64,000 bases of DNA from Candidatus Shikimatogenerans bostrichidophilus (GTDB lineage Bacteria > Bacteroidota > Bacteroidia > Flavobacteriales > Blattabacteriaceae): assembly GCA_029851265.1 (NCBI GenBank), contig CP099827.1, forward strand, positions 1 to 64,000, read 5' to 3'. This document shows, one piece after another, positions 1 to 64,000 of this stretch (position 1 is its first letter; every line of letters starts with the position of its first letter). Under the pieces are notes generated by a model that was not told the origin of the DNA, did no database searches, and worked only from the letters and a program-made list of their open reading frames with translations. The translations under genes and the position numbers were made by a program.

Positions 1-16
1 ATAATTTAATAATTAA

Positions 17-3000
17 TTAATCTTCTAACAAAAGATTTATACATAACCCTTTTAATTCATTTATTAATACCTTAAATGATTCAGGTAAATTTATATTAGG
101 AAATTTTTTACCTTTTACTATAGCTTCATATATTTTTGATCTACCTTTTATGTCATCTGATTTAACAGTTAATATTTCTCTTAAAATATTTGATACTCCA
201 AATGCTTCTAATGCCCATACTTCCATTTCTCCAAATCTTTGACCACCAAATTGAGATTTTCCACCTAATGGTTGTTGAGTTATTAAAGAATATGGTCCTA
301 TTGATCTAGCATGCATTTTATCATCTACCATATGCCCTAATTTAAACATATATATTACACCTATTGTAATTTTATTATCAAATTTTTCACCACTCTGTCC
401 ATCATATAATGTAGTTTCACATAAATTTTTTATATTTACTTTTTTTGAAAGTTTATATATATCTTTTATAGTAAGTCCATCAAAAACTGGAATTGAAAAA
501 TTTTTATTCATTTTTAACCCTATATAACCTAATATTGATTCTAAAACTAAACCTATATTCATTCTTGAAGGTACACTTAATGGATTAAAAACAATATCAA
601 CAATTGTACCATCCTCTAAATAAGGCATATCTTCATCTCTTAAAATTTTAGAAATTACTCCTTTATTTCCATGTCTACCTGACATTTTATCACCTATTTT
701 AAGTTTTCTTTTTTTAGCTATATATACTTTAGCTATTTTAATTAATCCATAAGGTAATTCATGTCCTACTAAAATTTTTATTTTTTTTTTTTTATATTTA
801 TTTTTAATTATTTTAACATAAATATTATATTTATTAATTAATTTTTTAATTAAAAATTTCTCTTTATTATTAATTTTAATATATTTATATAAATTATAGT
901 TTTTAAATAATAAATATTTAATAATTTTACTATTTATTATATATTTTTTTTTATATAATATTTTTTTGTTTAATATTATATTTTTTAATAAATATTTAAT
1001 TTTTATTATTTTTATTATTTTTTTTATAAAAATTTTATATATTTTTTTTCTTATAATTTTATATTTAAATTCTAAATTTTTAATATATTTTTTATAATAT
1101 TTATTTTTTTTATTAAATTTTTTATATTTATAAAATATTTTTGTATTTATTACTATACCATATAAAGAAGCGTGAGCTCTTAAAGAAGCATCTTTTACAT
1201 TACTAGCTTTATCTCCAAAAATAGATTTTAAAAATTTTTCTTCTGGTGTATTTTTGTTATTTCCCTTAGGTACTATTTTACCTATTAAAATATCACCTGG
1301 TTTAACTTTAGTACCTATTTTAATTATACCATTTTTATCAATATTTTTAGTACTTTTATTACTTACATTAGGTAAATCTTTAGTAAATTCTTCTTCACCA
1401 AATTTTGTATTACTTATATCCAATGTATATTCATCTATATGAATTGAAGTAAAATAATCTTCTCTTAAAACTTTATTAGAAACTAAAATAGCATCTTCAA
1501 AGTTATATCCTTTCCATGGCATAAATGCAACTAATAAATTTTTACCTAAAGCTAATTCACCGTTTTTATTAGAAAAACCATCACAAAGTATTTGATTTTT
1601 TGTAATTTTTTCTCCTTTTTTAACTATAGGGCTTAAATTAAAACAGGTATTTTGATTTGTTTTTTTAAATTTTTTTAACCTATGTGTATAATATTTGTTA
1701 TAAAAATTAGTATTTTTTTTTTCTTTAGAAAAATTATATTTTACAATTATTTTTTTAGAATCAACATATTTAATTACACCATCTGATTTAGCATTTATAA
1801 AATTTCTTGAATAAAATATTATTTTTTTTTCTAATCCAGTTCCTACTATTGGTGGATCTAATGTTAATAAAGGAACTGCTTGTCTCATCATATTAGATCC
1901 CATTAAAGATCTATTAGCATCATTATGTTCTAAAAATGGTATTAATCCAGCTGAAATTGAAACTATTTGATTAGGTGAATAATCTTTATAATCTATTTTA
2001 TTAGGATATACAAATGGAAAACTATTATATTTTCTAACTATAATTTTTTTTTTAAATAAAAAATTTATATTACATTGAGAAATAATTTTATTTCTTTCTT
2101 TATCAGGTGTTAAAAAATAATTTTTTTTCGATTCTTTACCATTAATTATTTTTTTATAAGGAGTTTCTATAAATCCCATATTATTAATTTTAGCAAATAA
2201 ACATAAAGACGAAATTAAACCTATATTAGGACCCTCAGGAGTTTCTATTGGACATAATCTACCATAATGAGAAATATTAACATCTCTAGCCTCAAAAGTA
2301 GCTCTTGTTTTAACTATTCCTCCTGGACCTAATAAAGTTACTCTTCTTTTATGTGTAATTTCAGATAATGGATTAGTTTTGTCCATGAATTGAGATAATT
2401 GACTAGTACCAAAAAAAGAATTAATAATTGATGATAAAATTTTTGTATTTATTAAATTCATTAAAGTAAATTTTTTATTATCTTTAATATTTATTTTTTC
2501 TTTTATTAATCTACTAATTCTTAATAAACCTAAATTAAATAATTTATATAATTGATCACCTATAGTTTTAACTTGTCTATTAGATAAATTATCAATATCA
2601 TCTGTTTCTTTTTTATAATTTGAAATATTAATTAATTTTTTTATAATTTTTATTATATCTATTTTAGTAAGGTACATTAAATCATAAGATATATTTATAT
2701 TTAATTTTTGATTTATTTTGTATCTTCCAACTTTACCCAAATAATATTGTTTATTTGAAAAAAAAATATTTTTTATTATAGATTTAGCTTTTTTTTCACT
2801 TGGTGGATATGAATTTTTTAATACTTTATAAAAAAATAATATAGATTCTTTATAATTTGTTGTTTGATCTTTTTTTAATGTATTATTAAATATAGTAAAT
2901 TCTATATCATTTATATTTTTATTATATATATAAAAATATTTAATATTATATTTAATTAATTTTTTAATATTTTTTTTATTTAAAATTTCATTTTTATTTA

Positions 3001-3736
3001 TTATTATCTTTTTTTTTTTTTTAATTTTAAATACATTTACTTTTCCTATTATTTTGTTAATATTGTTATTTTTAATTTTTATTTTTTTTACTATATTAAA
3101 AATTAACATTAAATCTTCCATTTTATAATATCCTATAGATCTTAAAAAAATTGTAATAGGTATTTTTTTTTTTTTATTAATATAAGTATATAAAATATTA
3201 TTATTTTCTATTATAAATTCTATCCATACCCCTTTTAATGGTATAACTTTAGCATAATAATATTTATTATTATAATGTTTAATATTACCAAAATAAACTC
3301 CATAAGATCTATTTAATTGAAAAACTACTACTCTTTCAGAACCATTAAAAATAAAAGATCCTGATGGTGTCATATATGGACAACTACATAAATTAAATTT
3401 ATTAATTATTATTTTTTTTTTTTTTTTATATTTATATTTTAATTTTAATTTTACTTTAATATATACATTATACGTTTTACCCTGTTTTATACAATTATTA
3501 ATTGATATTTTAGGAGGTTCAATATAAAAATTTAAAAAATCTAAAGAAAAATTTTTTTTTTTATATTTTATAGGAAAATTTTCTTTAAAAGATTTATATA
3601 AACCTAATTTTTTTTTTTTAATACAATTAATATTTAAAAACTTATTAAATGATTTAATTTGATGTTTTAAAAAATCAGGATAAATTATTTTTTTTTCTAT
3701 TTTAGAAAAATTTATTCTTTTTTTTTTTATATACAT
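17..3736 (-). CDS. rpoB: RNA polymerase beta subunit
   Basis: Beta subunit of the core RNA polymerase, forming with beta-prime the catalytic cleft of the cytoplasmic transcription complex. The 1239 residues cover the whole family. Visible blocks are the rifampicin-region fork (FMDKTNPLSEITHKRR, about residue 447), EHNDANRSLMGSNMMRQAVP (about 605), KIGDKMSGRHGNKG (about 1015) and the C-terminal GGKSQFGGQRFGEMEVWALE (about 1160). The region just before KIGDKMSGRHGNKG is a long Lys/Ile/Tyr-rich stretch where AT drift has erased most identity. It is the last complete gene of a minus-strand run nusG-rplK-rplA-rplJ-rplL-rpoB; rpoC would follow off the left edge. In the fork, the usual RRxSALGPGG reads RRVTLLGPGG. 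Identity is certain. Confidence 0.98.
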   Translation of the reverse strand: MYIKKKRINFSKIEKKIIYPDFLKHQIKSFNKFLNINCIKKKKLGLYKSFKENFPIKYKKKNFSLDFLNFYIEPPKISINNCIKQGKTYNVYIKVKLKLKYKYKKKKKIIINKFNLCSCPYMTPSGSFIFNGSERVVVFQLNRSYGVYFGNIKHYNNKYYYAKVIPLKGVWIEFIIENNNILYTYINKKKKIPITIFLRSIGYYKMEDLMLIFNIVKKIKIKNNNINKIIGKVNVFKIKKKKKIIINKNEILNKKNIKKLIKYNIKYFYIYNKNINDIEFTIFNNTLKKDQTTNYKESILFFYKVLKNSYPPSEKKAKSIIKNIFFSNKQYYLGKVGRYKINQKLNINISYDLMYLTKIDIIKIIKKLINISNYKKETDDIDNLSNRQVKTIGDQLYKLFNLGLLRISRLIKEKINIKDNKKFTLMNLINTKILSSIINSFFGTSQLSQFMDKTNPLSEITHKRRVTLLGPGGIVKTRATFEARDVNISHYGRLCPIETPEGPNIGLISSLCLFAKINNMGFIETPYKKIINGKESKKNYFLTPDKERNKIISQCNINFLFKKKIIVRKYNSFPFVYPNKIDYKDYSPNQIVSISAGLIPFLEHNDANRSLMGSNMMRQAVPLLTLDPPIVGTGLEKKIIFYSRNFINAKSDGVIKYVDSKKIIVKYNFSKEKKNTNFYNKYYTHRLKKFKKTNQNTCFNLSPIVKKGEKITKNQILCDGFSNKNGELALGKNLLVAFMPWKGYNFEDAILVSNKVLREDYFTSIHIDEYTLDISNTKFGEEEFTKDLPNVSNKSTKNIDKNGIIKIGTKVKPGDILIGKIVPKGNNKNTPEEKFLKSIFGDKASNVKDASLRAHASLYGIVINTKIFYKYKKFNKKNKYYKKYIKNLEFKYKIIRKKIYKIFIKKIIKIIKIKYLLKNIILNKKILYKKKYIINSKIIKYLLFKNYNLYKYIKINNKEKFLIKKLINKYNIYVKIIKNKYKKKKIKILVGHELPYGLIKIAKVYIAKKRKLKIGDKMSGRHGNKGVISKILRDEDMPYLEDGTIVDIVFNPLSVPSRMNIGLVLESILGYIGLKMNKNFSIPVFDGLTIKDIYKLSKKVNIKNLCETTLYDGQSGEKFDNKITIGVIYMFKLGHMVDDKMHARSIGPYSLITQQPLGGKSQFGGQRFGEMEVWALEAFGVSNILREILTVKSDDIKGRSKIYEAIVKGKKFPNINLPESFKVLINELKGLCINLLLED

Positions 3737-3772
3737 TTAATATTTATATTTTTTATTAAATAAATATTATTT

Positions 3773-4189
3773 TTATTTATTATTTTTTGATTCTTTTAAT
3801 TCTACTATAGCTTCTATTTTTTTAAAATTTTCTTGTATTTCTTTAGCATCTTTTATTTTAACTAATTTTTTAATTAAACTAGGAATATTATCAATTAGTT
3901 TTTTAGATTCTGTTAAACTCAATCCAGTTATAGAATTAATTAATTTTATTACTGGTAATTTTACAGTTCCTACTGATTTTAAATAAATATCAACAAATGA
4001 CGATTGTTTTTTTATATTTTCATTTTGTTTATTATTTGTTTTATCATCATTATTATTTATTAAATTATTATTTATATTATTAATATTATATTTAATACCA
4101 TATTTATTTTCTAAAACTTTAGATAACTCATTAATTTCTTTTATATTTAAATTAACTAATTCTTTTGCTATATTTTTTATATTTTTCAT
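3773..4189 (-). CDS. rplL: 50S ribosomal protein L7/L12
   Basis: Stalk protein of the large subunit that recruits translation GTPases such as EF-G and EF-Tu. The 138-residue product has an N-terminal dimerisation helix, a hinge (about residues 35-62) turned into Asn/Lys-rich low complexity, and a recognisable C-terminal domain (VDIYLKSVGTVKLPVIKLI, then TGLSLTESKKLIDNIP). The usual Ala/Glu-rich hinge of L12 has drifted to AT-rich codons. It begins immediately after rplJ with no gap, as in the ancestral rplKAJL-rpoB operon. Confidence 0.95.
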   Translation of the reverse strand: MKNIKNIAKELVNLNIKEINELSKVLENKYGIKYNINNINNNLINNNDDKTNNKQNENIKKQSSFVDIYLKSVGTVKLPVIKLINSITGLSLTESKKLIDNIPSLIKKLVKIKDAKEIQENFKKIEAIVELKESKNNK

Positions 4190-4723
4190 TTATTTTTTTT
4201 TTAAATTTTTAATTATTAAAATTATTTTTATAATATTATAATTTATAATATTAAAAATAAAATTATTAATTTTATTATTTATACCTAATAATATATTTAT
4301 TATTAATTCTTCTTTAGATTTTATATTACATAATATATTTAATTTTTTTTCACCTATATAAAATTTTTTATTTACATAAGCTGCTTTAAATATAGGATAA
4401 TATTTATTTGTAATAAATATTTTATTTTTTTTTATAATTTTAGCTGGATTATTTATATTATTAGTAAACATTATAAATGTATTATTTATTAATACATCTT
4501 TTATTATTTTTAATATTTTTTTTTTTTTTTTTATAATTAAAAATTTTTTTAGTAGGGTATTTTTTATATTTAAAAATTTTATTTTATTATTATAACAATC
4601 CTTTCTAAAATTAAATAATAAATTAGATTTAAATTTTGATATATCTATAATATAAAAATAATTATATTTTATAAATAATTTATTTATTAATTCTATTTTT
4701 TTTTTTTTATTTATATTTATCAT
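4190..4723 (-). CDS. rplJ: 50S ribosomal protein L10
   Basis: L10 anchors the L7/L12 stalk to 23S rRNA. The 177-residue protein is of usual length but strongly diverged toward Lys/Ile/Asn. The best preserved parts are the N-terminal K-K-I-E-L-I-N-K-L start, the FRKDCYNNKIKFLNIKNTLL segment matching the L10 RNA-binding region, and the NPAKIIKK segment (family NPAAxAK). Identification rests partly on position between rplA and rplL with only 9 and 0 bases of spacing. The C-terminal helix that binds L12 is present but rich in Ile/Asn. Confidence 0.9.
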   Translation of the reverse strand: MININKKKKIELINKLFIKYNYFYIIDISKFKSNLLFNFRKDCYNNKIKFLNIKNTLLKKFLIIKKKKKILKIIKDVLINNTFIMFTNNINNPAKIIKKNKIFITNKYYPIFKAAYVNKKFYIGEKKLNILCNIKSKEELIINILLGINNKINNFIFNIINYNIIKIILIIKNLKKK

Positions 4724-4732
4724 ATAATTTTT

Positions 4733-5419
4733 TTATAAACTTAATTTTACACTAGGACCCATTGTACTAGATAAAAAAACATTTTTTAATAATAAATTTT
4801 TATTATTAATTTTTATTTTTTTTATTTGTTTTAAAATAAATTTTATATTATCTATAATTTTTTTATCTTCATAAGATACTTTACCTACTGTTGTATGTAT
4901 AATTCCATATTTATCAGGTTTAATAATTATTTTTTTACCCAATATAATATTTTTTATTATTTTATAAGGATTTTCAGTAATATTTCCTTCATCTATATTA
5001 GGTATCAATCCTTTACTACCTAATATTTTACCAAGTTTTACCAATTCATTCATATAAAATTTATTAGTTACTATTAAATCAAAATTAAGCCATTTTTCAT
5101 TTTTAATTTTATTAATATATTTATATCCACCCACATATTTAACTCCTAATTTTTTAATTTTTTTTCTATCTTCTTTATATACTAATGCTAAAATTTTTTT
5201 TTTTTTACCATTACTATAAGGTAAATTTAAATTTTTTTTAAATATTAAAATATCTTTTTTTTTTTTATTTAATTTAATATTTATATACATATCTATAGAA
5301 GAATCAAATTTAGTATTATTACAATATTTAATAATTTTTATACTTTTAACTAAAGAATATTTTTTTTTAAAATTATATTTTTTAATTTTTTTTTTTTTTA
5401 TATTTATTTTTTTTTTCAT
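4733..5419 (-). CDS. rplA: 50S ribosomal protein L1
   Basis: L1 forms the mobile stalk beside the E site. The 228-residue protein shows the diagnostic family block KLGKILGSKGLIPNIDEGNI (family LG(K/R)xLGPRGLMPNP, about residues 130-150) and the C-terminal STMGPSVKL signature (family SSTMGPGVKV). The N-terminus overlaps the end of rplK by 38 bases in another frame, so the first residues are Lys-rich and uncertain. A later start would give a more usual N-terminus but there is no clear alternative. It belongs to the rplKAJL operon. Confidence 0.95.
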   Translation of the reverse strand: MKKKINIKKKKIKKYNFKKKYSLVKSIKIIKYCNNTKFDSSIDMYINIKLNKKKKDILIFKKNLNLPYSNGKKKKILALVYKEDRKKIKKLGVKYVGGYKYINKIKNEKWLNFDLIVTNKFYMNELVKLGKILGSKGLIPNIDEGNITENPYKIIKNIILGKKIIIKPDKYGIIHTTVGKVSYEDKKIIDNIKFILKQIKKIKINNKNLLLKNVFLSSTMGPSVKLSL

Positions 5420-5843
5420 TATTATAAATTATATTTATACCAATAGTTTTTAAAGTTCCTATAATCATAGATATAGCAGATGATGTTTTAAAACAATTTA
5501 AATCAGACATTTTATATTTAGCTATATTTTTTACATCTTCTATATTTATATTTCCTATTTTTTTTTTATTTGGTTCATTAGATCCTTTTTTTATATTTAA
5601 AAAATAAAATATTTTTGTTTTAATAGATTCTTTTTTAATTTTAAAATCAAAACTTTTATCGTTATAAACATTAATTATTACTGGTAAAATTTCATTTGTT
5701 TTAACCTTTGTTATTTTGTTAAATTTATTACAAAAATCCATTATATTTACTCCTACTGCACCCAAAGAAGGACCTATAGGTGCAGATGGATTAGCTTGAC
5801 CACCTTGTATATTTAATTTAATTATTTTTAATATAGTTTTCAT
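5382..5843 (-). CDS. rplK: 50S ribosomal protein L11
   Basis: L11 organises the GTPase-associated centre of 23S rRNA. The N-terminal block is intact (IQGGQANPSAPIGPSLGAVG, residues 13-32, then NIMDFCNKFN) and so is the C-terminal RNA-binding domain (AKYKMSDLNCF, then MIIGTLKTIGI). At 153 residues it is slightly longer than the usual 141 because of a Lys/Asn tail that overlaps rplA. It starts one base downstream of the nusG stop on the minus strand. Confidence 0.97.
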   Translation of the reverse strand: MKTILKIIKLNIQGGQANPSAPIGPSLGAVGVNIMDFCNKFNKITKVKTNEILPVIINVYNDKSFDFKIKKESIKTKIFYFLNIKKGSNEPNKKKIGNINIEDVKNIAKYKMSDLNCFKTSSAISMIIGTLKTIGINIIYNNEKKNKYKKKKN

Positions 5844-5844
5844 A

Positions 5845-6381
5845 TTATATTTTTTCTATTTGATTAATTTTTAATTTTATTAATATTTTTCTATCAAAAA
5901 TTATTACAGATAATTCAACATTATTATTAAGTATTTTTTCTATATTTCCATTAAATCCATTAAAAATTCCATAAATAATTTTTACATTTTCTCCTAAAAC
6001 AAAATTTAAATTTATATCATTGTTTAAATAATTTTTATGTTTATAAATAATTTTTTTTACTTCTTTTTTACTTAATGATAACGGTAATTTATTTATTTTT
6101 TCATTTAAAAAACATGAAACTCCAGTAATATTTTTTATTTTATATAAAATTTTATTATTTAAATAAATATTAATTATTAGATATCCAGGTAAAGAATTTT
6201 TTTTATAAAATATTTTTTTACCCTTTATAATTTTAATATTTTTTTTATAAAAAATTAAAATTTTTCCTAAAATATCATTGTTTTTTTTATATAAAATAAA
6301 TATTTTTTTTTTTATTAATTTTTCATACCCATTTTTTATTTTTAAAACATACCATTTTTTTTTAAAAATTTCTTTTTTCAT
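5845..6381 (-). CDS. nusG: Transcription elongation/antitermination factor NusG
   Basis: NusG binds RNA polymerase and couples it to the ribosome or to Rho, which is also encoded in this window. The 178-residue protein has the NGN start (KKWYVLKIKNGYEKLIKKKI), the PGYLIINI block, a middle FxN-like region and a C-terminal KOW motif (LGENVKIIYGIFNGFNGNI, about residues 130-150). In most Bacteroidota secE lies directly upstream of nusG. Here only 85 noncoding bases separate nusG from tRNA-Trp, so secE is absent from this locus. Confidence 0.95.
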   Translation of the reverse strand: MKKEIFKKKWYVLKIKNGYEKLIKKKIFILYKKNNDILGKILIFYKKNIKIIKGKKIFYKKNSLPGYLIINIYLNNKILYKIKNITGVSCFLNEKINKLPLSLSKKEVKKIIYKHKNYLNNDINLNFVLGENVKIIYGIFNGFNGNIEKILNNNVELSVIIFDRKILIKLKINQIEKI

Positions 6382-6466
6382 ATTTTTATAAAATAAATTA
6401 TAAATAATAATAATTTTTTTTTTAAAAAAATATTAATTTTATATTTAAATTAATAATTTATAAATA

Positions 6467-6539
6467 CACGGATGGTAAGAATTGAACTTACAACCTTCGG
6501 TTTTGGAGACCGATGCTCTGCCAATTAAGCTACATCCGT
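6467..6539 (-). tRNA. trnW: tRNA-Trp (anticodon CCA)
   Basis: A 73-base cloverleaf on the minus strand. Acceptor strands ACGGATG and CATCCGT pair perfectly, the discriminator is G, the T stem is GTAAG/CTTAC, and the anticodon loop reads CTCCAAA. The CCA anticodon reads only UGG, which agrees with Trp being TGG in all genes here and with a standard code. It sits between tuf and nusG, the place where secE normally follows. Confidence 0.97.
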
Positions 6540-6601
6540 ATTTTTTTATTATTAATATAAAATATTTAAAAATTAAAATTTATATAAAATTTTTATTTAT
6601 T

Positions 6602-7783
6602 TTATAATAATTTAGTTACTTGTCCTGCTCCAACTGTTTTTCCTCCCTCTCTTATAGCAAATTTTAAACCTTTATTCATTGCTATTGATTTATGTAATTT
6701 AACTTTAATATTTATATTATCTCCTGGCATAACCATTTCTATTCCTTTATCTAATTTTATAGTTCCTGTTACATCTATAGTTCTAAAATAAAATTGAGGT
6801 TTATATTTATTATAAAATGGTGTATGTCTTCCTCCTTCTTCTTTTTTTAAAATATAAATTTTAGCTTTAAATTTATTATAAGCATTAACTGTATTAGGTT
6901 TAGCTATTACCATACCTCTTTTAATTTGTTTTTTTTCTATACCACGTAATAAAATACCAACATTATCTCCAGCTTCACCTTTATCTAAAATTTTTCTAAA
7001 CATTTCTATACCCGTTACTATTGATTTAATTTTTTTATTCATTCCTATACATTCTACTTCATCTCCTAAATTAATTTCTCCTGTTTCTATTTTACCAGTA
7101 CATACTGTACCCCTACCTGTAATTGTAAATATATCTTCTATAGCCATTAAAAATGGTTTATTAATATCTCTTATAGGAGTAGGGATATATTTATCTATTA
7201 CATCCATTAATTTATAAATATTTTTTATATATTTTTTATCACCCTCTAAAGCTTTTAATGCTGAACCTTTAATTATAGGTATTTTATTGTCATCAAAACC
7301 ATATGAAGTTAATAATTCTTTTGTTTCTATTTCTACTAAATTTAATAATTCATCATCTTTTACTAAATCTATTTTATTTAAAAAAACTATAATATTAGGT
7401 ACTCCTACTTGTTTAGCTAATAATATATGTTCTCTAGTTTGTGGCATTGGACCATCTGTAGCAGCTACTACCAATATAGCTCCATCCATTTGAGCAGCTC
7501 CAGTAATCATATTTTTAATATAATCAGAATGTCCTGGACAATCTATATGTGCATAATGTCTATTTTCTGTTTTATATTCTATATGAGAAGTATTAATAGT
7601 TATACCTCTTTCTTTTTCTTCTGGTGCACTATCTATAGCACTAAATTTTTTTTCTTCTGCTAATCCTTTTAAGGCCAAAACTTTAGTTATAGCAGCAGTT
7701 AAAGTAGTTTTACCATGGTCAACATGACCTATAGTACCTATGTTTAAATGAGGTTTATCACGTTTAAATTTTTCTTTTGACAT
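6602..7783 (-). CDS. tuf: Elongation factor Tu
   Basis: EF-Tu delivers aminoacyl-tRNA to the ribosomal A site. At 393 residues it has the family's usual length and is among the best conserved proteins in the window. GTPase motifs are G1 GHVDHGKTT (residues 19-27), the switch region [14 protein letters not shown]3 DCPGH, G4 NKID and G5 GSAL. Domains 2 and 3 follow in order ([33 protein letters not shown], then the C-terminal [15 protein letters not shown]). It lies between tRNA-Trp downstream and tRNA-Gly upstream, the ancestral Bacteroidota arrangement. Confidence 0.99.
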
Positions 7784-7809
7784 TTAATATTTTTTTTTTT
7801 ATAAAAATA

Positions 7810-7881
7810 AGCGGAGAATGGGATTTGAACCCATATTTTCAGCTTGGAAGGCTGATGCTTTACCAATTAAACTATTTCCGC
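7810..7881 (-). tRNA. trnG: tRNA-Gly (anticodon TCC)
   Basis: A 72-base minus-strand cloverleaf with acceptor GCGGAAA/TCTCCGC (one A-C mismatch), T stem ATGGG/CCCAT, anticodon loop CTTCCAA and discriminator U, typical of bacterial glycine tRNAs. UCC can read GGA and GGG and, by superwobble, possibly all GGN codons. It is the last of three clustered tRNAs upstream of tuf. Confidence 0.95.
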
Positions 7882-7898
7882 AAATTAATATTTTTTAA

Positions 7899-7981
7899 TG
7901 GGGAGAGTAGGATTCGAACCTACGAAGATTTTAATCAACAGATTTACAGTCTGTCCTCGTTAACCACTTGAGTATCTCCCC
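7899..7981 (-). tRNA. trnY: tRNA-Tyr (anticodon GTA)
   Basis: An 83-base class II tRNA on the minus strand. Acceptor GGGGAGA/TCTCCCC is fully paired, the discriminator is A, the anticodon loop is CTGTAAA, and there is a long variable arm (around TTGATTAAAATCTT) expected of bacterial tRNA-Tyr. It is 17 bases upstream of tRNA-Gly. Confidence 0.96.
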
Positions 7982-8045
7982 ATATTATTATTTTTATATT
8001 TTATTAATATTATAATTTTAAAATAATATTTAATTTTTTTATTTA

Positions 8046-8118
8046 AGCCGACGGAGGGATTTGAACCCACGACTTCGAGATTACAAATCACGCGCTCTAC
8101 CAACTGAGCTACATCGGC
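8046..8118 (-). tRNA. trnT: tRNA-Thr (anticodon TGT)
   Basis: A 73-base minus-strand cloverleaf with acceptor GCCGATG/CGTCGGC, anticodon loop TTTGTAA and T loop TTCAAAT; the T stem has one mismatch (GTGGG/CCCTC). It is the first gene of the tRNA-Thr/Tyr/Gly-tuf transcription unit. The promoter presumably lies in the roughly 100-base AT-only region between it and the divergent leuS, where I recognise no clear -10/-35. Confidence 0.95.
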
Positions 8119-8226
8119 ATATATTTTTTTTAAAAAATAAATTAATAAATATTATAATTAAATATATATTTTTATTTTAAAAAAATATAATAATATTTAT
8201 AATAAAAATACAAATATTAAAATTTA

Positions 8227-10839
8227 ATGAAATATAATTTTAAAAAAATAGAAAAAAAATGGAAAATTAAACATAAAAAATTTAATTTTTTTGAAATTAA
8301 TAAAAATAGTAAAAAAAAATTTTACATTTTAAATATGTTTCCTTATCCATCTGGTTATGGATTACATATAGGTCATACTATTGGATATATTTTTTCTGAT
8401 ATTATATGTAAATATAAATCTGGTTGTAATTATAATGTTTTAAATCCTATTGGATTTGATTCTTTTGGTTTACCTGCTGAACAATATGCTATTAATACAA
8501 CTAAACATCCATCATATATAATTAAAAAAAGTATTAAAAAATATAAAAAACAAATTAAAAATTTGGGTGTTTTTTTTAATTGGGATAAAGAAATAAATAC
8601 TATAGATAAAAATTATTATAAATGGACACAATGGATATTTATAAAATTATTTAATTCTTGGTATGATAAAAAAAAGAAAAAAGCTAGAAATATTAAAAAA
8701 TTAATAAATATTTATAAAAAAAAAAAAAAATGGAATTGTTTAAAAAAAAAAGAAAAAAATAAAATTTTAAATAAACATAGATTAGCGTATCTAAAAAATA
8801 GTTTTGTTAATTGGTGTTCTAAATTAGGTACTGTTTTGGCTAATGATGAAATTAAAAATGGAAAAAGTGAAAGAGGAGGGCATAAAATTACAAAAAAAAA
8901 AATGTTACAATGGCATTTAAGAATAACAAAATATTCTGATAAATTATTAAATGGATTAAAAAAAATAAATTGGCCTAAAAATATTAAAAATTCTCAAATA
9001 AAATGGATAGGTAAAAGAAAATGTTTTTATATTAACATAAAAATAAATAAAAAATATAAAACAAAAATATTTTATTTTAAAAAAAAAAAAAATATAAATA
9101 ATATTATTATAAATACTAATTCTTATATATATGAATTATTAATTAAATTTATTAAAAAAAAATATAAAAAAAAAGTAATTAATATTGTAAAAAAAATAAA
9201 TAATAATAAAAATTATAAAATATTAATTAAAACAAATATAATTAATAAAAATAAAAAAAAAATTAATATATATATAAGTAATTATAAAAATAATAAAAGT
9301 ATTAAAAATATTTATTTAAATGTTAAAAATAGTAAAAATTTTTTAAAAATAAAAAATAAATTAACATTAAGTATTAAAAAAAATTTTTATATTAAAAGTT
9401 TTTTTTTGTATTTTAAAAAAAAAAAAAAAATAATTTACAACTTAAATGATTTAATTTTTTCTAGACAAAGATATTGGGGAGAACCTATACCTATATATTA
9501 TATATATAATATTCCATATAATATACCATATAATAAATTACCTTTAAAATTACCTTATATTAATAAATATATATCAAAATATAAAAATTATAAATTTAAA
9601 TTAAATTTTTATTATAAATGGGCTTGGGATAGTATTAATAAAAAAATAGTTGAAAACAAATTTATAGATATAAAAAAAAAAATTTATCCATTAGAAACTA
9701 GTACTATGCCTAGTTGTGCTGGATCTAATTGGTATTATATAAGATATATAGATAATAATAATAATAATAAAATTATAAGCAATAATAAAGAAAAATATTG
9801 GAAAAATGTTGATTTATATATTGGTGGATCTGAACATACAAATGGACATTTATTATATTCTAGATTTTGTTTAAAGTTTTTAAAAGATATTAAAGTTATT
9901 AATTATTATAATGAACCATTTAAAAGATTTATTAATCAGGGAATAATATTAAATTATTCTTTTTCTATTTTTAAATTAATAAAAAAAAAAAAATTTATAT
10001 CTTATGATTTAATTAAAAAATATAAAAAAAAAATTCAAAAAATATATATAGAAAAAAAATTTATTATTAATAATAATGAATTAAATATTAATTTTTTTTT
10101 ATTTAAAAATAAAAATTATAAAAATTTTATATTTTATAAGAAAAAAAAATTTTTATGTTATAAAAAATTAGAAAAAATGTCTAAATCTAAATTAAATATA
10201 ATAAAACCAAATAAAATAATAGATAAATTTGGAATAGATGTATTTAGATTATATCAAATTTTTATTGGTCCTTTTAATAAAAAAAAAATATGGAATTTAG
10301 ATAAAATTAAAGGAATTAAAAGATTTATAAATAAATTATTATTAATATTTAAAAATAATAAAGAAATAATTAAAAAAAAACCTAAAAAAGAAGATAAAAT
10401 TATATTAAATAATATAATTAAGAAAGTATATAAAAATTATAAAAAATTATTATTACATATTTCTATAAGTTATTTTATGAAAACTATTAATATTTTTATA
10501 AAAAAAAAAATTAAAAATAAATATATATTAGAAAAATTTATAATTTTGTTTTCACCATTTGCTCCATATATTTCTGAAGAAATATGGGAAAAATTAGGTC
10601 ATAAAAATAGTATATTTATGGAAAAACAACCTAAAATTTATAATATATATTACAAAAAAAAAATTAAATATATAATTATGTTAAATAATAAAAAAAAATT
10701 TGTTATTAAAATAAATAAAGTAAACAATAATAAAAAATATATTATAAATAAAATAAAATGTAATAATAATTTTTTTTATAAAAAAAAAATAAAAAAAATT
10801 ATTTTTATAAAAAATAAAATTTTAAATATATTAATATAA
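8227..10839 (+). CDS. leuS: Leucyl-tRNA synthetase
   Basis: Class I synthetase charging tRNA-Leu. The 870-residue product has the HIGH box (YPSGYGLHIGHTIGY, about residue 46), the FDSFGLPAEQYAI block, SRQRYWGEPIPIYY (about 408), STMPSCAGSNWYYIRYID, the GGSEHTNGHLLYSRF zinc-side region and the KMSKS loop (KMSKSKLN, about 650). Between WIGK (about 260) and SRQRYWG the CP1 editing domain is shortened to about 145 Lys/Asn/Ile-rich residues. I find neither the threonine-rich TTRPDT-type motif nor the GTGAVMAVPAHD-type motif in it, so post-transfer editing is probably lost. It is transcribed divergently from tRNA-Thr and converges on ruvC. Confidence 0.97.
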   Translation: MKYNFKKIEKKWKIKHKKFNFFEINKNSKKKFYILNMFPYPSGYGLHIGHTIGYIFSDIICKYKSGCNYNVLNPIGFDSFGLPAEQYAINTTKHPSYIIKKSIKKYKKQIKNLGVFFNWDKEINTIDKNYYKWTQWIFIKLFNSWYDKKKKKARNIKKLINIYKKKKKWNCLKKKEKNKILNKHRLAYLKNSFVNWCSKLGTVLANDEIKNGKSERGGHKITKKKMLQWHLRITKYSDKLLNGLKKINWPKNIKNSQIKWIGKRKCFYINIKINKKYKTKIFYFKKKKNINNIIINTNSYIYELLIKFIKKKYKKKVINIVKKINNNKNYKILIKTNIINKNKKKINIYISNYKNNKSIKNIYLNVKNSKNFLKIKNKLTLSIKKNFYIKSFFLYFKKKKKIIYNLNDLIFSRQRYWGEPIPIYYIYNIPYNIPYNKLPLKLPYINKYISKYKNYKFKLNFYYKWAWDSINKKIVENKFIDIKKKIYPLETSTMPSCAGSNWYYIRYIDNNNNNKIISNNKEKYWKNVDLYIGGSEHTNGHLLYSRFCLKFLKDIKVINYYNEPFKRFINQGIILNYSFSIFKLIKKKKFISYDLIKKYKKKIQKIYIEKKFIINNNELNINFFLFKNKNYKNFIFYKKKKFLCYKKLEKMSKSKLNIIKPNKIIDKFGIDVFRLYQIFIGPFNKKKIWNLDKIKGIKRFINKLLLIFKNNKEIIKKKPKKEDKIILNNIIKKVYKNYKKLLLHISISYFMKTINIFIKKKIKNKYILEKFIILFSPFAPYISEEIWEKLGHKNSIFMEKQPKIYNIYYKKKIKYIIMLNNKKKFVIKINKVNNNKKYIINKIKCNNNFFYKKKIKKIIFIKNKILNILI

Positions 10840-10859
10840 TTATAATTTTTTATATATAT

Positions 10860-11351
10860 TTAAAATATATGTTTTTTAATATAACATATAGCTACTGCTA
10901 AACTGTCAACGAAATCAAAATTTTTACTATAATTTAAAGATATATTTAATATTTTTTCTATTTTTTTTTTAATATCTAATTTTGTAGAATTTCCATTTCC
11001 TGTTATTATAAATTTTATAGTTTTAGGGTAATATTCTATTATAGGTATTTTTTTTTGTATAGCTGCTAAAATAATAGAACTTTGACATTGTATTAATCTT
11101 TTCATTGAAATAACATTTTTACCCAAAAAAATAGATTCCATAATTAATTTATTAGGTTTATATTTTTTTATTATTTTTTTGATATATAAATATATAATAT
11201 TCATTTTTTTTTTAAAATTATGTTTTTTTAAAAAATATATTTCTTTTATTTTTAAAATTTTTATTTTTTTTTTTGGTGGTTTAATTTTTATTATAGATAT
11301 ACCTGTAATATTAAAACCAGGATCAACTCCTAATATAATTTTATTTTTCAT
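10860..11351 (-). CDS. ruvC: Holliday junction endonuclease RuvC
   Basis: Resolves four-way DNA junctions during recombination. The 163-residue protein carries the acidic catalytic set: Asp10 in ILGVDPG, Glu72 in MESIF, and Asp146/Asp149 in FDFVDSLAVA. The ITGNG segment after the central region matches the family. Length is close to the usual 170-180. It is the only recombination gene in the window, with no ruvA or ruvB nearby, and stands alone on the minus strand between leuS and lon. Confidence 0.95.
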   Translation of the reverse strand: MKNKIILGVDPGFNITGISIIKIKPPKKKIKILKIKEIYFLKKHNFKKKMNIIYLYIKKIIKKYKPNKLIMESIFLGKNVISMKRLIQCQSSIILAAIQKKIPIIEYYPKTIKFIITGNGNSTKLDIKKKIEKILNISLNYSKNFDFVDSLAVAICYIKKHIF

Positions 11352-11438
11352 TTTTAATTAATTATTTAAAAATATATTTTTTTTAAAAAAAAAATATATT
11401 TTATATTATTTAATAAATATATTTTAATTTTCAATAAA

Positions 11439-13844
11439 ATGAATGATAAAAAAAATAAATATAAATTTTTTTTTAATTCTAATTTTAATTCATCAAGAAC
11501 TGAAATTATACCAATAATAAGTAATAATAATGATAATAAAAAAAATAAAAGATATCCTAAAATAATAAATATTTTACCTGTTAAAAATATAGTTTTATTT
11601 CCTGGATTAGTAATACCTATAACAGCGGGTAAATTAAGATCTAAAAAATTATTAGAAGATTCATATAATAATAATAAAATTATAGGTGTAATAACTCAAA
11701 AAGATATTAATAAAGAAAATCCTAAAAAAAAAGATTTATATAAAATAGGTACTATTTCATATATTTTAAAATTATTAAAAATGCCCGATAATAGTATAAC
11801 AGTTATTTTACATGGAAAAAAAAGATTTAAAATAGATAAAATTATTGATAGTACTAATTATTTAAGGTGTAAAATAAAAGTATTAGAAGAAATTGACACT
11901 TATGATAAAGAATTTTATGCTTTAGTAGATTCTATTAAAGATGTATCTATAAAAATGATTAAAAATGATTCTAGTCTTCCTAGTGAAGTAATATTTGCTA
12001 TTAAAAATATAGATAATTTATCATTTTTAATAAATTTTGTTACCTCTAATATGAATATTAGTATAAAAAAAAAACAATTAATTTTAGAAGAAAATAATGT
12101 TAAAAAAAAATCATTAATGATTTTAAAATTTTTAAATATAGAATATCAAAAAATAAAATTAAAAAAAAGTATACAAAAAAAGGTAAAACATGAAATAGAT
12201 CAACAACAAAAAGAATATTTATTAAATCAACAAATTAAGGCTATACAAGAAGAATTAGGAGATTTTTATTATTTATCAGAAATTAAAAGACTAAAAGAAC
12301 AATCTAAAAATAAACTATGGTCAAAAGAGGCAGAAATATATTTTAATAAAGAGTTATTAAAATTAAAAAAAATAAATATTCAAAATCCTGAATATAATAT
12401 TATTAAAGAACATTTAGAATTTATATTACAATTACCTTGGTATAAATATTCAAAAGATAATTTTAATTTAATAAGAGCAATAAAAATATTAAATAATAAT
12501 CATTATGGTTTAGATAAAATTAAAGATAGAATATTAGAATATTTATCTGTTTTAAAATTAAGGGGTAATATGAAAGCTCCTATTTTATGTTTTGTAGGAC
12601 CTCCTGGTGTAGGTAAAACTTCTTTAGGTAAATCTATAGCTAAAGTTTTAGATAGAAAATATATAAGAGTTTCTTTGGGTGGATTACATGATGAATCAGA
12701 AATAAGAGGACATAGAAAAACTTATGTAGGAGCTTTGCCTGGTAGAATTTTACAATGTATAAATAAATCAGGAACTTCTAATCCTGTTTTTGTATTAGAT
12801 GAAATAGATAAAATAGGTATAGGAGTTAATGGAGATCCTTCTACAGCTATGTTAGAAGTTTTAGATCCCGAACAAAATTACTCATTTTATGATAATTATT
12901 TAGAAATAGGATATGATTTGTCAAAAATATTATTTATAGCTACAGCTAATTCTTTAAATAATATTAATTACGCTTTATTAGATAGAATGGAAATAATTAA
13001 TTTAAGTGGATATACTATAGAAGAAAAAATTAAAATAGCTAAAAATTTTTTATTACCTAAAATTTTAAAATTTAATGGTATGTTAAAATATAAACTTTAT
13101 ATAAGTACTAAAAAAATAGAAAAAATTATAATGAATTATACATATGAAGCTGGTATAAGAAGTTTAGAAAGATGTATATCTAAAATTATACGTTATACTG
13201 CTAAAAATATAGTAATTAAAAAAAAATATATTAAAAATATAACTTTTAATTGTATTGAAAAAATATTAGGATATTCAAATAGTCCTAATATATATGAAAA
13301 AATTAATATTTATGGTGTAACTATAGGATTAGCTTGGACAAGTATAGGAGGTGATATATTATATATAGAATCTATTTTATTTAAAGGAAAGGGAAATTTA
13401 ACAATTACTGGTAATATAGGTAAAATAATGAAAGAATCTGCTATTATAGCTATAAAATATCTTAAATCAAATTATAAAAAATTTAATATAAATTGTAAAT
13501 TTTTTGATATATATGATATACATTTACATGTTCCAGAAGGGGCAATACCTAAAGATGGCCCATCAGCAGGAATAACAATTTTTACATCTTTATTATCTTT
13601 ATATACTAAAAAAATTATTAAACCATATATAGCAATGACAGGAGAAATAACTTTAAGAGGTAAAGTATTAGAAGTTGGTGGAATAAAAGAAAAAATTTTA
13701 GCTGCTAAAAGAGCATATTTAAAATACATTATTTTACCAAAAGATAATAAGAAAGATATTAAAAATATTAATAAAAAATATTTATTAGGTTTAAAATTTT
13801 ATTTTATTACTTATATGTATGAAATTGTTAAATTAGTTTTTTAA
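11439..13844 (+). CDS. lon: ATP-dependent protease Lon
   Basis: Homohexameric AAA+ protease removing misfolded and short-lived proteins. The 801 residues include an N-terminal LON substrate domain (ILPVKNIVLFPGLVIPI, from about 47), Walker A GPPGVGKTS (about 387), GLHDESEIRGHRKTYVGALP, Walker B VFVLDEIDK and the S16 protease domain. The catalytic dyad is present as Ser in PKDGPSAGI (about 709) and Lys in VGGIKEK (about 750). It begins a plus-strand run through metG, rsmA, era and the suf genes. It is the only ATP-dependent protease seen here. Confidence 0.98.
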   Translation: MNDKKNKYKFFFNSNFNSSRTEIIPIISNNNDNKKNKRYPKIINILPVKNIVLFPGLVIPITAGKLRSKKLLEDSYNNNKIIGVITQKDINKENPKKKDLYKIGTISYILKLLKMPDNSITVILHGKKRFKIDKIIDSTNYLRCKIKVLEEIDTYDKEFYALVDSIKDVSIKMIKNDSSLPSEVIFAIKNIDNLSFLINFVTSNMNISIKKKQLILEENNVKKKSLMILKFLNIEYQKIKLKKSIQKKVKHEIDQQQKEYLLNQQIKAIQEELGDFYYLSEIKRLKEQSKNKLWSKEAEIYFNKELLKLKKINIQNPEYNIIKEHLEFILQLPWYKYSKDNFNLIRAIKILNNNHYGLDKIKDRILEYLSVLKLRGNMKAPILCFVGPPGVGKTSLGKSIAKVLDRKYIRVSLGGLHDESEIRGHRKTYVGALPGRILQCINKSGTSNPVFVLDEIDKIGIGVNGDPSTAMLEVLDPEQNYSFYDNYLEIGYDLSKILFIATANSLNNINYALLDRMEIINLSGYTIEEKIKIAKNFLLPKILKFNGMLKYKLYISTKKIEKIIMNYTYEAGIRSLERCISKIIRYTAKNIVIKKKYIKNITFNCIEKILGYSNSPNIYEKINIYGVTIGLAWTSIGGDILYIESILFKGKGNLTITGNIGKIMKESAIIAIKYLKSNYKKFNINCKFFDIYDIHLHVPEGAIPKDGPSAGITIFTSLLSLYTKKIIKPYIAMTGEITLRGKVLEVGGIKEKILAAKRAYLKYIILPKDNKKDIKNINKKYLLGLKFYFITYMYEIVKLVF

Positions 13845-13868
13845 TAAATTTATATATATTAATTATTT

Positions 13869-15545
13869 ATGAAAAATAAATATATAATAACAGCAGCTTT
13901 TCCATATACAAATGGGTATATTCATATTGGACATTTGTCTGGAGTATATATACCAGCTGATATTTACGCTAGATGTTTAAGAGGTCTTAATAAAGATATT
14001 ATTTTTATTTCAGGTTCTGATGAACATGGTGCTTCTATAGTTATAAAAGCAAAAAAAAAAAATATAAAAGAAAAAAAAATAATTAATAAATATCATTTAT
14101 ATATAAAAAAAAATTTAAAAAAATTTCATATATCATTAGATAATTATTATAGAACATCATCTAAAAAACATCATGAATTATGTAAAAAAATATTTAAAAA
14201 ATTATATTTAAAAAATTTTTTTTTAGAAAAAAGTAATTATCAATATTATGATAAAATATATAAACAATTTTTAGCTGATAGATTTGTTATAGGTACATGT
14301 CCTATTTGTAAATATAAAAATTGTTATTCTGATCAATGTGAAAAATGTGGAAATATTATTAATGAAGTTAAATTATTAAAACCTAAATCTATTTTAAGCA
14401 ATACTAAACCTATATTAAAAAAAACTATTAATTTATTTATTCCATTTAAAAAATATAAAAATTATTTTAAAAAATTATTAAATAAATTTAAAAAAAATAA
14501 AAATATAAAAAAAAATGTAATTAATCAAATTAAATCATTTATAAAATACGGTTTACATGATAGATCAATAACTAGAGATTTAAAATGGGGTATTAAAATA
14601 CCAATTAAAAAATATAAAAATAAAGTATTATATGTTTGGTTTGATGCTTTAATAGGATATATATCTTGTACTAAAGATTTATGTAAAAAGAAAAAAAAAA
14701 AATGGACTTTATTTTGGAAAAAAAAAAATAATAAATTAATAAATTTTATAGGAAAAGATAATATTATTTTTCATAGTATATTATTTCCTATAATAATAAA
14801 TAATTATAATAAAAAATATATAATACCATATAATATATCATCTAATGAATTTTTAAATTTAGAAGGTAAAAAAATATCTACTTCTAAAAATTGGGCTATA
14901 TGGATACATAATTATTTTAAATATTTTCCTAATATGGAAGATTCCTTAAGATATTCTTTAATTATGGATATGCCAGAAAATAAAGACAGTAATTTTACTT
15001 GGAAAAAATTTCAATTATATAATAATTCAGAATTAATAGGAATATTAGGTAATTTTTTTAATAGAGTAGTTGTATTAGTAAATAAATATTATAATGGTAT
15101 AATACCAAAAAATAATAAATTTAATAAAATAGATATAAAAACAATAAATAAAATTTTTAAATATCCTGAAATAATTAGTAATTTAATATTGAAATTTAAA
15201 TTTAGATTATCATTATTTAAATTTATGGAATTATCTAGAATAGGTAATAAATATTTATCAATTAAACAACCATGGAAATGTAATGATATAAATAATATAA
15301 ATAATACTTTATATATTTCTTCTCAAATAATAGGTATTATTAGTCATTTATCTTATATTTTTTTACCTATAACTAGTAAAAAATTATTAAAAATAATAAA
15401 TATGAAAAAATATAATATTTTAAAATTAAAAAAAATAAAAGTTATAATACCATATAATCATAAAATTAATAAAGCTAAATTAATATTTAGAAAGATAACA
15501 GATGAAGAAATAAATAAACAAATTAATAAATTGAATAAAATTTAA
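13869..15545 (+). CDS. metG: Methionyl-tRNA synthetase
   Basis: Charges elongator and initiator tRNA-Met. The 558 residues contain the HIGH box (FPYTNGYIHIGHLSGVY, residues 10-26), GSDEHG, a zinc-knuckle pair (CPICKYKNCYSDQCEKCG, about 144-161), VWFDALIGY, and the KMSKS equivalent KKISTS (about 333). The C-terminal dimerisation (EMAP/Trbp111-like) domain found in many longer MetRS proteins is absent, leaving the catalytic and anticodon-binding parts. It lies 24 bases after lon and 13 before rsmA. Confidence 0.97.
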   Translation: MKNKYIITAAFPYTNGYIHIGHLSGVYIPADIYARCLRGLNKDIIFISGSDEHGASIVIKAKKKNIKEKKIINKYHLYIKKNLKKFHISLDNYYRTSSKKHHELCKKIFKKLYLKNFFLEKSNYQYYDKIYKQFLADRFVIGTCPICKYKNCYSDQCEKCGNIINEVKLLKPKSILSNTKPILKKTINLFIPFKKYKNYFKKLLNKFKKNKNIKKNVINQIKSFIKYGLHDRSITRDLKWGIKIPIKKYKNKVLYVWFDALIGYISCTKDLCKKKKKKWTLFWKKKNNKLINFIGKDNIIFHSILFPIIINNYNKKYIIPYNISSNEFLNLEGKKISTSKNWAIWIHNYFKYFPNMEDSLRYSLIMDMPENKDSNFTWKKFQLYNNSELIGILGNFFNRVVVLVNKYYNGIIPKNNKFNKIDIKTINKIFKYPEIISNLILKFKFRLSLFKFMELSRIGNKYLSIKQPWKCNDINNINNTLYISSQIIGIISHLSYIFLPITSKKLLKIINMKKYNILKLKKIKVIIPYNHKINKAKLIFRKITDEEINKQINKLNKI

Positions 15546-15558
15546 TAATTTATTATAT

Positions 15559-16317
15559 ATGATAATTAAAAAATATTATAGTCAAAATTTTTTAAAAAAT
15601 AATATAATAAGTAAAAAAATAATAGAATTATTATATATTACTAAAAAAAAATATGATTGTATATTAGAAATAGGTCCAGGATTAGGTATTTTAAGTAAAG
15701 AAATAATTAAAATTTCTAAAAATTTTTTATTAGTAGAAATAGATAAATTTTTAGTAAATTATATAAAAAAAAAATTTTATAAATATAAAAAAAATATTAT
15801 TAATAAAAATATTTTAAATTTAAAATTAAAAAATATAAAAAAATATAAAAAATTTTATATTATAGGAAATTTTCCATATAATATATCTTCTAAATTGTTA
15901 TTATGGATAATAAAAAATAGAAATAATATAGTTGAATGTATAGGTACTTTTCAACAAGAATTTATAAATTCTATTATTTTAAAAAAAACTAGATTGTCTT
16001 TTATATTTAATATTTATTTTAAAATTAAAAAAAAATTTAAAATTGATAAAAATAATTTTTATCCTATACCTAAGGTAGATTCATTAGTTGTTAAAATAAT
16101 AAATAAAAAAAAAGAAATAAAAAAAATAAATAAAAAAAAATTTTTTTTTCTTATTAAAGAAACATTTAAATATAAAAGAAAAATATTAAAAAATTCTTTA
16201 AAATATTATATAATACAAAAAAATATTAAATATAAAAATTATAAAATTTTTTTTAAAAGACCAGAACAGTTATCTATTAAAGATTTTAAAAATTTATATA
16301 AAATAATTTATAAATGA
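15559..16317 (+). CDS. rsmA: 16S rRNA dimethyladenosine transferase RsmA (KsgA)
   Basis: Dimethylates two adjacent adenosines in helix 45 of 16S rRNA, a late 30S maturation step. The SAM-binding motif is LEIGPGLGILSKEI (about residues 35-48), the start YSQNFL matches the family's GQNFL, and the catalytic motif NLPY appears as NFPYNISS (about 105). The C-terminal RPEQLSIKDF block is also present. It ends in TGA overlapping the ATG of era by four bases (ATGA), so the two are probably translationally coupled. Length 252 is typical. Confidence 0.96.
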   Translation: MIIKKYYSQNFLKNNIISKKIIELLYITKKKYDCILEIGPGLGILSKEIIKISKNFLLVEIDKFLVNYIKKKFYKYKKNIINKNILNLKLKNIKKYKKFYIIGNFPYNISSKLLLWIIKNRNNIVECIGTFQQEFINSIILKKTRLSFIFNIYFKIKKKFKIDKNNFYPIPKVDSLVVKIINKKKEIKKINKKKFFFLIKETFKYKRKILKNSLKYYIIQKNIKYKNYKIFFKRPEQLSIKDFKNLYKIIYK

Positions 16318-17204
16318 AAAATATAGAAAAATTTTATAAATATTATAATTCTATTATTAGTATTATAGGTTTTAGTAATGTTGGTAAATCATTTTTGTTT
16401 AATAAAATATTGAATAAAAAAATATCTATTGTAAATAAAAAAATTCAATATACTAGAAAAATAATAGTTTATGATTTTATTTTAAATGAAAAAAAAATAT
16501 TATTAATAGATAATCCAGGATTTATTTTTAAAAAAAAAAAATATATATATAAAATAATAAATCAATATATATATGAATCAATAAATATATCAAATATTAT
16601 TTTATATGTTACTATAAATAATAAATATTATTTAAATAAAGATAAATTTTTTTTTTATTTTAAAAAAAAAATAAAAAAAAATATAATATTAATAATATTT
16701 AATAAAAAAAAAAAAATAGATAATTTTTATTTAAAATTATTTATTAAAAAAAATATTATTAATATTAATAACATTAATAGTTTTTTTAAAAAAAAAAATA
16801 ATTTATTAATAAATAGAATAAATAAATTAACTAAAAAAAAAAAAATATTATTTAATTATAAATATAATATTACTTATGGTTTAAAGTTTAATATATGTGA
16901 AATTATAAGAAATAATGTTTATAAAATATACAAAAAGGAAATACCATATTCTTCAGAAATAATAATAGAAAAATTTTTAAATTTAAAAAATAAATTAATT
17001 ATTTATTGTATAATTTATTTAGAAAAAATATCTCAAAAAAAAATTTTAATAGGTAAAAATGGTAAAAACATAAATAAACTTAGTTTATATTCTAGAAAAT
17101 ATATAAAAAAAATATATAAAAAAAAAATTTATATAGATTTTATTATAAAAATTATAAAATGGAAAAATAATTATAAATATTTAAAATTTTTTGGTTATTT
17201 TTAA
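16314..17204 (+). CDS. era: GTPase Era
   Basis: Era is an essential GTPase that binds the 3' end of 16S rRNA during 30S assembly, next to the RsmA target. The 296 residues show G1 GFSNVGKS (about 19-26), the Q-Y-T-R switch I, G3 DNPG and a C-terminal KH domain (KKILIGKNGKNINKLSLYSR, then FGY at the end). The G4 motif is altered: the usual NKxD reads NKKKKID. Der (EngA) is excluded because there is one G domain followed by a KH domain. It is coupled to rsmA upstream, with hisH 9 bases downstream. Confidence 0.93.
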   Translation: MKNIEKFYKYYNSIISIIGFSNVGKSFLFNKILNKKISIVNKKIQYTRKIIVYDFILNEKKILLIDNPGFIFKKKKYIYKIINQYIYESINISNIILYVTINNKYYLNKDKFFFYFKKKIKKNIILIIFNKKKKIDNFYLKLFIKKNIININNINSFFKKKNNLLINRINKLTKKKKILFNYKYNITYGLKFNICEIIRNNVYKIYKKEIPYSSEIIIEKFLNLKNKLIIYCIIYLEKISQKKILIGKNGKNINKLSLYSRKYIKKIYKKKIYIDFIIKIIKWKNNYKYLKFFGYF

Positions 17205-17213
17205 TAAAAAAAA

Positions 17214-17810
17214 ATGAATATAATAATAATAAAATTATTAAATAAAAATATTAATAAAAAAATAATTAATGTTTTTAATTATTTGGGTATTAAACCAATA
17301 ATAACTAATAATAAAAATAAAATTTTAAATTCAGATAAGGTTATTATATATAGTACATTTGATATAAAAAAAACTATAAAATTAATAAAAAAAAAAAAAT
17401 TAAATAAAATTATATATAAATTAAAACAACCTGTATTAGCTATTTCTATGGGTTTATATATGTTATGTTATAAATATAAAAAAATTAAATTTTTAAATAT
17501 TTTTAAAAATATAAAAATAAAAAAAATATTAGATTTTAATAAAGAAAGTAAAAATAATATTGGATGGAGTAAAGTTTATCATAATAATGATGAAAAATTA
17601 TTTTATGGATTAAAAAAAAATTATTTTTATCAATATTTTATACATAATTATTATATAACAGTTGGTAAATATTGTATATCTCATACTAATCATATTATAT
17701 CTTATAGTGCAGTATTGAAAAAAAATAATTTTTATGGATTACAATTTAATCCTGAGATATCAGGTGAAAATGGAAGAAAAATATTAATAAATTTTTTATA
17801 TTTAATTTAA
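17214..17810 (+). CDS. hisH: HisH-like glutamine amidotransferase subunit, catalytic residues lost
   Basis: Resembles HisH, the class I glutaminase that feeds ammonia to HisF in imidazole-glycerol-phosphate synthase. The HisH framework is clear in the C-terminal half: NIGWSKV (family MGWNxV), YFIHNYYI (family FVHSYYV) and GLQFNPEISGENG (family GVQFHPEKSG). The nucleophile is missing: the CLGMQ elbow reads AISMGL, so Cys is Ser78. The catalytic His is Asn179, and only Glu181 remains. The oxyanion PGVGxF segment is also gone. Length (198) is normal and the frame is intact. PdxT is less likely because the GWN and HSYY blocks are HisH-type. Glutaminase activity is not expected, and the present role is unknown. 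Confidence 0.75.
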   Translation: MNIIIIKLLNKNINKKIINVFNYLGIKPIITNNKNKILNSDKVIIYSTFDIKKTIKLIKKKKLNKIIYKLKQPVLAISMGLYMLCYKYKKIKFLNIFKNIKIKKILDFNKESKNNIGWSKVYHNNDEKLFYGLKKNYFYQYFIHNYYITVGKYCISHTNHIISYSAVLKKNNFYGLQFNPEISGENGRKILINFLYLI

Positions 17811-17818
17811 AATTAAAA

Positions 17819-18505
17819 ATGAATAAATTTTTTGTACCATTTTTAACAATTAATAATAAATTATATAATACAATATATTATAAAAATAATAAATATAAAT
17901 TAGATTATATAAAAATTTTTTTTTTATATATTAAACGAAGTGCAAATGAGATTTTTATTTTTGATAATTTTAATATAAATAATAAAAAAAAAGTTTTTTT
18001 AAATATTATTAATAGATTATCATATAATTATAATTTACCAATAAGTATTGAAATTAAAATTAAAAATATTAATTATTTTAATAAATTATTTTTCAATGGA
18101 GTTAACAAAATAATGTTAGATTATTTTTTTTTAAAAAATGATTTATTTTTAAAAAAAATGTTAAAATTTGATAATACAATAATTATTTTAAAAATTTTAA
18201 GTTATAGTAAATTTATTAATTTATTAAATAATAATAAAATAGATTTTAATTATATTAATAAATATAGTGAAATATTATTATATTTTAAAGAAAAAAAAAA
18301 TAATATATATAAAATTATAAATATATTAAAAAATACAATTAATAAAATTAAAATTAGAAAAATAATTTTTTTAAATATAAAAAATATTTTTTTTTTAAAA
18401 AAAATATTTTTAAAATTTAATATTAATGTAATAATTAATAATTATTTTTTTTCTTTAAATAAAAAAAATAGAAAAATAATATTTAAAAAAATTAATATTT
18501 ATTAA
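17819..18505 (+). CDS. hisF: HisF-like cyclase subunit, catalytic residues lost
   Basis: Probably a degenerate HisF, the barrel-fold cyclase partner of HisH. Its start MNKFFVPFLTINNK follows HisF (xxRIIPCLDVxxG), and RSANEIFIFDNFN matches the GADELVFLDI strand. The NLPISIEI stretch stands where NIPxTVGGG is expected. The catalytic aspartate of CLD is Thr10, the VAIDAK aspartate region reads IIILKI, and the DRDGT and phosphate-binding GG motifs are not visible. At 228 residues it is slightly short of the usual 250. Assignment depends heavily on the adjacent hisH, 8 bases upstream. HisA is a weaker alternative. It is still an open frame in a tight operon with suf genes. Confidence 0.6.
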   Translation: MNKFFVPFLTINNKLYNTIYYKNNKYKLDYIKIFFLYIKRSANEIFIFDNFNINNKKKVFLNIINRLSYNYNLPISIEIKIKNINYFNKLFFNGVNKIMLDYFFLKNDLFLKKMLKFDNTIIILKILSYSKFINLLNNNKIDFNYINKYSEILLYFKEKKNNIYKIINILKNTINKIKIRKIIFLNIKNIFFLKKIFLKFNINVIINNYFFSLNKKNRKIIFKKINIY

Positions 18506-18516
18506 TTAATAAACTT

Positions 18517-18852
18517 ATGTTATATATATCTAAACAAGCAAAACAAAAAATATTATATTTAATTAAAAAAGATAATTTATCTTTAGAAAATATTTTTTTA
18601 AGAATAAATTTAAAAAATGGTGGATGTTGTTCTGGGTTTTATTATAAATTAAAATTTGATAATAAAAAAAAAAAAGATGATAAATTGTTTATAATTAAAA
18701 AAATAAAAATTTTAATAAAAAAAACATTTTTAATTTATTTAAATGGTTTAAAATTACATTATAAAGAAGAATTAAATAAAAATGGTTTTATTTTTATAAA
18801 TCCTAATTCAAAAGAAACTTGTGGATGTGGAAATAGTTTTAGTTATTATTAA
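18517..18852 (+). CDS. sufA: A-type Fe-S carrier protein (SufA/IscA family)
   Basis: Carries Fe-S clusters from the SufBCD scaffold to client proteins. The 111-residue protein has the three A-type cysteines: one in GGCCSGFYYKL (about residue 34) and two in the C-terminal CGCG of KETCGCGNSF (about 105). The family form is GGCSGFxY followed by CGCGxSF. It begins 11 bases after hisF and ends 5 bases before sufB, so it heads the suf operon. Whether it is SufA, IscA or ErpA cannot be told from the sequence; sufA is chosen by context. Confidence 0.9.
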   Translation: MLYISKQAKQKILYLIKKDNLSLENIFLRINLKNGGCCSGFYYKLKFDNKKKKDDKLFIIKKIKILIKKTFLIYLNGLKLHYKEELNKNGFIFINPNSKETCGCGNSFSYY

Positions 18853-18857
18853 TAATA

Positions 18858-20258
18858 ATGAAAAAAGAATTTATAAAAGAAAAATATAAATATGGATTTT
18901 ATACTAAAATTAAATCTAATACTTTTCCATTAGGTATTAATAAAAAAATAATAAAAAAAATTTCTAAAATTAAAAAAGAACCTAAATGGTTTACTAAATG
19001 GAGACTAAAATCTTATAGTTATTGGAAAAAAAATATTTATAAATATCCAAAATGGGCTAATTTACGTTACAAAAAGATAAATTTTAAAAAAATTAGTTAT
19101 TTTTCTAAAATAGAAAATAAAAAAAATAAAAAATTAATAAAAACATTTAATAAATTAGGTGTACCAATAAACAATAAATTTGATAAAATTTCAATAGATT
19201 TTATTTTTGATTCTATTAGTATTAAAACAACTTATAATAAAATTTTGAAAAAATATGGTATTATTTTTTGTCCTCTTAGTGAAGCAATTAAAAAATATGA
19301 AAATTTGGTTAAAAAATATATAGGTAGTGTAGTACCATATAATGATAATTTTTATTCAGCCCTAAATTCCTCTGTTTTTTCTGATGGTTCTTTTTGTTAT
19401 ATTCCTAAAAATATTAAATGTCCTATAGATTTATCAACATATTTTAGAATTAATAATGAAACAATAGGACAATTTGAAAGAACTTTAATAATAGTAGAAG
19501 AAGGAGGATACGTAAGTTATTTAGAGGGATGTACTGCACCAATAAGATCAAATAATCAATTACATGCTGCAGTAGTAGAATTAATAGCTTTAAAAAATTC
19601 TAAAATAAAATATTCAACTATACAAAATTGGTATCCTGGAAATAAAAATGGTAGAGGTGGTATATTAAATTTTGTTACTAAAAGAGGTATTTGTTATGAA
19701 AAATCTAAAATATCATGGATACAAGTAGAAACTGGATCTTCGGTAACATGGAAATATCCATCATGTATACTTAAAGGAGATAATTCTATAGGAGAATTTA
19801 AATCAGTTTCTTTAACAAAAAATTATCAACAAATAGATACTGGTAGTAAAATGATACATATAGGAAAAAATACTAAAAGTACAATAATTTCAAAAAGTAT
19901 ATGTATGGATAATTCTATAAGTACATATAGAGGTTTAGTAAAAATATGTAAAAATTCTAAAAATTCTAATAATTTTACTCAATGTGATGCTTTATTAATA
20001 GGAAAAAAGTGTAGTTCTTATACTTTACCATATATATTATCTATGAATTCAACATCTAGGATAGAACATGAATCAACTATATCAAAAATAGAAGAAGAAC
20101 AAATTTTTTATTGTAATCAAAGAGGTATAGATAATGATAACGCTATGTCTTTAATAGTTAGTGGATTCAGTATGAATATAATAAATAATTTACCATTAGA
20201 ATTTGCTTTTGAAGCTAAACAGTTATTAAATATTAAATTAGAAAATAGTGTAGGTTAA
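18858..20258 (+). CDS. sufB: Fe-S cluster scaffold protein SufB
   Basis: SufB, with SufC and SufD, forms the SufBC2D complex on which Fe-S clusters are built. The 466 residues match family length and include GVPINNKFDKISIDFIFDS, the VVPYNDNFYSALNSSVFSDG block (about 150-170), YLEGCTAPIRS (about 220) with a conserved Cys, and the C-terminal RGID(N)DNAMSLIVSGF block. It is well conserved compared with SufD. The neighbours sufA, sufC, sufD and sufS are all co-directional. Confidence 0.97.
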   Translation: MKKEFIKEKYKYGFYTKIKSNTFPLGINKKIIKKISKIKKEPKWFTKWRLKSYSYWKKNIYKYPKWANLRYKKINFKKISYFSKIENKKNKKLIKTFNKLGVPINNKFDKISIDFIFDSISIKTTYNKILKKYGIIFCPLSEAIKKYENLVKKYIGSVVPYNDNFYSALNSSVFSDGSFCYIPKNIKCPIDLSTYFRINNETIGQFERTLIIVEEGGYVSYLEGCTAPIRSNNQLHAAVVELIALKNSKIKYSTIQNWYPGNKNGRGGILNFVTKRGICYEKSKISWIQVETGSSVTWKYPSCILKGDNSIGEFKSVSLTKNYQQIDTGSKMIHIGKNTKSTIISKSICMDNSISTYRGLVKICKNSKNSNNFTQCDALLIGKKCSSYTLPYILSMNSTSRIEHESTISKIEEEQIFYCNQRGIDNDNAMSLIVSGFSMNIINNLPLEFAFEAKQLLNIKLENSVG

Positions 20259-20274
20259 ATTATAAAAAATTAAT

Positions 20275-20997
20275 ATGTTAAAAATAAAAAATTTATATGT
20301 ATCAATTAATAAAAATTTAATTATTAAGGGATTAAATTTAAAAATTAAAAAAGGAGAAATACATATTATTATGGGACCTAATGGATCGGGTAAAAGTACA
20401 TTGTCTTATATTATAGCTGGTAAACCAAAGTATAAAATAGAAGATGGAGAAATATTATTTAATAATAAAATTATAAATAATTTAAAACCTGATAAAATAT
20501 CTAAATTAGGAATTTTTTTATCATTTCAAAATCCAGTAGAAATAGATGGATTAAGTATGTATAATTTTATAAAAAGTTTTATAAAAAAAAAAAATAATAA
20601 TAATATATTAAAAAATATATATAAAAAATGTGAAAAATTAAATATAAATAAAAAATATTTATCTCGTTATTTTAATTTAGGTTTTTCTGGAGGTGAAAAA
20701 AAAAAAAATGAAATTTTACAAATGTTAATTTTAAAACCAAAATTAACTATTTTAGATGAAATAGATTCAGGATTAGATATAGATTCATTAAAAAATATTT
20801 TAAATAATATTAAACAATATATAAATAAAAAAAAAAAAAAAAGATCTTTATTAATAATTACTCATTATACTAATATAATAAATTATATTAAACCTAATTT
20901 TGTTCATATTATATATGATGGAAAAATAATAAAATCAGGTAATAAAAAATTAATTAAAAAAATAGAAAAATATGGATATAATAAATTTATAAATTAA
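20275..20997 (+). CDS. sufC: Fe-S assembly ATPase SufC
   Basis: ABC-type ATPase of the SufBCD complex; it is cytosolic and not a transporter. The 240 residues show Walker A GPNGSGKST (about 36-44), Q-loop SFQNPVEIDG, the ABC signature FSGGEKKKNEI (about 137-147), Walker B LTILDEIDSGLDID and the switch His in IITHY. The SufC-specific LDEIDSGLDID form separates it from transporter ATPases. The stop codon overlaps the start of sufD by one base. Confidence 0.97.
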   Translation: MLKIKNLYVSINKNLIIKGLNLKIKKGEIHIIMGPNGSGKSTLSYIIAGKPKYKIEDGEILFNNKIINNLKPDKISKLGIFLSFQNPVEIDGLSMYNFIKSFIKKKNNNNILKNIYKKCEKLNINKKYLSRYFNLGFSGGEKKKNEILQMLILKPKLTILDEIDSGLDIDSLKNILNNIKQYINKKKKKRSLLIITHYTNIINYIKPNFVHIIYDGKIIKSGNKKLIKKIEKYGYNKFIN

Positions 20998-22274
20998 TGA
21001 ATATTAAAATAATAGATATAAATAAATATATAAATAAAAAAAAAATAAATAATAATAAATTTTTAAAATTAATTTATAAAAATTTTATTAAAAAAAAAAA
21101 GCCAAATTTTTTAATAGAAGAATGGAGGTATTCTAAAATTAATTATATAATAAAAAGAAAATATAATATAGAAAAAAAAAATAAAAAACTAAAAATAGAT
21201 AATTATAATTTTAAAAAAGATGATATTAATATTTTTTTTATAAATGGTTTTTTTTATAAATATAATATTAATAACATTAATTTAATTTTTAAAATTAAAA
21301 AAAAAAAAATTAATAATATTAATAAATATTTAAATTTAATTAAAAATTATAATTATTTTTCTTATTTAAATATTATATCTTCTTTTTTAAATAAAAATAA
21401 ATGTATTTTTTTATATATTAAAAATAAAAATAAAAATAAAAAATATATTAATTTAAAATTAAATTATATTTATAATATTAAAAAATCTATTATGACTAAT
21501 ATAAAAATTTTTATTTTTGTTAGAAAAAATACATTTTTAAATATTAAAGAAAAATATATAATTAATAATAAAAATAAAAAAATTTTACATAATAATTTGT
21601 TAAATATTTATATTAAAAAAAAAAGTAATGTTATATATTTAAAGTATAAAAATAATAATTTAAATTTTATTTCTATTAACAACGTTTATATATTTCAAAA
21701 ATCATTAAGTAAATTTTATTTATATGACTTTTATATTAATGAAAGATATACATTAAATTATATTAAAGTAAATAATATATCAAATAATTCTTTATGTAGA
21801 TTATATGGAATTATAATAGGTAATAAAAATCAAATTATAGAAAATTATATAAAAATAAAAAATAATTATAATTTTTGTAATAATAAACAGTATTATATAG
21901 GAATATATGATGATAAATCTATAGGAATATTTAATAGTATAATAAATATTAAAAAAAAAACAAAATATAATATATCTTATCAAAAATATAAAAATTTTAT
22001 TTTATCTGATAAAGTTTTTTTATTTTTAAAACCTCAATTAAATATTTTATCTAATAATATTAAATGTTCTCATGGTGTAAATATAGGTAAAATAGATAAA
22101 AATATAATTTTTTATTTACAATCTAGAGGTATACCTTTATATAAAACTAAAATTATTTTTTTTTTATCTATTTTTTATAAAATATTTAATAATAAAGAAT
22201 TAAAGTATTTTAAAGATTTTATAAAAAAAATAAAATATAATTTAAAATTAAAATTAAAATTAATTTGTAAATAA
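20997..22274 (+). CDS. sufD: Fe-S assembly protein SufD
   Basis: SufD pairs with SufB and SufC as scaffold and iron-entry subunit. The 425 residues are strongly diverged, but family landmarks remain: EEWRYSKINY near the N-terminus (family ExWRYT), and the C-terminal ILSNNIKCSHGVNIGKIDKN (family IxADDVKCSHGATVGxLD) with the conserved Cys-Ser-His, then LQSRGIP. The middle is Lys/Asn/Ile low complexity. Position between sufC (1-base overlap) and sufS (1-base overlap) fixes the assignment. Confidence 0.93.
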   Translation: MNIKIIDINKYINKKKINNNKFLKLIYKNFIKKKKPNFLIEEWRYSKINYIIKRKYNIEKKNKKLKIDNYNFKKDDINIFFINGFFYKYNINNINLIFKIKKKKINNINKYLNLIKNYNYFSYLNIISSFLNKNKCIFLYIKNKNKNKKYINLKLNYIYNIKKSIMTNIKIFIFVRKNTFLNIKEKYIINNKNKKILHNNLLNIYIKKKSNVIYLKYKNNNLNFISINNVYIFQKSLSKFYLYDFYINERYTLNYIKVNNISNNSLCRLYGIIIGNKNQIIENYIKIKNNYNFCNNKQYYIGIYDDKSIGIFNSIINIKKKTKYNISYQKYKNFILSDKVFLFLKPQLNILSNNIKCSHGVNIGKIDKNIIFYLQSRGIPLYKTKIIFFLSIFYKIFNNKELKYFKDFIKKIKYNLKLKLKLICK

Positions 22275-23512
22275 TGTTTACAAAAAAAGAAATAATAAAT
22301 ATAAGAAATCAATTTCCTATTTTTAGTAAAAAAATTAATGGATATCCTTTAATATATTTTGATAATTCATCAACAACTCAAAAACCTAAATGTTTAATAA
22401 ATAAAAATAAATATTATTATTATAATTTAAATTCTAATGTATATAGAAACAATTGTTATTTAAGTAATAAATCTACATTTTATATAGAAAAATGTAGAAA
22501 TATAATAAAAAATTTTATTAATGCTAATAGTAAAAAAGAAATAATTTTTACTAAAGGTACTACAGAATCAATAAATTTAATATGTAATTGTTTAAATAAT
22601 ATAAATATATTAAAAAAGAATGATGAAATAATTATATCTTTATTAGAACATCATTCTAATATTATACCTTGGCAATATTTATGTAAAAAAAAAAAATTAA
22701 TTTTAAAAATTATTAATATAAATAAAAAATATAATATATCTTTAAAATCTTTAAAAAATATAATATCTAACAAAACTAAAATAATTTCTATTACACATAT
22801 ATCTAATGTTTTTGGTACAATTTTACCAATAAAAAAAATAGTAGAAATAATTAGAAATAAAAATAAGAATATTATTATAATATTAGATGGTGCTCAATCT
22901 ATATCTCATATACCAATAAATGTTAAATCATTAAATATAGATTTTTATGCTTTTTCTACTCATAAAATATACGGACCTTATGGATTGGGTATATTATATG
23001 GTAAAAAAAAAATATTAAATCAATTTCCACCATATCAATTAGGAGGATCTATGATTAAAAGTGTAACATTAAATAAAACAATATATACAGATTTACCTAA
23101 AAAATTTGAAGCAGGTACTCCTAATATATGTTCTATATTTTGTTTTTTATATGTTATAAAGTATATAAATAAAATTAATATTTACAATATTAATATTTAT
23201 GAAAAAAAATTAATTAATTTTATTAAAAATTTATTTTTAAAAAATAAAAATATAATTTTATATGGTAAAAATAATATACATTCTTCATCAATATTATCTT
23301 TTAATATTAAAAATATAAATAATTTTGACATAGGATGTATGTTAAATAAATATGGTATATGTGTAAGAACGGGGTATCATTGTTCTCATCCATTAATGAA
23401 ATATTTAAATATAAATGGTACTATAAGAATTAGTTTTGGTATGTATAATACTATAGAAGAAATAGATAAATTTTATTTTTTTTTATTAAAAATAATAAAA
23501 TTATTAAAATAA
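22274..23512 (+). CDS. sufS: Cysteine desulfurase SufS
   Basis: PLP-dependent enzyme that removes sulfur from cysteine as a persulfide for Fe-S cluster assembly and probably for MnmA-dependent tRNA thiolation (mnmA is in this window). The 412 residues show YFDNSSTTQKP, LEHHSNIIPWQ with the PLP-stacking His, DGAQSISH, the PLP lysine in STHKIYGPYG (about 229) and the catalytic Cys in RTGYHCSHPLM (about 367). No SufE gene is seen in the window. The 3' end converges on and overlaps the ftsY reading frame by 9 bases. Confidence 0.97.
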   Translation: MFTKKEIINIRNQFPIFSKKINGYPLIYFDNSSTTQKPKCLINKNKYYYYNLNSNVYRNNCYLSNKSTFYIEKCRNIIKNFINANSKKEIIFTKGTTESINLICNCLNNINILKKNDEIIISLLEHHSNIIPWQYLCKKKKLILKIININKKYNISLKSLKNIISNKTKIISITHISNVFGTILPIKKIVEIIRNKNKNIIIILDGAQSISHIPINVKSLNIDFYAFSTHKIYGPYGLGILYGKKKILNQFPPYQLGGSMIKSVTLNKTIYTDLPKKFEAGTPNICSIFCFLYVIKYINKINIYNINIYEKKLINFIKNLFLKNKNIILYGKNNIHSSSILSFNIKNINNFDIGCMLNKYGICVRTGYHCSHPLMKYLNINGTIRISFGMYNTIEEIDKFYFFLLKIIKLLK

Positions 23513-24112
23513 TATTTTACAAATATTTTTAATTATTTTTTTTTTATTTAAAATATTTATATTTTCTATATTTTTACCATAAATTATAAATTTTATAGGT
23601 ATTTTAAAAATTTTATATATATTTACTATTAAACCATAGTTATTATATAAATCAAATTTAGTAATAATAATAGAATTAATATTAATAAAATTTTTAATTT
23701 TTTTTATTTGTTTTTTTATTATTTGTATTTTTTCAATTAAAGTATCTAAAATTAATATATTTTCTATTAAACATTTTTTATATATAATTTTTTGATTTTT
23801 TTTTAATTCATTTAATAAATCTTTATTTAAATTTTTTGAATTATCTATAAAAATAAAATTAATTTTTTTTTTTTTAGCATATTTTATAGATTCACATATT
23901 ATATGTTTAATATTATTTTTTTTTTTAAATAAAAATATAAATATGTTTTTGTTTTTTAAATATGAATATTTTAATATATCTTTTGAAACTATTAATAATT
24001 TTTTATTTTTATATTTATTATTTAAAAAAAAAGTTAATTTTATAATACTTGTTGTTTTACCAGTTCCATTTATACCTAAAAAAAAAAATATATATGGAAA
24101 TTTATTTTTTTT

Positions 24113-24364
24113 TAATGATATTTGTTTATTAAAATTTATAGTTTTTTTTTTAATTAAAAATAAATTATAAAAATATTTTTTTATATATAATAAAATTTTT
24201 GATTTTTTATTTTTAATTAAAAAAAAAACTATAAATTTTAATAAACAAATATCATTAAAATAATGATATTTGTTTATTAAAATTTATAGTTTTTTTTTTA
24301 ATTAAAAATAAATTAAAAAAATATTTTTTTATATATAATAAAATTTTTGATTTTTTATTTTTAA
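24113..24364. repeat. 104-bp direct repeat inside ftsY
   Basis: Positions 24113-24216 and 24261-24364 are the same 104 bases with one difference (T at 24168, A at 24316). The offset is 148 bases. The sequence between them is the left arm of the inverted repeat listed separately. It is not a known mobile element: there is no transposase, and the unit is ftsY coding sequence itself. Confidence 0.95.
24206..24312. repeat. 52-bp perfect inverted repeat with 3-base loop in ftsY
   Basis: Arms 24206-24257 and 24261-24312 are perfect reverse complements separated by AAA. The centre reads ATATCATTA-AAA-TAATGATAT. The arrangement (direct copy, inverted copy, direct copy) is what a double template switch would produce. 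It creates the premature stop in the ftsY N-terminal fragment. Confidence 0.95.
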
Positions 24365-24504
24365 ATTTTTCAATATTTTTAATTATATTATATGTTATTT
24401 TAATACCAAAATCATTATTAATTAAATTTAATTCTAATTTTTTAATTATTTTGTTATTTTTAAAATTATTATAAAATATTTTATTTATAAAAAAAAAAAA
24501 ATTA

Positions 24505-24636
24505 TTAATCATTTATTATTTTTTTAATTTTTTTTTCATTAATTATTTTTTCTATAAAAGTGTAATAACCATTTTTTTTTTTAACCATTTTTATGTATTT
24601 TATATATTTTGTTTTATTATTTATTTTATTTTTCAT
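24505..24636 (-). CDS. DUF4295 family small protein
   Basis: A 43-residue basic protein whose core YIKMVKKKNGYYTFIEKII resembles the Bacteroidota DUF4295 family (family VIKMVKSxKTGAYxFKEEMV). That family is encoded between rpmG and ftsY throughout the phylum, exactly the position here, and is a likely ribosome-associated small protein of unproven function. The stop codon region overlaps the ftsY start by 8 bases. It starts 27 bases after the rpmG stop. It is shorter than many ORF cut-offs and easily missed. Confidence 0.85.
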   Translation of the reverse strand: MKNKINNKTKYIKYIKMVKKKNGYYTFIEKIINEKKIKKIIND

Positions 24637-24663
24637 TATATATAATTTTATTAATAATAATTA

Positions 24664-24840
24664 TTATATTTCTTTATGAATAGTTCTTTTTTTTAATATA
24701 TAATTATATTTTTTTAATTTTAATTTTTTTTTATTATTTTTAATATTTTTACTAGTATAGTATCGAGATATATTTTTATTTTTATTATTTTTTTTTTGTT
24801 CTATACATTCTATTATTATATTTTTTCTATTTTTTGACAT
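24664..24840 (-). CDS. rpmG: 50S ribosomal protein L33
   Basis: A 58-residue L33. Recognisable blocks are NIIIECIEQ (family VILECT), [12 protein letters not shown] (family SRYITTKNRRNT) and [19 protein letters not shown] (family LELKKYNPxLKKxTVHKE). Zinc-binding cysteines are absent, as in C-minus L33 proteins. The start overlaps the end of rpmB by 25 bases in another frame. The order rpmB-rpmG-DUF4295-ftsY is the Bacteroidota arrangement. Confidence 0.93.
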
Positions 24841-25058
24841 TTTTTATATTTTTTAATTGCATTATTTAATCCTATTTTTTTTATTAATCTTAATGCATAA
24901 GAAGAAATTTTTAATTTTATCCATTTTTTTTTATTTTGATCATATATTTTTTTTTTAAATATATTTATTTTAAACCATCTTTTATTTTTTATATTAGAGT
25001 CAGAAACTTTATTACCTGACATAGGTTTTTTATTTGTTATTTTACATATTTTAGACAT
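24816..25058 (-). CDS. rpmB: 50S ribosomal protein L28
   Basis: L28, 80 residues. The family start [20 protein letters not shown] (residues 5-24) is followed by KRRF-like KRWFKIN and the C-terminal [19 protein letters not shown]. It is the first gene of the minus-strand group and is divergent from the DUF4290 gene, with 86 AT-only bases between them that must hold both promoters. Confidence 0.96.
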
Positions 25059-25144
25059 TGTATAATATAATATTTTAAATTATTAATTAAATTTTAATTT
25101 TAAATTATTTTTTTTATTTATAAAATAAATTACAAAATTATAAT

Positions 25145-25771
25145 ATGGAATACAACACTTCTAGAAAAAATATAATTATTCCACAATATGGTAGAAATAT
25201 TGAAAAATTTGTTGATAAAATAGTTAAAATTAAAAATAAAAAAATAAGAAATAAAAATGCTATAATGATTATAAATATTATGAGTAATATAAATAATAAT
25301 AAACAAAAAAATATAATAGAATATAAACGTAGATTGTGGGAACAATTATTTTTAATATCTAAAATGAAATTGAAAGTTGATTATCCTTTTAAAATTAATA
25401 AATTAAAAATAAAAAAAAAAAAAATATTATTTCAAAAAAAATATAAATTAAAACATTTTAAATATAAATATTATGGTAAAATAATACAATATTTTATTAA
25501 AAAAATTTTAATTAAAATAAATGATAAAGAAATAAAAAAAAAATATATATATATAATAGCTAATTTAATGAAGTATAATTATATTAAATGGAATAAAATA
25601 AATGATGTTGAAGATAAAATAATATTTAAAGATATTAAATATATATCTAAAGGTAAAATAGATTTTACAAAAAATTTTAATTTTTTAAATAAAATAGATA
25701 AAAAAAAAATATATAATATAAAAAAAAAAATATATAATAAATATTTATATTTTAAAAAAAAAAAAAAATAA
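25145..25771 (+). CDS. DUF4290 family protein
   Basis: A 208-residue protein whose N-terminus MEYNTSRKNIIIPQYGRNIE, followed by RRLWEQLFLISKMKLKVDYP, matches DUF4290 (family MEYNTxRxxLxLPEYGRNIQ, KxKLWDHLxIMSDFxLDIDYPY). This family is confined to Bacteroidota and has no established function. The C-terminal third is Lys/Ile/Tyr low complexity. There is no signal peptide or membrane segment. It is free-standing between rpmB (divergent) and tRNA-Val. Retention in so small a genome suggests a basic cellular role. Confidence 0.9.
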   Translation: MEYNTSRKNIIIPQYGRNIEKFVDKIVKIKNKKIRNKNAIMIINIMSNINNNKQKNIIEYKRRLWEQLFLISKMKLKVDYPFKINKLKIKKKKILFQKKYKLKHFKYKYYGKIIQYFIKKILIKINDKEIKKKYIYIIANLMKYNYIKWNKINDVEDKIIFKDIKYISKGKIDFTKNFNFLNKIDKKKIYNIKKKIYNKYLYFKKKKK

Positions 25772-25824
25772 ATTAAATTTTTATTTGTATAATAAAATTA
25801 AAAATATTATATATAAAATATATA

Positions 25825-25899
25825 GGGTGATTAGCTCAGTTGGTTTAGAGCATTTGCCTTACAAGCAAAAGGTCATTAGTTCAAATCTAATATCACCCA
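25825..25899 (+). tRNA. trnV: tRNA-Val (anticodon TAC)
   Basis: A 75-base plus-strand cloverleaf with acceptor GGGTGAT/ATCACCC, discriminator A, anticodon stem TTGCC/AAGCAA region with loop CTTACAA, and T loop TTCAAAT. The UAC anticodon matches valine, the codon family charged by valS further along. Confidence 0.96.
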
Positions 25900-25973
25900 A
25901 TTTTTTATTATATATATAATTATTTTATTTATATTATATTTTAATATAATTTTTAAAAAAAATATACGTTTGT

Positions 25974-26789
25974 ATGTTAATTAAAAATAATGAAGAAATT
26001 AAATTAATAAAAAAAAGTTCTTTATTAACATCTAAAACATTAGGTATTTTAGCATCTAAAATTATACCAGGTATTAATTTATTAACTTTAGATAAAATTG
26101 CTAAAGAATTTATATTAGATAATGGTGGTAAACCAGCTTTTTTAGGATTATATAATTATCCTAATACTATTTGTAGTTCTGTAAATAATGAAGTAGTACA
26201 TAGTATACCAAAAAATTTATGTTTAAAGAATGGGGATATTGTTTCAATAGATTGTGGTGTTTTAATGAATAATTATTATGGAGAACATGCATATACTTTT
26301 GGTGTAGGTAAAATAAATAAAATTAAAAAAAAATTATTAAAAGTAACTAAAAAATCTTTATATATTGGTATTAAAAGTTGTAAAGTAGGTAATAAAATAG
26401 GTGATATAGGTTATAATATTAATAAATATATATTAAAAAATAATTTTAATGTAGTTAAAGATTTAGTTGGTCATGGAATAGGTAAAAATATTCATGAATT
26501 TCCCAATATTCCTAATTATGGTAAAAAATCTACTGGATTATCTGTATGCAATGGTATGGTTTTATCTATAGAACCTATTGTTAATCAAGGGACATATAAA
26601 ATTAAATTATGTAAAGATGGATGGACATATATTACTAAAGATGGATCTTTATCTGCTCATTATGAACATAACATAGCTATAATTAATAAAAAACCTATAT
26701 TATTATCAACATTTAATTATATAGATAAAATATTAAAAAAAAATGCCAACTATTCAACAATTAATAAGAAAAAAAAGAAAAATTATTAA
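25974..26789 (+). CDS. map: Methionine aminopeptidase
   Basis: Removes the initiator Met from nascent proteins using two metal ions. The 271 residues have the pita-bread motifs: Asp93 in SIDCG, the second ligand position in [10 protein letters not shown], His in [10 protein letters not shown], Glu in LSIEP and Glu in HYEHNIAI. The second ligand is normally Asp (GDxAYTF) but is Glu104 here. The last 15 codons overlap the start of rpsL (47 bases), so the Lys/Asn-rich tail is probably non-essential. In many bacteria map sits just upstream of ribosomal operons, as here. Confidence 0.95.
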
Positions 26790-27153
26790 AAAAAAAAATA
26801 AATCTCCAGCTTTAAAATTTTGTCCTCAAAAAAGAGGTGTTTGTATAAAAGTATATACTACAACTCCTAAAAAACCTAATTCAGCTTTAAGAAAGGTAGC
26901 TAGAGTAAAATTAACGGGAGGACAAGAGGTAAATGCTTATATTAGAGGAGAAGGTCATAATTTACAAGAACATTCTATGGTATTAGTTGAGGGAGGTAAG
27001 GTAAAAGATTTACCTGGAGTAAGATATCATATAATAAGAGGTGCTTTGGATACTGATGGAGTTAAAGGTAGAAAAAAAAGTAGAAGTAGATATGGAGCTA
27101 AAAAAAAACAAAAAAAAAATGAGAAAAAAAAAAATAAAAAAAAAAATATATAA
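26743..27153 (+). CDS. rpsL: 30S ribosomal protein S12
   Basis: Decoding-centre protein. The start [13 protein letters not shown] is the canonical one, which fixes the ATG inside the map tail. Conserved blocks are [20 protein letters not shown] with the streptomycin-region lysines, and [18 protein letters not shown] with the Asp that is methylthiolated in many bacteria. Length 136 includes a Lys/Asn tail overlapping rpsG by 35 bases. It is the first gene of the str operon (rpsL-rpsG-fusA). Confidence 0.98.
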
Positions 27154-27595
27154 TCCAGATATAAAATATAATAGTAAATTAGTAACATATTTTATAAATC
27201 ATATAATGAAAAATGGTAAAAAATATTTAGCATATAAAATATTTTATACTACTTTAAATATTATAAAAAAAAAATTTGAAAATAAAAAAAAATTACCTTT
27301 AGAAATATTAAAAGAATCAATTAAAAATATTTCTCCTGATGTAGAAGTAAAAAGTAAAAAAATAGGTGGTACTACTTATAATATACCTGTACATGTTAAT
27401 GAAAAAAAAAAAAAATATTTATCTATTAAATGGTTAATTTATTTTTCTAAAAAAAGAAAGGGTAAAAATATGTCTGAAAAATTAGCTAATGAAATAATTT
27501 CAGCTTATAGAGGTATAGGAGAAACAATTAAAAAAAAAAATGAATTACATAAAATAGCTGAATCTAATAAAGCATTTTCACATTTTAAATTTTAA
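27119..27595 (+). CDS. rpsG: 30S ribosomal protein S7
   Basis: S7 nucleates assembly of the 30S head. I choose the ATG at 27119 because the product ([20 protein letters not shown]) then has the normal S7 N-terminus and 158 residues; the frame is open further upstream but only as antiphase rpsL sequence. Blocks [20 protein letters not shown] and [18 protein letters not shown] are family-typical. It lies between rpsL (35-base overlap) and fusA (16 bases). Confidence 0.96.
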
Positions 27596-27611
27596 ATAAA
27601 AATAAATTATT

Positions 27612-29690
27612 ATGAATAAATTAAAATATACTAGAAATATAGGTATAGTAGCTCATATAGATGCTGGAAAAACAACTACTACAGAAAGAATTTTATTTTA
27701 TTCTGGTATTAATCATAAAATTGGTGAAGTACATGAAGGAAATACAACAATGGATTGGATGGTACAAGAACAAGAAAGGGGGATAACAATAACATCTGCT
27801 GCTACTAGATGTAATTGGTTTTATAAAAAAAAAAAATATTATATAAATATTATTGATACCCCAGGACATGTTGATTTTACTGTTGAGGTTGAAAGATCAT
27901 TAAGAATATTAGATGGTATGGTTGTTTTATTTAGTGCTGTAGAAGGTGTAGAACCTCAAACTGAAACTGTATGGGGACAAGCTAATAAATATAAAATACC
28001 TAGAATAGGTTATGTAAATAAAATGGATAGAAAAGGAGCAAATTTTTTTTATGTATGTAAACAAATAAAGAAAAAATTAAATAGTAATCCAATAATATTA
28101 CAAATACCATTTATAAAAAATGAAAAATTTATAGGAATTATAGATATAATATTAAATAAACTTATTACTTGGGATGATAAAAATTATGGTATGAAATATT
28201 ATATTAATGATGTACCTAAAGATATGAAATTAATTTATGATAAATATAAACTTAAATTATTAGAAAAATTGTCAGAATATGATAATAAAATAATGGATTA
28301 CTTGTTAATTAATAAATATATTAGTAAAAAAATAATTATATCTAGATTAAGAAAAGAAACTTGTAATATGAATATAATACCTATTTTATGTGGATCTTCT
28401 TTTAAAAATAAAGGAGTTCAACCTATTTTAGATTCTATATGTATGTTTTTACCTTCTCCTTTAAAATCTAAAATTATAAAAGGTATAAATATAATTAATA
28501 AAAAAAAATGTATTGTTAAACCTGATAATAAATTTCATTTTTGTTCTTTAGTATTTAAAATATCAAGTGATAAATTTGTAGGTAAATTAGCTTTTATTAG
28601 AGTTTATTCAGGAATATTAGAAACTGGATCATTTGTTTATAATACTAGAACTAAAAAAAGAGAAAGAATATCTAGAATGTATCAAATGCATGCTAATAAA
28701 CAAATACCTATATATAAAATTTGTGCAGGGGATATATTTGCTGGAGTTGGATTTAAAAATATTAAAACAGGTGATACTTTATGTGATGAAAATTATCCTA
28801 TATTATTAGAAAAAATTTTATTTCCTAATCCAGTAATGGGAATATCTATAGAACCTAAATATAAATATGATATAGATAAAATGAGTATAGCTTTATCTAA
28901 AATTTCTGAAGAAGATCCTACTTTTCATGTTAAAATAGATAATAAAACAGGAGAAACAATAATTTATGGTATGGGAGAATTACATTTAGATATTATAATA
29001 GATAGAATTAAACGTGAGTATAATATAATATTAAATAGAGGAGTACCAAAAGTAGAATATAAAGAAAAAATAACTAAAAAAATTAAACATAGAGAAATAT
29101 ATAAAAAACAAACAGGAGGTAGAGGTAAATTTGCTGATATATTATTTACAATAGGTCCATATAAAAAAAAAGGATTAAAGTTTGTTAACAAAGTTAAAGG
29201 TGGTAATATACCTAAAGAATATATATCTTCTATAGAAAAAGGATTTAAAAATTCTATGAAAGAGGGACCTTTATTGGGATATGAAATAGAATCAATGAAA
29301 ATTACATTATTAGATGGTTCTTATCATTCAGTAGATTCAGATTCTTTATCTTTTGAAATAGTTGCTAAAAATGGGTTTAGAAAGTCATCTAAAAAAACTA
29401 ATCCTATAATTATGGAACCTATAATGAAAATAGAAGTTTTTTGTAAAAATAATAATATGGGTAATATAGTTAGTGATATTAATAAAAGAAGAGGAATAAT
29501 TAAAGGTATAATAGATATTAATAATAATAAAATTATAAAATCTATAGTACCTTTATCTGAAATGTTTGGTTATGTTACTATTTTAAGAACTTTATCATCT
29601 GGTAGAGCTACATCTAGTATGAATTTTTCTCATTATGATGATATACCAAATTATATATTAGAAAAAATGTTAAAAGAAACAATAAATTAA
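27612..29690 (+). CDS. fusA: Elongation factor G
   Basis: GTPase that drives ribosomal translocation. The 692 residues carry G1 AHIDAGKTTTTERIL (about 14-28), switch I EQERGITITSAATRCNW, G3 DTPGHVDFTVEVERSL, G4 NKMDR and the later domains ending with a MFGYVTILRTLSSGRATSSM block (about 655). Domain IV contains GGRGKFADIL. It is full length and one of the least drifted proteins in the window. It completes the str operon. Confidence 0.99.
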   Translation: MNKLKYTRNIGIVAHIDAGKTTTTERILFYSGINHKIGEVHEGNTTMDWMVQEQERGITITSAATRCNWFYKKKKYYINIIDTPGHVDFTVEVERSLRILDGMVVLFSAVEGVEPQTETVWGQANKYKIPRIGYVNKMDRKGANFFYVCKQIKKKLNSNPIILQIPFIKNEKFIGIIDIILNKLITWDDKNYGMKYYINDVPKDMKLIYDKYKLKLLEKLSEYDNKIMDYLLINKYISKKIIISRLRKETCNMNIIPILCGSSFKNKGVQPILDSICMFLPSPLKSKIIKGINIINKKKCIVKPDNKFHFCSLVFKISSDKFVGKLAFIRVYSGILETGSFVYNTRTKKRERISRMYQMHANKQIPIYKICAGDIFAGVGFKNIKTGDTLCDENYPILLEKILFPNPVMGISIEPKYKYDIDKMSIALSKISEEDPTFHVKIDNKTGETIIYGMGELHLDIIIDRIKREYNIILNRGVPKVEYKEKITKKIKHREIYKKQTGGRGKFADILFTIGPYKKKGLKFVNKVKGGNIPKEYISSIEKGFKNSMKEGPLLGYEIESMKITLLDGSYHSVDSDSLSFEIVAKNGFRKSSKKTNPIIMEPIMKIEVFCKNNNMGNIVSDINKRRGIIKGIIDINNNKIIKSIVPLSEMFGYVTILRTLSSGRATSSMNFSHYDDIPNYILEKMLKETIN

Positions 29691-29714
29691 AATATTTTTT
29701 TAAAAAAAAAATAT

Positions 29715-30020
29715 ATGAGTCAAAATATAAAAATTAAATTAAGATCATATGATCATATTTTGTTAGATAAATCTATAAAAAAAATTATAAAATCTGTATT
29801 ATTAACTGGGGTAACTATTAACGGTCCAATACCATTGCCTACTAAAAAAAAAGTTTTTACTGTTTTAAGATCACCTCATGTACATAAAAAATCTAGAGAA
29901 CAATTTGAATTATTAAATCATATACGTTATTTAGAAATTTTAAATGCTAATTCTCAAACAATAAATGAATTAATGAAATTAGAATTAGCTAGTGGTGTAG
30001 ATGTACAAATAAAAATATAA
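29715..30020 (+). CDS. rpsJ: 30S ribosomal protein S10
   Basis: First gene of the S10-spc-alpha superoperon. The 101 residues include [38 protein letters not shown] and the C-terminal [10 protein letters not shown], all typical of S10. The protein is of standard length with no tail. It is separated from fusA by 24 AT-only bases and from rplC by 11. Confidence 0.98.
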
Positions 30021-30031
30021 ATAAAATAAAT

Positions 30032-30655
30032 ATGATTAAAATAATAGGAAAAAAAATTAAAATGATAAGTTTATTTAAAAATAAACTAAATTATAGTTGT
30101 ACAATAATTTATTCTATTCCTTGTAAAATAATATATAAAATTAAAAATAATAAAAATAATTTTACATTATTTTTAGGTTATGATAAAATTAAAAAAGTTA
30201 ATAAACCATTAAAAGGTTTTTTTAAAAAACATAAATGTAATTATTATAAAAAAATAATTCAATTAAATAATGTAACTAATGAAGAAATAAAAAAAATTAA
30301 AAAAAAAATAATAGATTTAAATATATTAAATATAGGTGATAATATAGATGTTACTGGTTTTTCTATAGGTAAAGGTTTTCAAGGTGTAGTTAAAAGATAT
30401 AATTTTTCTGGTGTAGGTGGTAAAACACATGGACAACATAATAGATTAAGATCTCCAGGATCTATAGGTGCTGGTTCATCACCATCAAGAGTTTTTAAAG
30501 GTATGAAAATGGCTGGTAGAATGGGTAATAAAAAAGTAACTATAAAAAAATTAAAAATATTAGATATAGATTATATTAATAATTTAATTTTAATTAATGG
30601 TTCAGTTCCAGGTAAAAAAAATAATTATTTAATAATTAAAAAAAATGATAAATAA
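30032..30655 (+). CDS. rplC: 50S ribosomal protein L3
   Basis: L3 is an early assembly protein near the peptidyl-transferase centre. Of 207 residues, the central GKGFQGVVKRYNFSG and KTHGQHNRLRSPGSIG, then GRMGNKKVT, are strongly conserved (about 113-170). The N-terminal third has drifted toward Lys/Asn. The stop overlaps the start of rplD by 11 bases. Confidence 0.97.
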   Translation: MIKIIGKKIKMISLFKNKLNYSCTIIYSIPCKIIYKIKNNKNNFTLFLGYDKIKKVNKPLKGFFKKHKCNYYKKIIQLNNVTNEEIKKIKKKIIDLNILNIGDNIDVTGFSIGKGFQGVVKRYNFSGVGGKTHGQHNRLRSPGSIGAGSSPSRVFKGMKMAGRMGNKKVTIKKLKILDIDYINNLILINGSVPGKKNNYLIIKKNDK

Positions 30656-31283
30656 AATTATAAATAAAACAGATGTTATAATAGAAAATATTAAAATTTT
30701 TAAAAAAAATAAAAATTATAAAAATAAAAATCATTTAATTTATCTTTATGTTAAAAGTTATTTAAATTCTAAAAGATTTGGTAATAGTAAAACTAAAGAA
30801 AGAAGTGAGATTAAAGGTAGTACTAAAAAAATTTTAAAACAAAAAGGTAGTGGTAGTTCAAGAAAAGGTGATATTAAAAATCCTATTTTTAGAGGAGGTG
30901 CTAGAGTATTTGGTCCTAAAAAAAGAAATTATAAAATAAAAGTTAATAAAAAAATTTATAAAAAAATAAGAAATATATTAATAAGTGAAAAAATTTTGAA
31001 TAATAAAGTTTTTTTTATAAAAAATTTTGAATTTTTATCATTTAAAACTAAATATTTTTTAAATTTTTTTAAAAAATTAAATATAAATATAAAAAGTAAA
31101 AATAAATTTTTAATTATTACTGATAAAATTTATCAAAATTTATTATTTTCATCTAGAAATATTAAAAATGTTAATATTAATTATATTGTTAATTTAAATT
31201 TATTTAATATTTTAATAGCTAATTATATAATTTTTATAGGTAATAATATTGATAAACATATAATTAATATATTTTTAAAATAA
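30645..31283 (+). CDS. rplD: 50S ribosomal protein L4
   Basis: L4 lines the exit tunnel. The extended loop is recognisable: KTKERSEIKGSTKKILKQKG followed by GSSRKGDIKNPIFRGGARVF (about residues 45-88; family KTRAEVxGGGxKPWRQKGTGRAR, then SPxFRGGGxxFGP). The C-terminal half is heavily AT-drifted (Asn/Ile/Phe). At 212 residues it has normal length. Regulation by L4 attenuation, known in E. coli, cannot be seen here. Confidence 0.95.
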   Translation: MINKIINKTDVIIENIKIFKKNKNYKNKNHLIYLYVKSYLNSKRFGNSKTKERSEIKGSTKKILKQKGSGSSRKGDIKNPIFRGGARVFGPKKRNYKIKVNKKIYKKIRNILISEKILNNKVFFIKNFEFLSFKTKYFLNFFKKLNINIKSKNKFLIITDKIYQNLLFSSRNIKNVNINYIVNLNLFNILIANYIIFIGNNIDKHIINIFLK

Positions 31284-31284
31284 A

Positions 31285-31581
31285 ATGAAATTATTTATTA
31301 CTCCTTTAAAAACTAAAAAAAGTATTTATATGTTTATTAAATATAATATTTATACTTTTATTTTAAATAAAAAAAATATTAATAAAATTAAATTAAAAGA
31401 ATATTTTTATAAAAATTATTTATTACGTGTTAAAAGAATTAATTTTATTAAATTAAAAAAAAAAACAAAAAATAAATATTTAATAAATAAACTAATAAAG
31501 GGTAAAATAAAATTTATAAAAAAAATAATGGTTAAATTTTATAAAACAAATAAGAATATTAAATTTTTATTAAAAAAATAA
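31285..31581 (+). CDS. rplW: 50S ribosomal protein L23
   Basis: L23 sits at the tunnel exit and is a docking site for trigger factor and SRP. The 98 residues are diverged; remaining family features are PLKTKKSIYMFIKYNIYTF (family PxxTEKS...NxYxF) and VKRINFIKLKKKTK. Identification is helped by position between rplD (1-base gap) and rplB (3-base gap). Its usual exit-tunnel partner L29 is not encoded in the superoperon. Confidence 0.9.
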   Translation: MKLFITPLKTKKSIYMFIKYNIYTFILNKKNINKIKLKEYFYKNYLLRVKRINFIKLKKKTKNKYLINKLIKGKIKFIKKIMVKFYKTNKNIKFLLKK

Positions 31582-31584
31582 AAA

Positions 31585-32349
31585 ATGAAAAAAATAAAGA
31601 ATAAAAGAAAAAAATTTAATAAATTGATTTTTGGTAAAAATAAAACAGGTGGTAGAAATAATTATGGTAGAATAACTGTAAGATATATAGGTGGTGGTCA
31701 TAAAAAAAAATATAGATTAATTGATTATAAAAGGGATAAAATAAATATTAATGCTGTTGTTAAAAGTATAGAATATGATCCTAATAGATCTTCATATATA
31801 TCATTATTAAATTATAAAGATGGAGTTAAAAGATATATATTGTCAGTTAATGGTTTAGAAAAGGGAAGTATTGTAAAATCAACAAAAAATGATAATATTT
31901 TAAATTTAGGAGATTCTGCACCATTATATATTATACCATTAGGTACTATTATATGTTGTATTGAAAATATACCAGGTAATGGAGGTATATATTCTAGAAG
32001 TGCAGGTACATATTCTACTTTAATATCTAAAGAAAAAAAATATGCTATTATTAAATTATCTTCTAATGAAAATAAAATGGTTTTATTAAATTGTATGGCT
32101 ACTATAGGTTCTATATCTAATGCAAATCATAAATTTATAAAAATAAAAAAAGCAGGTAGAAATAGATGGTTAGGTAAAAGGCCTAGAACAAGAGGAGTAG
32201 CTATGAATCCTGTTGATCATCCTATGGGTGGTGGTGAAGGTAAAGCATCAGGTGGACATCCTAAAAGTAGAAAAGGTTTATATTCTAAAGGTTTTAAAAC
32301 ACGTAGAAAAAAAAATAAAACATCTAAATTAATAATAAAAAAAAATTAA
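31585..32349 (+). CDS. rplB: 50S ribosomal protein L2
   Basis: L2 is required for subunit association and peptidyl-transferase folding. The C-terminal RNA-binding blocks are intact: GRNRWLGKRPRTRGVAMNPV followed by DHPMGGGEGKASGGHPKS (about 190-228), containing the conserved His. GRNNYGRITVRYIGGGHKKK is present near residue 23. At 254 residues it is about 20 shorter than the usual 274, missing mostly N-terminal residues. Confidence 0.98.
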   Translation: MKKIKNKRKKFNKLIFGKNKTGGRNNYGRITVRYIGGGHKKKYRLIDYKRDKININAVVKSIEYDPNRSSYISLLNYKDGVKRYILSVNGLEKGSIVKSTKNDNILNLGDSAPLYIIPLGTIICCIENIPGNGGIYSRSAGTYSTLISKEKKYAIIKLSSNENKMVLLNCMATIGSISNANHKFIKIKKAGRNRWLGKRPRTRGVAMNPVDHPMGGGEGKASGGHPKSRKGLYSKGFKTRRKKNKTSKLIIKKN

Positions 32350-32352
32350 AAA

Positions 32353-32628
32353 ATGCCTAGATCATTAAAAAAGGGACCGTATGTAAATTATAAATTAATA
32401 AAAAAGATAAAAAAAAATAATAAGTTAATTAAAAATAAACCAGCTATAAAAACTTGGTCTAGATCTTCAGTAATTACTCCTGAATTTATAGGTAATACTT
32501 TTTTAGTACATAATGGTAAAAATTTTATTCCTGTATTGGTTACTGAGGATATGGTTGGTTATAAATTAGGTGAATTTTCTCCTACTAGAATATTTAGAGG
32601 TCATTCAGGTAAAAATAAAAAAAAATAA
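32353..32628 (+). CDS. rpsS: 30S ribosomal protein S19
   Basis: S19, 91 residues, with [18 protein letters not shown] at the start, [19 protein letters not shown] in the middle and the C-terminal [19 protein letters not shown]. All are family-defining. Spacing is 3 bases after rplB and 11 before rplV. Confidence 0.98.
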
Positions 32629-32639
32629 ATTAAAAAAAA

Positions 32640-33023
32640 ATGGGAAAAAGAAAAAGGATTTCATCTATAAAGATTAAAGAAAAAAATATAAAAAAATATT
32701 TTTTAGTAAAAAATGTAAGAATATCTCCTAAAAAAATTATATTTATAAAAAATATTATTAAAGGAAAAAATTTATTGTATGTTATAAATATAATTGATAA
32801 TTATATAAGTATTAAAATATCAAAAATTTTTAAAAATTTAATTTTATCAGTTATATCTAATTATAAAATTAAAAAAAAAAATTATAAGTTTTTTTATATA
32901 AATAATGTAATTATAGGTAGTTCAGGAATGGTTAAAAGATTTAGATATGCTTCTCAAGGTAGATATCATAAAATTAGAAAAAGATTAAGTAATATTAAAT
33001 TAGAAATAAATAAAAATAAATAA
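32640..33023 (+). CDS. rplV: 50S ribosomal protein L22
   Basis: L22 lines the exit tunnel. The 127 residues show VKNVRISPKKI (family xRxSPxKxR) and the C-terminal hairpin SGMVKRFRYASQGRYHKIRK (family PxxKRxxPRAxGRAxxIxKR). The middle is AT-drifted. The order rpsS-rplV-rpsC is standard. Confidence 0.95.
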   Translation: MGKRKRISSIKIKEKNIKKYFLVKNVRISPKKIIFIKNIIKGKNLLYVINIIDNYISIKISKIFKNLILSVISNYKIKKKNYKFFYINNVIIGSSGMVKRFRYASQGRYHKIRKRLSNIKLEINKNK

Positions 33024-33025
33024 AT

Positions 33026-33832
33026 ATGGGACAAAAATCAAATCCTATTGCTAATAGATTAGGTTTTATATATGGATGGAAATCTATATGGGTTAATAAT
33101 TATTTTTTAAATGTTATTGAAGATAATAAAATTAGAGATTATATTAATAATAGATTTCAAAATAAATATTGTATATCTTCTATTTTAATTGAAAGAACAA
33201 GAAATAAAATTATAATTACTATATGTACATCTAGACCTGCGATAGTTATAGGTAAAAAAGGAAAAGAAGTAGATTTTATTAAAAGAAAAATAAAAGAAAT
33301 TATTATTGATAATATTAAAAATAATAATTTTTTAAAAAAAAATATTAAATATAATAATATGGATGTTTATATAAATGTTGTTGATATTATTAATCCTGAA
33401 ATAGATTCATTATTAGTAGCTAAAAATATATGTAGACAAATAAAATATAGAATATCTTATAAAAGATCTATTAAATTTTCTATATTAACAGCTATTAAAA
33501 TGAAAATTACAGGAATAAAAATACAAATATCAGGTAGATTAAATGGAGTAGAAATGGCTAGAACTGAAACATATAAAAAGGGATCTATAAAACTATCTAC
33601 TTTTAGATCTAATATAGATTATGCTTTAAATGAGGTAAATACTACTTATGGTAAAATAGGAGTTAAGGTTTGGATAATGAAAGGTGAAATATATAAAAAT
33701 AATAAAGATTTATCTAATTTTTATAAAAACTTTTTTTATAAAAATAAAAATTATAAAAAAAATAAATTTAAACCAAAAAAATTTAAACCAAATAAATTTA
33801 AACCAAATAAATTTAAACAAAATAAATTTTAA
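33026..33832 (+). CDS. rpsC: 30S ribosomal protein S3 with repetitive C-terminal tail
   Basis: S3 forms part of the mRNA entry helicase. The body is clear: [18 protein letters not shown], the KH domain motif [16 protein letters not shown] (about 73-88), and [20 protein letters not shown] with [11 protein letters not shown]. After residue about 225 the tail becomes Lys/Asn/Phe-rich and ends with a pentapeptide repeat of NKFKP type (bases 33761-33829). At 268 residues it is longer than the usual 210-250. The tail runs up to the rplP start, 4 bases away. Confidence 0.97.
33761..33829. repeat. 15-bp tandem repeat encoding NKFKP units in rpsC
   Basis: Four consecutive 15-base units (variants of AATAAATTTAAACCA) followed by a 9-base partial unit encode [23 protein letters not shown] and then the stop. 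Units differ by one or two bases. The repeat is in phase with translation and lies in the non-conserved S3 tail, suggesting slippage growth. Confidence 0.9.
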
Positions 33833-33836
33833 AATA

Positions 33837-34256
33837 ATGTCTAATAAAATTAGAAAAAAATATACAAAAAAACAAAAGGGTAGAATGAAGGGAAATGCTA
33901 AAAGAGGTTATAAATTACATTTTGGTAAATATGGTATACAATCAATAGATAAACCAAAATATGTGACTGAAAAACAAATAGAAGCTGCAAGGGTAGCATG
34001 TACTAGATATATGAAAAGAGAGGGTAAATTATATATAAATATATATCCTGATAAACCTATTACTAAAAAACCTCAAGAGGTAAGAATGGGAAAGGGGAAA
34101 GGAAATGTTGAATATTATGTAGCTGTTGTTAAACCTGGTAGAGTATTATTTGAAATTAACGGAGTATCGGAAAAAATAGCTAAAAAAGCTTTAAAATTAT
34201 GTTCTCAAAAATTACCAGTTAAAACAAAATATATAGTTTATGATGATTTTTTTTAA
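33837..34256 (+). CDS. rplP: 50S ribosomal protein L16
   Basis: L16 organises the A-site region of the large subunit. I take the ATG at 33837 ([20 protein letters not shown]), which gives 139 residues, matching the family; the frame is open upstream only within the rpsC tail. Blocks include [20 protein letters not shown], RKxx-type [25 protein letters not shown] and the C-terminal [10 protein letters not shown]. The gene normally following, rpmC (L29), is missing: rpsQ begins 12 bases later. Confidence 0.97.
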
Positions 34257-34268
34257 ATTTTATATTAT

Positions 34269-34511
34269 ATGAAAAAAAAAATTAAAAGTATAAAAGGATT
34301 AATTATAAGTGATAAAATGAATAAAACTAGAATAGTTTTATATAGTAAAAAAAAAAAACATAAAAAATATGGTAAAATGATTTTAATTAAAAAAAAATAT
34401 TTTGCTCATGATGAAAATAATATAACTAAAAAAGGAGATATTGTAAAAATTTTACAAGTAAGACCGTTAAGTAAAAATAAATTTTGGATTATTAAAAAAA
34501 AATATAATTAA
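34269..34511 (+). CDS. rpsQ: 30S ribosomal protein S17
   Basis: S17, 80 residues. Family features are GLIISDKMNKTRIV (GxVxSDKMxKTxxV), the HKKYGKMI segment with YFAHDENN (KYxAHDE), and GDIVKILQVRPLSKNKFW. It follows rplP directly because rpmC has been lost, and precedes rplN by 12 bases. Confidence 0.97.
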   Translation: MKKKIKSIKGLIISDKMNKTRIVLYSKKKKHKKYGKMILIKKKYFAHDENNITKKGDIVKILQVRPLSKNKFWIIKKKYN

Positions 34512-34523
34512 AAAAAAATATAT

Positions 34524-34892
34524 ATGTTACAACAAGAATCAAGACTTAAAGTAATTGATAATACAGGGGCAAAAGAGGTATTATTAATAAGAGTTTTAGG
34601 AGGATCAAACAAAAGATATGCTAGTATTGGTGATTCTATTATAGTTACTGTTAAAAAGGTTTTTTTAAAAAGTAATATTAAAAAAGGAGAAATATATAGA
34701 GCTATAATAGTAAGAGTAAAAAAAAAAATAAAAAGATTAGATGGAACTTATTTATCTTTTGATGATAATGCTTGTATTTTATTAAACGAAAATAAAGAAA
34801 TTAAAGGTACTAGAATTTTTGGCCCAGTTTCTAGAGAATTAAGAAATAAAGGATATATGAAAATAATTTCATTATCTAATTATGTAGTATAG
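34524..34892 (+). CDS. rplN: 50S ribosomal protein L14
   Basis: L14, 122 residues. Nearly every family block is present: MLQQESRLKVIDNTGAKEVL, RRxDG-like RLDGTYLSFDDNACILLN, and GTRIFGPVSRELRNKGYMKI. It uses a TAG stop, one of the few in the window, which needs RF1 (prfA is encoded further along). It lies in the spc segment between rpsQ and rplX. Confidence 0.98.
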   Translation: MLQQESRLKVIDNTGAKEVLLIRVLGGSNKRYASIGDSIIVTVKKVFLKSNIKKGEIYRAIIVRVKKKIKRLDGTYLSFDDNACILLNENKEIKGTRIFGPVSRELRNKGYMKIISLSNYVV

Positions 34893-34913
34893 TATAAAAT
34901 AAAAATCAAAAAA

Positions 34914-35255
34914 ATGTTAAAAATAAGAAAAAAAGATAAAATAATTGTTATATCTGGTAAAAATAAAGGTAAAAGAGGTATAATTAATAAAATTTTTAAA
35001 AAAACAAACAAAGTAAATGTAAGTTGTATTGAAAATATTAAAAGAAAAATTAAAAAAAATAAAAATAATAAAGGTAAAATAATAATAAAAGAATCTAAAA
35101 TAGATATATCTAATATTTCTATAGAAGATCCTAAATATAAAACTAAAACAAAAATAGGTTTTAAAATAAAAAATGGTAAAAAATTAAGAATATGTAAAAA
35201 ATCTAAAAAAATTTTAGTTGATAATTTTATTTATAAAAAAATAAAAAAAAAATAA
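34914..35255 (+). CDS. rplX: 50S ribosomal protein L24
   Basis: L24 starts assembly of the large subunit. The KOW motif KDKIIVISGKNKGKRGIINK (residues 7-26) is well preserved. ISNISIEDPKYKTKTKIGFK (family HxSNVxxxDP...RVGxR) follows. At 113 residues it has normal length. It sits between rplN and rplE with 21- and 3-base gaps. Confidence 0.96.
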   Translation: MLKIRKKDKIIVISGKNKGKRGIINKIFKKTNKVNVSCIENIKRKIKKNKNNKGKIIIKESKIDISNISIEDPKYKTKTKIGFKIKNGKKLRICKKSKKILVDNFIYKKIKKK

Positions 35256-35258
35256 TTT

Positions 35259-35840
35259 ATGTATATTCCTAGATTAAAAAAATTATATAAAAAAAAAATT
35301 ATTAATTTATTAATAAAAAAATTTAATTATAAAAATATTATGCAAGTACCTAAATTATTAAAAATAGTTATTAATATAGGTGTAGGAAGTATAGCAGTAT
35401 TAAAAAAAAAAATTATTTATAATTATATGGAAGATTTAGAATCTATAACAGGTCAAAAATCTATTTATAGATTATCTAAAAAAGATGAAGCTGGATTTAA
35501 ATTAAGAAAAGGCATACCAATAGGATGTATGGTTACATTAAGAAATAATATAATGTATGAATTTTTAGATAGATTAATTTCTGTAGCATTACCAAGATCT
35601 AAAGACTTTAATGGAATTAAAGAAACTAGTTTTGATGGTAGAGGAAATTATAATTTAGGTATTAAAGAACATATAATTTTTCCAGAAATTAATTTTGATA
35701 AAGTAAAAAAAATTTATGGTATGAATATTAGTTTTGTAATTAATAATAAAAATGATTTAGAATCTAAATATTTATTAATATATTTAGGATTACCTTTTAA
35801 AAATAAAAATATATATGGCAAAAGAATCTATAAAATCTAG
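35259..35840 (+). CDS. rplE: 50S ribosomal protein L5
   Basis: L5 binds 5S rRNA and the P-site tRNA. The 193 residues include [54 protein letters not shown] and [20 protein letters not shown], all family blocks in order. The last 26 bases overlap the start of rpsN, extending the protein by a short [10 protein letters not shown] tail. Confidence 0.98.
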
Positions 35841-36084
35841 ACAAAATAAAAGAAGAAAATTATTTTTAAAATATTATAAAAAAAGAAATAATTTAAAAAA
35901 AAAAAAAAAATATTTAGAATTACAAAAGATCCCTAAAAATGCTTCTATTGTTAGATTGAAAAATTTATGTAAAATTACTGGTAGAACTAGAGGATATATA
36001 AGATTTTTTGGTATTTCTCGTATTGAATTTAGAAAATTATCATCTAATGGATTAATTCCAGGAATTAAAAAAGCTAGTTGGTAA
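35815..36084 (+). CDS. rpsN: 30S ribosomal protein S14
   Basis: S14, 89 residues, of the zinc-free long type (no CxxC pairs). Family blocks are [36 protein letters not shown] and the C-terminal [11 protein letters not shown]. The start inside the rplE 3' end is supported by the canonical MAKES opening. Confidence 0.97.
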
Positions 36085-36109
36085 TATAATAAATATAAAA
36101 AAAAAATAA

Positions 36110-36496
36110 ATGGATACTATAGCAAATTATTTAACTTTAATAAGAAATGCATGTAATGTAAAAAATTACTATGTTAAAGTTAATTATTCAAAAATTAATT
36201 ATAATATTACTAAAGTTTTATATAAAAAAAATTATATAAAAAGTTATAAAATATATACAAAAAAAAAATATAATAAAATTATAATATTTTTAAAATATAT
36301 AAATAATATTTCAGTTATTAGAAATATTAAAAGAATAAGTAAACCTAGTTTAAGAAAATATTTTAAATATAAAAAAATTTTTAAAGTTTTAAATGGATAT
36401 GGTATTTCTATTATTTCTACATCTATTGGTGTAATGACTGGTGATGAAGCTATTGAAAAAAAAATAGGTGGAGAAATATTATGTATAGTTTTTTAA
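36110..36496 (+). CDS. rpsH: 30S ribosomal protein S8
   Basis: S8, 128 residues. Family features are DTIANYLTLIRNAC at the N-terminus, RISKPSLRKYFKYK (family RxSxPGxRxY) and GYGISIISTSIGVMTGDEAI with the conserved STSxGxMT loop. The first half has drifted toward Lys/Tyr/Asn. It lies between rpsN and rplF. Confidence 0.97.
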   Translation: MDTIANYLTLIRNACNVKNYYVKVNYSKINYNITKVLYKKNYIKSYKIYTKKKYNKIIIFLKYINNISVIRNIKRISKPSLRKYFKYKKIFKVLNGYGISIISTSIGVMTGDEAIEKKIGGEILCIVF

Positions 36497-36500
36497 TTTT

Positions 36501-37049
36501 ATGTCTAAAATAGGTAAAAAACATATTATAATTCCTAGTGATGTAAATGTATATATTAATAAACAATATATATATGTTAATGGTAAATTAGGTATTTTAA
36601 AACAAAAATTGAATAAAAATATAAAAATAAAAATTGATAAAAAAAAAATTATTATTACTAATAATTTAAATAATAAAAAAAAATTTAAAAGTTTACATGG
36701 TCTTTATAGAATGTTAATATATAATATGATAATAGGTGTTAAAAATGGTTATAATAAAAAATTAGAATTAGTAGGAATAGGGTATAAAGCTAATGGTAGT
36801 GGTAGAATTTTAAATTTGAATGTTGGTTTTTCTCATACAATAGTTATTAAATTTTGTAAAAAAATATTAATTGAAACAGAAAATATTAAAGGATCTAATA
36901 CTATAATAACTATATATAGTTGTGATAAACAATTATTGGGTATAGTAGCTTCTAAAATAAGATCTATTAAAAAACCTGAGCCATATAAAGGTAAAGGAAT
37001 AAGATATAAAAATGAAAAAATAATTATAAAAACTGGAAAATCTGTATAA
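36501..37049 (+). CDS. rplF: 50S ribosomal protein L6
   Basis: L6, 182 residues. Blocks: MSKIGKKHIIIPSDVNVYIN, LHGLYRMLIYNMIIGVKNGY, KKLELVGIGYKANGSGRIL, then the C-terminal RSIKKPEPYKGKGIRYKNEK (family RxPEPYKGKGIRY). It is full length with 4-base and 3-base gaps to its neighbours. Confidence 0.98.
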   Translation: MSKIGKKHIIIPSDVNVYINKQYIYVNGKLGILKQKLNKNIKIKIDKKKIIITNNLNNKKKFKSLHGLYRMLIYNMIIGVKNGYNKKLELVGIGYKANGSGRILNLNVGFSHTIVIKFCKKILIETENIKGSNTIITIYSCDKQLLGIVASKIRSIKKPEPYKGKGIRYKNEKIIIKTGKSV

Positions 37050-37052
37050 AAT

Positions 37053-37373
37053 ATGAAAAAAATTAATAAAAAATATGGTAATAAAATTTTTCCTAGAATA
37101 TCAATTTTTAGAAGTAATAAAGAAATATATGTACAAGTAATAGATGATAATAATAGAGAAACTATTACTTCATATTCTTCTTTACAAGAGAAAAAAAAAA
37201 ATAAAAAAAAAATGACTAAAATAAAAATGTCAAAATTAATAGGACAAAAAATAGCTTATAAAATGTTAAATAAAAATATTAAAAAAGCTTTTTTTGATAG
37301 AAATGGATATATATATCATGGAAGAATAAAAATTTTATTAGATGAAATTAGAAATAATGGTATTAAAATATAA
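37053..37373 (+). CDS. rplR: 50S ribosomal protein L18
   Basis: L18 binds 5S rRNA with L5. The 106 residues contain PRISIFRSNKEIYVQVIDD (family RLxVFRSNxxIYAQxIDD) and the C-terminal AFFDRNGYIYHGRIKILLDE (family FDRGGYxYHGRVxALADxAR). The very N-terminus is shortened compared with the usual 115-120 residues. Precedes rpsE by 7 bases. Confidence 0.97.
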   Translation: MKKINKKYGNKIFPRISIFRSNKEIYVQVIDDNNRETITSYSSLQEKKKNKKKMTKIKMSKLIGQKIAYKMLNKNIKKAFFDRNGYIYHGRIKILLDEIRNNGIKI

Positions 37374-37380
37374 ATAAAAA

Positions 37381-37893
37381 ATGTTTTTTTTAAAAAAAAA
37401 AAAAATAATTAATTTTAATAATTTAGAATTAAATGAAAAACTAGTAAAAATAAAAAGAGTATGTAAAGTAACTAAAGGAAGAAGAGATTTTAGTTTTAGT
37501 ACTATAGTTATTAAAGGTAATAATAAAGGTATAGTAGGATATGGTATGGGTAAATCTAAAGAAATATCTGATGCAATTTACAAAGCAGGTGAAAAAGCAA
37601 AAAAAAATTTAATAATGGTACCTATAATTAATGATACTATACCATATGAACAAAGTTTTAAATATTGTAGTTCTAAAATTTTTTTATTTCCAGCTAATAA
37701 AGGTACTGGAGTAATTGCTGGAGGATCTGCTAGAATAGTATTAGAATTAGCAGGAATAAAAAATATTTTTTCTAAATTTATAGGTTCTTCTAATGTATAT
37801 AATTGTGTAAAAGCTACATTTTATGCTTTAAAAGAAATAAGAAATAACTATGATATAATGAGTGAAATAAAAAAAAATATAAATAAAAAATAA
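37381..37893 (+). CDS. rpsE: 30S ribosomal protein S5
   Basis: S5 contributes to decoding fidelity. The 170 residues have the double-stranded RNA-binding domain opening [20 protein letters not shown] (about 20-39), [40 protein letters not shown] and the [16 protein letters not shown] block. rpmD (L30), which normally lies between rpsE and rplO, is missing: the gap is 5 bases. Confidence 0.98.
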
Positions 37894-37898
37894 AATAT

Positions 37899-38363
37899 AT
37901 GATTGGATATAATTTAAAACCTAATAAAGGATCAATTAAAAAAAAAAAAAGAGTAGGTAGAGGTATAGGATCAGGTAAAGGTAGAACATGTGGTAGAGGT
38001 CATAAGGGTCAAAAATCTAGATCTGGATATTCAAAAAAAATTGGTTTTGAAGGTGGACAAACACCTTTATATAAAAGAATTCCTAAATTTGGATTATTAA
38101 AAAAAAAAAATATATATAATGTTTTGAATTTAGGTGATATACAGAATATAATAATTAAAAAAAAAATAAAAATAATAAATAAAGAAGTACTTATATCTTT
38201 AAAAAAGATAAAAAGAAAAAGAAAATTAAAAATATTATCTAATGGTATTTTAAAAAAAAAAATTATTATATATGCTGATAAATGTAGTAAAAAAGCTTAT
38301 AATAAAATTTTAGATAATGGTAGTAAAATAATATTGTTAAAAAATAAAAATTTAAATAAATAA
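37899..38363 (+). CDS. rplO: 50S ribosomal protein L15
   Basis: L15, 154 residues. The Gly/Arg-rich N-terminus is intact: [49 protein letters not shown]. The second half is Lys/Ile-rich but ends with the [19 protein letters not shown] block (family ADKFSxxAxxxIExAGG). In nearly all bacteria secY follows. Here a 305-base spacer separates rplO from infA and contains no SecY coding sequence. Confidence 0.97.
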
Positions 38364-38668
38364 ACTTATAATATTACTTAAATAATATTTTTAAAATATT
38401 AAATAAAATATTATACATTAAATTAATTAATATTATATGTATAAATAATACATGTTATATTATATGTATAAATAAAAATTTTATGGTATTTTTTAAAAAA
38501 TAAATATTAAAATATTAATTATATAAATATATTATATGATATTATTAGTATATTAAATTTTAACATATTAGTTTTATCATTATTTTTATGTATTTTATTT
38601 ATTTATGGTATTGTATTTATTAAAAATACAAGTAATTTTATTTTTTTTAAAAAAAATTTTATTAAATT
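38364..38668. other. secY: Noncoding spacer where secY is expected
   Basis: No gene is recognised in these 305 bases; the symbol marks only what the locus should hold. There is a 17-base direct repeat (TATTATATGTATAAATA at 38431-38447 and 38458-38474). A frame without stops from 38511 to 38672 lacks any ATG and would encode a hydrophobic run (ILVLSLFLCILFIYGIVFI). I could not match it to any SecY helix, so it may be a last remnant of secY or chance T-rich sequence. It must also contain any promoter for infA. Confidence 0.6.
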
Positions 38669-38884
38669 ATGGTAAAACAAAAAAATATTGAAGTAGATGG
38701 TATAGTTATAGAAGCTTTGCCTAATGCAATGTTTAAAATAAAATTAAAAAATAATTTTATAGTTATTGGACATATATCAGGTAAAATTAGAAAACATTAT
38801 ATAAGAATATTACCAGGAGATAAAGTTAAAATAGAAATTTCTCCTTATGATCTTAAAAGGGGAAGAATAAAATATAGATATTAG
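38669..38884 (+). CDS. infA: Translation initiation factor IF-1
   Basis: IF-1 occupies the A site during initiation. The 71 residues are essentially a complete family member: [40 protein letters not shown] and [12 protein letters not shown]. It ends with TAG. It lies where infA always follows secY in this operon, although secY is gone. Confidence 0.98.
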
Positions 38885-38915
38885 TTTAAATTAATTAAAA
38901 TATAAATTTATAATT

Positions 38916-39032
38916 ATGAAAAAAGTAGTTTCATTAAAAAAAAGAAGTAAAGATTGTAAAATAGTTAAAAGAAAAGGGATATTAAGAATAATAAATAAAA
39001 AAAATCCTAGATTTAAACAAAAACAAGGTTAA
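38916..39032 (+). CDS. rpmJ: 50S ribosomal protein L36
   Basis: A 38-residue L36: [20 protein letters not shown], then [18 protein letters not shown]. The family CKIVxRKGxxxxIxKxNPRFKQRQG pattern is clear. It keeps the Cys of DCKIV but not the full zinc ligand set. Too short for common ORF filters. It sits between infA and rpsM in the standard order. Confidence 0.96.
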
Positions 39033-39053
39033 TTAAAAATAAAAAATTAAATT

Positions 39054-39431
39054 ATGGCTAGAATAGCAGGTATTAATTTACCCAATAATAAAATAGGGGT
39101 TATATCATTAACATATATATATGGTATAGGTTTTATTACAGCTAAAAAAATTTTATTATTAAATAATATTGATATAAATAAAAAAGTTAAATATTGGACA
39201 GATAAAGAATTACATAAAATTAGAAATTATATTTCTAATTATATTAAAATTGAAGGTGAATTACGTTCTGAGGTTCAATTAAATATTAAAAAATTAAAAG
39301 ATATAGGTAGTTATAGAGGAATAAGACATAGAATAGGTTTACCTTTAAGGGGACAAAAAACAAAAAATAATTCAAGAACAAGAAAAGGTAAAAGAAAAAC
39401 TGTAGCTAATAAAAAAAAAGCTATTAAATAA
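39054..39431 (+). CDS. rpsM: 30S ribosomal protein S13
   Basis: S13, 125 residues. [34 protein letters not shown], then the C-terminal [20 protein letters not shown] and [16 protein letters not shown] define it. First gene of the alpha segment (rpsM-rpsK-rpsD-rpoA-rplQ). Confidence 0.98.
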
Positions 39432-39451
39432 TTTTTAAATATTTTAATTTT

Positions 39452-39817
39452 ATGAAAAAAAAAAAAAAAAAAATATATTATGGTGATATATATATATATT
39501 CAACCTTTAATAATATAATAATTTCATTAACTGATAAAATTGGAAATGTATTAGCTTGGTCTTCATCAGGTAAAATGAAGTTTAGAGGTTCAAAAAAAAA
39601 TACTCCATTTGCAGGACAAATAACAGCTCAAAATATTTCTGATAGATGTTTATATTTTGGGATTAAAAAAGTTGATATTATAATTAAAGGTCCTGGGTCA
39701 GGTAGAGATTCAGCAATTAGGACTATTAATAATAATGGAATTACTATTTTATCTATTAAAGATAAAACACCATTACCGCATAATGGATGTAGACCACCTA
39801 AAAAAAGAAGAATATAA
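39452..39817 (+). CDS. rpsK: 30S ribosomal protein S11
   Basis: S11, 121 residues. IYSTFNNIIISLTDKIGNVL, WSSSGKMKFRGSKKNTPFAG, the GPGSGRDSAIRTI loop and the C-terminal PLPHNGCRPPKKRRI are family-typical. The poly-Lys N-terminus replaces the usual basic leader. Confidence 0.98.
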   Translation: MKKKKKKIYYGDIYIYSTFNNIIISLTDKIGNVLAWSSSGKMKFRGSKKNTPFAGQITAQNISDRCLYFGIKKVDIIIKGPGSGRDSAIRTINNNGITILSIKDKTPLPHNGCRPPKKRRI

Positions 39818-39842
39818 ATTAAATAATAAATTTTAAAAAAAA

Positions 39843-40454
39843 ATGTCTAGATATATAGGGCCTAGAAATAAAATTTCTAGAAAATTTGGAGAATATATAT
39901 ATGGTAATAAAAAATATTTTGAAAGAAAAAAATATCCACCAGGACAACATGGATTATTTAGAAAAAGAATAGGTAAAAAATCTTATTTTTCTATTCAATT
40001 ATTAGAAAAACAAAAAGTAAAATATATATATGGAATATTAGAAAAACAATTTAGAAGAATGTTTAATATAGTTTATAAAAAAAAAGGAATAACTGGAAAT
40101 TTATTATTACAAATGTGTGAACGTAGATTAGATAATGTAGTTTATAGAATAGGATATTCTGTTTCTAGATTTTCAGCTAGACAATTAGTATCACATAAAC
40201 ATATTAAAGTTAATAATAAAGTAATAAATATACCTTCATATCAAATAAATATTGGTGATATTATTTCATTAAAAGAAAAAATGAATAAAAATATTAATAT
40301 TGTAAATTCATTAACAATAATAAAAAATAAGATAAAAAATTGGTTAATATTTAAAGAAGATAATATGTCAGCTGAATGTTTAAAATTACCTACTATAAAT
40401 GATATAGATGAAAATATAAATACTCAATTAATAGTAGAATTATATTCTAAATAA
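39843..40454 (+). CDS. rpsD: 30S ribosomal protein S4
   Basis: S4, a primary 16S-binding and assembly-initiating protein. The 203 residues show MSRYIGPRNKISRKFGE, KKYPPGQHGLFRKRIGKKSY, the S4 RNA-binding motif ERRLDNVVYRIGYSVSRFSA (about 96-115) with ARQLVSHKHIKVNNKV, and the C-terminal IVELYSK. It is the zinc-free type. Confidence 0.98.
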   Translation: MSRYIGPRNKISRKFGEYIYGNKKYFERKKYPPGQHGLFRKRIGKKSYFSIQLLEKQKVKYIYGILEKQFRRMFNIVYKKKGITGNLLLQMCERRLDNVVYRIGYSVSRFSARQLVSHKHIKVNNKVINIPSYQINIGDIISLKEKMNKNINIVNSLTIIKNKIKNWLIFKEDNMSAECLKLPTINDIDENINTQLIVELYSK

Positions 40455-40459
40455 TTAAT

Positions 40460-41416
40460 ATGTATAATAAAGTAAAAATTTTGGTTTTAAAAGATTCATA
40501 TAATTTAGGAAAATTTAAAATTTTTCCTCTTAATAATGGATATGGTATTACTATAGGTAATACTATTAGAAGAGTTTTATTATCTTCTATATATGGATTT
40601 TCAGTTAGTTATTTTAAAATTAATGGAATAATACATGAATTTTCATATATAAAAGGAATAATAGAAGATGTAAGTGAAATAATTTTAAATTTAAAACAAA
40701 TAAGATTTAAGTTAAAAAATAAAAAATTTGATATAGATAAAGAAATAATAGATATAAATATCAATAATAAAAAAAATAAAATATATGCTGGTGATATTGA
40801 TAATTTTTCTAATTATTTTGAAGTTATTAATAAAAAATTTGTTATTTGTAATAAAGATGAATCTGTTGATTTTAATATAAATTTAATAGTAGATAGAGGA
40901 AAAGGGTATGTACCTTCAGAAAAAAAAAAAAAATATAATTCTTTTATTGCTATTGATTCTATTTATACTCCTATTAAAAATGTATATTTTAAAGTTAAAA
41001 ATATAAATAATAATAAAGAAATTTTAAAATTAAATATAATAACTGATGGATCAATATATCCAACAAATGCATTAGTTAAGTCTTCTAAAAAATTAATTAA
41101 TATATTAAATATTTTTTCTAAAAAAAAATATTTGTATAAATTAAAAAAAGAAAAAAAAATTAAAAAATATGATGAAAAATATTTAAAAATGAGAAAATTA
41201 TTAAATTCAAATTTAGATATTGAAAATTTTTCAGTTAGAACTATAAATTGTTTTAAAAAATCTAAAATTTATACATGGGGAGAATTAGTAAATTTTAAAA
41301 AATCAGATTTATTAAAAATAAAAAATTTTGGTAAAAAATCATTAAAAGAATTAATTAATAAAATGAAAAAAAAAAAATTAAATTTTAAAATGGATATTAA
41401 AAAATATAAAATATAA
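40460..41416 (+). CDS. rpoA: RNA polymerase alpha subunit
   Basis: Alpha dimerises to start polymerase assembly. The N-terminal domain includes FKIFPLNNGYGITIGNTIRR and VLLSSIYGFSVSYFKING (about 18-55), and GKGYVPSEKKK. A C-terminal domain is retained (NLDIENFSVRTINCFKKSKI through KNFGKKSLKEL, about 255-305), so alpha-CTD contacts may still operate. At 318 residues it is near the usual 330. Confidence 0.97.
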   Translation: MYNKVKILVLKDSYNLGKFKIFPLNNGYGITIGNTIRRVLLSSIYGFSVSYFKINGIIHEFSYIKGIIEDVSEIILNLKQIRFKLKNKKFDIDKEIIDININNKKNKIYAGDIDNFSNYFEVINKKFVICNKDESVDFNINLIVDRGKGYVPSEKKKKYNSFIAIDSIYTPIKNVYFKVKNINNNKEILKLNIITDGSIYPTNALVKSSKKLINILNIFSKKKYLYKLKKEKKIKKYDEKYLKMRKLLNSNLDIENFSVRTINCFKKSKIYTWGELVNFKKSDLLKIKNFGKKSLKELINKMKKKKLNFKMDIKKYKI

Positions 41417-41421
41417 ATTTT

Positions 41422-41790
41422 ATGATACATAATAAAAAAAAAAAAAATTTAAGTAGAAAATATTCTCATAGAAAAAGTATGTTATCTAATATGTCATGTT
41501 CTTTAATAATTTATAAATCTATATATACTACTTTGTGCAAAGCAAAAGAATTAAAAAAATATATTGAACCTATTTTAAATAAAATTAAAACTAATAATAT
41601 ACATATTAAAAGAATAATTTTAAGTAAATTAAAAAATAAAAAAGTAGTTAATATTTTATTTACTGATATTTTAAAAAAAATAAAAAATAGAAAAGGAGGA
41701 TACACTAGAATTTTAAAAGCTGGTTATAGAAAGGGAGATTCATCTTTAATGTCTATTATACAACTAGTAGATTTTTATAAATATAAATAA
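41422..41790 (+). CDS. rplQ: 50S ribosomal protein L17
   Basis: L17, 122 residues. KKNLSRKYSHRKSMLSNMSC (family xRKLxRxxxHRKAMLRNM), then TTLCKAKELKKYIEPI and the C-terminal RKGGYTRILKAGYRKGDSSL are clear. Last gene of the superoperon; valS begins 21 bases later on the same strand. Confidence 0.98.
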   Translation: MIHNKKKKNLSRKYSHRKSMLSNMSCSLIIYKSIYTTLCKAKELKKYIEPILNKIKTNNIHIKRIILSKLKNKKVVNILFTDILKKIKNRKGGYTRILKAGYRKGDSSLMSIIQLVDFYKYK

Positions 41791-41811
41791 TTTTTTTTTT
41801 AAAAATTTTTA

Positions 41812-44361
41812 ATGAACATAAAAAATTTAAAAAAAATTAAAAATTACAATTTTAAAAAATTAAATAAAAAAATATATAAAAAATGGATTTTAAATAAATA
41901 TTTTAATTCTAATTATAATAAAAATAAAAAATCTTTTTATTTATTGTTACCTCCTCCTAATATTACAGGAGATTTACATATAGGACATATATTAAATTTT
42001 ACTATAATAGATATATTAGCTAGAATTAAAAGAATGAAAGGATATAATGTATGTTGGATACCTGGTACTGATCATGCATCTATAGCTACAGAAATAAAAG
42101 TTATAAAAGAATTAAAAAAAAATGGAATTAATATAAATGATTTAACTAAAAAAGAATTTAATAAAATTTTATTAAATTGGTCTAAAAAATATAATAATAT
42201 AATAATAGATCAATTAAAAAGTATAGGTTGTTCTTGTGATTGGAATAGACTTCAATTTACTATGGATAAAAACACATATAAATCTGTTATTAATGTTTTT
42301 ATATATTTATATAAAAAAGGTATGATATATAAAAAAAATAGAATAGTAAATTGGGATATTTATGCTAAAACAACAATATCTGATGAAGAAATAATATATA
42401 AGAATAAAGTAAATTATTTGTATTATATAAAATATTTTACAGAAGATAAAAAAGATTTTTTAGTTATAGCTACTACTAGACCAGAGACTATATTTGGTGA
42501 TACAGCTGTTTGTATTAATCCAACAGATAAAAGATATAAAAAAATTATAAATAGTAAAAAAAAATTAATTGTACCAATTATTAATAGAATAATACCTATA
42601 ATAACAGATAAATCTGTTGATAAAAATATAGGTACTGGATGTTTAAAAATAACTCCAGCACATAGTAATGAAGATTTTAATATTTATAAAAAACATAAAA
42701 TAAATATTATAAACATTTTTAATAATAATGGTACATTAAATAATAATTGTTTAAATTATAGTGGATTAGATAGATTTATAGTAAGAAAAAAAATATATAT
42801 TAAATTAAAAAAATTAGGTTTTTTAGTTAAAAAAAAAAAAATTTTAAGCAAAATAGGTTTTTCAGAAAGAACTAATACAATAATAGAAAAAAAATTATCT
42901 TTACAATGGTTTTTAAAAATGAAAAAATTTATAAAACCTGCATTAAAAGAAATAAAAAGTAAAAAAATAGTATTTTATCCTAAAAAAAAATATGATAATT
43001 TATTTTATAAATGGATAAAAAATATAAAAGATTGGAATATATCTAGACAATTAAATTGGGGCCATAAAATACCAGTTTATTATTATAATAATAAATTTGT
43101 AGTAGCTAAAAATTTAAATTCTGCAATAAAAATTATTAAAAAAAAAAATAATAATATTAATATATATTCAATAAAGAAAGAAAAAGATGTATTAGATACT
43201 TGGTTTTCATCTTGGATATTACCTATATCAGTATTTAATGGAATAAACAATCCTAATAATATTGATTTTAATTATTATTATCCTATTGATGTTTTGGTAA
43301 CTGGTAATGATATATTATTTTTTTGGGTTTTAAGAATGATAATGTTTAGTACTTTTTTAATTAAAAAAAAACCTTTTAAAAGGGTATATTTTACTGGTAT
43401 AATTAGAGATAAAATTAAAAATAAAATATCAAAATCATTGGGAAATTATAAAAATTTATATTATTTATTAAATAAATATGGAGCTGATGGATTAAGAGTT
43501 GGTATATTATGGAATAATCATGAATATGATTTTATATTTAATGATAAATTATGTATTAGAGGAAGAAATTTTATTAATAAAATATGGAATTCATTTAAAT
43601 TAGTAATTAATATTAATAATTTTAATATTATTAATAAAAATAAAATACAATATAAATTAATAATTAAATGGTTTAATAATATATTATATTATAATATATA
43701 TAAATTAAATATTTTATTAAATAATTATAAAATATATAAATCATTTATATTAGTATATGATTTATTTAAAAAAAAATTTTGTTCTATCTATTTAGAATTT
43801 ATAAAAAATAAAAATAATAAAATTAATAAATTTGTAAAAAAAAAAACATTTAAATTTTTTTATATTTTATTAAAAATATTACATCCTTATGCTCCATTTA
43901 TAACAGAATATATTTGGAATATTTTAAAAAATAAAGAAGATATTACTATTTCATCTTGGCCTATTATTAGTAGTAAAAAGTTTAATAAAAAAGTTATTAA
44001 AAAGTTTAATAACACATTTTCTTTTATTAAATATTTAAATACAATTAAATTTAATAAAAAAAAAAAAAATATTATTTTTATATATAAATCAACAGAAAAT
44101 AAATTTAGAAAAAATATATATTTTTCATTAGTATATAAATTATCTTTAATAGATAAAATTAAATTTAAAACTAAGTTTTCAATAAAACAAAAATATTTAT
44201 TTTTTTTTTATAAAAAATATAAATTTTATTTATTAAAAAAAAATATTTTTGTTAAAAATGTTAATGTTAAAATATATAAAAAAATAAATTTTTATAAAAA
44301 ATTTTTACTAAAAATAAAAAAAAAATTTTTTATTTATATAAACATATATTACTGTTATTAA
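41812..44361 (+). CDS. valS: Valyl-tRNA synthetase
   Basis: Class I synthetase for tRNA-Val. The 849 residues carry the PPPNITGDLHIGHILNFTI HIGH block (about 45-63), WIPGTDHASIATE, the KMSKS loop as KISKS (about 538), and WNISRQLNWGHKIP. Unlike LeuRS, the CP1 editing domain is intact: TTRPETIFGDTAVCINP and GTGCLKITPAHSNEDF. The C-terminal coiled-coil arm is reduced to Lys/Phe-rich sequence. The last 54 bases are overlapped by a doubtful antisense ORF. Confidence 0.97.
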   Translation: MNIKNLKKIKNYNFKKLNKKIYKKWILNKYFNSNYNKNKKSFYLLLPPPNITGDLHIGHILNFTIIDILARIKRMKGYNVCWIPGTDHASIATEIKVIKELKKNGININDLTKKEFNKILLNWSKKYNNIIIDQLKSIGCSCDWNRLQFTMDKNTYKSVINVFIYLYKKGMIYKKNRIVNWDIYAKTTISDEEIIYKNKVNYLYYIKYFTEDKKDFLVIATTRPETIFGDTAVCINPTDKRYKKIINSKKKLIVPIINRIIPIITDKSVDKNIGTGCLKITPAHSNEDFNIYKKHKINIINIFNNNGTLNNNCLNYSGLDRFIVRKKIYIKLKKLGFLVKKKKILSKIGFSERTNTIIEKKLSLQWFLKMKKFIKPALKEIKSKKIVFYPKKKYDNLFYKWIKNIKDWNISRQLNWGHKIPVYYYNNKFVVAKNLNSAIKIIKKKNNNINIYSIKKEKDVLDTWFSSWILPISVFNGINNPNNIDFNYYYPIDVLVTGNDILFFWVLRMIMFSTFLIKKKPFKRVYFTGIIRDKIKNKISKSLGNYKNLYYLLNKYGADGLRVGILWNNHEYDFIFNDKLCIRGRNFINKIWNSFKLVININNFNIINKNKIQYKLIIKWFNNILYYNIYKLNILLNNYKIYKSFILVYDLFKKKFCSIYLEFIKNKNNKINKFVKKKTFKFFYILLKILHPYAPFITEYIWNILKNKEDITISSWPIISSKKFNKKVIKKFNNTFSFIKYLNTIKFNKKKKNIIFIYKSTENKFRKNIYFSLVYKLSLIDKIKFKTKFSIKQKYLFFFYKKYKFYLLKKNIFVKNVNVKIYKKINFYKKFLLKIKKKFFIYINIYYCY

Positions 44362-44481
44362 TATATTTTTAAATTTTTTTTTATTTTCAATAATAAATAA
44401 TTTATTTAAATAATTATTAATTAATATAGAATATCTTTTTTGTCTTAATGTTTTCATTAATTTAATTTTTTCTTTTTTCAT
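44308..44481 (-). CDS. Unrecognised short ORF between valS and grpE
   Basis: A 57-codon ATG-initiated frame on the minus strand, starting MKKEKIKLMKTLRQKRYSIL and ending in a hydrophobic-aromatic segment. It overlaps the valS 3' end by 54 bases. The basic N-terminal half lies in otherwise noncoding sequence. I do not recognise it, and it may be chance in such AT-rich DNA. The 64 bases to grpE hold nothing else visible. Confidence 0.2.
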   Translation of the reverse strand: MKKEKIKLMKTLRQKRYSILINNYLNKLFIIENKKKFKNILITVIYVYINKKFFFYF

Positions 44482-44545
44482 ATTTTTTTATAATTAATAT
44501 TATTTATTTTAATTGTATATTAAAGTACAATACAAAAAAAAAAAT

Positions 44546-45049
44546 ATGAATAAAACAAATGATTTAAAAAATAAAATAAGTGATTGTAAAAAAAAAGTAG
44601 AAAATAAAAAAAATAAAATTGATAAATTAAAAAAAAAAATAGATATATTAAAAGAAAAATTTATAAGAACATTAGCTGAGTTTGATAATTTTAAAAAAAG
44701 AAATGATAAAGAAAAAAAAGATTTATTTAAATTTTATATTGGAGATATTATAAAAAAAATTTTACCAATTTTAGATGATTTTGATCGTTTAATAAAAGAA
44801 GAAAAAATAAATAATAAAAATGGTATTTTTTTAATATATAAAAATTTTAAAAAAATATTAGAAAATAATGGTTTAAAAAAAATAAAAGTTAATAAAGGAG
44901 ATATTTTTAATTCTGATTATCATTATGCTATATCACAAATAAAAGTTGAAAATAAAAATATGAAAAAAAAAGTTGTTAAAATATTAGAAGATGGATATTA
45001 TTTATATGATAAAATTATTCGTTGTACTAAAGTAATTGTTGGTTATTAA
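44546..45049 (+). CDS. grpE: Nucleotide exchange factor GrpE
   Basis: GrpE exchanges ADP on DnaK. I choose the ATG at 44546 (MNKTNDLKNK, 167 residues) over an upstream in-frame TTG. A long N-terminal coiled coil (about residues 5-45, Lys-rich) is followed by LAEFDNFKKRNDKEKKD (family LRxxAEFxNFRKR) and ILPILDDFDRLIK (family LLPVLDNLERAL), and the C-terminal VKILEDGYYLYDKIIRCTKV (family VxQxGYxLxxRxLRPAxV). It precedes dnaJ by 16 bases; dnaK is not in this window. Confidence 0.95.
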   Translation: MNKTNDLKNKISDCKKKVENKKNKIDKLKKKIDILKEKFIRTLAEFDNFKKRNDKEKKDLFKFYIGDIIKKILPILDDFDRLIKEEKINNKNGIFLIYKNFKKILENNGLKKIKVNKGDIFNSDYHYAISQIKVENKNMKKKVVKILEDGYYLYDKIIRCTKVIVGY

Positions 45050-45065
45050 TTTTTAAATATATATT

Positions 45066-46163
45066 ATGAAAGATTATTATGAAATATTAGGTGTTTCTAG
45101 AAATGCTTCATTAAATGAAATTAAAAAATCTTATAGAAAGTTAGCTATTAAATATCATCCAGACAAAAATCCTAATAATAAAAAAATATCTGAAGAAAAA
45201 TTTAAAGAAGCTGCTGAAGCATATAGTGTATTAAGTGATAATAATAAAAGAAAACAATATGATCAATTTGGTAAAACAGGAGGTACATCAAGTAGTATGA
45301 ATATGGATGATATTTTTTCTAATTTTGGTGATATTTTTAGCGATGAATTTGAAAGTTTTACAGAATTTAATTTTAATACTAAAAAAAAAAAAAAAAATAA
45401 ATTTAGAGGTAGTAATTTAAGAATTATAATTAATATTAATATAGAAGATATTTATAAAGGTGTTAACAAAATTATAAAAGTTAAAAGAATGAAAGTAGCA
45501 CCAGGAATTAAATTTAAAAATTGTAATAATTGTAATGGTACAGGTGTTGTTACTAATATTACTAATACTTTTTTAGGTAGAATGCAAACTACTATACAAT
45601 GTAATTTTTGTAATGGAATAGGTAAAATCATTAAAAATATACCTATTTATGCTAATTATAATGGTTTAATACAGGTTGAAGAATTAGTAAATATAAAAAT
45701 ACCTTATGGAGTAACTGATGGAATGCAATTAAAAATTTCTGGTAAAGGAAATGAAGCTCCTTTCGGTGGTAGACCAGGTGATTTAATAATTTTAATTAAA
45801 GAAATACCACATAAAAAATTTAAAAGAGAAGGTAAAAATATACATTATAATTTATATATATCTATACCAGATGCAATATTAGGTACAATAAAAAAAATAA
45901 AAACATTAAGTGAAGTAATACAAATTAAAATTACTTCTGGTACTCAATCTGGTAATAAATTACAATTTAAAGGTAAAGGATTGCCATCAATTAGTGGTTA
46001 TGAATATGGTAATTTTATAATTAATATAAATGTATGGATACCTAAAAAAATTAGTTATGAACAAAAAAAATTTTTTGAAAAAAATAAAAAAGATGAAAAT
46101 TTTTTACCTAAAAAAAATAAAATTAAATCTTTTTTTGATAAAGTAAGGGAAATTTTTAATTAA
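45066..46163 (+). CDS. dnaJ: Chaperone DnaJ with reduced zinc domain
   Basis: DnaK co-chaperone. The J domain is intact ([23 protein letters not shown] in KYHPDKNP at about 34-36), followed by a short Gly/Ser/Asp/Phe region. The Cys-rich region has only two CxxCxGxG repeats (CNNCNGTG about 152 and CNFCNGIG about 179) instead of four, so one zinc site is lost and the other retained. The C-terminal substrate domains follow ([29 protein letters not shown]). 365 residues, close to usual. Confidence 0.96.
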
Positions 46164-46168
46164 AAATA

Positions 46169-47290
46169 ATGAAAAAAGTAGCAATAGCGTTATCAGGAGG
46201 AGTAGACTCTAGTGTGTCTGCTTATTTATTAAAGGAAATGGGATATGAAGTAATTGGAATATTTATGTATAATTGGACTAATAATAATTGTATGTGGGAA
46301 GATATAAGATATGCTATGTTAATAGCTAATAAATTAAATATACCATTTTATGTATTAGATTTAAGAAAAGAATATATGAAAGAAGTTATAAATTATATGT
46401 TTGATGGATATAAAAATGGTATTACTCCTAATCCTGATATAATTTGCAATGAAAAAATAAAATTTGGTATTTTTTTAAAAAAAGCTTTATATCTAAATGT
46501 AGATTATATTTCTACTGGACATTATGTAAGAAAAAAAATTATAGTTAATAATAAAAAAAAAATATTTTGTTTATTATCTGGAATAGATATAAAAAAAGAT
46601 CAATCTTATTTTTTATGTAGAATTAATCAGTTTCAATTATGTAAAAGTTTATTTCCTTTAGGTAATTTAACTAAAAAGGAAGTTAGAAAAATAGCATTAA
46701 AATTAAATTTTTATAATTCATATAAAAAAGATTCTCAAGGATTATGTTTTGTTGGTAAGGTAAATATAATAAATTTTTTAAGAAAAAAAATAAAAGATAA
46801 AATAGGAGATATAATATATGTTTCATCTAAAAAAAAAAATAATAATATTAATAATAAAAAAATAGAATATGAAAAAATTTATAATTATAAAAAAATAGGA
46901 AAACATATTGGTTATTATTATTTTACTATAGGACAAAGAAGACATTTAAATATAAGTGGGCATAAATATCCTTTATTTTTATTTAATAAAGATATAAATA
47001 GAAATATATTATATGTTTGTAAAAAAAATCATATTGAATTATATAAAAAAAAATTATTTGTAAGGGAAAATACTATACATTGGATTAGAAAAGATCTTAT
47101 AATAAAAAATGGTAAAATTAAAGTTATGTGTAAAATAAGATATAATGTAAATATGGCAAAAGCTTTATTACATTTTTTAAAATTAGGGGTATTAGTAGAA
47201 TTTTATAAACGACAATTTGCTGTTACTCCAGGTCAATTTATTGTTTGGTATATAAAATGTGAAGTTATTGGGTCAGGAATAATAGATTAA
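46169..47290 (+). CDS. mnmA: tRNA-specific 2-thiouridylase MnmA
   Basis: Inserts sulfur at U34 of Lys, Glu and Gln tRNAs, a modification important for reading AAA, the dominant codon of this genome. The PP-loop is ALSGGVDSSVSAYLL (residues 7-21), the first catalytic Cys is in NPDIICNEKIKFG (about 93), the second in DSQGLCFVGK (about 193), and GHYVRK and YYFTIGQRRHL are family blocks. Sulfur would come from SufS via unknown relays. 373 residues. Confidence 0.97.
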   Translation: MKKVAIALSGGVDSSVSAYLLKEMGYEVIGIFMYNWTNNNCMWEDIRYAMLIANKLNIPFYVLDLRKEYMKEVINYMFDGYKNGITPNPDIICNEKIKFGIFLKKALYLNVDYISTGHYVRKKIIVNNKKKIFCLLSGIDIKKDQSYFLCRINQFQLCKSLFPLGNLTKKEVRKIALKLNFYNSYKKDSQGLCFVGKVNIINFLRKKIKDKIGDIIYVSSKKKNNNINNKKIEYEKIYNYKKIGKHIGYYYFTIGQRRHLNISGHKYPLFLFNKDINRNILYVCKKNHIELYKKKLFVRENTIHWIRKDLIIKNGKIKVMCKIRYNVNMAKALLHFLKLGVLVEFYKRQFAVTPGQFIVWYIKCEVIGSGIID

Positions 47291-47320
47291 AATATCAATT
47301 TAATAAATGTGTAGGTAAGT

Positions 47321-48232
47321 ATGATAAAAAAAATAAATATAAATAATTGTTACATAATTTTTGTTAATAAGTTAATTAAAGTTTATAATTTTAATGAAAT
47401 ATACAAATTATTTTTTATTTTATTTTCTCATATTCTAAAATGTAATATAAATGATATATATTATTTTATTTTAAAAAATAAAAAAATTAATATTAAAGAA
47501 TATAATTTTTTTATTTATGCTATATATAAATTAATATATAAATATCCTATACAATATATAATAAAATATACTTATTTTAAGTGTACAAAAATATTTTTAA
47601 ATAAAAATATTTTTATACCTAGACAAGAAACTGAAGAGTTAGTTAATTTAATAATTAAAGATAATATTAAAATAAATAAAATTAAAAAATTAAATATTTT
47701 AGATATATGTACTGGTAGTGGATGTATATCAATATATATAAAAAAAAAATTATATAATTGTAATATTTTTTGTTTAGATTATTCTAATAAAATAATATTA
47801 AATGCTAAAAAAAATTTTTTGTATAATAAAATAAACAAAAATACTTTTTTTTATAAATTTAATATTTTAAGTAATAAAAAAAGTTATAAAAATTTTTTTA
47901 AAAAATTACCATTTTTTGATATAATTGTTAGTAATCCACCATATATTTCTTATAAAAAATATTATAAATATATTAATAAAAATATAGTATATGAGCCCTA
48001 TAAATCTATTTTTGTATTATATGATGATGAAATAATTTTTTATAAACAAATAATGTTTAATTTTTATAAAAAAAAAATTAAAAAACATGGAGTTATATAT
48101 TTTGAAATATCAAATAATATAAAAGATAAAATTTTTATTTTTATAAAAAAATATTTTTTTTATGATATTATAAGTTTTAAAAAAGATATTAACAATAAAT
48201 ATAGAATATTAAAGATTATTAAAAATAAATAA
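47321..48232 (+). CDS. prmC: Release factor glutamine methyltransferase PrmC (HemK)
   Basis: Methylates the GGQ glutamine of RF1 and RF2, both encoded in this window. Features are PIQYIIKYTYFKC (family PxQYIxGxxxF), IPRQETEELVNLII (family IPRPETExLV), SAM-binding LDICTGSGCISIYI (about 128) and the catalytic DIIVSNPPYIS (NPPY at about 205-208). The N-terminal helical domain is drifted. 303 residues. It shares one base with ligA. Confidence 0.94.
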   Translation: MIKKININNCYIIFVNKLIKVYNFNEIYKLFFILFSHILKCNINDIYYFILKNKKINIKEYNFFIYAIYKLIYKYPIQYIIKYTYFKCTKIFLNKNIFIPRQETEELVNLIIKDNIKINKIKKLNILDICTGSGCISIYIKKKLYNCNIFCLDYSNKIILNAKKNFLYNKINKNTFFYKFNILSNKKSYKNFFKKLPFFDIIVSNPPYISYKKYYKYINKNIVYEPYKSIFVLYDDEIIFYKQIMFNFYKKKIKKHGVIYFEISNNIKDKIFIFIKKYFFYDIISFKKDINNKYRILKIIKNK

Positions 48233-49971
48233 TGAATAAAAAAATAAAAAAAAAAATAATTAATTTATCTAATTATATTAATTATCATAATTATAGATAT
48301 TACATTTTAAATAAACCTATAATTTCAAATTACGAATTTGATAAAAAATTAAATAAATTAATAAAATTAGAAAAAAAATATAAATTTTATTTTAAAAATT
48401 CTCCTACTAAAAGTTTAAATAATAGTATATTAACTACAAATAAAAATTTTAAAATAATTAAACATTATTATAAAATGTATTCTATAAATAATGTATATAA
48501 TAAAAAAAATTTTATAATATGGAAAAAAAATATAGATAAAAAAATAGGAAAAAAAAAATATTATATATGTGAATTAAAATATGATGGTATTGCTATTAGT
48601 ATAATATATAAATATGGTAAATTAAATAATGCTATAACTAGAGGTGACGGTAAATACGGTAATGTAGTTATTAAAAATATTTTAAATATAAAAAATATAC
48701 CCAAATACATAAAAAAAATAAAAAATATAAAAATTTTTGATATAAAAGGTGAAATTGTTTTTTCTAAAAAAAATTTTTTTATTTTAAATAAAAAAAGAAT
48801 TAAAGATTATAAAAAAAAATTTTCTAATGAAAGAAGTGCTGCTAATGGTATAATTCATAGTTATAAAAATGATATATTTTATAAAAAAAAATTAGAATTT
48901 ATACCATATTTTACATATACTAATGATACTAGTATAAAAATAAATAATCAGTTTAAATCTATTAAATTTTTAGAAAAATTTATTTTTAAATTTCAAAAAA
49001 AATCTTATTTATTATGTAAAAGTAGTAAATCTATTATATCTTTTATAGATTATTGGGAAAAAAATATATTTAAAAGTAAATATCCAATAGACGGTATAGT
49101 TATTAAAATAAATGATTTAAATATAAAAAAAAGGTTAAAATATAATAATATTTTTCATAAATGGTGTATAGCGTATAAATTTAAAGATAAAGAATATATT
49201 ACTAAATTAATAAATGTAAATTTTTATATAGGTAAAAGTGGAATTATTGTCCCAGTAATTAATTTTAATCCTATTATAATTAATGGTACTATTGTAAAAA
49301 GAGCTTCTTTATATAATAGTAATATTTTTAATAGTTATAATTTATCTATAAATGATAAAATAGTAATTAAAAAATCAGGAAATATAATACCTAAAATTAT
49401 AAAAAATATTAATTATAAAAAAAAAAAAAATTATAAATATATTTATTTTCCTTTATATTGTCCTTGTTGTAATAAAATTTTAAAAAAAAAAAATAATAAA
49501 TTGTTTTGTTATAATGAAGATAAATGTAAATCACAAAAAATAGAAAAAATAAAACATTTTATAAGTAAATATGCTATGAATATAAAAATAAAAAAAAAAA
49601 TTATTAAAAAATTATTTTTATATAAAATAATAAATGATATAACTGATTTATATAATTTAAAAATTAATGATTTTTTAAATTTTAAACTTTCTTATAAAGA
49701 ATCTAATATAATTATTAATGAAATAGAAAATTCTAAAAAAAAAAAAATTTCTAATATTTTATTTTCTTTATGTATACCTAATATTGGTAAATATATATCT
49801 AATAAAATAGAAAAAAAATATAATAATTTATATGATTTATTAAATGATATTAAAAAAAAAAAAATTAAAAACTTTGGTATTACAACAATAAATAATATAA
49901 AAAAATTTTTTAAAAAAAAAAAAAATATTATTATAATTAAAAAATTAATAAAATTTGGTATTAAAATATGA
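48232..49971 (+). CDS. ligA: NAD-dependent DNA ligase, BRCT domain missing
   Basis: Seals nicks in replication and repair. The nucleotidyl lysine is in ELKYDGIAI (KxDG, about residue 114), then ITRGDGKYGN and GEIV. The OB fold (SNERSAANGIIH, about 200) and the Cys4 zinc finger (CPCCNK...CYNEDKC, about 412-435) remain, followed by helix-hairpin-helix repeats (LCIPNIGKYIS). The protein stops at 579 residues after the HhH domain, about 90 short, so the C-terminal BRCT domain is absent. Ends with TGA overlapping truA by four bases. Confidence 0.96.
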   Translation: MNKKIKKKIINLSNYINYHNYRYYILNKPIISNYEFDKKLNKLIKLEKKYKFYFKNSPTKSLNNSILTTNKNFKIIKHYYKMYSINNVYNKKNFIIWKKNIDKKIGKKKYYICELKYDGIAISIIYKYGKLNNAITRGDGKYGNVVIKNILNIKNIPKYIKKIKNIKIFDIKGEIVFSKKNFFILNKKRIKDYKKKFSNERSAANGIIHSYKNDIFYKKKLEFIPYFTYTNDTSIKINNQFKSIKFLEKFIFKFQKKSYLLCKSSKSIISFIDYWEKNIFKSKYPIDGIVIKINDLNIKKRLKYNNIFHKWCIAYKFKDKEYITKLINVNFYIGKSGIIVPVINFNPIIINGTIVKRASLYNSNIFNSYNLSINDKIVIKKSGNIIPKIIKNINYKKKKNYKYIYFPLYCPCCNKILKKKNNKLFCYNEDKCKSQKIEKIKHFISKYAMNIKIKKKIIKKLFLYKIINDITDLYNLKINDFLNFKLSYKESNIIINEIENSKKKKISNILFSLCIPNIGKYISNKIEKKYNNLYDLLNDIKKKKIKNFGITTINNIKKFFKKKKNIIIIKKLIKFGIKI

Positions 49972-50717
49972 GATATTTTATAAAATTATCTTATAATGGT
50001 TATTTTTATAATGGATGGCAAAAACAACAAAATAATAATATTACTATAGAAGAAGAAATAGAAAATAAAATATCAATTATTTTAAATAAAAAAATTAATA
50101 TTATAGGAGCTAGTAGAACAGATAGTGGTGTACATGCAAACATTAATTTTGCACATTTTGATTATAAAAATTTTATAAATAAAAAAACATTTATATATAA
50201 AATAAATTTATTAATTTCTAAAAATATAAAAATACATAAAATTTATAAAGTTAAAGATAATTTTCATGCTAGATATAGTGCTATTAATAGAACATATAAA
50301 TATATAATTTCTTATGATAAAAATCCATTTTATAAAAATTTGTATTGGTATTGGCCTAAAAAAAACAAACTAAATATAGATTTAATGAATAAAGCAGTTA
50401 ATATAATAATTAATTTAAAAGATTTTTTTTTATTTTCAAAAAAAGAAAAACAAAAAAAAAATTATAATTGTAATATATATTATGCATATTGGAAACAGGT
50501 TAATAATATAATTTTTTTTTTTATTAAATCAAATAGATTTTTAAGAAAAATGGTTAGATTAATTATTTCAATTTGTATAGAAATAGGGTTAAAAAAAATT
50601 TATATATATGATTTAATTTATAAAATTAAAAAAAATAAAATATCATATAATATTAATGTACCACCATATGGTCTTTATTTAAATAAAATTAAATATGATA
50701 AAAATATTTATTTATAA
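49968..50717 (+). CDS. truA: tRNA pseudouridine synthase TruA
   Basis: Makes pseudouridine at positions 38-40 of tRNA anticodon arms. YNGYFYNGWQKQQNNNITIE is the family opening, the catalytic aspartate is Asp52 in GASRTDSGVHA, and FHARYSAINRTYKY and the SNRFLRKMVRLIIS blocks follow. 249 residues, standard length. Its 3' end converges on rpmF with a 6-base overlap. Confidence 0.97.
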   Translation: MRYFIKLSYNGYFYNGWQKQQNNNITIEEEIENKISIILNKKINIIGASRTDSGVHANINFAHFDYKNFINKKTFIYKINLLISKNIKIHKIYKVKDNFHARYSAINRTYKYIISYDKNPFYKNLYWYWPKKNKLNIDLMNKAVNIIINLKDFFLFSKKEKQKKNYNCNIYYAYWKQVNNIIFFFIKSNRFLRKMVRLIISICIEIGLKKIYIYDLIYKIKKNKISYNINVPPYGLYLNKIKYDKNIYL

Positions 50718-50909
50718 TATTTTTTTTATTTTTTTATCTTTATAATAATATATAATTTCATTATTATTTTTTGTAATTTTTACATTATGATATATTTGAT
50801 ATATATTATATTTTTTATTATAAAATAATACAGGTAGTAAATTTTTTTTATTTTTTGATCTTCTTTTTTTTTTTTTTGATATTGATGTTTTTTTTTTAGG
50901 ATGTGCCAT
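50712..50909 (-). CDS. rpmF: 50S ribosomal protein L32
   Basis: L32, 65 residues. MAHPKKKTSISKKKKRRSKN is the canonical family start (MAVPKRKTSKSRKxxRRSH). The C-terminal half is AT-drifted and lacks the zinc cysteines. It lies 48 bases downstream of the DUF177 gene, the conserved yceD-rpmF pair. Confidence 0.95.
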   Translation of the reverse strand: MAHPKKKTSISKKKKRRSKNKKNLLPVLFYNKKYNIYQIYHNVKITKNNNEIIYYYKDKKIKKIL

Positions 50910-50957
50910 TATTTAAAATTTATTTATTATTAATATAATAAATAATATTTTTTATTT

Positions 50958-51374
50958 TTAATATATTATTTTTTTTATTTTAGGATCTATTTTTTTTAAT
51001 GGTAACATTAACATAATACTTTCATATATATATTGAGATATATTTATTTTTCTATAGTTAAATGGTAATATTAAATAATTATCATTTTCTTCATTTTTAT
51101 TTTTACCAAAAATTATATTTAATTTTTTTTTTTTATTTATTTTAAATATAAATTTATTATATGTAATATCACAAATTAATGTTATTACACCTATAAAATT
51201 AAACTTAAATATAAAAATATTATTTATATTTTTTTTTTCAAAAAAAATATTTATTTTAGGGTTTAAAAAATCTTCTTCATTATAAATAAATAATTTAAAA
51301 AATTTTTTATTTATATAAAATTTAATTTTTTCATTATTTGATAATAATGAAATATTATATATATTTTTATTCAT
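50958..51374 (-). CDS. DUF177 (YceD-like) protein
   Basis: A 138-residue protein assigned to the DUF177/YceD family, linked elsewhere to 23S rRNA accumulation, mainly because it directly precedes rpmF. Sequence support is moderate: the FIGVITLICDITYNKFIFKI segment fits the family's GxxxxxCDRCLxPFxxxI, with only the first Cys kept, and the C-terminal NISQYIYESIMLMLPLKKI matches DLxxxIREExLLxLPxxPxC. No membrane segment. It follows trxB by 4 bases on the minus strand. Confidence 0.8.
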   Translation of the reverse strand: MNKNIYNISLLSNNEKIKFYINKKFFKLFIYNEEDFLNPKINIFFEKKNINNIFIFKFNFIGVITLICDITYNKFIFKINKKKKLNIIFGKNKNEENDNYLILPFNYRKINISQYIYESIMLMLPLKKIDPKIKKIIY

Positions 51375-51378
51375 TTTT

Positions 51379-52305
51379 TTATAAATAATTTAATAAGTAT
51401 TTTTCTACTTCTAATGCTGACATACATCCTGATCCAGCTGAAGTTATAGCCTGTCTATATTTATTATCTTGAACATCACCAGCAGCAAATATTCCTGGTT
51501 TATTTGTTTTAGTAGATTTATAATCAGTAATTATATATCCTTTTTTATCCATTTTAATTTGATTTTTAAAAATTAATGTATTAGGATAATAACCTATAGC
51601 AATAAATACTCCAGAAATTTTTTTTTTTTTTATATTATTATTATTTAATAAATTTATATATTTTAATTTTTTATTTCCTATAAATTTACTAATTGTAGTA
51701 TTAAATAATATTTTTATATTTTTAATTTTATATATTTTTTTTTGTAAATATTTTGAAGCTTTAAATCTATTTTTTCTTACTATTAAATATATTATTTTAC
51801 ATATTCTAGATAAAAATATAGATTCTTCTAATGCTGTATTTCCTCCTCCTATAACAGCAACATTTTTTTTTTTAAATATCATACCATCACATGTAGCACA
51901 ATATGAAATACCAAAACCTAAAAATTTTTTTTCATTTTTAATTTTTAGATTTTTTGGTAAAGATCCTGTAGCTATAATTACACTTTTAGTAATTATTTTT
52001 TCATTTTTATTAGTATATAAAATATGTTTTTTTTTATTTGAAAATAAAACTTTTAATATTTTATTATTTTTAACTATAGTTCCAAATTTTATAGCTTGTT
52101 TATACATTTCATTCATTAAATTAATTCCTAATATACCTTTTGAAAAACCAGGATAATTTTCTACTATAGTAGTATTTATTAATTGTCCACCTGGAATATC
52201 TCCAGTATATATATAATGTTTAATATTAGATCTACCTAAATATATAGCCGCAGAATATCCAGCTGGTCCAGATCCTATTATTACGCAGTCTATAACATTT
52301 TCCAT
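51379..52305 (-). CDS. trxB: Thioredoxin reductase
   Basis: FAD/NADPH flavoenzyme reducing thioredoxin. FAD-binding VIIGSGPAGYSAAIYLGRSN (residues 8-27), GGQLINTTIVENYPGF, the redox pair in SYCATCDG (about 134 and 137), NADPH-binding VIGGGNTALEESIFL and the C-terminal GIFAAGDVQDNKYRQAITSA block. Full length at 308. No thioredoxin gene is seen in the window. Divergent from rho with 75 AT-only bases between. Confidence 0.98.
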   Translation of the reverse strand: MENVIDCVIIGSGPAGYSAAIYLGRSNIKHYIYTGDIPGGQLINTTIVENYPGFSKGILGINLMNEMYKQAIKFGTIVKNNKILKVLFSNKKKHILYTNKNEKIITKSVIIATGSLPKNLKIKNEKKFLGFGISYCATCDGMIFKKKNVAVIGGGNTALEESIFLSRICKIIYLIVRKNRFKASKYLQKKIYKIKNIKILFNTTISKFIGNKKLKYINLLNNNNIKKKKISGVFIAIGYYPNTLIFKNQIKMDKKGYIITDYKSTKTNKPGIFAAGDVQDNKYRQAITSAGSGCMSALEVEKYLLNYL

Positions 52306-52380
52306 AAAAAAATAAATATTTAATTAATTATAATAAAATATTATTTATTATATAATAAATATTAAAAATTTTTAATTTAA

Positions 52381-53646
52381 ATGTTAAATTATAATAAATT
52401 AAAAAATCAAAAAATACATGATTTATATAAAATAGCTAAAAAACTAAATATAAAAAAATATACTACTTATAAAAAAAAAGATCTAATAAAAAATATAATT
52501 TTAGAAAAAAAAAATAAAGATAATAATGATTTTGATGGAGTAATAATAAGTGAAGGAGTTTTAGAAATAATACCTGATAATTATGGATTTTTAAGATCTT
52601 CTGATTTTAATTATATTACTTCTCCTGATGATATTTATGTATCTCAATCTCAAATAAGATTATTTGGTATGAAAAATGGTGATACAATAAAAGGAGAAAT
52701 AAGACCTCCTAAAAATGGAGAAAAATACTTTCCATTAGTTAAAGTTATAGAAATAAATGGTATATCCCCATCTAACACAATTGATAGATTTTCATTTGAA
52801 CATTTAATACCTCTTTTTCCTAATGAAAAATTTAATTTATCAGGTAAAGAATGTTCAATATCAACTAGAATAATAGATTTATTTTCTCCAATTGGTAAAG
52901 GACAACGCGCATTATTTGTAGCTCCTCCTAAAGCTGGTAAAACTAATTTAGTAAAAGATTGTGCTAATTGTATAGATAAAAATCATCCAGAAGTTTATCA
53001 AATTATTTTGTTAATAGATGAAAGACCAGAAGAAGTAACAGATATGAAAAGAAGTGTTAATGGTGAGGTAATATCATCTACCTTTGATGAAAATCCAGAA
53101 AAACATGTAAAAGTAGCTAATATAGTATTAAATAAATCTATGAGAATGGTAGAATGTGGTCATGATGTTGTTATTTTATTAGATTCTATTACTAGATTAG
53201 CTAGAGCTTATAATACTATTACACCTACTTCAGGAAGGATTTTATCTGGAGGTATAGATTCTAAGGCTTTACAAAAACCTAAAAGATTTTTTGGTTCTGC
53301 TAGAAATATAGAAAATGGTGGATCTTTAACAATAATAGCAACAGCTATGATAGAAACAGGTTCAAAAATGGATGAAGTAATATTTGAAGAATTTAAAGGT
53401 ACAGGAAATATGGAAATACAATTAAGTAGAAAAATAGCAAATAAAAGAATTTATCCAGCTATAGATTTAATTTCTTCTAGTACTAGAAGAGATGAATTAT
53501 TATTAGATAAATATACTTTACAAAAAATGTCAATTTTAAGAAAGTATATATCAGATATGAATTCTATAGATGCTATAGAACTTATTATAGATAAAATATC
53601 TAAGACTAGAAATAATAAAGAATTTTTAGAATCAATAAATAAATAA
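52381..53646 (+). CDS. rho: Transcription termination factor Rho
   Basis: Hexameric RNA helicase that ends transcription. The 421 residues have the N-terminal Rho_N helices ([13 protein letters not shown]-like), the RNA-binding cold-shock fold ([10 protein letters not shown]), Walker [10 protein letters not shown] (about 182), Walker [17 protein letters not shown], the Q-loop [16 protein letters not shown] and the C-terminal domain. The long low-complexity insertion of many Bacteroidota Rho proteins is missing. Convergent with lysS, 7 bases apart. Confidence 0.98.
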
Positions 53647-53653
53647 AATAAAT

Positions 53654-55120
53654 TTATTTCATTTGAGGAAATAATATTACTTCTTGAATATTATCATTAT
53701 TAGTTAATAAAGCAATTAATCTATCTATACCTATACCTATACCTACAGTAGGAGGCATACCTATTTTTAATGATTTTATAAAATCTTTATCTATTTTATT
53801 TTTATTTTGTTTTTTAAATCTTTTTAATTGTTCTATTGGATCATTTAATTCTGAATATGCATTAGCTATTTCTATACCATTAATATATAATTCAAATCTT
53901 TCAGTTAATTTTTTATATTTTATATTTTTTTTAGCTAATGGACTCATATAAATTGGATAATCTGTAATAAAAACAGGATAGAAAATATTTTTTTTGCAAA
54001 AATTATTAAAAATATTATCTATTATTTTTTCTTTTTTTTTTATATTAATATCTATTTTAAATTTTTTACATATATTAATTAATTTTTTTAAAGATGTATT
54101 TTCATTAATATTTAATTTTGTTTTTTCATTTATATAATCAAATAATTTAATTTTTTTTATTTTTTTTGTAAAATCTATTGTTTTATTATTTATTTTAATT
54201 TTACATTTATTAAACGTTTTTTTACAAATATATATTAATAATTTTTGAAAAAAATTCATCATCCATATGTGATTTTTATATGATACATAAAATTCTAAAA
54301 TAGTAAATTCTGGATTATGATTTTTATCTATACTTTCATTTCTAAAATTTCTAGAAAATTCATAAACTCCTTTAAATCCTCCTACAATTAATCTTTTTAA
54401 ATATAATTCATTAGATATTCTTAAATATAATTTTTTTTTAAATTTATTATGATAAGTAATAAAAGGTTTAGCATTTGCTCCTCCTGGTATATTTTGTAAT
54501 ATAGGTGTATCTACTTCAGTATATTTATAACTATTTAAAAATTTTCTAATATTATTTATTATTATTGATCTTATTAAAAAAATTTTTTTTATTTTATCAT
54601 TTACTATAAGATCAATATATCTCATTCTATATCTTTTTTCTTTATTTTTAAATTCATAATATATTTTTTTATTTTTTATTTTAACATTAGGTATTGGATA
54701 AATACATTTTGATAATAAAATAATTTTTTTTATTAATATAGTATATTCTTTTAATTTAGTAATAAATAAATTACCACTTATCCATATAATATCTCCTATA
54801 TCTAAATATTTTTTAAATAAAAATATATAATATTTATTATTTTTATATATTTTTTCAATATAATTAATATTATAATATAATTGTATTTTATTATTACTAT
54901 AATCTTTTATATCTATAAAAGAAGATTTACTCATATTTCTTATATTAAATATTCTACCAGATATATATATTTTTTTTTTTTTTTTTATTATTTTAATTTT
55001 ATCATATAATAATTTTTTTATATTATAATTTATTTTATATTTTTTTGAAGGATATGGATTAATACCTAATAATTTAATTTTTTTTAATTTTTGTATTCTA
55101 ATTTTTTCTTGTTCTGACAT
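53654..55120 (-). CDS. lysS: Lysyl-tRNA synthetase (class II)
   Basis: Charges tRNA-Lys, the most used amino acid here. The 488 residues show the N-terminal anticodon OB fold (ISGRIFNIRNMSKSSFIDIK), motif 1 (EVDTPILQNIPGGANAKPFI), motif 2 (FRNESIDKNHNPEFTILEFY, about 265) and motif 3 (GIGIGIDRLIALLTNN near the C-terminus). It starts 79 bases from the divergent rnpA. Confidence 0.97.
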   Translation of the reverse strand: MSEQEKIRIQKLKKIKLLGINPYPSKKYKINYNIKKLLYDKIKIIKKKKKIYISGRIFNIRNMSKSSFIDIKDYSNNKIQLYYNINYIEKIYKNNKYYIFLFKKYLDIGDIIWISGNLFITKLKEYTILIKKIILLSKCIYPIPNVKIKNKKIYYEFKNKEKRYRMRYIDLIVNDKIKKIFLIRSIIINNIRKFLNSYKYTEVDTPILQNIPGGANAKPFITYHNKFKKKLYLRISNELYLKRLIVGGFKGVYEFSRNFRNESIDKNHNPEFTILEFYVSYKNHIWMMNFFQKLLIYICKKTFNKCKIKINNKTIDFTKKIKKIKLFDYINEKTKLNINENTSLKKLINICKKFKIDINIKKKEKIIDNIFNNFCKKNIFYPVFITDYPIYMSPLAKKNIKYKKLTERFELYINGIEIANAYSELNDPIEQLKRFKKQNKNKIDKDFIKSLKIGMPPTVGIGIGIDRLIALLTNNDNIQEVILFPQMK

Positions 55121-55199
55121 ATTTTACCTAACAAATTTTTACTACTTTTTTAAATATTTAATATATATTTATATTTTTTTATTTAATAAATAAAATACA

Positions 55200-55583
55200 A
55201 TGTTTTTTAAAAAACAAAAAAAAATAAAAAAAAAAGAAATAAAATTAGTTTTAAAAAAAGGTAATATATTATATAATAATTATATTAAAACAATATATAA
55301 ACAAAATAATAAATTGTTAAATAATAAAATTACTATAATAGTACCAAAAAAAAATATAAAAAAATCTGTTAAAAGAAATAAAATTAAAAGAAGAATTAGA
55401 AATTCATATAAAAACAATGAATTAATTTTAAATAAAAAAAAATTTTATTTTATTATATTTTTATACATTAATAAAAATGTAATAGATTTTAAAAATTTAA
55501 ATAAAAATATTATAAAAATTCTTATATATATAAATTTAAATATAAAAAATGAAAAAAAAATATTTAGTAGTAGGATTAGGTAA
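55200..55583 (+). CDS. rnpA: Ribonuclease P protein component
   Basis: Protein subunit of RNase P, which trims tRNA 5' ends. The signature IIVPKKNIKKSVKRNKIKRR (about residues 47-66) matches the family's VSKKVGxAVxRNRxKRxxRE RNR motif. The rest is strongly AT-drifted. 127 residues; the last 35 bases overlap pth. rpmH, usually upstream, is not seen, and I do not find the RNase P RNA gene in this window. Confidence 0.88.
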   Translation: MFFKKQKKIKKKEIKLVLKKGNILYNNYIKTIYKQNNKLLNNKITIIVPKKNIKKSVKRNKIKRRIRNSYKNNELILNKKKFYFIIFLYINKNVIDFKNLNKNIIKILIYINLNIKNEKKIFSSRIR

Positions 55584-56082
55584 TCCAGATAAAAAATTTG
55601 AATATACAAGACATAATATAGGAAATTTAATAATAAAACAATTAATATTAAAAACCAAAACAAAACTTTATTTAAATAATAAATTTGGTAGTATATATAT
55701 TATATATAATAATTATATTAAATTAATTTTATTATTATCTAATTTTTATATGAATAATATAGGATTATCAGTAAAATATTTTTTAAAAAAATATAAATTA
55801 AAATCAAAAAATTTAATAGTTTTATCTGATGATATATATATAAAATTTGGTAAAATTAAATTAAAAAAAAATAGTGGATCAGGAGGACATAATGGGTTAA
55901 AAAGTATAAATAATATATTAAAAACTAAAAAATATATTAAAATTAAAATAGGTATTGGACATGATTTTAAATATGGTAATCAAAATAAATATGTTTTAAA
56001 TATAATGAATAAAAAAGAATTAAATTATATATATAATAATATATATATATCAATTTATAATATAATTTTAAATTTAAAATAA
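55549..56082 (+). CDS. pth: Peptidyl-tRNA hydrolase
   Basis: Recycles peptidyl-tRNAs released by stalled ribosomes. YLVVGLGNPDKKFEYTRHNI (residues 4-23) contains the active-site His and Asn; NFYMNNIGLSV, LSDDIYIKFGKIKLKKNSGS and GGHNGLKSI follow. Length 177 is slightly short of the usual 190. It converges with prfA, 2 bases apart. Confidence 0.96.
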   Translation: MKKKYLVVGLGNPDKKFEYTRHNIGNLIIKQLILKTKTKLYLNNKFGSIYIIYNNYIKLILLLSNFYMNNIGLSVKYFLKKYKLKSKNLIVLSDDIYIKFGKIKLKKNSGSGGHNGLKSINNILKTKKYIKIKIGIGHDFKYGNQNKYVLNIMNKKELNYIYNNIYISIYNIILNLK

Positions 56083-56084
56083 TT

Positions 56085-57155
56085 TTATTTTTTTTTATTT
56101 AAATAATAATTTAATTTTTTTATTATTTTATCTATTTCACCATTCATAACTTTATCTAAGTTATATAAAGATAAATTAATTCTATGATCAGTAACTCTAT
56201 TTTGTGGATAATTATAAGTTCTTATTTTTTTTGATCTATCACCAGTAGATATTAAAATTTTTCTTTTTCCTTCTATATCTTTTTTTTTTTTTAAAATATT
56301 ATATTGATATATTTTAGATCTTAAAACTGTAATAGCTTTTTCATAATTTTTATGTTGAGATCTTTCTTCTTGACATTCAACAGTTATATTAGTTGGTATA
56401 TGTATTAATCTTACTGCAGATTCTGTTTTATTAACATGTTGTCCACCTGCTCCACTTGATCTAAATGTATATCTTTTTATATCTGTGCTTTTAATATTAA
56501 CATATATTTTATCTATTTTAGGTAAAACAGCTACAGTAATAGCTGAAGTATGTAATCTACCTTGTGTTTCAGTTTTAGGTATTCTTTGTACTCTATGTAC
56601 TCCAGATTCATATTTTAATTTATTATATATTCCCTTTTTTTTTATATAAAAAATAACTTCTCTATATCCAGATTGACTTTTATTAGTATTTAATATTTCA
56701 TATTGTATTTTTTTTTTTTTAAAATACATAATATACATTCTAAATATATCTTTTACAAATATACATGCCTCATTACCTCCTGTACCAGAACGTATTTCTA
56801 AAATTGCATCATTATAATTTTTTTTTTTGTGTTTGTTAATTAATTTAATTTTTTTAACTATTTTTTTTTTTATAATATTTATTTTATTTTTAATATTATT
56901 TATATCATTTTGAATTTCTAAAAAAAAATTATCTTTGTTTTTTATATTATTATATAATAATTTTAATTCTATTAAATATTTATTTTGTTTTTTATATAAA
57001 CTATATTTATTTAAAATATAACTAATATATTTATATATTTTATAATTATATTTTTTTTTAAAATATGTTTTTTTTCCTATAATAAAATTATATATATATT
57101 TATATTTTTTTTTAATTTTTTTTATTTTTTTAGTTAAACTTTTAATTTGTTTCAT
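56085..57155 (-). CDS. prfA: Peptide chain release factor 1
   Basis: Terminates translation at UAA and UAG. RF1 rather than RF2 is shown by GVHRVQRIPKTETQGRLHTS, containing the RF1-type PxT recognition loop context, then AITVAVLP. The catalytic GGQ is in SSGAGGQHVNKTESAVRL (about 235). EIRSGTGGNEACIF is the domain 2 entry. Full length at 356. The N-terminal coiled region is drifted. TAG stops in infA and rplN need this factor. Confidence 0.97.
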   Translation of the reverse strand: MKQIKSLTKKIKKIKKKYKYIYNFIIGKKTYFKKKYNYKIYKYISYILNKYSLYKKQNKYLIELKLLYNNIKNKDNFFLEIQNDINNIKNKINIIKKKIVKKIKLINKHKKKNYNDAILEIRSGTGGNEACIFVKDIFRMYIMYFKKKKIQYEILNTNKSQSGYREVIFYIKKKGIYNKLKYESGVHRVQRIPKTETQGRLHTSAITVAVLPKIDKIYVNIKSTDIKRYTFRSSGAGGQHVNKTESAVRLIHIPTNITVECQEERSQHKNYEKAITVLRSKIYQYNILKKKKDIEGKRKILISTGDRSKKIRTYNYPQNRVTDHRINLSLYNLDKVMNGEIDKIIKKLNYYLNKKK

Positions 57156-57223
57156 AAAAAATATTTTTTAATAAGTTAACTACAAAAGTTATTAATATTA
57201 TAAAAAAAAAATTTATAACTAAA

Positions 57224-57333
57224 ATATCAGTTTTATATAATTATTATATATATAATTTATATTTTATATATAAAATTTATATCAGTTTTATATAATTATT
57301 ATATATATAATTTATATTTTATATATAAAATTT
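57224..57333. repeat. Exact 55-bp tandem duplication directly upstream of pheS
   Basis: Bases 57224-57278 and 57279-57333 are identical. Each unit includes an ATATCAGTTTTATATAATT start and the 16-base palindrome ATTTTATATATAAAAT. The second copy ends exactly at the pheS ATG. The 178-base intergenic region separates divergent prfA and pheS and must contain both promoters, so the duplication also duplicates any pheS leader element. Confidence 0.95.
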
Positions 57334-58323
57334 ATGGATATTATAAAAAAAATAGAAAAATATATTAATGAAATTAAAGAAATTAAAAAAAATAAAAATA
57401 CAGATATAATAAAAATTAAAAATAAATTTTGTGGTAAAAATGGTATAATTAATATATTTTTAAAACATATAAAGAAAACAAAAGATAAAAAATATCTAGG
57501 TAAAAAAATTAATATTTTAAAAAAAGAAGTATTTGTAATAATAAATAAAAAAAAAAATATATATAAAAATAATATAAAAAAAGAAAAAATTAATAATGAT
57601 TTTTTTTATATTAAAAAAAAAAAATATAAATTAGGATCAAAAAATCCAATAACTTTAATAAAAGAAAAAATTATTAATATATTATGTTTTTTAAAATTTG
57701 ATATTATATATGGTAGAGAAATAGAAGATGATTGGCATAATTTTAAAGCCTTAAATTTTCCTAAATATCATCCTTCTAGAGATATGCAAGACACATTTTA
57801 TATTAATAAAAATATTTTATTAAGAACTCATACTTCTTCAGTACAAATAAGGTATATGGAAAAAAATAAACCTCCTATAAGAATAATAACTTTTGGTAAA
57901 GTATATAGGAATGAATCTATATCTAAATCATCTTATAATATGTTTCATCAAATAGAAGTATTATATGTAGATAAAAATGTATCTATAATAGATTTAAAAA
58001 ATTTAATAAATTATTTAATAATAAATATTTTTGGTATATCTATAAAATATAGATATAGAATTTCATATTTTCCTTTTACAAAACCTAGTTTTGAAATAGA
58101 TATATATTATAATAAAAAATGGATAGAAATTATAGGATGCGGATTAGTAAATAAAAAAGTTTTAAATAATGTTAATTTAGATAGTAAAAATTTATCTGGT
58201 TTTGCTTTTGGTATTGGAGTTGAAAGAATAGCTATGATTATATATAAAATAAAAGACATAAGAGAATTTTTTAAAAATGATATAAGATTTATAAAACAAT
58301 TTAAATCTGAATTATTAATTTAA
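57334..58323 (+). CDS. pheS: Phenylalanyl-tRNA synthetase alpha subunit
   Basis: Catalytic alpha chain of the alpha2beta2 enzyme. Class II motifs are seen: FPKYHPSRDMQDTFYI, LLRTHTSSVQIRYM, RIITFGKVYRNES (motif 2), MFHQIEVLYVD, PFTKPSFEIDIYY, IEIIGCGLV and FAFGIGVERIAMI (motif 3). The N-terminal coiled coil is Lys-rich. 329 residues, usual length. pheT is not adjacent and not in the window. Convergent overlap of 9 bases with rlmB. Confidence 0.97.
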   Translation: MDIIKKIEKYINEIKEIKKNKNTDIIKIKNKFCGKNGIINIFLKHIKKTKDKKYLGKKINILKKEVFVIINKKKNIYKNNIKKEKINNDFFYIKKKKYKLGSKNPITLIKEKIINILCFLKFDIIYGREIEDDWHNFKALNFPKYHPSRDMQDTFYINKNILLRTHTSSVQIRYMEKNKPPIRIITFGKVYRNESISKSSYNMFHQIEVLYVDKNVSIIDLKNLINYLIINIFGISIKYRYRISYFPFTKPSFEIDIYYNKKWIEIIGCGLVNKKVLNNVNLDSKNLSGFAFGIGVERIAMIIYKIKDIREFFKNDIRFIKQFKSELLI

Positions 58324-59079
58324 TTTATTTTTTCTATTTATTTCATATAAAATTATTCCACATGCTACTGATACATTAAGTGATGAAATTTTTTTTTTTA
58401 AAATAGGTATTTTAATTGTATCGTTAGATAATTTTAATATATTATTAGGTATTCCTTTTTCTTCATTACCTAAAATTATAGCTATAGAATAGTCTAAATT
58501 ATTAAAATAATTAATACTATTATTTTTACCTTTTTCAGTAATAGAAAATATTTTTATTTTTTGTTTAATTAAAAATTTTATAGTTTGTTCTATATTTTTT
58601 TCTCTACATATAGGAATTTTAAAAATTGCTCCAGATGATATTTTAATTATTGTTGGATTAAAAATATAATAATTTTTTTGTATAATAATAAAATTTACAT
58701 TTAAACATACAGATGTTCTAATTATAGAACCTATATTTTTAGTATCAGTTATATTATATAATATTAATATTATTATTTTTTTTTTAATTTTAATTATGTC
58801 ATTTAATATATATTTTTTAAGTAAATAAATATATGCTATTATACCTTGATAATTGTTTATTTTTTTTTTATATATTATTTTATCTATTTTATCTTTATTT
58901 AAAATTTTAATAGGTATTTTTTTATTTTTAATTTTTTTAATTAAAAAATTATATTTTTTAATTTTTATTTTATTTATAATTACTATTAATATATTAATAT
59001 TTTTAGATTTTAGTGCTTCTATAATAGTACGATATCCATATATAAGAATACGATTATTAGGATTTTTAATTTTTATCAT
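58315..59079 (-). CDS. rlmB: SpoU-family 23S rRNA (guanosine-2'-O) methyltransferase
   Basis: Trefoil-knot methyltransferase of the TrmH/SpoU family. The three motifs are NITDTKNIGSIIRTS (motif 1), AIILGNEEKGIPNN (motif 2) and IPILKKKISSLNVSVACGII (motif 3). An N-terminal substrate domain (GYRTIIEALKSKN, family GxxxVxEALxxg) points to RlmB rather than TrmH or TrmL. 254 residues. It overlaps the pheS 3' end by 9 bases. Confidence 0.9.
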   Translation of the reverse strand: MIKIKNPNNRILIYGYRTIIEALKSKNINILIVIINKIKIKKYNFLIKKIKNKKIPIKILNKDKIDKIIYKKKINNYQGIIAYIYLLKKYILNDIIKIKKKIIILILYNITDTKNIGSIIRTSVCLNVNFIIIQKNYYIFNPTIIKISSGAIFKIPICREKNIEQTIKFLIKQKIKIFSITEKGKNNSINYFNNLDYSIAIILGNEEKGIPNNILKLSNDTIKIPILKKKISSLNVSVACGIILYEINRKNKLN

Positions 59080-59211
59080 TAATATTTTTTTTTATATATA
59101 AAAATTTTAATTTACAAAAATATAATTATTTTAATGTTAAAAAATATAATAAATTTTTAATATTAGGTAGGGTAAGGTAGTAATAAAATTTTTTATGGTA
59201 TAATAAAAAAA
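59080..59211. other. Noncoding spacer with an isolated G-rich patch
   Basis: No gene is seen. The only notable sequence is GGTAGGGTAAGGTAG at 59166-59180, flanked by TATTA and its complement TAATA, which stands out in otherwise nearly pure A/T. It precedes the cmk-like relic. Confidence 0.4.
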
Positions 59212-59565
59212 ATGAATATTAAATGTAAAAAAAATAAAATATATATTATGGTATATTCATGACAAAATTTTAGTAACTTTATTAAATTGTCATTTATAAA
59301 AAATGTTATTTATGTTCATCATAATTACAAAATATATGATAATATAGTAAACAAATTAGTTATTTTGTACATAGGTGTAATAAATTTATAAAAAAAAAAT
59401 ATAAATATATTATTAGTTATAATAAATAAAACTTTTATTAAAATATCAGCTAGTTATTTAATTAAAAAATAAATTAATAAAAAATATTTTAATTATAATA
59501 ATATTGGTTTATATGAAAAAAATACATTAATTTTATTAAATTATGGTAATACTAATGTTATATAA
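59212..59565 (+). pseudogene. cmk: Probable relic of cytidylate kinase
   Basis: One plus-strand frame of 118 codons has only three internal stops (TGA 59260, TAA 59389, TAA 59470). Chance sequence of this composition would give about a dozen. Fragments follow the order of cytidylate kinase: KIYIMVYS then NVIYVHHNYKIY (family KIxIAIDGYS...YIYIDTGAMY, with the same 16-position spacing from YS to IY), a middle KTFIKISAS (family KIFLTAS), and a terminal IGLYEKNTLILLNYGNTN (family ISPLKKAxDAILIDNSN). No P-loop survives and the length is half of Cmk. cmk commonly precedes rpsA in bacteria, as this does. Inference from eye alignment only. Confidence 0.5.
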
Positions 59566-59607
59566 ATTTATATATAAAATTTTGAATTATTTTTAAAAAA
59601 AAAAAAA

Positions 59608-60789
59608 ATGAATAATAATAAAGAAATAGAAAAAGAAAATTCTAATTTAATAAAAAAATATTTTAAAAAAAATAAAATACCTAAAATAAAAGAATTAGAA
59701 ATATATAAAGGTAAAATAATAAATATATTAGAAGATTATGTAATAATAGATTTTGGATATAAATCAGAAGGAATTATACCATTAAATGAATTTAAAAAAA
59801 AAAAAATAAATATAGGAGATAAAAAAGATATTATGGTTATTAAATTAGATTATAAGGGTAATTGTTTATTATCTTATGAAAAAGCAAATAAATTTAAATC
59901 ATGGATAAAAATTAAAAATGCTTATAAAAATAAAAAAATTTTAAAAGGATATATAATATCTAGAACTAGAGGTGGATTTATAATGAATTTATATAAAAAT
60001 ATATCTAGTTTTTTGCCAGGATCTCAGGCTGATATAAAAGTTATTAAAGATTATGATTATTATGTAGGTAAAACTATAGATGTAAAAATATTAAAAATAA
60101 ATTTAAAAACTAAAAATATAATAGTTTCTCATAAAGTATTAATAGAAAAAGATATTGAAAAAAAAAAAAAAGATTTAATATCTACTTTACAAATAGGTCA
60201 ATTAATAGAAGGTAAAGTTAAAAGTATTATATCTTATGGGGCTTTTATTGATTTAGGTGGTTTAGATGGTTTATTACATATTACTGATATATCATGGAAA
60301 AAAATAGATAATCCTTCAGATAAATTAAAATTAGGTAAAAAATATAATTTTATTATACTTGGAATTGATAAAGAAAAATTAAGAGTACAATTAGGATTAA
60401 AACAATTAACTACTAACCCATGGGATTTATTTTTAAAAAAAATAAAAATTGGTAGTATTGTTAATGGTTTAGTAACTGCTATAACAGATTATGGGTGTTT
60501 TATAGAAATAGAAGATGGTATAGAAGGTTTATTACATGTATCTGAAATTGCATGGGATCATGAACTAAAATCAGCTAAAGATTTTGTAAAAATAAATGAT
60601 AAATTAAAATGTATTATTTTAAATATAGATGAAGAAGATAAAAAAATATATCTTAGTATTAAAAGATTTCAAAAAGATCCTTGGGAAAAAATTATTAAAA
60701 AATATTATATAGGATCTAAACATACAGGTATAATAAATAAATATTTAAAAAATAAAAATTATTTTATTTTAAATATAAATATTTATTAA
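59608..60789 (+). CDS. rpsA: 30S ribosomal protein S1, C-terminally truncated
   Basis: S1 delivers mRNA to the 30S subunit. Four complete S1 RNA-binding repeats are visible (about residues 26-85, 107-175, 195-262 and 279-348). The best preserved are EGKVKSIISYGAFIDLGGLD and NGLVTAITDYGCFIEIEDGI. A fifth repeat begins (GSKHTGIINKYLKN) and is cut off. Length 393 compares with about 550-600 for six-repeat S1. Follows the cmk-like relic. Confidence 0.95.
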   Translation: MNNNKEIEKENSNLIKKYFKKNKIPKIKELEIYKGKIINILEDYVIIDFGYKSEGIIPLNEFKKKKINIGDKKDIMVIKLDYKGNCLLSYEKANKFKSWIKIKNAYKNKKILKGYIISRTRGGFIMNLYKNISSFLPGSQADIKVIKDYDYYVGKTIDVKILKINLKTKNIIVSHKVLIEKDIEKKKKDLISTLQIGQLIEGKVKSIISYGAFIDLGGLDGLLHITDISWKKIDNPSDKLKLGKKYNFIILGIDKEKLRVQLGLKQLTTNPWDLFLKKIKIGSIVNGLVTAITDYGCFIEIEDGIEGLLHVSEIAWDHELKSAKDFVKINDKLKCIILNIDEEDKKIYLSIKRFQKDPWEKIIKKYYIGSKHTGIINKYLKNKNYFILNINIY

Positions 60790-60841
60790 ATATATTATAT
60801 ATATATATTTTTTTTTATAATATAATAAATTAATTTTAAAT

Positions 60842-61210
60842 ATGAATATAATAAAAAGACACTACGAAACTATTATTGTTTTTACTCCTGTATTATCTGA
60901 TAATCAAATTAAAAATGCATATATTGAATATAAAGATTTTTTAATTAAAAATAATGTTAATATAATTAAAAAAGAAGAATGGGGAATGAAAAAATTAGCT
61001 TATACAATTAAAAAAAAAAATAATGGGTTTTTTTATTTATTTGAATATGAAAGTGAGACTTTTTTAATTAAAAAATTAAATAATAAATTAATTCAAGATG
61101 AACGTATAATAAGATTTTTAACAGTTAAAATGAATAAACATGCTATAGAATATTCATTAAATAGAAAAATAAATAAAATTAATAATAATAAAGAAAATGA
61201 TAAAAAATAA
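60842..61210 (+). CDS. rpsF: 30S ribosomal protein S6
   Basis: S6, 122 residues. RHYETIIVFTPVLSDNQIKN, KKEEWGMKKLAYTIKKKNNG, FFYLFEYES and DERIIRFLTVKMNKHA are family blocks (RHYExVxIxxP, WGxRxLAYxIxK, RxLxVKxxKH). It begins the rpsF-rpsR-rplI operon and overlaps rpsR by 14 bases. Confidence 0.97.
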   Translation: MNIIKRHYETIIVFTPVLSDNQIKNAYIEYKDFLIKNNVNIIKKEEWGMKKLAYTIKKKNNGFFYLFEYESETFLIKKLNNKLIQDERIIRFLTVKMNKHAIEYSLNRKINKINNNKENDKK

Positions 61211-61469
61211 TAATATAAAATATTTATCACCAATAGATATAGATATTAAAAATAAAAAAAAATATTGTTTTTTTAAAAAAAGAAAAATTAAATATATAGA
61301 TTATAAAAATCCTTATTTTTTAATTCAATTTCTTAATGAATTTGGTAAAATATTACCTATAAGGGTAACTGGAACATCTAAAAAATATCAAAAATTATTA
61401 AAAAAAGCTATAAAAAGATGTAGACATATTGGATTATTACCTTTTATAACTGATGATTTAAGAAAATGA
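61197..61469 (+). CDS. rpsR: 30S ribosomal protein S18
   Basis: S18, 90 residues. KYCFFKKRKIKYIDYKNPYF (family KxCxFCKxxxxxIDYKDxxxL), GKILPIRVTGTSKKYQKLLK and AIKRCRHIGLLPFI are typical. Stop is TGA overlapping the rplI start by four bases. Confidence 0.97.
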   Translation: MIKNNNIKYLSPIDIDIKNKKKYCFFKKRKIKYIDYKNPYFLIQFLNEFGKILPIRVTGTSKKYQKLLKKAIKRCRHIGLLPFITDDLRK

Positions 61470-61918
61470 TAAAAATAATTTTAAAAAAAGAAATAAATAA
61501 ATTAGGTAAAAAAAATGATGAAATAATTGTTAAATCTGGATATGCTTTAAATTATTTAATACCTAATAACTATGCTGTAATAGCAAATAAATCTGAGGTA
61601 AAAAAAAAAAATGAAATAATAAAACAAAAAAAAGAAAAAAAAAAATTTTTAATTAAAAAATCTAATAAATATATTAAATTATTAAAAAATATAAATATTA
61701 TTTTTTATGTAAAATCAAAAAAATCAGGTAAAATTTTTGGTTCTATATCTAAAAAAGATATAAAAAAAAAATTAGAATATAATAATATATTTATTAATGA
61801 TAATAATATATATATAAAAAACAAAAAAATTATTAAAACTGGAGATTATAAAATTAAAATAAAATTTTTAAAAAATTTAAAAACATTTTTTAAAATTAGA
61901 GTATTAGAAAAAAACTAA
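61466..61918 (+). CDS. rplI: 50S ribosomal protein L9
   Basis: L9, 150 residues. The N-terminal domain MIKIILKKEINKLGKKNDEI then VKSGYALNYLIPNNYAV is canonical, followed by a Lys-rich connecting helix and a drifted C-terminal domain with KSGKIFGSISKKDI (family GKLFGSVT). The stop overlaps that of convergent prfB by 4 bases. Confidence 0.96.
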   Translation: MIKIILKKEINKLGKKNDEIIVKSGYALNYLIPNNYAVIANKSEVKKKNEIIKQKKEKKKFLIKKSNKYIKLLKNINIIFYVKSKKSGKIFGSISKKDIKKKLEYNNIFINDNNIYIKNKKIIKTGDYKIKIKFLKNLKTFFKIRVLEKN

Positions 61919-62988
61919 TTTTTTTCTAATACATATTTAATATATTTTTGTATTATATCGTCTATATTACCATTTATTATATAATCTACTTTTTTAGTTT
62001 TATATCCTGTTTTTAAATCTTTAATTAATTTATAAGGATGCATAATATAATTTCTTGTATGATTTCCCCATTCTATTTTTTTTTTTTTTTTAGAAAATTT
62101 TTTATTTTTTTCATCTTCAATTTTTATACTAAATAATTTAGATTTTAAAATTTTAATAGCATATTCTTTATTAATTTTTTGAGATCTAGTTTTAGTACAT
62201 TCAACAGATAAATTAGTAGGAATATGTATAATTCTTACTCCAGTTTCAACTTTATTAACATTTTGTCCACCTGCCCCTCTTGATCTAAATGTTTTAAAAA
62301 TTATATCTTTTTTTTTAATATAAATTTTAGTATCATCTTTAATTAAAGGATAAACATAAACTGAAGCAAAAGATGTATGTCTTTTATATTTTTTACTATA
62401 AGGAGATACTCTAATTAATTTATGTATTCCATTTTCTCCTTTTAAGTATCCAAAAGCATATTTACCATGTATTTCAAAAATAGTATATTTTTTACCTATT
62501 TTTTCTGATAAAACATAATTTATAATATTATATGTAAATTTTTTTTTTTCAGCCCACATTTTATACATTCTTTCAAGAATTTCTACCCAATTACAACTAT
62601 CTTTACCTCCAGCACCTGAATTAATTTGTATAATAGCATTTAAAATATCTTCTTTTTTAAAAATTAATTTATTTAATTTTTTTTTTAAATTTTTTATTTT
62701 TTTTAAATATACAATTATTTCATTTTTTGTATTTATGTTTTCTTTTATAAAGAAAGAATATAATAATTTTATATCCTTATATATTAAATTTATATTAAAA
62801 TAAATTTTTATTATTTTTTTATATTTTGATTTTTTTTTTTTTAAAATAATAAATTTTTTATTATTATTTTTTTTAAAATTTATATAATTAATAATTTTTT
62901 TATCTATAATTTTTATTTTTTTTTTTAATTTTTTAATATTAATAATATTTTTTATATTTTTAATTATTAAATTAATTTTGTTTATCAT
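61915..62988 (-). CDS. prfB: Peptide chain release factor 2
   Basis: Terminates at UAA and UGA. RF2 is identified by the codon-recognition context LIRVSPYSKKYKRHTSFASV (about 196); the usual SPF tripeptide is SPY here. The catalytic GGQ is in SRGAGGQNVNKVETGVRI (about 240) and INSGAGGKDSCNWVEILERM opens domain 2. The 357-codon frame is continuous from ATG, so the programmed +1 frameshift that autoregulates prfB in many bacteria is absent. TGA stops of rsmA, ligA, rpsR and fdx need this factor. Confidence 0.97.
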   Translation of the reverse strand: MINKINLIIKNIKNIINIKKLKKKIKIIDKKIINYINFKKNNNKKFIILKKKKSKYKKIIKIYFNINLIYKDIKLLYSFFIKENINTKNEIIVYLKKIKNLKKKLNKLIFKKEDILNAIIQINSGAGGKDSCNWVEILERMYKMWAEKKKFTYNIINYVLSEKIGKKYTIFEIHGKYAFGYLKGENGIHKLIRVSPYSKKYKRHTSFASVYVYPLIKDDTKIYIKKKDIIFKTFRSRGAGGQNVNKVETGVRIIHIPTNLSVECTKTRSQKINKEYAIKILKSKLFSIKIEDEKNKKFSKKKKKIEWGNHTRNYIMHPYKLIKDLKTGYKTKKVDYIINGNIDDIIQKYIKYVLEKN

Positions 62989-63040
62989 AAATTTTATTTT
63001 AAAAAGTATAATAAATAAAAATTTTAAAAACTTTAAATTA

Positions 63041-63129
63041 CGGAGAGAGAGGGATTCGAACCCCCGGAAGAATTAATATTCTTCAACGGTTTTCAAGACC
63101 GTCGCAATTAACCGCTCTGCCATCTCTCC
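63041..63129 (-). tRNA. trnS: tRNA-Ser (anticodon TGA)
   Basis: An 89-base class II tRNA on the minus strand. Acceptor GGAGAGA/TCTCTCC pairs perfectly, the discriminator is G, the anticodon loop is CTTGAAA, and a long variable arm (GAAGAATATTAATTCTTC hairpin) is diagnostic of serine tRNA. It reads UCA and probably other UCN codons. Confidence 0.97.
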
Positions 63130-63197
63130 TATATTATATAATTTTAAATTATTTTATTATAAATAAAAAATTATTTTTAATTTAAAAAAAAAAAAAA

Positions 63198-63548
63198 ATG
63201 TCATTAAAAATTACTGAAGAATGTATAAATTGTGGTGCATGTGAACCTGAATGTCCTAATAAAGCTATATATGAGGGAGGTGAAAAATGGAGTATATCAG
63301 AAGGTACATCAATAAAAAAAAAAAAATATATATATAATGGTAAAACAATATATAAAAATAAAAAATATAAACCTATATCTAATGATATATATTATATAGT
63401 AAAAGAAAAATGTACTGAATGTATAGGATTCTTTAAAGATCCTCAATGTGCTTCAGTATGTCCTATTGATTGTTGTATTGAAGATGAAAAAAACAAAGAA
63501 AGTACTGTTAATCTTATTAAAAAGAAAAAAAAATTACATAATAATTGA
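63198..63548 (+). CDS. fdx: 2[4Fe-4S] ferredoxin
   Basis: Small electron carrier. The first cluster site is [16 protein letters not shown] (residues 9-24) and the second is [20 protein letters not shown] (about 75-94), whose extra residues between Cys 2 and Cys 3 resemble the long-loop type of bacterial ferredoxins. A Lys/Tyr-rich insertion separates the sites. It would receive clusters from the Suf system; its redox partner is not in the window. The TGA stop overlaps the 3' end of the opposite-strand tRNA by three bases. Confidence 0.94.
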
Positions 63549-63617
63549 CGTAAGGGGGATTTGAACCCCCGACATTTGGTTTATGAATCCAATACTCTAC
63601 CACTGAGTTATTACGTC
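63546..63617 (-). tRNA. trnM: tRNA with CAT anticodon (elongator Met type, or Ile if lysidine-modified)
   Basis: A 72-base minus-strand cloverleaf. Acceptor GACGTAA/TTACGTC, discriminator A, T stem GGGGG/CCCCC with loop TTCAAAT, anticodon loop TTCATAA. The acceptor's first pair is a normal G-C and the anticodon stem lacks the three G-C pairs of initiator tRNA, so it is not fMet. CAT alone cannot separate elongator Met from Ile(k2CAU); Met is the simpler reading. Confidence 0.9.
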
Positions 63618-63703
63618 TTAATAAAAGATAATTAATTTTTATATATATAAAAAAAAATATATTTATAAAAAGTTAAAAAAAATAATTTAAAAATTAATAT
63701 TAA

Positions 63704-64000
63704 ATGTATAATAAAAATGTGTTAATAGGTTTGTTTAATAAAAAAAAAAATAAAAAAAAATCTATAGAATATTTAAATGAATTAAAAATTCTTTTAAAAA
63801 TTTTTAATGGTTCGGTAAAAAAAAAATTTTTACAAAAAAGATTTAAACCAAATAATTTAACTTTTGTAGGTAAAGGTTTTTTAGAAAAAATTTCTATATA
63901 TGTTAATAATAATTTTATTGATACAGTAATTTTTGACGATGAATTAAGTTTAAGTCAAATTAAAAATATAGAAAAAAAAATAAATTGTGTAGTTACTGAT
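63704..64000 (+). CDS. hflX: GTPase HflX (5' part, runs off the window)
   Basis: HflX is a ribosome-splitting GTPase. The first 99 codons from ATG at 63704 show the family N-terminal domain: VLIGLF, then KRFKPNNLTFVGKGFLEKIS (family KxDPxTYIGKGKLEEI) and DTVIFDDELSLSQIKNIEKK (family DLVIFDDELSPSQxRNLE), ending in CVVTD. The G domain lies beyond the window. The 86 bases between the CAT tRNA and the ATG are A/T only. Confidence 0.93.
   Translation, partial: MYNKNVLIGLFNKKKNKKKSIEYLNELKILLKIFNGSVKKKFLQKRFKPNNLTFVGKGFLEKISIYVNNNFIDTVIFDDELSLSQIKNIEKKINCVVTD

Follow-up and report, generated by a model that had tools for sequence, protein, structure and literature searches.

HisH of IGP synthase (TIGR01855) and the cyclase subunit HisF (TIGR00735, PF00977) are the closest described counterparts of the two proteins considered here. 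A loss of glutaminase activity comparable to that described below is known from human CPS1, whose S2 domain is an inert glutaminase domain of the class I amidotransferase type with Ser in place of the catalytic Cys (PMC4655335). Candidatus Shikimatogenerans comprises bacteriome symbionts of bostrichid (wood-boring) beetles, in which little is left beyond information processing and the shikimate pathway (PMC10284843). The closed genomes of Candidatus Shikimatogenerans bostrichidophilus range from 172,971 bp to 200,377 bp (PMC10284843). The window, i.e., the whole stretch of 64,000 nucleotides that was analysed, belongs to a single-contig genome of 200,377 bp from this species. The articles consulted on these symbionts are silent on hisH, hisF, and amidotransferases, which may be annotated in supplementary material. 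In the literature searched for inactive HisH, no precedent was found for a free-standing HisH that is catalytically dead and under selection.

The window protein is like HisH of IGP synthase in descent, length, predicted fold (TM 0.91 to 4gud), and operon position. It differs in lacking the catalytic Cys, the oxyanion loop, and the pathway; across the genus, the catalytic His is gone from six of seven HisH copies, and five of the seven genomes are without HisF. The HisF encoded next to it resembles the cyclase subunit in its N-terminal half, in its order after hisH, and in the eight beta-alpha units of a low-confidence model. However, it has no catalytic aspartates or phosphate loops, its C-terminal half is unrecognisable by profile, and HisF occurs in only two Shikimatogenerans genomes. 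The likeness to CPS1 lies in the exchange of Cys for Ser and the loss of glutaminase activity in a domain of the class I amidotransferase type. In CPS1, this domain is fused to a functioning synthase that uses free ammonia, whereas the window HisH is a stand-alone ORF.

A genome of some 200 kb is commonly regarded as reduced to its essentials and cleared of leftovers. The dead HisH is constrained as strongly as housekeeping genes even though pathway, partner, and neighbours have been lost, which suggests that a relic can find a new use in a reduced genome. It also suggests that the label HisH is misleading, as it would attribute to the symbiont a histidine step that it does not have. The protein also offers a clean, small system for learning what a pseudo-amidotransferase can do. 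The features of the locus are listed in Table 1.

Table 1. Coordinates of the HisH/HisF locus, its neighbours, and the residues discussed in the text, as positions in the window.
Feature	Positions	Strand	Basis or remark
ksgA (rsmA) and era, upstream neighbours	15559..17204	+	era absent at this spot from G001 and G005, which keep hisH
HisH-derived pseudo-amidotransferase, 198 aa	17214..17810	+	TIGR01855, AF2, Foldseek, synteny
Codons 46-49 (YSTF), where the oxyanion-loop motif PGVG stood	17349..17360	+	alignment
Codon 78 (TCT), Ser replacing catalytic Cys	17445..17447	+	alignment
K-x-L-N-I-F, codons 92-97	17487..17504	+	invariant in genus save at x
Trp118, aligned with GW Trp (T. maritima hW123, HisF interface)	17565..17567	+	alignment
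YHNND, codons 122-126; His123 is an inserted residue	17577..17591	+	alignment
HTN, codons 157-159	17682..17690	+	invariant in 7/7
Codon 179 (AAT), Asn replacing catalytic His	17748..17750	+	alignment
Remnant of HisF (228 aa), eroded, with an open frame but no catalytic motifs	17819..18505	+	PF00977, synteny
sufA, sufB, sufC, sufD, sufS, downstream neighbours	18517..23512	+	suf not found downstream of G001 hisH

A HisH protein without its catalytic site

The product of the first ORF matches TIGR01855 with E=5.4e-25 and 88.4 bits in a profile search, below the curated cut-off of 105.4 bits. V. cholerae HisH (4gud) aligns with it at E=1.2e-16, and a profile-profile comparison gives E=7.6e-43. The AF2 model has a pLDDT of 89.4 and a pTM of 0.88. 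When Foldseek was run with this model, V. cholerae HisH (4gud) was the best match (TM 0.91), and the top matches were HisH or HisHF. The protein descends from HisH beyond doubt, and its class I amidotransferase fold is predicted to be intact. PdxT, GuaA, and TrpG/PabA were rejected as identities, since HisH profiles and structures score higher.

The original prediction, which was made from the letters of the window, placed Ser78 at the position of the nucleophilic Cys and Asn179 at that of the catalytic His. Both codons are as predicted, so that the window protein does not have the Cys-His-Glu triad of HisH; the oxyanion loop is missing as well. The glutamine-site residue Gln82 is likewise gone. 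In the alignment, the nucleophilic Cys and the PGVG oxyanion loop are absent from all seven HisH copies of the genus. Position 78 is Cys in 30 of 30 functional HisH, Ser in six genomes of the genus, and Val in G001. Position 179 reads N/Y/F/Y/H/F/D across the genus, with His in G006 only.

Both frames are open at the coordinates that had been given, with 8 bases between the HisH and HisF ORFs and 11 bases between the HisF ORF and sufA. Stop codons make up about 12% of codons in random sequence of this composition. At the local base composition, a random open frame of the same length has a probability of about 1e-11 for HisH and about 2e-13 for HisF, and therefore these long frames are not due to chance.

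The HisF remnant

The second ORF matches PF00977 with E=3.9e-5, a score equal to the gathering threshold, and only in the N-terminal half. A profile-profile comparison, which had been proposed as a check, gives a weak match as well (E=7.6e-5). Descent from HisF, which the N-terminal half shows weakly, is backed by synteny, and synteny and the ancestral hisH-hisA-hisF order in relatives settle the place of the gene. Thr10 stands in place of Asp, and the GGG, DGT, and SGGAG motifs are gone, in agreement with the earlier reading that the catalytic aspartates and phosphate loops have been lost. With a GC content of 0.083 at codon positions 1 and 2, the lowest of the window genes listed, HisF is also the most AT-driven of them. 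In the genome G011, a PF00977 gene that is probably hisA (G011:C4:3117-3796) lies in two pieces with a frame change.

The alignment of the HisF copies of the window genome (G000) and G005 scores z=16 over shuffled controls, which indicates that the frame has been under some constraint. The two copies are 0.49 identical, however, and shuffled sequences already reach 0.40. Compared with functional HisF, the copy of G005 can hardly be recognised (z at most 2.6). Glu44 and Lys97 are retained in both copies despite the lost catalytic motifs. In functional HisF, the residues aligned with them are the conserved E46 and K99, which lie at the barrel base in the T. maritima structure. The AF2 model of HisF (pLDDT 65.9) shows eight alternating beta-alpha units; its input alignment was made of HisF relatives, and the match of the model to HisF barrels is therefore partly circular.

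Distribution of HisH and HisF in the genus

The genus sample consisted of nine genomes including that of the window, and G004 and G007 are CP099829 (BCAP) and CP099830 (HHAM). A syntenic HisH ORF of 190-199 aa, open from start to stop, is present in seven of the nine genomes and missing from G002 and G003. The original prediction had seen no other his genes in the window, and this holds more widely. None of the nine genomes, including the whole 200,377-bp window genome, gave a match to hisG, hisD, hisB, or hisI, while controls and pathway-bearing relatives gave strong matches to these genes in the same searches. Two of these relatives, G013 (L099) and G009 (L101), have kept hisG, hisB, hisH, hisF, and hisI with no hisD match, and their histidine pathway is incomplete.

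HisF is present only in G000 and G005. It was searched for elsewhere in the genomes that lack it beside hisH and was not found there. HisH working with HisF in a histidine pathway is seen nowhere in the genus, in which the other pathway genes are absent and both HisF copies are without catalytic motifs. In a metG tree, G004, G007, G008, G002, and G003 form a clade that is entirely without HisF. The carriers G000 and G005 lie outside this clade, together with the HisF-less G006 and G001. This placement implies at least two losses of HisF and a single loss of HisH (G002/G003). The loss of hisH on the stem of G002 and G003 indicates that its function is dispensable there. In the metG searches, the match in the relative G013 (L099, 6986-8581) contains a single in-frame TAG; in G009, the gene is represented only by a short metG-like fragment.

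Gene neighbourhood

The his operon adjoins ksgA in the relatives G009, G010, and G013, so HisH and HisF need not be recruits into an era-suf operon. Most likely, they sit at their ancestral site, and deletions moved the neighbouring genes next to them. An origin by recruitment into a new operon was considered and is unneeded given the operon of the relatives. In the window, a sufA/erpA-like gene lies between hisF and sufB (18517-18852); none of the other eight genomes of the genus has a counterpart in this position.

The arrangement of the neighbours varies among the genomes. In G001, hisH directly follows ksgA, and neither era nor suf was found around it. G005 has hisH but no era beside ksgA. 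Between era and sufB of G002 and G003 lie only 30-38 bases, without hisH, and sufB is intact. Since hisH is kept without era and/or suf and is lost with sufB intact, polarity explains neither its presence nor its absence, and operon constraint was dismissed as the cause. HisH persists independently of HisF, era, and suf.

Purifying selection on HisH

G004 and G007 are the only pair of HisH sequences with unsaturated dS; the omega of other pairs carries little meaning. The original prediction had called for dN/dS between strains, and in this pair, both members of which lack HisF, it is 0.064 at a dS of 1.27 (2dlnL 54 against omega=1). The neighbouring genes have dN/dS values of 0.02-0.125, a range that includes HisH. 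Values near 1 together with frameshifts in sister strains had been named as the sign of plain decay; they were looked for in HisH and not found. The suggested parallel decay under polarity is rejected for HisH by this omega and by the gene layouts of G001, G002, G003, and G005.

Because dS is saturated elsewhere, protein conservation was compared instead. Mean pairwise identity is 0.55 for HisH, 0.58 for ksgA, 0.57 for era, and 0.54 for sufD. Shuffled HisH gives about 0.31, a background that is raised by the strong AT bias. Genus-wide, HisH is approximately as conserved as the nearby rRNA methyltransferase (ksgA). The seven sequences share 40 invariant columns, of which 34 lie within residues 73-198, and approximately none are left after residue shuffling. 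Columns invariant in functional HisH are kept at a rate of 0.32 in a hand-chosen active-site set and 0.57 elsewhere (permutation p=0.013).

Purifying selection acts on HisH; the active site drifts, and motifs of the genus are nearly fixed. Catalytic residues are lost and selection is kept, as in a pseudoenzyme. In the HisH tree, a long stem (1.01) leads to the genus and is followed by constraint. A change of function would leave such a pattern, but compositional drift may account for part of the stem length, since several rows fail the composition test.

Motifs specific to the genus

Three motifs distinguish the HisH of the genus from the 30 functional sequences. N95 of the K-x-LNIF motif stands where functional HisH has an invariant Gly. 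In YHNND, which is absent from the functional sequences, the Y, the H, and the first N are found in all seven copies and the second N and the D in six. At the columns of HTN, functional HisH mostly has K-T-E/D. The invariant His residues of YHNND and HTN lie at the ends of strands 117-123 and 154-159 of the AF2 model. Trp118, in contrast, is retained solely in the two HisF carriers, G000 and G005, and in G006.

Possible roles of HisH

The PF00117 and PF00425 searches revealed neither a second class I amidotransferase domain nor a chorismate-binding synthase in the genus, and the CPS1 arrangement, an inert amidotransferase on a working synthase, was not found. There is consequently no evident enzyme to which HisH could feed ammonia. 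As the symbiont makes chorismate, a chorismate-using amidotransferase partner was also considered and was discarded because PF00425 is absent. A weak glutaminase that still supplies ammonia through Ser78 is extremely improbable. Ser is a possible weak nucleophile and is present in six of the seven copies, and the hC84S mutant of T. maritima has strongly reduced rather than nil activity (PMC8115485), but the His, the oxyanion loop, and Gln82 are gone too, and G001 has Val. Plain decay, with the frame still open through the short time elapsed or through harm to downstream suf expression, would agree with the loss of the histidine pathway, the absence of hisH from G002 and G003, and the clear erosion of HisF. 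It is nevertheless very doubtful. The HisF-less pair G004/G007 has an omega of 0.064, the frame is open in seven lineages that diverged far past dS saturation, and conservation is like that of ksgA. Furthermore, hisH is kept without era and/or suf and was deleted with sufB intact, and with a host family aged 155-170 Mya and co-speciation (PMC10284843), there has been plenty of time to remove the gene.

Two other readings accept that HisH is maintained. His123, Asn124, His157, Thr158, and Asn159 might together make up a new active site or a new ligand site on the existing fold. Two genus-invariant His residues, one of them inserted and both absent from functional HisH at these columns, would suit new chemistry, as would their location at strand ends in the model and the long stem followed by constraint. 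However, no substrate or pathway gap points in this direction, and the aroE of the shikimate pathway that is reported missing in the symbiont (PMC10284843) could not be linked to HisH; we regard this reading as unlikely. The original prediction had offered survival of the HisH-HisF complex in a non-enzymatic role. The non-enzymatic role fits HisH, and the retained pair does not, as five of the seven HisH genomes are without HisF. A dead bienzyme complex with a selected joint surface, whose face would be used with another protein where HisF is missing, is accordingly quite unlikely. The open frames of both genes in G000 and G005, the restriction of the interface residue Trp118 to G000, G005, and G006, and the retention of HisF Glu44 and Lys97 favour it, against the near-unrecognisable G005 HisF and the AT-driven codon positions of HisF.

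The reading that we prefer, with a probability of about two in three, is that HisH is the last maintained piece of a his-operon relic that has stayed in place, and that it is kept as a folded, non-catalytic binding protein. The glutaminase chemistry would have been lost no later than the onset of the genus radiation, after which purifying selection would have kept HisH as a folded protein without catalysis. HisF may first have stayed as a dead structural partner; it was later lost in at least two lineages and survives in strongly eroded form in the window genome and G005. HisH would bind another retained component of the cell, or itself, most likely through the C-terminal beta-sheet half that carries K-x-LNIF, YHNND, and HTN; both the binding or scaffold role and the surface used are inferred. 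Somewhat more tentatively, having survived the loss of its pathway, active site, and partner, HisH may have become a new, as yet unnamed functional protein built around YHNND and HTN, in a symbiont genome that is among the smallest. In view of the confinement of Trp118 to three genomes, the old HisF face seems to have been freed once HisF was lost, and the conserved C-terminal sheet may serve something other than HisF. The most diverged HisH copy of the genus is that of G008, in which HPEK has become DLLK.
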